Positions 1-64,000 of a DNA stretch of 64,000 nucleotides are shown here, one piece after another. This DNA is from Amphiura filiformis (taxonomy: Eukaryota; Echinodermata; Ophiuroidea; Amphilepidida; Amphiuridae). The stretch spans positions 8,997,274 to 9,061,273 of the forward strand of contig NC_092647.1 in NCBI RefSeq assembly GCF_039555335.1, written 5' to 3'. How positions within the stretch are numbered: position 1 is the stretch's first letter; the number at the start of each line of letters is the position of its first letter. The notes under the pieces were generated by a model. It had not been told where the DNA came from, made no database searches, and saw only the letters and a program-made list of their open reading frames with translations. The position numbers and the translations under genes were made by a program.

Positions 1-82
1 GTGTCGAATAGCATACTGACATACATGCTTTTACCAGCAATGTAAATTTCATTGATAATTTGATATTTTGTATTGATCCTAG

Positions 83-159
83 GTATCAGAAAATTTACAA
101 GAAGAGGATGAAGAAGAGGCACAAATAGAAAGAAATATTGATGAAATTGATGAACAAAT
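83..159 (+). CDS. ZNF830: ZNF830-like gene, penultimate coding exon
   Basis: This internal exon has an acceptor ending CCTAG at 78-82 and a GTAAGTG donor from 160. It encodes about 25 acidic residues ending in IDEIDEQ. Vertebrate ZNF830 (CCDC16), a nuclear zinc-finger coiled-coil protein of the XAB2 splicing/repair complex, has the same EIDEQ block just before its C-terminal coiled coil. The exon starts in phase 0 and ends two bases into a codon, which the exon at 1148 completes. The zinc-finger part of the gene lies before the window. The assignment rests on remembered family sequence, not on a search. Confidence 0.8.
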
Positions 160-1147
160 GTAAGTGTTTATTCCATCCTGTATTCATTCACAGCAGTGAT
201 ACATAAGAATAATAGTCTGGGTGGGTGTTCATTTATCTGTGGTGTTAGGATCAGACCTTTCTTGATATCAAGGCATTCAGCACTGTATCTTATGTCCCGT
301 ATAAAGACATATACTACATTTGCCATCATTTTTGCTTCACAAGAGCAACTTAGTTCTTAGCATAGCTATGATGGTTGAAATCAGCCCTTGACCGATCCCT
401 CTGACTAGGAAAAATAATAAATTGACCATCATTATTTTTTATGACTGGCCCTCAAAATCTGTGTCTAGTAATTGCCTAATCTATATGCAAAATCATGCTA
501 GAGTTTCTATACAGAAAACAGAAGAAAAAGGCTGCTTAAAATCATTAAAATTTACTCAATCTCTCCCATCTGTGATACACTTGCAGGTTTTATATTACTA
601 ATCACAGTAATCCAAATTTAGCCCAAATCATGCACATTTTTGCTCGTTTTAATGCTTAATTAATCCTGTTCATTTTTTTTTGTGAGAATTGAAACAGGCA
701 GTAAATTAAGGTCACTCAGGTTGCACTATAGGAATTAACCTGAGCAGGACTTGAAGCTGGCCATGCAGTAGTCTGCTGGCAGGCAGCAATATGAGTGCAG
801 AAAACAGGCTATAATAGATGATACAAATGATAAAAATGCATTTTAAAGCATGACAAAAAGAAGTTTTTTACATTTTGTATTGCATAAATCTCAGAACAAC
901 CAAATGTGATTTTTGCAACTATAGTGAAGTGGCCAAAACTTTTAATTAAAAAGAAATGAAAATTGTTACATGATTATACTTAACAAAAAAATATACTCTT
1001 TTAATTTGACATTCAGATCACTTCATCAACTTGTAATGAAATATTCTATGAACATATTAACTAAAACATGACATTTGATTACATCTCTCTCTCACTATTT
1101 GAAAAGAAAGGACTAATCTGATGTTGTGTGTTTTTGTGTTTGTACAG
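160..1147 (+). other. ZNF830 last intron
   Basis: This is a 988-bp AT-rich GT..AG intron. I see no gene, array or transposon ends in it. Confidence 0.75.
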
Positions 1148-1346
1148 AAACTGTTTTGCTAAGGTGGAAGCATTAAGAGACAAGCAGGATGCAATCAAAG
1201 ACATGAAAGCTAAGAAATCCAAAGACATTCCAAACAGAGACTCTGAGGAGAGCAGCAGTAGTGCTGATGAAGCAGAATTTGATGAATTATTAGACTGGAG
1301 GTCCAAGGGGCATGGAAATGAGCTGCACTTTTTATGTAGACAATAA
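1148..1346 (+). CDS. ZNF830: ZNF830-like gene, terminal coding exon
   Basis: The acceptor is a T-rich tract ending TGTACAG at 1141-1147, and the stop TAA is at 1344-1346. Joined to the previous exon the reading gives EQINCFAKVEALRDKQDAIK, matching the ZNF830 coiled coil (KLRNRQDEIK type). A Ser/Glu-rich acidic stretch follows, and then DELLDWRSKG, equivalent to the family's LLSQDWRVKG ending. About ten extra residues follow this tail. I see no clear AATAAA signal close behind the stop; AATTAAA occurs near 1848. Confidence 0.85.
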
Positions 1347-3255
1347 GAATGCTACCATAAGCATCTGAGAGCATGGTGGTCTTTGCAACCAATTTGTTTT
1401 TATTTGGAGGAACTGCATATAAGATTCTGACCCTCAACATTAAATGAAGCCTCAGCAACCCCCCCCATTTGCCCTTGTTCTTATTTATTTTCAAATTATT
1501 GGCCCCTAAGTGACAATTTCACCCCCCCCCCCCTCCACAAAATTAATGAAAGACCACAGCGTCTGAAAGCTGCAAATCATTGAAGAGAACATGTATGCTT
1601 GCATCTACCTTTTGATGCCTTATGAATTATTACTGTTAAAGCATAATATACAAGTGTGAGTTAAGGTGATGTTCATGTCTTTTGAAAGAATTTTGAATCT
1701 TTTTCAAAATTACAGTTACAGGTGTAAAAAGAACTGCACTTTCCTGTGAGGGATCTTTAATAATCAAAAGTATTGCAGCTAGGTCTAAAGCCAAAAGCCT
1801 TTGTAATTATTGATGTGTAAAGTCAGCTGTATTTCAGTCCTTATTCAGAATTAAAAACTACCTCCACCTAATGGAACTTGGGGAGCTGCACAGATGATTG
1901 GTAGACATTTAATGCAATCTAAGTGTGGATAGGTTTACGCTGGGATTGGCTGCAACTGGCCTAGTTGATGCAATCTGATTCTGATGATTCACCAATGGCA
2001 GGGAAATGTGCTTTTGTTCTCTAGAAAAATGGGTAATATAAATCCAAAATTAATTTTAATTTATTATTAAAATACCTATGAAACTGCTTGTTCAATTTTT
2101 GACAATTCTCTCCAAGATGTACTTTATTATGAGGATTCTTTATTTTTCTATTAATAATTATGCCAAAAAAATGTCAAAAAGGGGTGAATGTGACCTCAAC
2201 ACTCCTAATTCTGCTATAGAAATATGTTAATTGTGCTTCTCATGTAAATGGTCAGGTTCATCACACTGTGATGTATTGTGATCATTTGAGCCTGGTCCCA
2301 TCGGGACCCAAGCGTGTCTCCACACGGAGCGACTGTTTAAACAAACAAACATAGTGCCATATCATATACCACCATGGGATAGGATTTTTTCCTATGTTTA
2401 TGCCATTGTTTTGATTTTGAATTGATTTTTACCCATTTAGAAGCTAAAATTTCAAGTAAAATAGTACAAGAGGGGCGCATTGAACACTTAGGAACAATTT
2501 TCATTCAGTGAATTCAAAATTACTGCAAAAACGCAACAACACAACCCTATTACAAATCGACATATTTTCAAACTTGTTTTTCTCAAAAATGCACTTTATA
2601 ATTTTCCTTACGATACATCACTATGTACCGATGAACCGGACGATATACAAAATAATAAATAGGCTGGCCTCTAACCTACTCAATTGTAAAAGGTTCTTTT
2701 TCATATTCAATAAACTGATACTCACTCAGAAATATTTCAATTCCTGCAAGGAATGTGGTTCACTCTGGTCGGGAAGAATTAAGATTCCTGGCAGGATTGA
2801 AATATTTGAGAACGTGTTGCAATTGAATGAATCAGTTTCAAGACTACCTGCTCAGTTAGCATGTTTGTACTGACAACACAGTGAAGCAAAGTCAACACAC
2901 ATTATATTATGACTGTTACTGGCAGCTCTAACCGGTACACTGGTAAGGTAAAAGCTACTTGGAGGTTTGATTCAGTCATGCCTGATTGTAATCAATGGTT
3001 GGTATATAGTTTCTACTTGGATGGATAACAAGGTGACCCATGGACACATGGTGGTATTGGCATACCATACAATTCCATTTACAAGCATGTATGCCTCTGA
3101 ATGAGGGGACGACAGAGACGAAAGGCAGACACCCTCCACAAAAGCATTATTTGGAGTTTGAGCTCTACTTCTGATACAGGCGGATGTATGAACATGTACT
3201 ACGATGTGACAAAATAGTGTCTGCCTTTTGTCCAAAAAAAACCTTGTTTAGAGGC
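1347..3255. other. Intergenic, 3' flank of ZNF830
   Basis: No coding signal is convincing here. The longest open frame (2508-2873, 121 codons) has no recognisable protein and the AT-rich bias of chance ORFs. A C-run (1520-1533) and a SINE-like tail (2287-2347, ending in AAAC repeats) are the only visible landmarks. Confidence 0.6.
2287..2347 (+). repeat. SINE-like fragment with AAAC tail
   Basis: This short segment ends in three AAAC units. It resembles the reverse-complemented sequences at 17639-17842 and near 20664-20735, which carry TTTG runs next to a conserved 'acccaggtgggtc'-like block. It is probably a dispersed non-autonomous retroelement. Confidence 0.4.
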
Positions 3256-4004
3256 ATATGAAGAGCTTTGTTGCAAAACCCCTTACATCCACTTTTGACT
3301 TTTTGAGAAAAACAGGTTTTTTTAATTGTGCAAGTATTACTTGTTCGATTTGATTCAATTTGGGATTGGATAAAGTATTGATGAATAAAAACTAAAAGAA
3401 TAGGTTTGGGACAATTTTCAAGGCTTCCTATTTATTTTATTATTTCTTTTATATCGCACCTTTTGTGGATGTAAGGGGTTTTGCAACAAAATAAATTTAC
3501 CGCTTTTCTAGAAACCACCTTTGCAATCTAATTTGAGCCCATTTGTTTGCACTACATTATGCAACTTGACTAATGCTTTGAAAATCAAAAAGAAAAATTG
3601 AAATATCTCATTTACTTTTTTTAATTATGAATTTTTAATTAAATTCGGAAAATGGCATTTTTGGGGTATTTCCGAAGCTACACCTTTTGTTAATTAAAAT
3701 GATTTTTTTCAAACATAGTGACCCAAAAACAGTTCCTTTTGGTTTTAATAGGTAAAGAACATTCCAGGCTCTCATTATACATCACAAAATTTAAAACAAA
3801 ACAATTCTATATTCATTTTAAGTTCAGATTTCGGAAATTCCTAAGATTTCCCAAACGGAAATATGCGATAACTCCGAAGGAAGGTAGTATGAAGGTCAAA
3901 CAACCACCAAAATGTGTATTTTTACCCACACTATAATATTATGCCAATAACTCAATTTGGCCAAAAGTGGATGTAAGGGGTTTTGAAACAAAGCTCTTCA
4001 TATA
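3256..4004. mobile_element. Non-autonomous DNA transposon with ~42-bp inverted termini
   Basis: The left end (ATGAAGAGCTTTGTTGCAAA, 3258-3277) is the near-perfect complement of the right end around 3965-4001 ('aagctcttcat'). The shared tract 'ccccttacatccacttttg' lies just inside each end, and a third copy of that tract is internal near 3468. There is no transposase ORF. Confidence 0.7.
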
Positions 4005-4259
4005 TGCATTGCTTGGAGATGGAATACTACAATTTTCTAATAAGTGAAATCTTAAGTGTTGGCTTAGACAATTTTAATTGGCTTAGTGAATTGTTAATAA
4101 AACTGGATATATTTGTAAGTAAACCATAAACTGAACTAGGAAAAGCTCTGTATCCTACATTGCACCTGTGGCATTTTTATGGAATTCATTGGTTCATGAC
4201 TATGTCACTATGAGATGATATAACATGACCATAATGCACATGTCAAAGTGATGCATATT

Positions 4260-4442
4260 GGTCTATTCTAGTTGAGATCCATACACGCCCATTGGAAGAC
4301 ATGACCCTAATTTTCCACACAGGGAGTGTCAATTTCAAACATTTAGGGTTACCTGAGTAGGCGACATCATTTGAAATGTACACCCCTTGCATGTGAGATT
4401 AAGGTGATGTCTTCCAAAGGAGGTGTAAGAATTAGAATAGCC
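4260..4442. mobile_element. Palindromic MITE, 'ggaagacatga' family, copy 1
   Basis: This is a diverged copy of a foldback element also present at 47045-47209, 48154-48337 and 51581-52006. It has a 5' 'ctattctagttgagatccat' end and a complementary 3' end with 'gatgtcttcca'. It has no coding capacity. Confidence 0.6.
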
Positions 4443-4779
4443 ATTATGTGGTGCCAACCAATTCACACATCTACAACAGGAATGAATGATTCAAAATGTA
4501 TGTCATTGGCAAAATAAAAGGTAACACCTTATTGGAAAAAGATTGTTAAGGAATGAGAATAAAGATATTGTTTTTATCTTAACAACTTGGCTGAATAATG
4601 GTATCACCCATGTTACATAAGACAATGGATGCATCACATACACAGGCTAGAAATAATATCGTTATAATGGCATAATTCCTAAATCATCTTAAAAGCAGTG
4701 GTGTAGCTAGAGGTTGTGGTGCCCAGGGAGATGAATCAACTGATACAGTATGGTGCCACAAAATTCCTGAAACAGTTGT

Positions 4780-4900
4780 GCACACAGCTGTGCATGAAAA
4801 TTGTCACAAATACCACCAATTTATAATCAATGACTGTTTATGTGCACACAGTGCATGAAAATTGTCACAAATACCACCAATTTATAATCAATGACTGTTA
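4780..4900. repeat. 61-bp period tandem duplication
   Basis: A block running from 'tgcatgaaaattgtcacaaa' to 'atgactgtt' occurs at 4791-4838 and again at 4852-4899. The copies are essentially identical, so the duplication looks recent. Just upstream, 4697-4730 resembles the left end of the hAT-like MITE at 45181. Confidence 0.75.
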
Positions 4901-4943
4901 TATTGAAATGTGCTCAAAGTGGGCAAAAATGGGCACAGAAGAG

Positions 4944-5185
4944 GGTGAGATGGCCGAGTGGTTAAGGCGTTGCGCTGCCGGCCGGGAGATACGATCAACG
5001 AGGGTTCGAGCCTTGGGCTTGCCTTAGGTGAAAATTCTCTTCCCTCCCAAAAAGTTCCTATAGACGAATCCAAGTAGCCAAGTCATGGTCAGGATTTGGT
5101 CGGACATCTTTGGTAGCCGCTAGCACCAACCTGGTGCTTTGAGCGTCAATTGTGCAAATAAAAGCCGCCTAACACCTAGAGAAGA
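4944..5185 (+). mobile_element. SINE with tRNA-Ser/Leu-like head
   Basis: A pol III A box (TGGCCGAGTGG, 4951-4961) and B box (GGTTCGAGCC, 5003-5012) have the spacing of a type-II tRNA gene. The anticodon arm and 3' acceptor do not form a normal tRNA, and an unrelated body follows to about 5185. That is the architecture of a tRNA-derived SINE, not a functional tRNA gene. No target-site duplication was identified. Confidence 0.7.
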
Positions 5186-6150
5186 TGCAAGGACGAGGAG
5201 GGTTAATAGAATAATAGCTAATAATATATATAATGGAGATAATTCCGCAGCTAATCCCGTCGCATCTATTCATACATATAGTCCTTTTGTTCGCAAGTAC
5301 ATCAATGCATAGATACAGTACCGCGTGTAGTTAATTCGATTATTATGTCACTTCTACAGCGAATAGACCATGCTGTGTGTTTTGTCGAAGGGAACTGTAT
5401 TGTGTTATTCTTTTGTCTGCCTGTGTTTTCGCGGAAGGTGTAAACGGGTGATGGAATGCAGTTTAAAATTTCCGCCAAGGCGAATCATTTCACATTTTGA
5501 GTGCATTGTAGCCGACGGCTACCCAACTAAAGGCTGCTAGTCAGGTGTAGGAATGCATGTTTTTGGATTCATCTATATGGTCAGGAATTCTTCAATTCAG
5601 TTCAGTATTTAATTTCAGAATTTAATTGAAGAATTTCTTCTCGCCCCCATACACTGCTTATCACGTGCAGAATTAGGTAGTGTATGTGCTTCGTCTGTGA
5701 TTCGGAAGTCACGTAAAGCCGTTGGTCCCGTGTACAGGAAAAGTCAAACCCTGTGCACGTTAGGTGTCAGAGCTATTCGAAAAGAGAAGGGGGACCATCC
5801 CCGGTTCTGATATCTGCAATCAATCCAGGATCGTGCATAGATAAAAAAAAAACTGCATGTTAAGCCCGTGCGACAATACTCAATTTGAGGTATGCATGTA
5901 TAGAGGAAGAAGAAGAAGAATCATTCTATTGGTCGCTGAATTAGTTGATCCTGCCCCTCCGGTCCCCAAGATGGCCCCCAGGACAGATGTGTCCTCCCAT
6001 GGTCCCCTAGCTAAGCCACTGATCTTGAGTAATGTTGGAATTATGCAAGGTGAGCTGGACATTCAACAGGTTCTGTTTCAGTATCGAAGTAGAAGAAATC
6101 ACAAGCCAAGTTAACTTCCAAATCTTGATTTCTTTGATTCCTACAACATA
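5186..6150. other. Intergenic
   Basis: No gene is recognised. An 85-codon open frame at 5857-6114 has no recognisable domain. Confidence 0.5.
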
Positions 6151-7076
6151 AACTCCTCAAAAAAAGTTTGGAAACTTTCAAAAACGGCTGTATCAGAAAT
6201 TTTTGAAATCTATCGTCATTTTGTTTCATATCAGTGAAGCCATTGTTCTTTCCTGTCAACAATGACACCTCATTTGTGACGACAACTTATTCCACGGCTG
6301 AGTAACTATTTTTGAAAGACAGAAAGGTCTCAAAGAAAATGTGCCAACCTGACCATTGTCTGCGCCATCTTACTGCTTTGAACATGTTGAATGAATGAAC
6401 AAGTGGTTTAATGCATGAATAGAATAATGAATGAATTTAATGAGAAGTTGTTTGCAGTACATCATGTTGAATGAAAAGTGCTAGGATGGGATTAACAGTT
6501 CTACATGCGGATTCAAATGGATCAAAGTCAATCTCTCTTGCTGGTCACTTCTTCATAGTGGACCTTTGCAAAAAAGTTCTAATCAACCATGGTTTGATTA
6601 TCAGATCCAGATAAGGCTCAAGCTATTGGCCAGCTTGAGGCTGGCAAACCTCAGAATCAAGTTGTGGCATCTTTTGCAGTTTCCCGCAGTATGATCTCCA
6701 AGCTAAAAGCCAAGTTTCATCAGACCACAGATGTCAAAGACAGACCCAGAAGTGGCCGCCAAGAAAAAACAACAGCTGCAAAAGACCGGTACATCAGGCT
6801 GGCAGCACTTTGAAACCGCTTTTAATGAAACAGTGTTGATTCCTTACTCATGTTTACTGATGCAAATGGAGCAGACAATGGCAGATTTGGCACATTTTGA
6901 GACCTTTTCTTTCAAAGACAGTTACTCAACCATGGAATAAGTTATGGTCACAAATTTGGTATCATTTTTGACAGGAAAGAACAATGTTTGTATTGATATG
7001 AAACATATGGAAATAGATTTCAAATACTTCTGATATGAAGCTGTTTTGGAAAGTTTCAAACTTGTTTTGAGGAGTT
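6151..7076 (+). mobile_element. Tc1/mariner-type transposon, degenerate copy 1
   Basis: Inverted termini AACTCCTCAAAAAAAGTTTG (left) and the complementary right end (7047-7076) bound a 926-bp element, preceded by TA. Inside, conceptual translation around 6605-6830 gives a broken N-terminal transposase: AIGQLEAG, then SRSMISKLKAKFHQ (helix-turn-helix), then DRPRSGRQ and KDRYIRL, the usual Tc1 linker. Frameshifts break it, and no DDE catalytic domain is evident at this length, so it is a defective internally deleted copy. It is about 90% alike by eye to the copy at 50184. Confidence 0.8.
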
Positions 7077-7559
7077 TGTATGTGACACAAATGAAATGTT
7101 GATAATGTTTACTTCACTTTTTTATTTTATGTACAAAATAAATATATATTGTTTGAAAAAAATATAGATATTGTGTGTTTGTCAGCAATTTTTCATAATT
7201 ATCTTGTTTGAGGGTAGTAGGTAAAATTTTGCTTGAACCCAAGATCATTATTTAATGTAATGCAATACATGTATGGAAGTTCTTTAAAAATTCATATAGG
7301 ACAGGAATATAGAAATATGACACACAGTGTCATCGCCCCGATATCTTCATGGCAGAAATCGCCATGGTAGATTGAATTCACCGCCACGCATGGCCATTTT
7401 GTATCAACCTGTATAATAGTTTTGAGTCGCATAATGGGCCGAAGGACATCTGACTAAGGCTACCGACAATAGCCCCGATTAGGCCGGTGACTGACCTTGC
7501 TGTGTGTGAGTCGAGCATACGCCATAGGTCATATGCTTTTAGACTACCTCCACGATTGG

Positions 7560-7878
7560 CAGCGGCGTAACTAGGGTTGGTAGCGCCGGGGCAAGAAACA
7601 AAATTAGCGCCCTGCCCCCACCGAGAATATCTTAGACGCGGGCAGTGGCATGCTAGGGTTGTGGCACACAGGGCTAAGGATACATAATGGCGCCCCCCAT
7701 TCTTGCAACAATTCTTGCAAAATGTTGGACAGATAAGGCCTAGCACTAATTAAACCAGTTGAATATCGGTCCGTTTTAAAATTCTGACTTTCATCACTTG
7801 GAGGCGCAGAATCGATGCTGCATTGGTCAATTTGGCGCCCCCGTTGCCCCTCCCTGCCTCCCGGTAGTTACGCCACTG
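7560..7878. mobile_element. hAT-type MITE with 8-bp target duplication
   Basis: The element starts CAGCGGCGTAACTA and ends TAGTTACGCCACTG (imperfect inverted ends). It is flanked on both sides by ACGATTGG (7552-7559 and 7879-7886). An 8-bp duplication with CAG..CTG-like ends is typical of hAT elements. It has no transposase. Confidence 0.8.
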
Positions 7879-7886
7879 ACGATTGG

Positions 7887-8721
7887 CCTATACACTGCGC
7901 GCTATATAATTCGGCACATATAGATCAGAATTATTGTCAGTTTTTGACTCAAGACGCAAGCTTCTTTCTCAAGACACAAGCTAACGACTATCATATCTGT
8001 TCAAAATATATATTCAAGTGCAAGGAACCATATCTGGTTTCTTTATACGAAATCATTTACGGGAGATATTCATCATTTTCTACCCCGGTATCCAAAGATT
8101 TTCGTCTCATAACAAACTTGTGCATAAGTACATTCACATGTATCGATCCCGGGTATTGATTTTAGTATCTCTGCAAAAAAGTAATTATTAGCCAGGCAAT
8201 GTCGGTGTGTGACATGCATCCAACAAATGAAAACAGGAGCAAAACCGGAATACCTGATGAAAACAAAGCTTGGGCGGGTCTTGAATTGACAACCATAGAA
8301 CCTGATCAACAGCCTTTTTACAATAAAAATGGAGATTTTGGCATCGCAAGAAGCTCATATTCTCACAATCCCAGTGAAATTTTAGGCCTAAAATATTTTC
8401 CATTTAGATGTTATGAACAAAAAAGTGATAGCCTCATCCCCAATTGAGGAATACCACGCATGCCGTTCTATGGGCCATTTTTACTTCTAATATCAAAACA
8501 GCTAGTGCAATTTATCTCAAAATGCAGAAATCAGACTATTTTGGTACAAGCCTCAATTTGAGGTACAAAACACAATACAAGAAGATCTGACCACCCACCT
8601 TTAAGATGCAGTTTTCACCTATAATTACCTCCACCGAGGTACACATTCAAAAATTGCAGTTTCATAACTTTGCAGTTTCATAACTTTGATTGTTTCTGGA
8701 TTATATGCCATCACTGCTACA
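7887..8721. other. Intergenic
   Basis: No gene or element is recognised. Overlapping 70-114 codon frames on both strands have no family resemblance. Confidence 0.5.
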
Positions 8722-10568
8722 CAAAATCTACCTTCACTTTGGCTGTGGGATCATGCTCTGTACCTCATTATGCAGACTGTATGCTAGTGTGATAGGGACA
8801 TGTGCTGTGATCAAATCTACCTTCACTTTGGCTGTGGGATCATGCTCTGTACCTCATTATGCAGACTGTATGCTAGTGTGATAGGGACATGTGCTGTGAT
8901 CTAGTCTTATGCAGACTGTATGCTAGCATGATAGGGACATGTGCTGTACCTCATTATGCAGACTGCATGCTAGCGTGATAGGGACATGTGCTGTAGGCCT
9001 ACCTCATTATGCAGACTGTATGCTAGCATGATAGGGACATGTGCTGTACCTCATTATGCAGACTGTATGCTAGCGTGATAGGGACATGTGATGTACCTCA
9101 TTATGCAGACTGTATGCTAGCATGATAGGGACATGTGCTGTACCTCATTATGCAGACTGTATGCTAGCGTGATAGGGACATGTGCTGTACCTCATGCAGA
9201 CTGCATGCTAGCGTGATAGGGACATGTGCTGTGATCTAGTCTTATGCAGACTGTATGCTAGCATGATAGGGACATGTGCTGTACCTCATTATGCAGACTG
9301 CATGCTAGCATGATAGGGACATGTGCTGTACCTCATTATGCAGACTATGCTAGCGTGATAGGGACATGTGATGTACCTCATGCAGACTGTATGCTAGCAT
9401 GATAGGGACATGTGCTGTACCTCATTATGCAGACTGTATGCTAGCGTGATAGGGACATGTGCTGTACCTCATGCAGACTGCATGCTAGCATGATAGGGAC
9501 ATGTGCTGTACCTCATGCAGACTGCATGCTAGCATGATAGGGACATGTGCTGTACCTCATTATGCAGACTGTATGCTAGCGTGATAGGGACATGTGCTGT
9601 ACCTCATTATGCAGACTGTATGCTAGCGTGATAGGGACATGTGCTGTACCTCACTATGCAGACTGTATGCTAGCATGATAGGGACATGTGCTGTACCTCA
9701 TGCAGATTGTATGCTAGCATGATAGGGACATGTGCTGTGATCTAGTCTTATGCAGACTGTATGCTAGTGTCATAGGGACATGTGCTGTACCTCATTTTGC
9801 AGACTGCATGCTAGCATGATAGGGACATGTGCTGTGATCTAGTCTTATGCAGACTGTATGCTAGTGTGATAGGGACATGTGCTGTGATCTAGTCTTATGC
9901 AGACTGTATGCTAGCATGATAGGGACATGTGCTGTACCTCATTATGCAGATTGTATGCTAGCATGATAGGGACATGTGCTGTACCTCATTATGCAGACTG
10001 TATGCTAGCGTGATAGGGACATGTGCTGTAGGCCTACCTCATTATGCAGACTGTATGCTAGCGTGATAGGGACATGTGCTGTACCTCACTATGCAGACTG
10101 TATGCTAGCATGATAGGGACATGTGCTGTACCTCATTATGCAGATTGTATGCTAGCATGATAGGGACATGTGCTGTGATCTAGTCTTATGCAGACTGTAT
10201 GCTAGTGTCATAGGGACATGTGCTGTACCTCATTTTGCAGACTGCATGCTGGCATGATAGGAACATGTGCTGTGATCTAGTCTTATGCAGACTGTATGCT
10301 AGTGTGATAGGGACATGTGCTGTGATCTAGTCTTATGCAGACTGTATGCTAGCATGATAGGGACATGTGCTGTACCTCATTATGCAGACTGCATGCTAGT
10401 GTGATAGGGACATGTGCTGTGATCTAGTCTCATTATGCAGACTGTATGCTAGCATGATAGGGACATGTACTGTGATCTAGTCTCATTATGCAGACTGTAT
10501 GCTAGTGTGATAGGGACATGTGCTGTGATCTAGTCTCATTATGCAGACTATGCTAGCGTGATAGGGAC

Positions 10569-10959
10569 TGGGGGGGCACATCAAAAATGTTTGGTGGGTA
10601 TGCTCCCCCGGAATTTTGAGGTGGGGGGTCTTTGGGAGCTGACGGCGTACCGGTAAAAGGGGGTCTTTCGGAGCTGCGAACCGGGCTGTGAACAAGTAAA
10701 ATGGGGTCTTTTGGAGCTGCGAAAAGTCAAAATCAAGGGTCTTTCTTGACTTTTTGGTTGAAAATCGCCTGAATAAACAAGAAATATGAGGAATGAGCAA
10801 TTTTGGGGTCTTTTAGAGCTGAAATTATCAAAATCAAGGGTCTTTCGAGCTTTATTTTGGTCAAATATAGGGGTCTTTCGAGCTGCTGAAACCCAAACAG
10901 GTGGGTCTTTCGGGGAGCATACCCGTATGGTCATTTGTGTTGAGTGCCCACCCCCGGGG
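10569..10959. mobile_element. hAT-like MITE inserted in the minisatellite
   Basis: The array unit is interrupted after ATAGGGAC (10561-10568), and the same 8 bp recur at 10960-10967, where the array resumes. The element has G-rich/C-rich inverted ends (GGGGGGGCAC and GTGCCCACCCCC) and internal repeats of 'gggtcttt(c/t)gagctg'. It resembles the element at 41230-42433 in end structure. Confidence 0.8.
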
Positions 10960-11340
10960 ATAGGGACATGTGCTGTACCTCATTATGCAGACTGTATGCT
11001 AGCATGATGGGGACATGTGCTGTGATCTGGTCTTATGCAGACTGTATGCTAGCATGATGGGGACATGTGCTGTGATCTAGTCTTATGCAGACTGTATGCT
11101 AGCGTGATAGGGACATGTGCTGTGATCTAGTCTCATTATGCAGACTATGCTAGCGTGATAGGGACATGTGCTGTACCTCATTATGCAGACTGTATGCTAG
11201 CGTGATAGGGATATGTGCTGTACCTCATGCAGACTGTATGCTAGCATGATAGGGACATGTGCTGTGATCTAGTCTTATGCAGACTGTATGCTAGTGTGAT
11301 AGGGACATGTGCTGTACCTCATTATGCAGACTGTATGCTA

Positions 11341-11940
11341 GCGTGATAGGGACATGTGCTGTGATCTAGTCTTATGCAAACTGTATGCTAGCGTGATAGG
11401 GACATGTGCTGTGATCTAGTCTTATGCAAACTGTATGCTAGCGTGATAGGGACATGTGCTGTGATCTAGTCTTATGCAGACTGTATGCTAGCGTGATGGG
11501 GACATGTGCTGTGATCTAGTCTTATGCAGACTGTATGCTAGCGTGATAGGGACATGTGCTGTGATCTAGTCTTATGCAAACTGTATGCTAGCGTGATCGG
11601 GACATGTGCTGTGATCTAGTCTTATGCAGACTGTATGCTAGCGTGATAGGGACATGTGCTGTGATCTAGTCTTATGCAAACTGTATGCTAGCGTGATAGG
11701 GACATGTGCTGTGATCTAGTCTTATGCAAACTGTATGCTAGCGTGATAGGGACATGTGCTGTGATCTAGTCTTATGCAGACTGTATGCTAGCGTGATGGG
11801 GACATGTGCTGTGATCTAGTCTTATGCAGACTGTATGCTAGCGTGATAGGGACATGTGCTGTGATCTAGTCTTATGCAAACTGTATGCTAGCGTGATAGG
11901 GACATGTGCTGTGTTCTAGTCTTTATGCAGACTATGCTAG
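11341..11940. repeat. Higher-order repeat inside the minisatellite, 300-bp period
   Basis: The 300 bases at 11341-11640 recur at 11641-11940 with only about three substitutions. Six successive 50-bp units carry the same order of variant bases (caaa, caaa, caga/gatggg, caga, caaa, caga). This is recent amplification of a six-unit block. Confidence 0.9.
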
Positions 11941-12576
11941 CGTGATAGGGACATGTGCTGTGATCTAGTCTTATGCAGACTGTATAATATAATAGTGTGA
12001 TAGGGACATGTGCTGTACCTCATTATGCAGACTGTATGCTAGTGTGATAGGGACATGTGCTGTGATCTAGTCTTATGCAGACTATGCTAGCGTGATAGGG
12101 ACATGTGCTGTGTTCTAGTCTTATGCTAACTGTATGCTAGCGTGATAGGGACATGTGCTGTGTTCTAGTCTTATGCTAACTGTATGCTAGCATGATAGGG
12201 ACATGTGCTGTGATCTAATCTTATGCAGACTGTATGCTAGTGTGATAGGGACATGTGCTGTGATCTAGTCTCATTATGCAGACTGTATGCTAGCGTGATA
12301 GGGACATGTGCTGTGATCTAGTCTTATGCAGACTATGCTAGCGTGATAGGGACATGTGCTGTGTTCTAGTCTTATGCTAACTGTATGCTAGCGTGATAGG
12401 GACATGTGCTGTGATCTAGTCTTATGCAGACTGTATGCTAGTGTGATAGGGACATGTGCTGTGATCTAGTCTTATGCAGACTGTATGCTAGTGTTATAGG
12501 GACATGTGCTGTGATCTAGTCTCATTATGCAGACTATGCTAGCGTGATAGGGACATGTGCTGTGATCTAGTCTTAT

Positions 12577-14260
12577 CCAAGTAGTACGAGAATGTGGAAG
12601 TAGTCTTGATTGGAGTTTTCAATATACTGTAGATGGACAAAGAATTGAATGAAAATTGATGTCAAATGATAAAGAGAAGGGAATTGGTTGATGTAATTGT
12701 TATGAAACCACCATTGAGAGTAATTTCAACAATTTAAGGTAACGATACTAATAATAACTTGCCAATTAGAAATTCCCATTGAGTAATAAAGGAAGACAGT
12801 AACAAAAACAAAATAGGAGATAACTTTTTTATTCAATCATAAAATATTACATAGAGAATTCTAATATAAATTTCACATACAAAATATTCATGGGAAGTGT
12901 TGTTTATTGTAAACCTAAATTACCAATTAAATATTGCCTTAAATGAGAGAGACTTTTATACCTATCCACCAGTGGAAGAAAATGGCCATGTGCATGGCTC
13001 AAGTTGCATGACTGCCGCTACAGGTGAGTGGAATAATTTATGGTATATCATACCGCATAATCTGTTTGAATTTGCAACTTTTCAAATCGCATCAAATTCC
13101 ATTAATCCGAAGGTTTTTTTATTATTCCAATCATTTTATTTAGCATAAGCGTGGTATCCGTCTTCCAGAATTCTTGACATATTTGTATCAATTTGTTTGC
13201 TACAAGTGCTAAAGGACTTTCTTGATTTAGATGTGTTCATTATAATTATATGTACCTCTATAAATGTGTATAACATACATTGTATGCACTAAAATTATTT
13301 GCATTATAAGCAATCAATGATGCTGCAAGAATTGTCAACATTATTATGTGTTACAAGTAACAGCATATATATGCACCATATTATTACACAGAGACACACA
13401 CAGCCACAGACAACATATTTAAGATAATAATATATAAAAATAGCACTGTGTAGTTATTTTATGTAATTAAAATATTTTATAAAACATTGATATGTGCCAT
13501 CATTCATTTACATACAAAATAAAATATATAATATATAATATTATATTACTTGTGTTACAAGTAACAGCATATGCACCATATAATATTAATATCAAAATAT
13601 TAATATCAAATATAATATTATATCAAAATATTTGGAAATGTTTGAAAAATTCCACTTATCTTAAAATATGTGACACAATCTGCCCCACGGGAGCCAAAGG
13701 AGGCATTTTTGAAAATTGAGTTACGATAATAATTAATATGCGGCCTTTGGCCCCCATGGGCTAGAGCGTGTCACATATAAAAATTTAAGACACAAATGAT
13801 ATAAATAGGTGAATTTGATCATAGTTTATGAACCATTGACTGCTTGAGGTTATATGTCTACAATGGGTTTCTATATTCAACAGCCTCACTTGTGTAAGAA
13901 TCAAAGAATGTACAATATAGTTTGATCAGCTCGTAATCTGTGGGAATCTTTAGGACTTTACCACCACGCCGAAAAAGTAGACCCATGTTACGGGGGGATT
14001 CACCCGCAATTTTCTTTTCCTCTTAGGAAAAAAGTTCTGAATATTTTCACTCGCAATTTCTTTTGTATTTCCTATGTATTTCTTTACTTTTGAAAGGCTG
14101 TATCTCAAAATACATGTAGCATTTTTGCACTTTGAAAAACTTTGCCCCCAATATTCAGATACTTCCAGACATGCTAGAGACATGAAATTTGGCACATTAA
14201 TAGAGTTTTTAATGCTATCCACCCTAAGGAAGCCCAAATTTTGAATTTCCCTTTACTTTT
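12577..14260 (-). other. MOCOS 3' UTR and downstream flank
   Basis: The region follows the MOCOS stop on the - strand. Candidate AATAAA signals (TTTATT on +) occur near 13112, 13136 and 12827, but the used site cannot be chosen. A ~35-bp block with 'gttacaagtaacagcatat' is repeated at about 13350 and 13553 in very AT-rich sequence. No other gene is seen. Confidence 0.5.
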
Positions 14261-14356
14261 TTAAGATATGTCCATCACAGTTACTACATCATTGATGCAA
14301 ATCATAGCAGATGTCGACAAGCTTGGGTCCCTCAATAAATGTATTCCAAATGGCAC
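14261..14356 (-). CDS. MOCOS: MOCOS terminal exon
   Basis: The exon follows a TTTGTTCTCAG acceptor and encodes VPFGIHLLRDPS, then MICINDVVTVM, and stops with TAA at 14263-14261. It corresponds to the VNFGMYL..LSVGSQVLPV end of vertebrate MOCOS. Its length is 96 bp in phase 0, continuing from the exon at 15278. Confidence 0.85.
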   Translation of the reverse strand: MPFGIHLLRDPSLSTSAMICINDVVTVMDIS

Positions 14357-17300
14357 CTGAGAACAAAGGAAACATATATGTATTAATATCCTTGGATTGA
14401 TCCACAGGGTTATCAATCTGAGCTATAGTCTGTCTCGTCTCAAGTTGAGAGTAACGCCATGTTGGATTTCACAGTGGCAGATTCAAATCATGCATGCTAA
14501 CCTAATCCCATGGGGTGTATAAGCACGGGTAGAAGAGCGATTTGTCTATACTCTGGCGACATACTCCCATAAATGCATTGATTCAAATCTGCCACTGGAA
14601 AATTGAACATCATGATGACATTACTCTGAGAAGAGACACACCCTAGCTATGATAGACCATTTTGTGATTCACAGCTTACAAACAGCTCACCTCCCTGTGG
14701 GTAGGGTTAATGTGACTTGCCGTGTGTTTTTACGTGCTTCATTGGCTGTTTACTCTGACATGCAATCAGACACTTCAGGTATACCTTTCTGATACACTTG
14801 TAAGCCCAACACTCATAGACTTCTTTGCCACAACAGTACTTGTCTGAAGAACCATGTCCCAGTCTCAAAGCCCTTAGAAAGGCTCACATATGGAAAGGTC
14901 TGTAAGACATGTATAGGGGTGTGTGCTCATGTGTTTACAGACAAACGAGGACATGCACACGTCCATGTTTGCATAGTCCTAAACTTTGTCCATATGTTTG
15001 GAGGCGAACACACGTAATGGTATGTGTGGGGGGTATGCACATTATATATATACCCTCCTCGAGGCAGTAATTTAGATATTGTGTTTTATTGTATCTCTAA
15101 ACGTAATTAATATTAAAAGTAAAAGTACACATTTTTTTTAAAGGATATGATGCAAGGAATCCATCCAGCATAACAGATTCCTGTAATAATCAACAATTTT
15201 TGAGAAAATCACAAAATTAGATTTTATTTTACTACATCGAGGAAGGCATCTGGAACATGCCATGCCTATTAACTTACCCTCTTTCCTCTGAATGTTGTCA
15301 GTGTCATCAGTGGTTCTTTGCTCCTTTCTGCTGTATCTTGATTTATACAAATCATCTGGCATCTGGTGCATAAACCTCCAACCTACAAGGAGTGCAAGGA
15401 GAAAATATAAGTAACTACACAATATGTGTTTAACAAAGTGATGGTGTATTCACATCTATTTGAAATCTGGCATAGGCATTAGGCCATTTGTGTGTATATT
15501 ACACAAAAGCAAACCAAACATCAAATAACAAAACCAAACATGTATTCACACTCAAATTTGTGTAGATAAATGGATTTTGATCATTCATTATGAGACGTTC
15601 CAAAAGTACTCAGCACCAGAAACTATCATGCTCTATCACCCTATAGCCACAAAGTTTCACTTAAATCTGACTTGGTCATTGAGTGGATGAATGGAATGTT
15701 GGCCATGCAATTAACATATAAAACGTCACAAACATTCAGTACCAGAACTTATCAACTCAATCAGTCTGACAACTTTGAAATTTATCTGCTATTAGGTTAA
15801 AGGTGGTAGAGTGGATTAATGATTTCTACTACACATTGACAAAGATGAACACCTGTTCATATCAACTTCATAAAGGCCCTACCATGAATACGTGTTGGCT
15901 AATCTGACAAAGGGACACCCACCATGAATACTTGTTGGCCAATCTGACAAAGGGACACCTACCATGAATACGTGTTGGCTAATCTGACAAAGGGACACCC
16001 ACCATGAATACTTGTTGGCCAATCTGACAAAGGGACACCTACCATGAATACATGTTGGCAAATCTGACAAAGGGACACCTACCTTGAATACTTGTTGGCT
16101 AATCTGACAAAGGGACACCTACCATGAATACTTCTTGGCCAATCTGACAAAGGGACACCTACCATGAATACTTGTTGGCTAATCTGACAAAGGGACACCT
16201 ACCTTGAATACTTGTTGGCCAATCTGACAAAGGGACACCTACCTTGAATACTTGTTGGCCAATCTGACAAAGGGACACCCACCATGAATACTTGTTGGCT
16301 AATCTGACAAAGGGACACCTACCTTGAATACATGTTGGCCAATCTGACAAAGGGACACCTACTCTGAATACTTGTTGGCCAATCTGACAAAGGGACACCC
16401 ACCATGAATATTTGTTGGCCAATCTGACAAAGGGACACCCACCATGAATATTTGTTGGCCAATCTGACAAAGGGACACCTACCTTGAATACTTGTAGGCC
16501 AATCTGACAAAGGGACACCTACCTTGGAATACTTGTTGGCCAATCTGACAAAGGGATATCCACCATGAATACTTGTTGGCCAATATGACAAAGGACCACC
16601 TACCTTGAATACATGTTGGCAAATCTGACAAAGGGACACCTACCTTGAATACGTGTTGGCTAATCTGACAAAGGGACACCTACCTTGAATACTTGTTGGC
16701 AAATCTGACAAAGGGACACCCACCATGAATACTCGTTGGCCAATATAACAAAGGACCACCTACCTTGAATACATGTTGGCCAATCTGACAAAGGGACACC
16801 TACCTTGAATACGTGTTGGCTAATCTGACAAAGGGACACCTACCTTGAATACTTGTTGGCAAATCTGACAAAGGGACACCCACCATGAATACTTGTTGGC
16901 CAATATAACAAAGGACCACCTACCTTGAATACATGTTGGCCAATCTGACAAAGGGACACCTACCTTGAATACTTGTTGGCCAATCTGACAAAGGGACACC
17001 TACCTTGAATACTTGTTGGCCAATCTGACAAAGGACCACCTACCTTGAATACATGTTGGCAAATCTTACAAAGGGACACCTACCATGAATACATGTTGGC
17101 TAATCTGACAAAGGGACACCTACCATGAATACTTATTGGCCAATCTGACAAAGGGACACCTACCATGAATACTTATTGGCCAATCTGACAAAGGGAATAC
17201 ACCAATCTGACAAAGGGACACCTACCATGAATACTTATTGGCCAATCTGACAAAGGGACACCTACCATGAATACATGTTGGCCAATCTGACAAAGGGACA

Positions 17301-20300
17301 CCTTCCTTCAATACATGTTGGCCAATCTGACAAAGGGACACCTACCATGAATACTTGTTGGCCAAACTGACAAAGGGACACCCACCATGAATACTTGTTG
17401 GCCAAACTGACAAAGGGACACCCACCATGAATACTTGTTGGCCAATCTGACAAAGGGACACCTACCATGAATACTTATTGGCCAATCTGACAAAGGGACA
17501 CCTGCCAAGAATACTTGTTGGCCAATCTGACAAAGGGACACCTACCTTGAATACATGTTGACCAATCTGACAGAGGGACACCTACCTTGAATACATGTTG
17601 GCCAATCTGACAAAGGGACACCTACCTTGAATACATGTTTGTTTGTTTGTTTGTTTACCCAGGTGGGTCCGTGAGGAACACATGCTAATCCATGGAAAAC
17701 CATGGACCGTTCCAAGCTCATACAAATGCACAAGCCTGGATAGCCAGTGTAGGCTAATATATGCATGCTGGCCTAGATAGCTTTGATAAACAAAGCAAGA
17801 AATGGAAGAAAATAGCTAGGAAAAAGAGAAAAGAGAGAAGTGGGCCAATCTGACAAAGGGACACCTACTCTGAATACTTGTTGGCCAATCTGCCAAAGGG
17901 ACACCCACCATGAATATTTGTTGGCCAATCTGACAAAGGGCCACCTACCTTGAATACTTGTTGGCCAATTTGACAAAGGGACACCTACCTTGAATACTTG
18001 TTGGCCAATCTGACAAAGGGATATCCAACATGAATACTTGTTGGCCAATCTGCCAAAGGGACACCCACCATGAATATTTGTTGGCCAATCTGACAAAGGG
18101 CCACCTACCTTGAATACTTGTTGGCCAATTTGACAAAGGGCCACCTACCTTGAATACTTGTTGGCTAATCTGACAAAGGGACACATACCTTGAATACTTG
18201 TTGGCTAATCTGACAAAGGGACACCTACCATGAATACATGTTGGCTAATCTGACAAAGGGACACCTACCATGAATATGTGTTGGCCAATCTGACAAAGGG
18301 ACACCTACCATGAATATATGTTGGCTAATCTGACAAAGGGACACCTACCATGAATACGTGTTGGCCAATCTGACAAAGGGACACCTACCATGAATACTTG
18401 TTGGCTAATCTGACAAAGGGACACCTACCATGAATACGTGTTGGCTAATCTGACAAAGGGACACCTACCATGAATACTTGTTGGCCAATCTGACAAAGGG
18501 ACACCCACCATGAATACGTGTTGGCCAATCTAACAAAGGGACACCTACCATGAATACGTGTTGGCCAATCTGACAAAGGGACACCCACCATGAATACATG
18601 TTGGCTAATCCGACAAAGGGACACCTACCATGAATATGTGTTGGCCAATCTGACAAAGGGACACCTACCATGAATACTTGTTGGCCAATCTGACAAAGGG
18701 ACACCCACCATGAATACTTGTTGGCCAATCTGACAAAGGGACACCTACCATGAATACTTGTTGGCTAATCTGACAAAGGGACACCTACCATGAATACTTG
18801 TTGGCCAATCTGACAAAGGGACACCCACCATGAATACTTGTTGGCCAATCTGACAAAGGGACACCTACCATGAATACATATTGGCTAATCTGACAAAGGG
18901 ACACCTACCATGAATATGTGTTGGCCAATCTGACAAAGGGACACCCACCATGAATACTTGTTGGCCAATCTGACAAAAAGACACCCACCATGAATACTTG
19001 TTGGCCAATCTGACAAAGGGACACACCTACCATGAATACTTGTTGGCTAATCTGACAAAGGGACACCTACCATGAATACATGTTGGCTAATCTGACAAAG
19101 GGACACCTACCATGAATATTTGTTGGCCAATCTGACAAAGGGACACCTACCATGAATACTTGTTGGCCAATCTGACAAAGGGACACCCACCATGAATACA
19201 TGTTGGCTAATCTGACAAAGGGACACCTACCATGAATACGTGTTGGCCAATCTGACAAAGGGACACCTACCATAAATACTTGTTGGCCAATCTGACAAAG
19301 GGACACCCACCATGAATACGTGTTGGCCAATCTAACAAAGGGACACCTACCATGAATACGTGTTGGCCAATCTGACAAAGGGACACCCACCATGAATACT
19401 TGTTGGCCAATCTGACAGAGGGACACCTACCATGAATACGTGTTGGCCAATCTAACAAAGGGACACCTACCATGAATACGTGTTGGCCAATCTAACAAAG
19501 GGACACCTACCATGAATACGTGTTGGCCAATCTGACAAAGGGACACCCACCATGAATACTTGTTGGCTAATCTGACAAAGGGACACCTTCCTTCAATACT
19601 TGTTGGCCAATCTGACAAAGGGACACCTACCATGAATACTTGTTGGCCAATCTGACAAAGGGACACCTACCATGAATATGTGTTGGCTAATCTGACAAAG
19701 GGACACCCACCATGAATACTTGTTGGCCAATCTGACAAAGGGACACCTACCATGCATACTTGTTGGCTAATCTGACAAAGGGACACCTACCATGAATACT
19801 TGTTGGCCAATCTGACAAAGGGACACCTACCATGCATACTTGTTGGCTAATCTGACAAAGGGACACCCACCATGAATACTTGTTGGCCAATCTGACAAAG
19901 GGACACCCACCATGAATACTTGTTGGCCAATCTGACAAAGGGACACCCACCATGAATACTTGTTGGCCAATCTGACAAAGGGACACCTACCATGAATACT
20001 TGTTGACCAATTTGCATTTTCTTCCATTTGTCTTCTTGAAAACTGCTCACATTGTCAATCACAAAGTTGCCACGGAAACGTCCCAAAAGGTTCTCTATCT
20101 CAACATATTTTTCTTGACCTGTAGACAATACAATGCTGCGTTTTTCTGACATATGGCTATATTTTTCATGGATGTTTTCCAGAAGGACCTTACAACTGCT
20201 TCGATTTAACAACAGGTATGGCGATTCCTGAGCTAAGGAGAGCTGTGCCTTCTGATCAGAGGCTAACACTGTATAAAGAAAGAAAATAAAGGGTTACTTT

Positions 20301-23300
20301 AAAAAAACAAATTATATAAAACGTATAGCAAATCTTTTGGTTTTATTTCAGCTCCCCAATTCTTTTAATAAAATCACCTCACACGCCAAATTTTAATTCC
20401 AAAGACCCAATTTTGGAGTGAAAAAATTTCTCAATACAAAACCTTTAAAAGTGATGGCCTCCTGAAAAACAAACAGAGAATCATGTGCTAGGAAAACCGG
20501 CTGTATGGTTCATTCTCTTGGTTAAGCTGATATCACACAAAGGCAGAAAAGTGTTGAGAAATCAGGGGATGCATGTGTAGTCTGTCTACTCTTCCACGTG
20601 TTGGTTGATATGCACATGCTTGAAATTTTATTCAAAAGGGCCAACTTGCCTACTGCTTGTTTGTTTGTTGTTTACCTCAGTTGGTCTTGACGGGACACAA
20701 ACTTAGGTCCATGGTTCAGACCTCTACAAAATCCTGGGGGGTACTCAAATATTTTCTTGGCAGGTAAGTGTCACCCATATTTCAAAACTATGGCCACCGG
20801 GCTGGAGTTTGGGGACATAAAATGGGGTCTCCAGAACTAAAAAAACTAAAAATCAGCAATAAGTGCTTGGAACTCAAATTTGAAGCCAATTAACATGCAC
20901 TTATAGAAAATAAATAAATTATTTTGACATGCACTTATAGAAAATAAATAAATTATTGTCTTACTTTATAAATTATAAATACTGTAAAATGACACATAAC
21001 TAAAGTGAGGCCACTTTCTACACCAACCCACCAATCCTTGTAACCTGCCGGTCTTCGGTTTTTACTTGCACGTTGTAAATTTATGAGCACCTTCTGACAC
21101 GTATGCACAGCACAATCCTCCTAGGACAAGCCTAGCTTACTGAAGGAGTGAATCAACTCAAGACTCAAGTGTATTTGGAGGAAATTCTGAATGGAACTTT
21201 CAAATAGGGTTCTCTGGCATTGAAAAAGAAATTGATGGGGGTCTCCAGAATGAAAAAAAAAAAAAAGCTTGAAAAGGGGGGTCATGATGGCGCCACTTTG
21301 GTATAGTGCAAGGTACATAGAGTAAACTTGATTCTGAGCATATAGATATGCACATGATGTACATATAAAGCTGATATTCACTACAAAATCTTACCTTCTT
21401 TAAATTTACAGTCTCTTTTGAAGTTGTCATTTTGTTGTAGCAGACGACAGGATTTACCTAGAGCAGACGACAACCACTCTGCCACTGTATCCCCACAATC
21501 CAACATCTCCACTCTGTCAAAACAAAGATTATTTTAAAGATGAGACTAAGGTCGTGTTCTCATTACAGACATGGGGTCTCGTACCTAGGTCCGAGTCCAC
21601 ATACAAGTGGACTCAGTCCACATTGATTTCGCGTTCTCACTAACACCAAAATGCTGATGTAGGATCGACTCCACTTACCCGGATGTTATAATATCAATGC
21701 ATGACGTCACAAATTCTGTTGCAATGTATGTTTTGAGCCGAACTCACATCACAAATCAAACTTTACTAGACTATCAATTTAGAAAGATCATTTTTTTATT
21801 CCAGGCCCCCTGATATATTTCTGCAATCTATGGATATGTTATTTTGTGATATGTATAATTTGGAAAGATCTGAAATAAAACGCTCTAAAAACTATTATTT
21901 TATATTAGGCCTATACGTGTAAAATGAGAGAAATACATCGGGTTGTTATTTCTGATTTTGGTCAAGCACACCGATTTACACGCAACACAACCTCTAAATC
22001 ACCATCAAAAATACTATTTTTGATTGGTAATTTAGCAAAATGTACACCTCAAAAACGAATATATTACACCTGAATAATATCCTTTTGAAGTTCAAAGTCG
22101 TTTTGTTTAATTCTGAAACTGGATAAAATCTGTATCTTGCCGCGATGCCGTTGTTTTCACACTGCACGAGAAGCATGCTGCTCATCATACTACGGCAAGC
22201 ATCTCAAACGAACTTCCGTGTACATAGCCACTTTCCCCGAGCTTTTTCCACATAAGAAATAAATTTTGTAAATTACTACATGAAATAAAGCCTGTAGAAA
22301 CTTGTTCTATAATACCAGCTATGAATTTTTAAAGTTGAAAATGCATATGTTTAATGGAAAATTATCAAATGTAGACTGTATATTGTACAACGCCGGCCAT
22401 CAAGGTCGTGCATAGAGCATTTCCGGTATAAGTGGATCGAGTCCACTTGTAAACGCGTTCTCACTATGCTGTTTGATACCACGTCCTAGGTACAAGACTA
22501 CCTCAATGAGGTGGTCTCGATGCTACATCCTGGATGTAGGGTCGAGACCACTTATTTCGCATTCTCACTATGCTTGGAAGTGGACTCGATGTAGGATCGA
22601 GTCCACGTCCTGGTATCAAACAGGCATAGTGAGAACGCGCCCTTATACTATGACAACACACTGACAAATTCAAACTTCTATCTACAATGAAAGTCAGAAC
22701 CTACTGACCATCCATGATTTGAATTATGGTCCTTCAGATCTACAAAATGAAAATATTATATGTAAAGAAAATAAGAACAGGAATGGGTATTTTTCTTTAA
22801 ATTACTACTGTATTGTTAGGGGCTGGCATTTTCTTCTTGGAAGGGGGTCACAAAAATACTGGGGGGTCATAGAATTTTCAGACCAAAAATAGGGGGTTAT
22901 AATTTTTTAACACCCAAAATAGGGGGTTATAGAATTAAAATTTTCGCGCGCTGCGCGCGCATTCCTTAACTTCGCAGTCGAAATGTGCGTACAATCGATG
23001 CAAAATATTTACACGCTCCGCGCGCCTTCTTTACTCTTACAATAAAGATTTTAACGCGCTCCACACACTTTCTTCACTTTTAAGTTTTGACGCTCAGCCA
23101 TTTAGTTCCGCAATGAATAATTTTTCTTGAGTCTGTGTAGTTGTAAGGGGGGTCATAAACATTTTTCGACCCGCGATAGGGGGGTCGTAAAAAATTTTGC
23201 CCGCGATAGGGGGAGTCATAAAAAATTGACTCGGTCACCGACATATTTGTGACCCCCTTCCGAAGAAAATGCCAGCCCCCTTACTATTGAATGACATTTG

Positions 23301-26300
23301 ACAAGTGGGTATCAAAATGCACATAAATATATCATCCTTTCTATGCAGCAGCTATAGGCTTATTTATAACAGCTGCATTACTTTTTGTGCATACTTTATA
23401 AAGGTCAATGTAAGGAAACTTAGCATTGCGAATTTAAAAACAAGGGAAACAGTTCAAAATTGGCAAAGTAACTGGAATGGTTGGTTATTTGGTGGTGTAT
23501 ACACCAATGCATCTTTGACTTCCCACAGTTTACATGCATTGCACCAGTCAATACAATAAAGGCTAAGGCATTTGCATCAGATCCCACTCTCTTTTACACA
23601 TCATTATGGTTGCCATGAAATCCTCAAGGTGCAACTGGTTAAGGGGGCATCAAGTATGACCACAAAATCTCAAAAAGCACTGTAAACAAGTATTTGCAAG
23701 GTCTGATAATGCACCCCTACAGAAATGTGATACACAAGTGCAATTTATTAAATTCACTTGTTTTAGATAACCTATTCAAGATACGTACATACGGCCGTGT
23801 GTCTTGAACTCGCCACCCTTAGCGTTACATGACAAATATTATGATTTTTTACATCAACCGTGTTTCTATTTAGATTATCTCCACAATCATCAACCCTAAA
23901 CTAGCAAAAGTATACATTTTTGGAAAGCTGAAGGCATAAGCAATTCAAATATATACATTTCAACTCATTATACAGGGTGACCTGCAAGTTATACAGGGTG
24001 GAATAAAAAGATTTTGATAAAAATGGGTCACTCAATGCATTGCTTATTACCAACTTACAGTAATAAACTGGAAGTAAACAACATTCATTTGGTTAGAGGA
24101 TATGGAGAGCCAACTGTCTTTGGAAGAAACCAAACTCACAGCTGTTTGGTAATCGCGGAATATAGGGTGTCCCAAAGTATGTTAGATTTTTTTACAATTC
24201 AACATATTTTGAACCTAAACATTTTCCCCCTAACCCATACAGAAAAAATATGTCCATATTTAGATTCCTCGTCAAATTTCCCTTCAGAAAATCTAAACTT
24301 TGACTATGATAGGATAAGTAATTAAAATTTTACAGTAACTTTTAGATTTTGAAGACATCTGCATTACTTACTACAGTGTTTAATATGACAACGAGTAGTT
24401 TGTATGGAAAAGTTTGTATTTTCTAGACTAAACCAATCATAAATGATTAAAAACAATTAGTAGAATTGTTTAGCTGTAAGGCCATTAGTCTTTTAGATGC
24501 TAAATAGAGTCCAAATCCAATTACAGCCTTTACAGAAGCAGATTACGCACTAAAAATACCAATCCCATAGAGTTTGTGTGTACCACATCCCCCACCACCA
24601 CATCCCCCACCACCGCCACCCCGCCCATTCTGAATTCTATGAAGCACAGTGTCAGTATTAAAAAAGTTCAAGTATTTCTTTTTACAGGGTTGAAAGTGCA
24701 TTTTATTTAGCAATAAAATGAGACTTTGGCAAAAATGTAACATCGCCAACTTTTTTTGGTGGCGAGCTCGAGACACACGACCATACCATGCCTGATCATG
24801 AAAAAGACCCTTTTTATGTGAATCTTTGGTCATTCATGATCCCCCCTGGTCAATAACCAGTGTCCCCCTCTCCCCGGCATGGAATGCAAAATAATAATGT
24901 GCAAGTGCAAGCTCAACTAAGGATGAAATGCAGAGAGAGATCAAGACAAACTGTCATTTGTCAATTTGTTGTTTGAGGTGATACACTTACCTATCCCCAC
25001 ATACTTTGCTGTGACATAGCTTAGACACAGTAACCTGGCCTCCTGCAACTTGGCTGGTTTTCAAAGGTACTTCCAAGGTCTTTAATCCTAATAAGAAAGT
25101 GACATAAGTCAAATTTAGAAAGTCTTGTATTGAATATAAAGTTAGAGTATGTCTAGTACAGACCTCAATAAATGGTGAGGTAATGGGATTGGATTGGAGG
25201 ATGTGGGCAAATATTCATGATCATTTTTATTTTGTTCACATATATCTTGGTTCTCTTTATGTCCTATACATCGGGATAAAACCAGCCTTTCAGCCATTGG
25301 CTTGTAGCTTGTCTGACTGACTGGTTTCTAGCATTAAAGTCTGCTCAATAAGACTCTAGTACGTCAGGTAGATAACAGATCGGGGATCATGTACATTCAA
25401 GTTCATTCCTGGCTATACTGCTGTCTTCATCAATGGGAAATAACTTGTTGCTTTTAGCCAATAGTTTGTTTGAAAATATATGATCCGTAAAAAATCTCTA
25501 GTATTCCAATCTTTATTTGGTGGAGAATAAAAATGTCTACACAATGTAGTCTGTTATCATACTTATATAAGAAGTGTTATTATAAAGTTTGATTGGCTTA
25601 TATAATAGGCAAATATTATTCGGTTTTTGTTACTGTGCGCATCAATAAAGTCCCAACTTACGCTCGTGTAAATTCACATAAGTGTGAGCCAGTCACAAAT
25701 TATGCAACGGGCAACTGGCCTAAGTGCTGTGCCCAACTGCGTGTATGCCATTCTATATCAATACACAATGTTATGAGTCTACTTTTTTCACCTATTATAA
25801 GCCGAACAAACTATAGCTCCTTACCTGGGTATGTTAATGTCATCATTCCAGTATTCAAGTCTATATCAGGCTTAATAAGACACATTTTGCTCTCTCTTTT
25901 CTGACTCAGACACACACCACTACTGTTTACTATCATCCAATGTCTGTCATAGAGTAGTCCTCTAGGTCCCAGCTCCCACTCACAAACCTGTACAGCAAAC
26001 AAAACACAAATTAAATTGTACAAATAAGGAGTCTTTAAAAATTGTAAAGAATTTATTTCATAAAACTCCATTTTAACAGCCAAATAACTGATTTAGAAAT
26101 GATTGACATGATGTTGTCCTCCCTCTGTGTTATCAATTAGTCTTCTTTCCTCGCATCATATCAAGGTTCTGTACAGTGGGGTAACTATAAGTACTCCCTA
26201 TTCCAGAAAAATACAGAACTAATTATCTGGGATTTAAAAAATATCCTGTTTTGCAAAATGAAACATAGCTAAATCCTAATCCTTTAGTGTACTGGCAATA

Positions 26301-29300
26301 AAATTTCCAATTTTTGGAAATAAGGGCCAAAAACATGCGTTTTTAGGGTGTTTTTCGTATGCTGTGACAATCAAGCCCAAAGACTAATTTCAAGACTAAT
26401 TTCAGTTTATGCAGTCTAATTTTTGGAAAAGACAAGTTCCATTCTGATAACCGATAATTTAATTAAAGAAACATAAAAAAGTGAAAATTATAGCAAAATT
26501 TCAGCATATACTCAAGATTTTGAATGCTTAGACTTGTTCCAAGTCTTTGATTTTTAGTGACTTGATTGTCAGAAAATATGCAGAAAATGCATGTTTTTGG
26601 CTCTTTTTTCTAGAAATTAGTAAAATAGTGAATTTTTTCTTTTATTGCCAGTTAGGACTAACTAAAGGATTAGGATTGAGCTGTTTCATTTTGCAGAACT
26701 TGATAATATTTTTTTAATCCCAAAAAATTAGTGCTGTATTTTTTTGGAATAGGGAGTAGGGCAGTCATCAAAATTTGATCCACTTATAAATATTACTAGT
26801 AATGCATCAAATTTGGCATCATGATATGTAAACCATGACAAATATCTCCCAAGCCAACCTCTCTTGATAAGGCTTGCTATATACATGCATTCTGAAACAA
26901 ATTTCCATTAAAGTGGTATTTCTTGATTTGAGCATCCTCTTGTTATGATATGGTTCAATAAATATCCACAAAAAACTTATTTCCAAAATGTCCAAAATAA
27001 TTGCATAGCCCAGTGTTGTTTGGGCTGTCAACAATATTTGATATTGTCTACTTGAAAGTCAAGTGACAGAATTTGCAAGAAAGGTGATGTACAAAAACAT
27101 GGTGTACTCCCAATTCAAAAAAAATAATGCAGCACTATTTTTTTTTTTTTTTTTGATTAATTAAAATTATCCTGTTTTGCCAATTTGACAGAAAATGGGT
27201 CAAAAACACACATTTTTGTTACAAAATTCAAAGACTCGGCACACATAAACATACAAAATTTTGAGTATAGGCAATGATTTTGCTCATAAATTCAATATAA
27301 TTGTTATTTTAATAATTGATTATAAAGACATTAGAAAATGTGTTGTCCAAAAATTAGAATGCATAACCTGAAAATAGTCTTAGTGCACTGCAAGTCTTTG
27401 AGCTTGATTGTTACAGCATACAAAAAACACCTTAAAAACACATGTTTTGGGCCAGTATTTCTAAAATGTACCAAATGTTAAAATTTGACTTTCATTGCCA
27501 TTAAGAACTAATTTAAAGTTTAGGATTTAGCAATGCTTCATTTGACAAAACAGGATAATATATTATTAATCCAAAAAATAAATGGCTGTTGATCACAAAG
27601 TGCCCCTTTAATGCAAAGCTATTGAGCCTGTAAATTGTATGTAACCAAATGCCAAAGAAGACTGTTTGTAAAAATAATTTTATAATTCATGTGCTAGTAA
27701 TAATTTTGTTTTGTTTGCAGAGTAAGACATATGTTTGAAACCTCATAAAACAATAAGTTTGAGTAGAGTTCCTACCTCCATAGCACCGCATCAAGAGATT
27801 TGATTGGATACAGATATATATTAGTAAGCACCATCTTGTTCCCAGCATTCCTTGCAGCCTCAACACCTCTAGCAATTCCTCTATCCCCATGGCAACCAAC
27901 ATCAATCTTTGATGCAAATGCAGAGCCTTCTAAATCAGAGCTGACAACTTTGCCCAATACATTCATCTCTGATTGATCTTTTCCTTGCATCTCAGTTTTG
28001 TGAGGAGGATGGGAATTTTCTAGCAAAATGTTTGCCCTGTCATTGTCAGCAGCTGTTTCATGTACCATAGTTTCACCTTTATCAATGGCTTCATCTTTGT
28101 TAGCATTCTCCATCTCCTTGTTTTTTACATTTACATCATTTGTGATAGGAGATGCTGATAAGCTTGACCGTTTAACAAAACAGTCCTGGATGAACTGAAG
28201 GAAATGGTCAGCGTCTTGTTTAGTGGACATGTAACCAAATGAGATGCTAATAGAGCCAGTGGGTTGTCCATTTATGATGTCCATATCATCACCACAAACA
28301 TGCCCAGCCTGCAATAGAAGAGAAGAAATGCATGCATCAACAATAAGTCATTACATTTTTGACAGCCACAAAAGTGATAGCCTGCAACACCCACATGTTT
28401 CTTTTATTCCATTAACCTTAGCAATAAGTGGTGCAATACTATTAGTTTGTTGGCATCTACAGCTCCTGAACAAATGAGACCCTCATATCGAAACAGACCA
28501 CTTCGCGGCTAGCTTCATTGGCAGATAACAATGAAAGAAGATGGAAAAATATAAAGAAAATAAAAAGAATTTTGAGCTTGTTTTGCCTCATAAAACATTT
28601 TTACTGTATCTGATTTCAACAAGTAAGGTGTCATTTTCAAGCTAAAAAGCAGCAGTTTTTCCTAGTGTTTAAATCTCCATTTTCATTTCTGCCGCGAGGT
28701 GGTCTGTTTCGATGTGATGGGTCACAAATGTTCCTTCCATCGTGCTTTGCCAAAAGCACTGGGTATAAAAGTTCCCGGCCTGATATCATAGTCATATGAC
28801 CATTCAGTTGCACAACAGACCTCAATACAGTTCAAATGACCTTAACAGTAGGCCTACCTACCACTTTATTGCTCCATGTTCTATCTGCTCTGAAATATTA
28901 TATAGACTGTAATATTCTTGTTGATTTCTTCATCATTTAGTTGCTTTGTGATGGTTTTATGGCAAATGTTCAAATAAATGAGAGCAATTTTATTTTAACA
29001 TGGGAACTACATACAAACCATATGATGACTGTAAAGGTAGTGTATCATGGAAAAATAAGATACACAAGAATTATAATGAAAAATGTGGGCATTCAAATCT
29101 GACTTTTTATATTGTGTTTTAAGAAAAATGCCAGTGATTGAGATTGATGGTATTGGCAGTTTGCAATTCATGTTGAAATCACTGTGGTATTTCATTGTTT
29201 ACAAATCACAGCCGCTTATTACATATCCCATGTGGTCTTACAAAGAAAATTCTCTTTCACAGCTGGCTTGATTTTGCTCAAATCACACAAAACCAGAGTG

Positions 29301-32300
29301 AGTGTAATCAAACTGTCTGCAGAAGAGACTGACAGGAAAAGGTTTTGACTTCTTCGCTTCAGTTTAATATGACGACAAATAATGTAATGAGAAAACAAGG
29401 TCTGCACGCTATGTTAAGTTATGAAGTATGCTGCCTTGTGCAGCTCTTCAGGTTCCATGAGGGATCTATGCATATAGGCTGTATGGGTAGGTACATGTTT
29501 CTGCTGTGGCTTCTCCTGTATGGTTCTTCATCATTTCTACCCAAAGCTTATGAACAATAAACAATGCCTAATATTTTGAAGATTAACTTTTCCAAATCAG
29601 TAAGAGCTAAGAAAGTGTGTTTAATCATTGTATGTTTACATTATATACACCTGTGTGTGTTGAATCATTGCATACTTGCATGTGTGTATAAGTTACCTGT
29701 GTTGAATCATTGCATGCTTGCATGTGTGTATAAGTTACCTGTGTTGAATCATTGCATGCTTGCATGTGTGTATGATTTACCTGTGTTGAATCATTGCATG
29801 CTTGCATGTGTGTATGATTTACCTGTGTTGAATCATTGCATGCTTGCATGTGTGTATGATTTACCTGTGTTGAATCATTGCACGATTGCATGTGTGTATG
29901 ATTTACCTGTGTTGAATCATTGCACGATTGCATGTGTGTATAAGTTACCTGTGTTGAATCATTGCATGCTTGCATGTGTGTATGATTTACCTGTGTTGAA
30001 TCATTGCATGCTTGCATGTGTGTATGATTTACCTGTGTTGAATCATTGCATGCTTGCATGTGTGTATGATTTACCTGTGTTGAATCATTGCATGCTTGCA
30101 TGTGTGTATAAGTTACCTGTGTTGAATCATTGCATGCTTACATGTGTGTATGATTTACCTGTGTTGAATCATTGCATGCTTGCATGTGTGTATGATTTAC
30201 CTGTGTGTGTTGAATCATTGCATGCTTACATGTGTGTATGATTTACATGTGTTGAATCATTGCATGCTTGCATGTGTGTATGATTTACCTGTGTGTGTTG
30301 AATCATTGCATGCTTGTATGTGTGTATGATTTACCTGTGTTGAATCATTGCATGCTTGCATGTGTGTATGATTTACCTGTGTTGAATCATTGCATGCTTA
30401 CATGTGTGTATGGTTTACCTGTGTTGAATCATTGCATGCTTGCATGTGTGTATAAGTTACCTGTGTTGAATCATTGCATGCTTGCATGTGTGTATGATTT
30501 ACCTGTGTTGAATCATTGCATGCTTGCATGTGTGTATGATTTACATGTGTTGAATCATTGCATGCTTGCATGTGTGTATGATTTACATGTGTTGAATCAT
30601 TGCATGCTTGCATGTGTGTATGATTTACATGTGTTGAATCATTGCATGCTTGCATGTGTGTATGATTTACCTGTGTGTGTTGAATCATTGCATGCTTGCA
30701 TGTGTGTATGATTTACCTGTGTTGAATCATTGCATGCTTGCATGTGTGTATGATTTACCTGTGTGTGTTGAATCATTGCATGCTTGCATGTGTGTATGAT
30801 TTACCTGTGTTGAATCATTGCATGCTTGCATGTGTGTATGATTTACCTGTGTTGAATCATTGCATGCTTGCATGTGTGTATGATTTACCTGTGTTGAATC
30901 ATTGCATGCGTGCATGTGTGTATGATTTACCTGTGTTGAATCATTGCATGCTTGCATGTGTGTATGATTTACCTGTGTTGAATCATTGCATGCTTGCATG
31001 TGTGTATGATTTACCTGATAGTTGTCCTTAACCTGTTGTGATGACAAATCCAGGTACATCTGACACGCCCCTGTATTACAGAAGCAACCTGTACGTAGAT
31101 GAATGTCATGTAACGCTGCCAGCGAATCCACCTGTCACAAGGAGAAATGAAGTCATCAGCAATATGTACCACTGAATAATGCAGCATTTTTTTACAATGA
31201 TATGAAGCAGATTTGACCAAGTCTTTTTGGCATTCTTAGGACAGTAAAATTAATTGAATATTCAAAAGTTAAAAATTCACATAGTTCTATGGCTAATTTA
31301 TTAAGTTATGTGGGTGTGTGAGAGACATAGACAATGGTTAAGCTATATTATATAGGCCTATATCATGTGGTTAACATACTTAGATTTGACCAATTCATTT
31401 TTGGCATTCTTAGGACAGCTAAATTAATTATTAATGAATCTTCAAAAATTCATGTAAGCCTATGCCCAAATTACTAAGTTAAAAATCTTGCAAGCAAGTT
31501 CAAGGTATGATACTATAATATAATACTTGTGAGGGCACAATTTACTTGGTCCTAATCACAAGCACATGGTGTAGGATATTTTAGTTTGATAATTGTCTAA
31601 AAAGTGGTGCTAGGTGCCAATCTATTTTCTAGTTTCCATGGTATTTCTAAAATTTCTTTTGACCTTCAACATGGTTAAGTTAACTATATCTTTTCTTTGA
31701 TGTGCACAACACAAGACCCATCTGTGCTTTAAATAGAAGATTGCAAATATGAGACAAGAATTCTTTGTATTGATACGTGTCTTTGAATAGATTGTAGTAT
31801 GTGGGTACTTCGGGGAGACAGTGGCATAGTGGTCTAAGACTTCATTTGTTATGTCTACAAACTAACCTCAGCATAGCCCACAAACTCTCCATTTGGTCTG
31901 AGAAGATTAAAATTGATGATTGGTCCTTGCATGTTGTTATCATCAAACCTGTTATGACAGTACAGTCTAGCAACTGACATTCCATTACCATGACGATATG
32001 CTGCCATGTTGTTATGAACATACTTAGCTAGGGTGAAGGTGTGTTGCTGAATTGAACTCATACTTCCTGCAGAAGATTATACAGTAATATAAGCCTTCTC
32101 ATATTTTACATTTTCTAATCACATTCAAATATTTTGCCCTGCTTGATCACAATTGTATTAGAGTGTAGTGATTTCTGCAACTGTATGGTGGTTTCATGTC
32201 TACTCAATCAATATTTGCCTAGGCTTTATCTCCACAAAAGATGGTGGCACACTTTCTCAAGCTTGTCAATGGGACTAATTAATGAACCAAAGTAGGGAGG

Positions 32301-35300
32301 TAAAAATAGAAGCTCATCAGAAACTGCAGGTATTGGCAATACCCAGTATAGCAAACTAATTACAAACTGATAGAAAGCAAACCATCAAATTATTCAGTCC
32401 ATCAACATACTCAACTAATTACTTCTCATTGAAATTTAAAAAAAACAAGTGTTTATTCATCAAAACACACATCAATTTTCCATTCACTATATCACTCTCT
32501 TACTGACTCACTGAATTCACTCTCAATCAGTGTACAGATGACATACCAGCTAATCTTTGCAATACATCCAAGCCATGCCTCACTGCTACTATGTCTAGAA
32601 ATGGCACTGTTCCATCTTCAAACCTGAATCAATGAGAAATTGAAAAACATGAAAATTCAAAGATCAAAATAATGAAGAAAACATGTTTGATTCATTTTCA
32701 CTAGCGGAATGCTCGCGCCCACACGGACCTCCGCTAGTTGAGTAAAAGAAAGCAATTACAAAAACGGGAAGAATCGCTGAACATATATATTACATGTTGA
32801 CAGAGACTTTTATAGGCCTATATAGGGCCTAAATGGCTTTCTTTCCTCCCGTACCATTACAATATTTATAGTCTTTGTAGGCCTAATCCCATTATCCCAT
32901 TCTGTATACCATCAACCATAACCCCGTACGCAAGGTTGGCTATGCCCACCCGTGTGTGCAAGTCAAGTGGCGTGCGGTGTGTATGCCGACGCGCTAATGA
33001 TGGCACAATTTCTGCTATATATTAGCCCGAAAAACTCACTTTCTTACTGATTTTGAGGCCAACTCTTGACCATTTTCAACCAAATAAAGTGAAATGCATT
33101 CCCCATATATTCCTCAATCTCACGTATGAATATCATTGGCGACATTTGGATCCAAACTGATGGAGCCTTTCGATCTTCATACATACAAACATACAACTTT
33201 TGGCTATTTATAGTAAGATGGTGCAGAGGATCAATTATTTGATATATTGTCCAATATATTTGTGAACCATCCTCTACCATTACCTTGTTAACATTGTGTA
33301 AAAACATTTCATTTTCTTTCTTATGACACTCCAAAATATGAGTATTATTAGTTTATCCATGCATCCATGATCCTTCCTTACCATTCTGCTAGAGATTTCT
33401 TTGGAGCATGAAATTGTTCTCCACTTAAGTACGCCAACACGGTTCCTCCACCAAAATAGACCTTCCTCAGAACCTGTTCAGCATCCTTCCTGACAATCAA
33501 AGCACCTAACCCAGTCGGGAATCCAAACATCTTGTAGAATGATACAGTGATAAAGTCAGCCATGCAATTACTTAAATCCAGCTGTGATGTGGAGGCCAAT
33601 GCTGCAGCATCAAGTACAACATACCAGTTACTATTGGAACAGTTCAGGGTATATGAGAGTTGACCTTGCTTGACCTTTGTACACCAACTCAATGGATACT
33701 TGCGCCCTGAGAAGTTTGACTGCCCAGGATAAGCAAACAGACAATTACTGGTTCCAGTCTGTGAGTTCTGAAGATGATATGATGATGGAGCACCATCTTG
33801 TAAAATTTGATCTATCTTTTCTGTTGAGATCGCAGCTACTTGAGCTCCTTTTTCCTTGGCATTTTCTCGCATCCCAATAACAGATGTGTGGTTGTCCTCT
33901 AGGTAGCAAAATAATCCAGATGAAACATTCCTACATTGGTGGTCAGGATTGCCAGGAGACGCTGATGTATCTTGGGTTGTTTCCATTGCATTATGGGTAG
34001 AGTCTGATGCATTATGGGTAGAGTCTGATGCATTATGGGTAGAGTCTGATGCATTATGGGTAGAGCCTGATACATTACATCCTGACCAGTCAAATGTATT
34101 TGCCAGAAGCTTAAGAGCACCAGTACAACCAGAAGTAAATATCACGCTGTGAAGATCTGGTGTTGTGTTGAAATGTTGCAGAATTCTGAAAAGTTAAAAA
34201 AAAATAGTGGAAACTCATGTTAAACTTTAATGTTGTTGTTGATATATATTCTTTGAAATACATGAATTATATTATTTTGTGACATTTCAATTAATTTGTC
34301 ATATATGTGATATGAAATGTCCACATATTTCTTGTAGTAATTTGTTAGCATACACAGAACAGTAGAACTACACAGGGGCCTAAGCCTCCTCACTTTGGTG
34401 GGGTGTTTGTAAAAGCCACCTGAGACATATGTTTCTCACATTCAATGGTAGTACAGATACCAAGTACATGAATCAGATGTTACTCTACACAAATAAAAGC
34501 ATAACCGCTATGGGGAATCTTCGGTATCATCCTCATTCTTTTCTGCTGCATCCTTCTTCATCTTTCTTTCTTTCTTTCTTTTGTCAATCACATAATGAGC
34601 CATAGACATAGTAGCACTGGTCATTCATAAGCTCATGAATATGCGATGTGTGTGATCCAATCATGTTTTATTATTTGTAAAAATGCAAAATGCAAATTGA
34701 GGCCATTAACAATTAACAAAATATGTAATTGTTCCAGCGTAAATATTAGTAACCTCCGTACGTGCCACATTGTATGTCGAACTGCACACACACGCACTGG
34801 CCACCCTTTGGGCCAGGATATTCCTCGGTTAAGGTTCCAAAGGCAAAATGTTTAGATTTTACACAATGCCCTCCATATAACCAATGCGCAATTACTAACC
34901 TCTATTAAATAGTACCATTTGGGTGATGTGAAATGTTTGATGCAGTGTCCACCTCTTGAGATGTAGGCCTATACAAGTACTATTTAGGGAAAGTTTTATC
35001 ATAGGTTAAGCTTTGCAGGAACATATAGGAGTATGAGTGCATATATAGGGGTGTGTGCACCAAGCCTCTTGTGTGCACCATTGGTAATTGTCATATTAAA
35101 GCCAGGATTATGCACTCATTATGCAACTGCGTTGATATTATCAACCCCATGCACCTACCTATATCTGACTTGCTCTACAGTGTCCATACTAAGCCGACTG
35201 CTGCTACTGCCACTGTGTGGATTGCCGTAAACATTGTGCATTAAGTCTTCATGGTAATTTGTTAGCTGACTTGCAGCATACAGTGTAGTGCCTGTATGAT

Positions 35301-35315
35301 CCAGATATGTTATTC
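14261..35315 (-). CDS. MOCOS: Molybdenum cofactor sulfurase, gene span (first exon missing)
   Basis: Twelve exons on the - strand together encode about 910 residues, close to the usual ~890. The N-terminal NifS/cysteine-desulfurase-like domain uses PLP to move sulfur from cysteine. Visible here are YLDHTGTTLY, VYGNPHS, NHTSVIGMR, the PLP-lysine block SFYKMFGFPTGLGAL, and the persulfide-forming loop RTGCFCNTGAC. The C-terminal MOSC region, which binds molybdenum cofactor, has LYPIKSLDA, RGLLYDRHWM, VCGDR and CTRCQMIC. The enzyme sulfurates Mo cofactor for xanthine dehydrogenase and aldehyde oxidase in the cytosol. Exon phases agree at every junction except one (27776/27787). The exon with the start codon and the first ~30-50 residues was not found upstream. 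Two introns hold arrays that copy their own donor sites. Confidence 0.95.
15278..15382 (-). CDS. MOCOS: MOCOS exon, MOSC cysteine motif
   Basis: Acceptor TTGTAG and donor GTAAGT bound 105 bp in phase 0. It encodes VGGLCTRCQMICINQDTAER followed by SKEPLMTLTTFRGKR. The CxRCQMICI motif is the hallmark of the MOSC domain end (human GPCHRCQMICID). The preceding exon ends at 19991, so the intron is 4.6 kb, almost all tandem array. Confidence 0.95.
15383..15881 (-). other. MOCOS intron, unique 3' part
   Basis: About 500 bp lie between the 40-bp array and the acceptor at 15383. I see no repeats or coding signal in it. Confidence 0.6.
17639..17842 (-). mobile_element. SINE-like insertion inside the 40-bp array
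   Basis: Non-array sequence interrupts a unit. On the + strand it begins with four TTTG units and 'tacccaggtgggtcc'. Read on the - strand it therefore ends in an AAAC tail, as at 2287-2347. No clear target duplication is seen. Confidence 0.6.
19985..19996 (-). promoter_or_regulatory. Native 5' splice site of the MOCOS exon ending 19991
   Basis: The donor is TTCATG|GTAGGT, with the cut between 19991 and 19990. The position is fixed by homology: QVFM|VGGLCTRCQ aligns without gap to human RFQVLGPCHRCQ, and both flanking exons are in phase 0. The downstream array repeats this same motif every 40 bp. Confidence 0.85.
19991..20268 (-). CDS. MOCOS: MOCOS exon, MOSC domain
   Basis: Acceptor TTTATACAG opens a 278-bp exon encoding SLAQESPYLLLNRSSCKVLL, later LLGRFRGNFVID and FQEDKWKKMQIG. 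It matches the family pattern SLVNEAQYLLIN...LRFRANIIING...EEEKWDEISIG. It enters with two bases of a split codon and leaves in phase 0. Its last 24 nt are the template for the neighbouring array, and the open frame runs on into the array for about four units. Confidence 0.95.
20269..21394 (-). other. MOCOS intron
   Basis: It contains a TTTG-rich SINE-like fragment (20664-20735) and a degenerate G-rich segment (20740-21290) with 'ggggtctccagaa' repeated near 20825 and 21240, resembling a decayed hAT-like element. A 60-bp region near 20895-20960 holds two copies of 'catgcacttatagaaaataa'. Confidence 0.5.
21395..21513 (-). CDS. MOCOS: MOCOS exon, MOSC N-terminal region
   Basis: Acceptor TTTTGACAG and donor GTAAGA bound 119 bp. 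It encodes VEMLDCGDTVAEWLSSALGK and then SCRLLQQNDNFKRDCKFKE, aligned with the family's STYDCGEKISSWLSTFFGRP. The phases (one base at each end) join cleanly to both neighbours. Confidence 0.93.
21547..22645. mobile_element. DNA transposon with palindromic internal sites, in MOCOS intron
   Basis: The left end TAAGGTCGTGTTCTCATTA is complementary to the right end that finishes 'gtgagaacgcgccctta'. Subterminal palindromes such as GTGGTCTCGA..TCGAGACCAC (22519-22551) and GTGGACTCGAT..ATCGAGTCCAC (22581-22607) recur at both sides. There is no transposase frame, so it is probably a non-autonomous element. Confidence 0.65.
22818..23281. mobile_element. MITE with 34-bp inverted ends, in MOCOS intron
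   Basis: The ends GGGGCTGGCATTTTCTTCTT and the complementary 'cgaagaaaatgccagcccc' enclose repeats of 'aggggg(t)tat/cata'. It has no coding capacity. Confidence 0.7.
23282..24990 (-). other. MOCOS intron, remainder
   Basis: 'tacagggtg' occurs twice near 23972 and 23993, and 'tagggtgtcccaaa' near 24164 resembles the TIR of the mariner-like element at 56354. A short ccaccaccacatccc tandem lies at 24585-24625. No exon is recognised. Confidence 0.45.
24991..25087 (-). CDS. MOCOS: MOCOS exon, MOSC N-terminal region
   Basis: Acceptor TTTCTTATTAG and donor GTAAGT bound 97 bp. It encodes LKTLEVPLKTSQVAGGQVTV and SKLCHSKVCGDR. VCGDR is conserved in the MOSC N-terminal beta-barrel (human VCADRV). Phases agree with the exons at 25825 and 21395. 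Confidence 0.93.
25088..25824 (-). other. MOCOS intron
   Basis: 737 bp; I see no element or array in it. Confidence 0.6.
25825..25987 (-). CDS. MOCOS: MOCOS exon, MOSC N-terminal region
   Basis: Acceptor TTTGCTGTACAG and donor GTAAGG bound 163 bp. It encodes VCEWELGPRGLLYDRHWMIV, NSSGVCLSQKRESKMCLIKP and DIDLNTGMMTLTYPG. It is nearly colinear with human WPVGNQGLLYDRSWMVV...VCLSQKQEPRLCLIQP. By homology it must enter in phase 0, which conflicts with the best-looking upstream donor. Confidence 0.95.
26192..26758. mobile_element. Palindromic non-autonomous transposon, uninterrupted copy
   Basis: The ends TACTCCCTATTCCAGAAAAA and the complement '(t)ggaatagggagta' enclose 567 bp. The inverted halves share 'atcctaatcctttag', 'aaaacatg(c)' and 'caatcaagccc'. 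The same element occurs at 55167-56303, where it carries an LTR insertion. This copy shows the empty site ('catatactcaag'). Confidence 0.8.
27105..27595. mobile_element. Diverged second copy of the palindromic transposon
   Basis: It starts TACTCCCAATTCAAAAA and contains reverse-oriented versions of the same internal motifs (for example 'ttgattgttacagcatac'). It is more decayed than the copy at 26192. Confidence 0.6.
27787..28308 (-). CDS. MOCOS: MOCOS exon, hinge between desulfurase and MOSC domains
   Basis: Acceptor CTTCTATTGCAG opens AGHVCGDDMDIINGQPTGSI, then SISFGYMSTKQDADHFLQFI, the end of the NifS-like domain. About 110 low-conservation Ser/Glu/Asp/Lys-rich linker residues follow, and then VLTNIYLYPIKSLDA, the start of MOSC. 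Length varies in this linker across the family. The 3' end is uncertain. Ending at 27787 (GCG|GTGCTA, weak donor) keeps the frame. Ending at 27776 (AG|GTAGGA, good donor) would shift it. Confidence 0.88.
28309..29624 (-). other. MOCOS intron, unique 3' part
   Basis: About 1.3 kb separates the 42-bp array from the exon at 28308. No gene or transposon ends are recognised. Confidence 0.55.
29625..31014 (-). repeat. 42-bp minisatellite starting at the MOCOS 5' splice site
   Basis: There are 32 clear tandem units plus one diverged unit at the far end (29625-29655). On the - strand a unit reads GTAAATCATACACACATG, then CAAGCATGCAATGATT, then CAACACAG. The first unit begins at intron base +1 of the exon ending at 31015. 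Unit length is 42 bp, or 14 codons, and each clean unit translates in frame as VNHTHMQACNDSTQ. Variants include GTAACT for GTAAAT, CACATG for CACAG, and five units with an extra CACA (+4 bp), which breaks frame. Open frames on both strands here are products of the repeat. Confidence 0.95.
31009..31020 (-). promoter_or_regulatory. Native 5' splice site of the MOCOS exon ending 31015
   Basis: The donor is CTATCAG|GTAAAT, with the cut between 31015 and 31014. It is fixed by the join VKDNYQ|AGHVCGDD, which matches human VRKHFQAGHVCGDN. The motif CAG|GTAAAT then recurs in most downstream array units. Confidence 0.88.
31015..31131 (-). CDS. MOCOS: MOCOS exon, persulfide-cysteine loop
   Basis: Acceptor TTGTGACAG opens a 117-bp phase-0 exon encoding VDSLAALHDIHLRTGCFCNT, GACQMYLDLSSQ and QVKDNYQ. 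RTGCFCNTGAC contains the conserved cysteine that carries the persulfide in Mo-cofactor sulfurases. The same frame stays open through five clean units of the following array. Confidence 0.95.
31132..31866 (-). other. MOCOS intron
   Basis: 735 bp. A motif 'tttttggcattcttaggacag' appears at about 31225 and 31398 with related flanks, an old local duplication. Nothing else is seen. Confidence 0.55.
31867..32066 (-). CDS. MOCOS: MOCOS exon, NifS-like domain
   Basis: Acceptor TCTTCTGCAG and donor GTTAGT bound 200 bp. It encodes SMSSIQQHTFTLAKYVHNNM and later NMQGPIINFNLLRPNGEFVG and YAE. It is colinear with human NIKQHTFTLAQYTYVAL...VQGPIINFNVLDDKGNIIGYSQ. Phases agree on both sides. Confidence 0.95.
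32067..32546 (-). other. MOCOS intron
   Basis: 480 bp; nothing notable. Confidence 0.6.
32547..32623 (-). CDS. MOCOS: MOCOS exon, NifS-like domain
   Basis: Acceptor CATTGATTCAG and donor GTATGT bound this 77-bp exon encoding FEDGTVPFLDIVAVRHGLDV and LQRLA. It matches human RFEDGTISFLDVIALKHGFDTLERL. The split tryptophan codon (TG|G) joins it to the exon ending at 33382. Confidence 0.95.
32624..33381 (-). other. MOCOS intron
   Basis: 758 bp. A small hairpin with arms CTAGCGGA/TCCGCTAG lies at 32702-32739. The 96-codon - strand frame at 33044-33334 has no family resemblance. Confidence 0.5.
33382..34185 (-). CDS. MOCOS: MOCOS large exon, PLP-binding part of NifS-like domain
   Basis: Acceptor AACTTTTCAG and donor GTAAGG bound 804 bp, about 268 codons. 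In order it contains LHSVIFTSGCTGALKLLANT (PLP phosphate region), a 21-bp in-frame tandem repeat, FCYLEDNHTSVIGMR, LFAYPGQSNFSG, PLSW, VVLDAAALAST (PLP aspartate), SFYKMFGFPTGLGALIV (PLP lysine) and YFGGGTVLAYLSGEQFHAPK. The protein is longer than vertebrate MOCOS here by roughly 40 residues because of the repeat insertion between FDW and FCYLED. Confidence 0.96.
33979..34078 (-). repeat. 21-bp coding tandem repeat in MOCOS exon
   Basis: There are four near-identical 21-bp copies ('gcattatgggtagagtctga' on +) plus flanking partials. They translate as repeated STHNASD in frame. They sit in a surface-loop position just after the first PLP motif, where the family has a short variable loop. Confidence 0.92.
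34186..35158 (-). other. MOCOS intron
   Basis: 973 bp; only a short tttc run (34565-34580) is notable. Confidence 0.6.
35159..35315 (-). CDS. MOCOS: MOCOS exon, N-terminal part of NifS-like domain
   Basis: Acceptor AAAATCATTTCAG and donor GTAGGT bound 157 bp. It encodes ITYLDHTGTTLYAASQLTNY, HEDLMHNVYGNPHSGSSSSR and LSMDTVEQVRY. It aligns with human VYLDHAGATLF...NTYGNPHSQNISSKLTHDTVEQVRYR. It begins two bases into a codon, so at least one upstream coding exon exists. I could not recognise that exon on the - strand between 35316 and 49079. Confidence 0.95.
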
Positions 35316-36949
35316 CTGAAATGATTTTAACAAGATTTGTGTCAGTCATAACATAGATTGTACGTCCCACAGTCTCAGTCAATTTCTGGGTAAATACTCA
35401 GAGCTAAAACCAAAAACACCTTCCCCATCACTCCATAGATAATACCCACACACCACTGTATTGTACAAACCTAGCAAACTTGAGTTATTGAACCCCTACC
35501 AGAAACATAGAGTATCTCGAGCTAGTCCCATATGATGAATGATTGATGGGACAGAGCTACTGGCTAACTGGCATAATGACAATAAAGATACTGAGTTAAA
35601 GGTAGATTTTTTAGTATTTCCTTGGTACGGGTTACTACGCGCCGCTGATCAGCAATTGCGTGGAAGTGGTGCAATCTCCTCCCCTTATACGCGCTGACGA
35701 CAACGTGGTCAAAAGTTTTGTTGTCAAGACCAATGATCATCCAATCAGCATGATTATTTATCACTTCTGTGTTTATGCTTGTGTACGCTCGGTGCACAGC
35801 ACAGATCAAATAAGTAATAAAAAATTACTTTAGACTCTATTATAGACAACTTGATCAAGAAGTCTATCCTCAATCCAGCCCACTGATAACCGACTATGGA
35901 TATAAGGATAGAGCTTGGAGCTATCTCTAATCATGTCAGAATCAGTGAGGCATGACACCATGCGAAGCAATGGAAATTCAAAAGTAAACAACACCAATTA
36001 TGGTGGGCATATAAGCGCCCGATAAAGTTGCTCAAACATCTGGGAATTGTTAGCATGGTTAATATCTATGCTCTGAAGATACATTAAAAGTAGGGATGAC
36101 CAGCACAATAGCCCACTCATTTGGACATCTTTTGTGTTTACCATGCAGCACTGAGTACACACACAAAATGAATGGGGTTGTCCATGCAGAGACTATCTCA
36201 CTGGACTGACCAATGGATCCAGGTTGAGTGCATACACAGTGAATCCAGTATTATTATTATCAGGCTGTTTGTCATATAGGCAAAAACATGTTTTGAAAAG
36301 TCCCAATATACACACAGGCGGCTTTAAGGAAAAGGGCCCTGTCAGCAAAATATCCTGGGGGCCCAATGGTAAAGAGTTGAAATCAGGAACGTACCTGAAT
36401 TTTTGTCGGGAGGAGAGTAAGAACAAAATTTGATAGTGATCATTTCGGCCCAATGTTAAGAGATACGTGCCGTAGTGCGCAAACATTCATTCCATTTCAT
36501 ATTATTTGAAGTAAAAGTTGATGTAGGCCTATATTATTCCGGTAAATTTCACGCTGAGCTGCGAAAATGTGCAATTTCACACTATTCTATACCCAATTCG
36601 AGGCTTTATCAGATTTGTGAGTGTTTAAACGATACTAAAGAACAAGGAATATTTGCTTTTCTGTTTTTGCTTGATAGTCAAGAAGCAAGCAAAATCCCAG
36701 ATTAATGGTCATAATCTGATCTCATGGAATACGAAGCCAATACGTTGGTACGCGTGAATTTTGACATTAGGGGGGATGGGGTTGGAAAAAAAGTTAAATC
36801 CAGGACTTTTTGGCGACAAATTAAGTTTATGACACAAATGCGAGCGAACCGCACGAAAAATGGTGCCATTTTGAAACTAAACTGTTAAAATATGGTGCAA
36901 AAGGGGGATTTATCACCATCCCCACACCCCCGGATCTACGCCTATGGAC
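35316..36949. other. Intergenic or MOCOS 5' region
   Basis: It should contain MOCOS upstream sequence (first exon, promoter or long intron), but no convincing exon or promoter motif is seen. Confidence 0.4.
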
Positions 36950-38655
36950 CTTAGGGCCGGATTTGCCTTTTGGGGGGCCCTGGGCCCGACCAAATTTGGA
37001 GGGCCCCAAACTCACTGTAAGGAAGGCATATGCACTCAAGTGACTTAGTTTAATTTGATTTACGTATAAGATTGCGGCAGAAGCATAACAATTTAGACAA
37101 TGACATTTGCGGTTGAAGTACGGAAAAAAATGAAGGTGTATTTTGCTACTATATAGGGCCAGTGTGCGCTTCGCACGGGCAAAATTATGCAATTTTACCC
37201 TATTTTGGCCCAAAACATGGTGTTTTAGGTCTAAAAAGGAAGGTGCACAGGGCAATTGGGAGGGAGGCACATTTTTGGGGCCCTAGGTCTGGGCCCATTT
37301 GGGCTCTGTACCCCAGGTCGGTACCCAATAATATTTGACATTATGAGGCTCATATACCCATGTAAAGGTAGGCCTACACTGCCCAAGTGCTGAACCATGA
37401 ACTGTTATTGCTTTAAATTACTTTTTAAAAACATTTTAGGCCACAGGCCCAGTCACAGCTTACTAGGACTGCAACTGCAGCAGCAGATCTAAGCCTTGTC
37501 ATCAGCGCACCTAAGACAGAATATATGACTGCAAACTGTAACATCGCCCAACCAGCACTTGAAGTCTATGGTAGTACCATCAACCATGTCACAGACTTCA
37601 AGTATTTGGGTTCCAAGATGGGCTCTAGTGTTGGAGACCTAAAAGAAGAAAAGCACTAGCCTGGGCAGCTTTCTGGAAACTGGAACGCCTTTGGAGAAGC
37701 CCGTCCCTGCCAATCGAAACAAAAATCAAGCTGTTTCAGACAACGTGTGTTACTGTCTTTCTGTACGGGTGCGAGTCATGGGTAATTACCAAGGACATGG
37801 AAAACAAGATCAATGTATTTGCAACATCTTGCTACAGAGTCATGTTAAACATCAAGCGTGTGGATGGGATTCCAAATGAAACCATCTACAACATGACCAA
37901 CACCATGGTTGCCAGAGTCAAGATTCATCAACTCAAATTTCTCGGCCATATACTGCGTCTTGATGGCGAGCCTGTGAAAGAATATGCGCTTTATATTCCA
38001 CCACATGGGAAGAGGACTGTACTTACAGTATGTCCAGCACCTCCTGGGAGATACTGAAGGGATGCTGCAGCCAAACAAAATTGTTTCGCTTGCCCAAGAT
38101 CGCATTAGTTGGAGAAAGCTTGTAGCCGACTGATGATGATGATGATGATGGTACCTATAATATTTGACCTTTGGAACTCATGAATAGTTATTGAGAAATG
38201 ACAGGCCCTTTGTATTGACATTTGGGCCCCCGGGAACTCTTGATCTTGGGTATCCGGGCCAAAATTGGCAAAATTCATATCTAAGGGGACAGACCTTCAG
38301 GCTTAAGTGCATCACGGTCCACATACGGGGTCCTTTGTAGTTTTAGAGCCAGCTTTGATGATACGCTTATATCTAACATTGGGGCCCTGGACCCATACTA
38401 TAGATGACCTATTTGTATTTTGAGAATGTGTAATGCTCCAACCTGATTCTATAGAAATCATATTCCCAAATATTAAATTTGGGCAGCTACGACCCTTGAC
38501 TTTTGATCTCTTACTATTCTACCCACCGGACCTTTGAACCTTGCAGAAAACAATTAAAGCAACAACAAAAAAGAAGGGGGGGGCCTTTAGCCAAAATAAC
38601 AGGGGGGCCTTGTCAGCACTTGCTGACTTGCTGACAGCTTAAATCCGCCACTGAA
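36950..38655. mobile_element. Composite region: element with 'ggccggattt' ends split by a LINE
   Basis: 'gggccggatttgccttttgg' near 36955 and 'taaatccgccactg' near 38640 look like opposing ends of one G/C-rich repeat ('ggggggccc...'). A 5'-truncated LINE lies between them. Boundaries are approximate. Confidence 0.35.
37441..38135 (+). pseudogene. 5'-truncated LINE (non-LTR retrotransposon) reverse-transcriptase C-terminus
   Basis: Frame-broken translation gives LSLVISAPKTEYMT, VTDFKYLGSKMGS, then LPIETKIKLFQTTCVTV, FLYGCESW, MENKINVFATSCYRVMLNIK, and LKFLGHILRLDGEPVKEYAL. This is the usual C-terminal 'FKYLGS...LYGSE.W...F...CLR.IL.I...LR.LGH..R' tail of LINE reverse transcriptases. It ends in a (GAT)n run at 38132-38150, as LINE tails often do. 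At least two frameshifts make it non-functional. Confidence 0.8.
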
Positions 38656-40091
38656 TATGCACCCCTAAATATCAATCAATATATCTATAACTTGGCCAAT
38701 CAGCTGACAGGAAGTCCCCCTCTGGTAAAGCCGAGTTTGTGCTTTCAACTACCCATAATCATAATTTTTCGTCCACAGCTTGCTAAAGTGAAATCTACAG
38801 GTTATTATAAAAGAGTGATTTTACTATAAATTTCCTCCAAATTCCAAGACATATTAGGTGAGTAAACTTTTTGTATACTATACTATATAATTTTTTATAT
38901 TTATCTAATTCCATGTTCAATTTCATAAAATTTCATTACTATTTAGGGGTGCATATCATGATGAAATTTAGACCCTCTTTAATCGGATTAAGAATTATGC
39001 AGTACCGTAGGCCTACATGCACAATGTACTCTGCAAGGACATGGTAATATCTTAATATTGCACATGAAATTGGTTCAATATTATTATTATAAATATACAA
39101 AACATCCAATATAACTTGGAATTTAGAGAAAATTTGCAGTAAAATCAAATTTTGATGCAGATATACTGTAGATTTCACTTCAGCTAGCGGTCATTAACAG
39201 TCACATAGTTCATATGTCTAACACTCCATGAGAAACTGAGTGCACGGATGAGTCTCATGTGTAAAAAATGTATCACCAAATTTTGACAACTTGTTATTTC
39301 AGTAAAAAAACATGTAATCATGTAATCCATTTTCAAGGGTTACTGAAAAGGTGTTTTTTGAAAATACTGAATGTTGTGCCATTTTTTTCCTTGATGTCCA
39401 TATTAATCTGTCCAAACTGCCTATTCAAAACATGCATATAAAATTTGCCATAACTTCAGAACCATTTATCTTATTGAGGTCATTCAAAGACTGAAATGCT
39501 CCATTCAATGAGCTATTTAATACAAGGTATGATTCTACAATACTGGAGAAACTTCAAATTTTCATGGTCATCCCTATTAAAAGTCATCAAAATAAATTTT
39601 GGAAATATGTGACCGTACAGCACGAATGAGCTGTGAAGAGGCACGCTTCGAAGTGTTTGGTACCTAATCGCCTATCGTGAAAGTGTGACAAGAGGCTGTC
39701 AATGTACGTGGTAATCAGACAGAGCAGACGGACACCGCTCAAGTAACTTGCTGAATATTCTTAGTCAGTGGAAGTGGTCTATTACGTAGACACATAATCT
39801 AATTGGACAATCGCATGATTTTGGGTGTCGTCTATCAGTGTAGACGATCCCACATCATCATGAGTGTGATAACGCATAACACGCTCATAGATGTGCGGCT
39901 TTAATTGTGCGCCTATGTATCACGTTGTGTGCATAAACGCAGTGCAGAATACTCGCATGCGCTAGCATCAAAAGAAGTGAAGTTGTAAACAAGTTTTGTT
40001 CATTTTAGAAAAAGGGGAGTTTTTATAAACTTAATTTTTGCTTTAAAAAGTAGTTTACAGTTAATAGAATAATATTTAACTGACTAAGAAT

Positions 40092-40171
40092 GAGAATAAA
40101 CACCATGAATTTTTATTTTGACTATCCTCTACCTAGGATAGTCAAAATAAAAATTCCTATCGTTTATTCTC
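40092..40171. repeat. Perfect 22-bp-arm hairpin
   Basis: GAATTTTTATTTTGACTATC.. at 40107-40128 is exactly complementary to 40135-40156, with a 6-base loop. The outer 10 bp (GAGAATAAAC and GTTTATTCTC) pair again after a short mismatch. It is probably the core of a small foldback MITE. Confidence 0.85.
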
Positions 40172-41229
40172 CAAGTTTAATGGTCGTGGATAGTTCATAG
40201 AATTCTCGATCAAAGTACTAGGCAAATACTGAACATCAATAAACATATCATGTTCCGGTACATGATGTAAGCGTATCATTATCATTTATAGTTCATGTCA
40301 GGTATTAAATTAAGTAATTCTTGGCTAAACTCTAACATTATGAATGGCTCCGCGATCCAGAAGAAAGCATATACATGCACCTTACATGCAGCATAAATGC
40401 TATAATAGTTCCAGTAAGCAATAATGTGTGATTTGCATTTAAAGAATATAGATTCCTATTTAAATGTTTGTTTTCACTGATCACATTATCCCCTTTTAAT
40501 TTCGAGCCAAACAAATGAGGTATAAAGAAGAAAATTGCGATTTCATTCCAGCTCCTACAATGCGTATATACTACGCTCGCCGATCATAATGTTCATGTAA
40601 TACTGCACGGAGCATCGCCCTCGACGTGTCTGCACATAATGCTGACATCCACGGGAGGTAATAGCAAGCAGTCGATCGATGAACTCTGAATAAAACCGGG
40701 TTGGCCGATGAGGGTACATACATCGAATGTATGGAGCCGGTATATAAACCATAAACCATAAACCATAAGGATTGTGAAAAGCCGTAACTCACACATACGA
40801 TGGGTGTACGATGAGGGCTGATGACACACATTCGATGGGTGTACCTTACAATATACTTACATGAATAACTTGTATAAAGTTGTAATGATGTGTAAGCTTA
40901 AAATGTTTATGTACAGGTTGATGTTCTCGGCATACATTAAAAGGGCTTACCATTCAAATGTGAAAATTCAGTCGATAAACATGCTTCTATGGATTGGTTG
41001 TAGCCCTGCATTGTGGTGTAGTGAATCTAAGAAAAATGTTTAAGTATTAACCCGAAAAGAATTATATCACATGACGATCACCTGTCCTTGGTTAATTGGA
41101 TCTGGCCTTTGATCTGGCTGAATGGCTGACGGCTCCAGCAGGGTCTGGGCTCCAGGTGGCGCTCTTCATTATAATCTATTTTTAGAACAAGGGGTTTCCC
41201 ATCACACAGATAGGCTATTATAGTGACCC
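40172..41229. other. Intergenic
   Basis: It contains the inverted copy at 40410-40620 and a small 'accataa' tandem (40747-40768). No gene is recognised. Confidence 0.45.
40410..40620 (-). repeat. Inverted copy of the repeat at 44120-44320
   Basis: The reverse complement shares 'tcatttgtttggctc', 'atcagtgaaaac', 'aacatttaaataggaat' and 'atgcaaatcaca' with 44195-44310. A third, diverged copy (same orientation as 44120) lies at 44595-44740. The first two copies face each other like long terminal inverted repeats 3.5 kb apart. Confidence 0.65.
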
Positions 41230-42433
41230 GGGGGGGTACTCAGTACAAATGACCATACGGGGACGTGCCGCAAACATGGGTAGCATTTTCAGCCTTCTGG
41301 TATATCAATGACCCCTTTTTCAAAGCCTATTTTGGTATATGAATGGGTCATTTTTTCAAAATTTTCTCAATTTTTTCGGAAAACAGCCCAATTTTTCCTT
41401 AATCTAGGGTAGCTGCAGGTAATATGGGACAGCAGGTAATATGGGACACCTGTTTTCATTTTAACAAAAAGTAGCTTAGAGAAGGTACACACTTTAAGTT
41501 GATTTGTTAAGTGTTTAGAGACATCAATTGTGCTTCTAGAAATGCAGTTTTGGAGTCTGTGTATCAAACTCTTGGAAATCAATGCCAAAAAGAGTGAAAT
41601 TGCCCAAAAATTTACGTCGTTTTTTTGGCCTGATATAAAATCAATGACGCCACATTTTATGATTGTGTATCCAAAATACTCTGGTACTGAGGGTGCATTT
41701 GTCACTTTTTATGATCTTTAGGTGATGGGTTAAGCTTATCAGCAGGTAAAATTCCACTGAAAAGTGGCACTTTCCTTTATAAATGATTATTTTCTCTGAT
41801 TTTCAACTGAATGGGTGCAGGTAATATGGGACACATAGGAAATTGTGTGCATTGTCAATGCGAAAAGCAAAACTATTTAGAAAATTGAATTTTCTTGTTG
41901 AAATTTGCATTTAACATTCAAAATCATGTAACAAAAATGTTTTTAGAACAAAAGAGTGATTTTCTGAACATTTTGATTTTCACCATAGAGATAACACAGT
42001 GTCCCATATTACCTGCACATGCAGGTAATATGGGACACTTGACGATGACGTCATTTTGACGTCATAGCGTCCAAACAAACATAAAAACAAGATAACATTG
42101 CCTGTTTTATTAATCTTAAAGGACAGGTTGTTCATCATAACAATCTCTTTTGGGCATATCTTCTATAGTGTTTATGCACATAAGCTAAACGTCCTTAATG
42201 GTCCCATATTACCTGCAGGTAGGCCCTACCCTAGCCAAAATTTTCAAAATTTTCCCAAAAATTTTGGGAAAATTTGTAAAAACTAAGACAATTTTGGGTA
42301 AATTCGGCCGAAAATTTTGACTTTTGGTATATCAATGGGTCCAAATTTCTTGAAAATTTGGTATATTTATGGGTCTACTTCCAAAATCTCAGCGGCACGT
42401 CCCTACCAAAACCAAACTTGAGTACCCCCCGGG
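41230..42433. mobile_element. hAT-like element, 8-bp target duplication, with inner inverted repeat
   Basis: The ends GGGGGGTACTCA and TGAGTACCCCCCGGG are flanked by AGTGACCC on both sides (41222-41229 and 42434-42441). The outer parts repeat 'tttggtatatcaatggg'. Within it, 41404-42234 is bounded by inverted 'ctagggtag...ctgcaggtaatatgggac' copies. Six GCAGGTAATATGGGACA sites occur in both orientations (41414, 41432, 41818, 42000, 42021, 42200). No transposase is seen. Confidence 0.75.
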
Positions 42434-42494
42434 AGTGACCCGGTATAGTGATCAAATCAAAAAGACTGATTTCAACAATTTTAGCCTGTTCAGA

Positions 42495-42574
42495 GGCTGT
42501 GCAATAATTATGAGCCCCCCCGCTAAATTCCCCCAAGTTACCCTCCCCAGGGCTCATAATTATTGCACAGCCCT
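42495..42574. repeat. Short foldback element
   Basis: GGCTGTGCAATAATTATGAG at the left and its complement at the right form a ~24-bp-arm hairpin with a C-rich loop. Confidence 0.75.
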
Positions 42575-42724
42575 GTAGGCCTAGAGGGTAAGGTGTCTCA
42601 GTGGTGGGCCCAGCCTAGTTCACCACGTAAACTTATGGCTCAAAATTCGGACCGCTCGCCAATGATGGACAGATAGTATCAGTTTGTGAATGAGGACATC
42701 GTATAAGTTCCTTGTGCTAGGCCC

Positions 42725-43120
42725 AGCCCCCAACTCACAAAAGTTGACAGCCATGATGAGAGTTACCAAATCTTTCAAAGGCCCCCTTTGCAATGATTTT
42801 TCATCAAATTTACCCCTTTTTTGTGCAAAATCGAGGACAAAATTTGGCCAAAAACAACCCCTTTTCTGTAGTTTTTAATGACCCGAATTTCCAACACCCC
42901 TTTTCAATAATTAGAATTTCAAATACCCCTTATCAATGACACTAAAATATTGACATAAAATTCCTGGACTTTCTCAAGTACCCCTTTTATCCAAATTTCA
43001 CGGACAGTGCAAATTAAATACCCCCATTTTGCCAATTTCGCGGTCCTTGCTACTGGTAAAAAAATAACCCCTTTTCTGCAACTCTCATGGTTGTCAACTT
43101 TTGTGTTGAGTTGGGGGCCA
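42725..43120. mobile_element. MITE with ~40-bp inverted ends
   Basis: 'gcccccaactcacaaaagtt' (42725) and the complementary 'aacttttgtgttgagttggg' (43098) bound about 396 bp of 'accccttt' repeats. There is no coding capacity. Confidence 0.7.
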
Positions 43121-44119
43121 GGGTGGTGGGGGTCATAAATTTTTTTTTGCCAAAATAGCGGGCAAAATAGGGGGGTCGCACTTTTATTTATTTGATATCT
43201 GGCATGCAATATTCAAAAAGTACTGCAGACAACTTTTTGCCTTTTGATAAAAAATTGACAATGAGGAGGTCCCTAACCCTAAACCATGACCTCCTTTAAT
43301 CCTTACGCTAACATTCACCTTACCCAGGCCACCTCAAGGGTGGTGCAATAATTTTGTGTACCCCCAGGGTGACTTCTGAATGGGCTGCCAAAAATCGCTT
43401 TCCCCCTCCCCCTTCAGCCGTGCCAAAAAATCTTTGCCCCCTTTAAGACTTTACATGTATTGTGTATAGTGTCTATAAAAAAGGGTATAATTATGCATGT
43501 ATCTCACTGATAATACTGGGTCCAAATGATGCAACCAGCAATTTTTTTCCCCAAAATTGATATCCCTCCCCCGACCAAGAAAGCTGGCTATGCCCCTGAT
43601 AAACAAATCTTAAGCACCAGGCTTTTGAATAGACATTAAAAAAACAAAAACATGTATTTTTAATTTTGGTTTTAGACACGAGGGGGGGGGGCTCAAAAAA
43701 ATTTAGACCATTAATAGGGGAGGGGTAAAAAATCCACACTTTTTTAGGGGGGTTTCAACTGTGCTTTTCAGTCTAGTAAATGCCTTTTGTTTCCCATTTA
43801 GTGTAAAGTTGCATCCCAGGGTGTTGAGTATGACAAATATTTTCTTGTTAAAAGTTGATGCCTAACATGTTGATAGTACAAAAATGATAGGTGCCCAATG
43901 GGCACCTTTGGGCAACATTTCACTGTGGGAAGCAAAAACCAAGACTGACCCAGACCCTAGAAATTTATCAGAGGGAATTTTCTCAAGTGACATGGGGCCT
44001 GATAGAAATGCTTTCGAATTTGATTTAATTGTGACGTCTTACGTCTTGACGTATAAACTGTGTGCATATCACTATTCGTCTTACATCTTGTTTATTTGTC
44101 CTAGCTGTGTGAAGCTGCG
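43121..44119. other. Intergenic, G-run rich
   Basis: Scattered 'ggggg' and 'ccccc' stretches look like further decayed elements of the 22818/42725 kind. No gene is seen. Confidence 0.4.
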
Positions 44120-44740
44120 CCAATATTCAATGTAAATAATATGAACGGCGAGCTAATACACACATTGTAAGCACTGCAATGAAATAGTAATTTTCTTTGT
44201 TTTGTCTCATTTGTTTGGCTCAAATAAAAAGTGGACAATGTTATCAGTGAAAACTAACATTTAAATAGGAATATATTCTTTATGCAAATCACATATTATG
44301 GCTTTAATTTCAATTTTAATTTAATTTAAAGCCATATTCAGGTTTTACACGATTGTAATGTACTTTAGTAAACAAAGATTCTCTGCAAAAATCAAGACTT
44401 TAGGTGCTGTAGTTTTGTCAAAATTGGTGCTTTTGAATAAACCGCCGGAACCGTCGTTTTATTATTACGATAGAAATATTAGTCGAACGAGTATGTGTTG
44501 TTCATAACACAGTACTACGTACACAGCGTGCTGGACACACACACCCAGAGGATCGTACTGTATTACAACCGCCGGAGTAACATGCATTGGCGCTAGTAGT
44601 AAATTCCAATTTTCTTTGCTTTACCTCACTTGTTCGGATCAAAATTAAAAGGGACATATCTGACAGTAAAAGCTAACATTTTATGGAAAACAAATACTAA
44701 TCTATTTTTAAAGAAATGTTATAATATGGCTTTAATGAAC
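44120..44740 (+). repeat. Two tandemly placed copies of the 40410 inverted-pair repeat
   Basis: Copy one spans about 44120-44320 and copy two about 44595-44740. Both contain 'ttttcttt(g)(c)ttt..ctca(t/c)ttgtt', then 'aaaa(c/g)ctaacattt', then a 'tataatatggcttta' ending. Confidence 0.6.
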
Positions 44741-45180
44741 ACATTTTTTAACTTGAGAAATTCAGCATCATGCCACAGAAAATCTTCAAAATATCACAAA
44801 ATCCTTCTTTGACTTTTAGGGCTGAACATGTATATACACCTCAAATATAAGACGACACAATCACATGTTTTGTTCATATATTTAATGAGTTAAGGGATAA
44901 TAGCATTCTAGTACATTCACAGTTTTACCTATGTTACGGCTACATATTTATATATACTGAGCACGTTTTAAGGACATGTATACAATTGACATTGGTCACC
45001 AATTATTATTTCAATTCAGTCTGAATGCATGCATTAACTTGTACGGTTTGTAATCATAGATAATCACGAAGCTGAAATGAAACATTCTGATTATAATTGT
45101 AAATCAAACATCTGAAGTAAGCCACAGCACATAGAATAATATTGGCATGGCATAGTATACACTGAGATTCGTGATGAGTT

Positions 45181-45479
45181 CAATGGCGTAGCTAGGGGTT
45201 GTGGCACCTAGGGAGGGGCAGGATACAGAATGGTGCTCCCCTCCCAATTTCTGAAAAAATAGCGCCCAAAAATTTGGACAAATACTACTTGTTTGGTTAT
45301 AATTAAGTTGAATTTCATGACTATCATATTGTTGAATTGTGCACAAAGTGCAAGCAAATTTTAACTTTGGGGTGACTCACATCAATCTAGGGTGGGCTAA
45401 ATTGGATGATTCAGTGCTCCCCTAGGATGCTGCCCTGGCCACATGCCCTCCCTTGCCCCTCCTCCTAGCTACACCACTG
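45181..45479. mobile_element. hAT-type MITE with 8-bp target duplication
   Basis: The ends CAATGGCGTAGCTAGG and CCTAGCTACACCACTG are flanked by GATGAGTT at 45173-45180 and 45480-45487. It is of the same general type as 7560-7878. Confidence 0.85.
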
Positions 45480-45771
45480 GATGAGTTTCAAGACTTATTC
45501 TTATTGTTTATTGCAGATGCCAGTGACTTGCCAAAAAAAAAATCGGAAATTAATACGTACAATTACAAGCAATAGGGAGCATAGCCCCACAGCCTGGAGT
45601 TCCTGTTAGATACAAAATTGCAATTTTTTGGGTATTTTTTCCCAAATTTTTTTCAAATCAACCACAAATGATTGTAACATGCAGGAAACTAGCATCTCTG
45701 TTACTGTAAGATGTTTTGGTAATGACACAGGTGTGTATTTCACTGGTCAAAGTATTAAATTATACATACAA

Positions 45772-45945
45772 TTCTAATCGTATACAAGGTTTGTTGTTGA
45801 CATGTACGCAGTATAACTCCATAAAATACCGTAGGGTGTCACTATCAAGCTCAAAGTGAACATGTAAACAATCATCATTGAACTGATCAACACCAACCAC
45901 ATGGGGTTGATAGGAATTTATAGGAGGTACCAGTACCTTCTTCAT
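45772..45945 (-). CDS. Possible orphan exon, weak F5/8C (discoidin)-like ending
   Basis: The open - strand frame encodes VDQFNDDCLHVHFEL, LRYFMELYCVHV and NNKPCIRLELY, followed by GTATGT, which could be a donor. The RYF...NNKPCIRLELY pattern recalls the last strand of discoidin/F5-8C domains (ARY.R..P..W.N..ClR.ELyGC). No convincing acceptor and no partner exon were found. It could be an eroded fragment or chance. Confidence 0.2.
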
Positions 45946-47044
45946 GAATAATTACCCCATTTTGGAATAATGATTTTGGGTACTGCCAGCCAGCTAGTTC
46001 TATTTCCAATTCTAAGCCAACCACTGCCAATTGTATTTGATGTCCTTAAAATGTACACAAAATGGACCTTCTATTTCAGGCATTGCACTTGTAAGTTTTT
46101 GTTAATTTTGTTTCCTTTATATGATGCTCACTGCTGTAATTATAGTAACTTGCTGTAAACCTCTGACGAGAACACACTTTACTCCGTACCTTGCATATGT
46201 GTTCAATGCACCTGTTTCTGATAGGCAACCCAATCTGTTGATGTCCAGTCACTCAACTACACTTTGTATGCCTTGTCAACATCACAACACAAGTATGCTC
46301 TCGTCAAAAGTTGACAGCAGATTAATTTGCTACAGGTTTTATACATTTTACAATAGAGTAGACAAATATTGTGCAGTTGCAAAAGCTGCTACTTGCTTTC
46401 TTGTTTTCACTCTGGATTCAACACATTAATAATGTAAAACAAACTATATCAACAGCATTTCTTCTTCAATTTGTTAAAATTCACTGCTACATGTCAATAC
46501 ATTGGTCCAACGTTAAAATATCTTTGTGAACAAAAAAATTCACAGAATTGATTTTGTCAATTTTAAAAGTATCCCAGAAATTAAAACAAAAATATTTAGA
46601 TTTACAGTAACTCATTTACTGTGCAGTGATGCTGCTTATCAGAAATGGACAGTGATGTACCAGCGTACATCCACATAACTGTCACAGCATGTTTTCTACA
46701 AGTTTCATTTTGGATCAAGATGTAAAATCCTTGTTCATGATAACTGGAGTTTTAATTTCATTTTTGCATTAGAATTATCTGCATCATCAGAATTGTTACA
46801 TAACCACTTAAAATGTCCGCTCTCCTTGTGGTCCACTATGTATTGATTTACATATCTGAAAATAGACTGAACACAAGTCATAAATATCAGCATCCTTATC
46901 AAACCAGCCAAGATAGTATGACATAATATTAAATAAGTTATTCTGTTCTTTGGAGGACAACATCCATGAAAAAATAACAATGTTGTTTATTTCAAAGAGT
47001 ATACCAGAAGATTTCCTTGCATTACTGCAGCATTCCATTTAAAA
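45946..47044. other. Intergenic
   Basis: No gene or element is recognised. Confidence 0.45.
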
Positions 47045-47209
47045 TCTATTCACATCCTATGGAATATGTCATTAATTCCTCACACAGGGGGTGTAGACTT
47101 TAAATGGATGCACCCATTCTGGTAACCCCATTTGAATTCACAATCCCTGTGTGCAAGATTAATGTCATGTCTTCCACAGGGTGTATGGATTCAACTCGAA
47201 TAGGCCATT
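47045..47209. mobile_element. Palindromic MITE, 'ggaagacatga' family, copy 2
   Basis: It shares 'cctcacacaggg(g)gtgtaga' and 'tcatgtcttccacagggtgt' with the copies at 4260, 48154 and 51581. Its left boundary is approximate. Confidence 0.6.
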
Positions 47210-48153
47210 ATAAACAAGGGGTGCTGAGAAAAATACCATCATAATTTGCATGCTCAACAACCTGAATTGACTTTGATTTTACAAAATATTATAACATTTT
47301 TAAAACCTAGTCCAAAATGATGAAATAAAATAATGATTACATAACAATTATACTAAAAGAAATATACCAATATTATTTAACATGTAAAGAGCAATACACT
47401 GAAACAAAGATACAATCACTGCAAAACTTTGTTTGCTGTTTGCTACCCCAGAGCACACGGAAAACTTATGTTTAACAACCAAACTTGGATTTGACTTTTT
47501 GAGCTATTCCTATGTTACTGGACTGTTTAAATTAGCTTTTAGACAAATCACTTGTGAACACACAAATATTGTTTACACAGGTCATGTAACTGGGCCACTT
47601 GAGGATCCATTTTGGCCGGCCTTATATAATTAAAGATAATTGAGACATGAGCTTCCTTGTGACTTCATTTGATGAACCATTTCAAAATCAATACTATCAT
47701 GCAGTTAGAAATGTTTTTAAGATTTACTAAAAATAAATCTGTCCTTTCAAATCACTACATCTTTGTGCACATCTAGCTAAGAACGTTGGAAGATTAATGA
47801 CCATACAAAAATGTTATGAAAACATAACTAACATAAATTGTCCAAATTTGAAGAAAAAAATTCAACATCATATATTGGAATGATTGAACTCAATAAACTT
47901 GCTATTTATCTCCATTACCGACATGCACCATGTTAAATTTTATATTACAAATAAATACTATAAATGATATCATGCAAAACAAAACTAACGAGTTACGGAT
48001 TATGTATAATGCTATATACAGACATTTTGTATGGCATCAGAATATGAGAAATAATGACAAAATGGATCTCTAGCCATCCACTATGCCAAAAGGTCATTCT
48101 TCTTTTACCACGGTAACATCGGACCCTGTCATGTTGAAATCAAGTCAGACATT

Positions 48154-48337
48154 TGGCTATTCCATTTGAAATCCATACACCCCTATGGAAGACATGACCT
48201 TAATCTTCCACACAGGGAGTGTGAATTTCTAATGGGATTACCCGAATGGAAGACTCCATTTGAAATCTTCACTACCTGTGTAGGCATTTAAGATCACATC
48301 TTCCATAGTGGTGTATGGATTTCAACTGGAATAGCCC
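48154..48337. mobile_element. Palindromic MITE, 'ggaagacatga' family, copy 3
   Basis: The best-preserved copy: GGCTATTCCATTTGAAATCC at the left and the complementary 'gatttcaactggaatagcc' at the right, about 184 bp. The two halves fold on each other. Confidence 0.8.
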
Positions 48338-49079
48338 ATTTAATCACACAAACCCAATCTTCTAGTTTACAAAAGGGTGATGTTTGTGACATCCTGAAGA
48401 ATGAATGAATGACACCAGTCTTGATTGGAGGTTATTGTTGAGGGTATTGTGAGCAATCTAAACATTTGCTTTGGAACCTAGGAAGAGCACAGCCCTGAAG
48501 CCCAAATACAATTTTAACTGTAGCTTTTGTTTTCCCTGTAAAAAAATTGAATAGGCGAAGAAGGAAATACTGCTAGCAACCAATAACACTAGCGCGCAAT
48601 CATGTGATGTCCAATAACCCACTGAGCTCAGTTTGCCTTACTGTTCTTGATATACACACAAGTTGTAGTTATAATGAAACATTATGGTTTCCTCTACATG
48701 ATGCATTTTTTGCAGCAATGTTCTCCCCCATAAATTACATAATCTTCAGGAAAAAAGGGGAAGTGGTCAAGAATATCCTCAGCCTCTTCCTTGAGAATGG
48801 TCATAATCCAACTACAACATGATAAATGAAGATTTAGTTACTTCATAGACCTGCACACATTGTCACCTTGAGTGGATTGGAAAGTAGCACTTTCTCTATT
48901 TCATTCAAAATGATGATTGGTGTGAATGACCCAAGTGTTACTTATAATGCCCTCATGTCCCCATATTTGCAATCCTAAATGCATGCATGATTCTCCTTGC
49001 TGTATAACAAATCTATTTATATTTCATTGATTATATCAGTCATAATAATGTAATTAGATACTTAATATTTTGTTCTAGT
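48338..49079 (-). other. DYNC1I 3' UTR and flank
   Basis: The sequence follows the DYNC1I stop on the - strand. No unambiguous AATAAA (TTTATT on +) close to the stop can be singled out. No other gene is seen. Confidence 0.45.
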
Positions 49080-63510
<14,431 letters not shown>

Positions 63511-63967
63511 CTAAAACAAAAAGTGATACAATATATGTCAAAAATTACACATAAAACTTGTTCAGTACAAAAAAAGGCGCAGTGATTTATAGCAGATGAG
63601 ACTGCACTTTCCTAAAAAAACCTGAAAATGCATGTGAAATTGGGTTTTGACTAAAAAAAATGAATTCAGTTTTAAAACTGAAAATTCTCATGCCTTTTAT
63701 AGTGCACTACGCACAGGCACAATGCCTCGCACATTTTACAGGTTGTCGCTGACCGCTACGGCCCACATCATTCCATAAACTATTTTAACAACAACACAGG
63801 GGCTTTGCAACTTTCAAGAGCGCACACCCTAGATATTCAACAAATGACCTTTGCAACCAGGATCAGCTCCCCAAGTTTTTCATGTGTTACAAATGAGACA
63901 ATTTGCAGTAAGTTCCTTGTCCAGGGGATTTTTGTACTATCTCAATTTTTCCATGTGAGCATTCTAA

Positions 63968-64000
63968 ACCACCTCCAGGGTTCGAACCTGGCACCTCTCA
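63968..64000 (-). other. tRNA T-arm/acceptor-like sequence at window edge
   Basis: On the - strand CCAGG-TTCGAAC-CCTGG makes a perfect tRNA T-arm, followed by AGGTGGT, which could be the 3' acceptor strand. The 5' part lies outside the window, so a tRNA gene, a pseudogene and a tRNA-headed SINE cannot be told apart. Confidence 0.4.

Follow-up and report, generated by a model that had tools for sequence, protein, structure and literature searches.

In the MOCOS gene of the brittle star Amphiura filiformis, an echinoderm, the donor of exon 11 is followed by a long array of near-identical copies of its own exon-intron junction. We give a probability of roughly 80% to the reading that this array (array 1) is a neutral minisatellite of the “mirage” type, seeded by the junction, and that splicing of the transcript uses the first donor, with no more than a little stutter to the next units. 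Array 1 is part of the window, i.e. the whole 64,000-nt stretch of DNA analyzed here. The same gene contains a second donor-anchored array (array 2), absent from the first-pass annotation of this DNA.

Host gene and exon structure

The best database relative of the MOCOS pieces in the window is a deposited A. filiformis protein (P0001), described as molybdenum cofactor sulfurase-like, which is 97% identical to the query in one local alignment covering 52% of this inexact query. The deposited protein, which contains the Pfam domains Aminotran_5, MOSC_N and MOSC, carries a LOW QUALITY flag and could be a computed model. Its exons lie on the minus strand between 41011 and 14261, where exons 1–6 and 8–13, joined at GT-AG junctions, yield the deposited sequence. 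At the end of exon 7 (about 27776–27800) the frame of the window departs from that of the LOW QUALITY protein. Exon 3 (33987–34077) contains a coding 21-bp repeat in about four copies (STHNASD).

The features of the two arrays and their flanking exons are listed in Table 1, in which a slash marks the exon-intron boundary. The exon 11 end and the exon 12 acceptor, placed by the first-pass annotation at 19991 and 15382, form an identical junction in the deposited A. filiformis protein, and the first donors of array 1 and array 2 are those of the deposited model. All array 1 units are located within one intron of this model, and no new intron was found between the copies.

Table 1. Positions, in window coordinates, of the MOCOS arrays and adjacent features
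Feature	Position	Strand	Description
Exon 6	31015..31131	-	donor CAG/GTAAAT after 31015
Array 2	29656..31014	-	42-bp units (a few of 46); begins at exon 6 donor; 50% of intron 6
Exon 7	27776..28308	-	acceptor of intron 6; 3′ end by eye; frame unlike that of the deposited protein
Exon 11	19991..20268	-	donor after 19991 (ATG/GTAGGT); frame ...KMQIGQQVFM; junction search against the deposited protein
Exonic 24 nt of array 1 unit (CAAATTGGTCAACAAGTATTCATG)	19991..20014	-	22/24 to array consensus; both mismatches synonymous
Array 1	15878..19990	-	40-bp units; 97 full copies, 93 with GT; 89% of intron 11
G of decoy donor 3 (+120 nt)	19870	-	only GT decoy of 93 with a full open frame; adds 40 aa
Non-repeat insert in array 1	17640..17840	-	about 200 nt; edges approximate; splits array
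Exon 12	15278..15382	-	acceptor of intron 11; junction of the deposited protein

Anatomy of array 1

Tandem Repeats Finder delimited array 1 at 15878–20011 with a period of 40. Wrap-around alignment started from position 20014 gave 104 rows, comprising one exon-junction copy, five rows of the insert, one partial unit and 97 full units; all counts given below (n = 97) leave out the first three categories. This alignment bore out the initial description of the array as about 98 junction copies (the exon copy plus the 97 further full units), each joining the last 24 nt of exon 11 to 16 nt of the intron, with two mismatches in the exonic part. The units share a mean identity of 94.9% with their consensus and comprise 52 distinct sequences; the last full unit, at the array end, is degenerate.

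The claim that nearly every unit carries a splice-site-like motif also held, as GT occupies positions +1/+2 in 93 of the 97 units (the sites at the donor position of the units are referred to below as decoys). The predominant motifs are CATG/GTAGGTG (39 units), CATG/GTGGGTG (25) and CAAG/GTAGGTG (23), with other forms in the remaining 10. A 20-mer spanning the exon 11 boundary recurs with a 20/20 match within the next 800 nt, compared to 10–15/20 for the remaining 11 MOCOS donors, and the best match of a 24-mer rotation of the unit in the remaining window was 19/24 (plus strand) or 18/24 (minus strand).

One end of the insert is rich in pyrimidines and carries CCTAG, and the opposite end bears (AAAC)n. 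The insert looks SINE-like by eye, and its matches in the remainder of the window are short and weak.

Assembling long arrays is difficult, and towards the end of exon 7 the deposited model and the window differ in frame; both points would be compatible with an assembly artefact in the length or position of the array. Such an artefact is nevertheless extremely unlikely, as the diversity of the units (52 distinct sequences) and the single-copy insert speak against one unit having simply been collapsed or expanded.

A 21-nt frame-keeping microexon (IGQQVFM), entered via the CAG/ATT present in each array 1 unit, was considered and rejected on the basis of weak pyrimidine content upstream: 0.56 before the unit AG versus 0.62–0.94 for the 12 acceptors of the gene (the exon 8 acceptor being listed one base off).

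The exon 11 junction as the source of the repeat

The exonic part of the array 1 unit encodes QIGQQVFM, in which I and G are nearly invariant among 12 aligned MOCOS proteins (a selection from 120 listed). At both positions where the exon copy departs from the array 1 unit, the change is synonymous. When the 97 units were compared with their own consensus in the frame of the exon, 134 nonsynonymous and only 6 synonymous differences were counted (26 distinct changes, 4 of them synonymous). Judged from these differences, the exon copy behaves as coding sequence and the array 1 units do not. The two variants of the exon copy are rare in the units (A at −22 in 3/97, T at −16 in 1/97), a rarity that would fit a boundary copy escaping homogenization, as in mirages, but that coding constraint would equally produce.

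These data bear on the order of events. Since the exonic part of the unit contains conserved MOCOS residues, the exon does not seem to have been overwritten by a foreign repeat, and the conserved coding together with the exclusively synonymous mismatches points to the junction as the source and array 1 as the copy. The opposite order, in which a satellite family from elsewhere invaded the intron and overwrote the end of the exon, would account for the large size of the array, but it is very unlikely given that the exon end codes for conserved residues and differs from the unit only synonymously. The database searches also speak against it. The array 1 translation gave no candidate in the protein search and the array 2 translation none at E ≤ 0.001, although the short ORFs limit the sensitivity of such searches, and the exact array 1 unit pattern was matched 0 times in viral contigs. 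An Rfam search returned 0 matches.

Predicted strength of the donors along array 1

Donor strength was calculated as the predicted pairing (in kcal/mol) with the 5′ end of U1. The true exon 11 donor scored −10.7 kcal/mol, the fourth strongest value among the 12 donors of the gene. Compared with it, 23 of the 97 array 1 decoys are predicted to pair more strongly, 40 equally and 34 more weakly. The earlier suggestion that the decoys are of true-donor quality is thus supported for 63 of the 97 units, which equal or exceed the true donor in predicted U1 pairing; outside both arrays, only 14 of the 3361 GTs on the minus strand reach the strength of that donor.

The first-pass annotation had singled out CAAG/GTAGGT as a better consensus. 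This form does outscore the true donor in predicted U1 pairing, but it is absent from the proximal units and entirely distal: decoys stronger than the true donor occur in 0 of the 44 units above position 18200 and in 23 of the 53 below it. The three decoys nearest to exon 11 are all of the GTGGGT form (−10.3, slightly weaker than the true donor), and this triplet is the only run of three in the array, with a chance of 0.02 under random order. The combination of weak near and strong distal decoys could reflect selection against near decoys; however, this is only a hint, since neighboring units share variants and homogenization would cluster variants equally well.

The mean divergence in the units, calculated by hand, is about 0.076 at donor positions −3 to +6 and 0.044 in the rest of the unit. 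The donor positions therefore vary no less than the remainder, as expected without selection on the decoys.

Consequences for the reading frame

Each of the 93 GT decoys was spliced in silico to exons 12 and 13. A premature stop resulted for 92 of them, and only the third (+120 nt) retained an open frame. The expectation that every third decoy would keep frame is correct as spacing arithmetic near the exon, but the stop codons leave decoy 3 as the sole case among the 93.

Because 92 of the 93 GT decoys bring a premature stop, buffering of donor loss as an adaptation is poorly supported. More broadly, array 1 might be retained as a back-up or U1 reservoir that rescues donor loss or guards the intron against premature polyadenylation. 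The frequency of true-donor strength in the units, set against that among minus-strand GTs outside the arrays, would suit such a role, but decoy use would nearly always break the frame and the donor positions are not conserved, which makes this role exceedingly improbable.

A second donor-anchored array in intron 6

Array 2 was delimited by Tandem Repeats Finder at 29656–31017, with a period of 42 and 32 copies. It starts exactly at the exon 6 donor, repeats that donor and contains 31 in-register GTAA decoys, of which 27 are CAG/GTAA and 4 CAT/GTAA. If the array were randomly placed in intron 6, the chance of its edge falling within 3 nt of the donor would be 0.003. The other ten MOCOS donors are not followed by such a repeat, their best matches in the next 800 nt being 10–14/20. 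The array 2 unit and exon 6 share only CAG, and since just these 3 exonic nt are common to the unit, the sequence argues less strongly for an origin from the junction than in the case of array 1.

In the frame test, 32 decoys of array 2 (including the terminal CAG/GTGTAT) were joined to exon 7 and read to position 27800. Decoys 1–5 are in frame and open, each adding a further 14 residues, whereas the other 27 run into a stop.

These results permit a functional reading, in which the nearest decoys form a ladder of donors that tunes output, array 1 leading to decay and array 2 to 14-aa steps. It would draw on the predicted strength of the 63 array 1 decoys, on the five open, in-frame decoys of array 2 and on the human gene IFI6, where, in the available text of PMC4526556, two downstream repeat units are used as donors. 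This reading is very improbable, however: only 1 of the 93 array 1 decoys has an open frame, the donor positions of the array 1 units show no special conservation, the inserts derived from array 2 would land within the cysteine-desulfurase domain, and no isoform was seen, the deposited protein being the sole member of its 90% cluster. The more elaborate proposal that MOCOS output is tuned by U1 loading and nearest-donor choice (with array 1 decay and array 2 14-aa steps), with array length varying between individuals or cells, is quite improbable.

Other features of the window

A third array (8724–12576; 50/47-bp units, about 76 copies) is located downstream of the MOCOS stop, and no exon was recognized at its edges. 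On the plus strand, a 17-bp donor-like sequence (GCAGGTAATATGGGACA) occurs in two exact copies at 41415–41448. The plus-strand ORF at 37629–38057 is reverse-transcriptase element-like by eye and has a weak DUF6451 match below the cutoff. The minus-strand ORF at 51294–51629 is WD-repeat or dynein-intermediate-chain-like by eye, with no Pfam match at E 0.01.

Comparison with known systems

The minisatellite of human IFI6 consists of a 12-nt unit in about 26 copies. According to the accessible part of PMC4526556, splicing uses two of its downstream repeat units as donors, so that three mRNAs are made. Both MOCOS arrays resemble it in beginning at an exon end and in having donor-like units. Downstream donor use is known in IFI6, whereas the MOCOS decoys are predicted from sequence; furthermore, array 1 does not keep the frame and array 2 does so for five units.

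Minisatellites spanning exon-intron boundaries have been named “mirages” in amphioxus, where the available text of PMC3087553 describes them in Adh3 and in the globin genes BflGb6 and BflGb9. The units are of 10–72 bp in Adh3 and 150–160 bp in the globins, two BflGb6 haplotypes having 6 and 3 of them; the Adh3 mirage shows somatic length instability, and mirage genes are reported to be spliced normally (PMC3087553). The splice-site tandem repeats of lancelet PGBD5 are likened to mirages, with Adh and troponin C cited, and normal splicing is again reported (available part of PMC3902484).

As in the mirages so described, the MOCOS repeats span an exon-intron boundary and many units carry splice signals (GT in 93/97 units of array 1; the 31 in-register GTAA of array 2). 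The array 1 unit contains both exonic and intronic sequence of its boundary (24 and 16 nt, respectively), while array 2 shows this feature weakly (CAG only). The MOCOS case differs in that one echinoderm gene carries two arrays, with 97 units of 40 nt in array 1 and 32 copies of 42 nt in array 2. Splicing and instability have been demonstrated in mirages, whereas the MOCOS arrays are known here from the sequence of a single assembly.

In the potato RdRp gene, the available text of PMC4974935 describes intron gain by tandem duplication over a splice boundary. There, as in MOCOS, tandem duplication over an exon-intron boundary copies splice signals; unlike that case as described, an existing MOCOS intron was lengthened and no new intron arose.

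The MOCOS arrays belong to the mirage/IFI6 kind, and the architecture has already been named in amphioxus. The literature searched, including the available text of PMC11310086, did not describe exon-boundary arrays in any echinoderm, which is not proof of their absence. With respect to that literature, the new elements are the host group, the copy number and the presence of two arrays per gene with different frame consequences.

Proposed origin and splicing of the arrays

The neutral, junction-seeded origin preferred here would begin with a short tandem duplication across the boundary between exon 11 and intron 11, which would place a copy of the donor downstream of the real one. Unequal exchange or slippage may then have amplified this copy to about 97. 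Since a copy becomes intron when the first donor is used, a duplication across the donor would be nearly neutral, and continued use of that donor would keep the copies intronic. A similar event at the donor of exon 6 may have produced array 2, whose unit has CAG alone in common with the exon.

Under exon definition, the first donor would be chosen as the one bordering a coding exon that has an acceptor of its own. Decoys far from this exon would be disfavored: their use would create exons as long as about 4.4 kb, and almost every decoy would add a premature stop, probably leading to decay of the transcripts. Exon definition could not easily separate the first donor from the next few, so correct splicing would be expected, with the next one to three donors being used rarely. 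The example of human IFI6 makes stutter to the first few decoys of array 1 plausible.

The MOCOS arrays extend the mirage/IFI6 architecture to an echinoderm at a large scale, with a true donor followed by 97 near-identical copies in 40-nt steps and, in the same gene, a second array with frame-keeping 42-nt steps. They constitute a natural experiment on how the spliceosome settles on the first donor among many equal ones. Counting junctions at +40, +80 and +120 would directly measure this positional discrimination, with the two arrays per transcript acting as an internal replicate.
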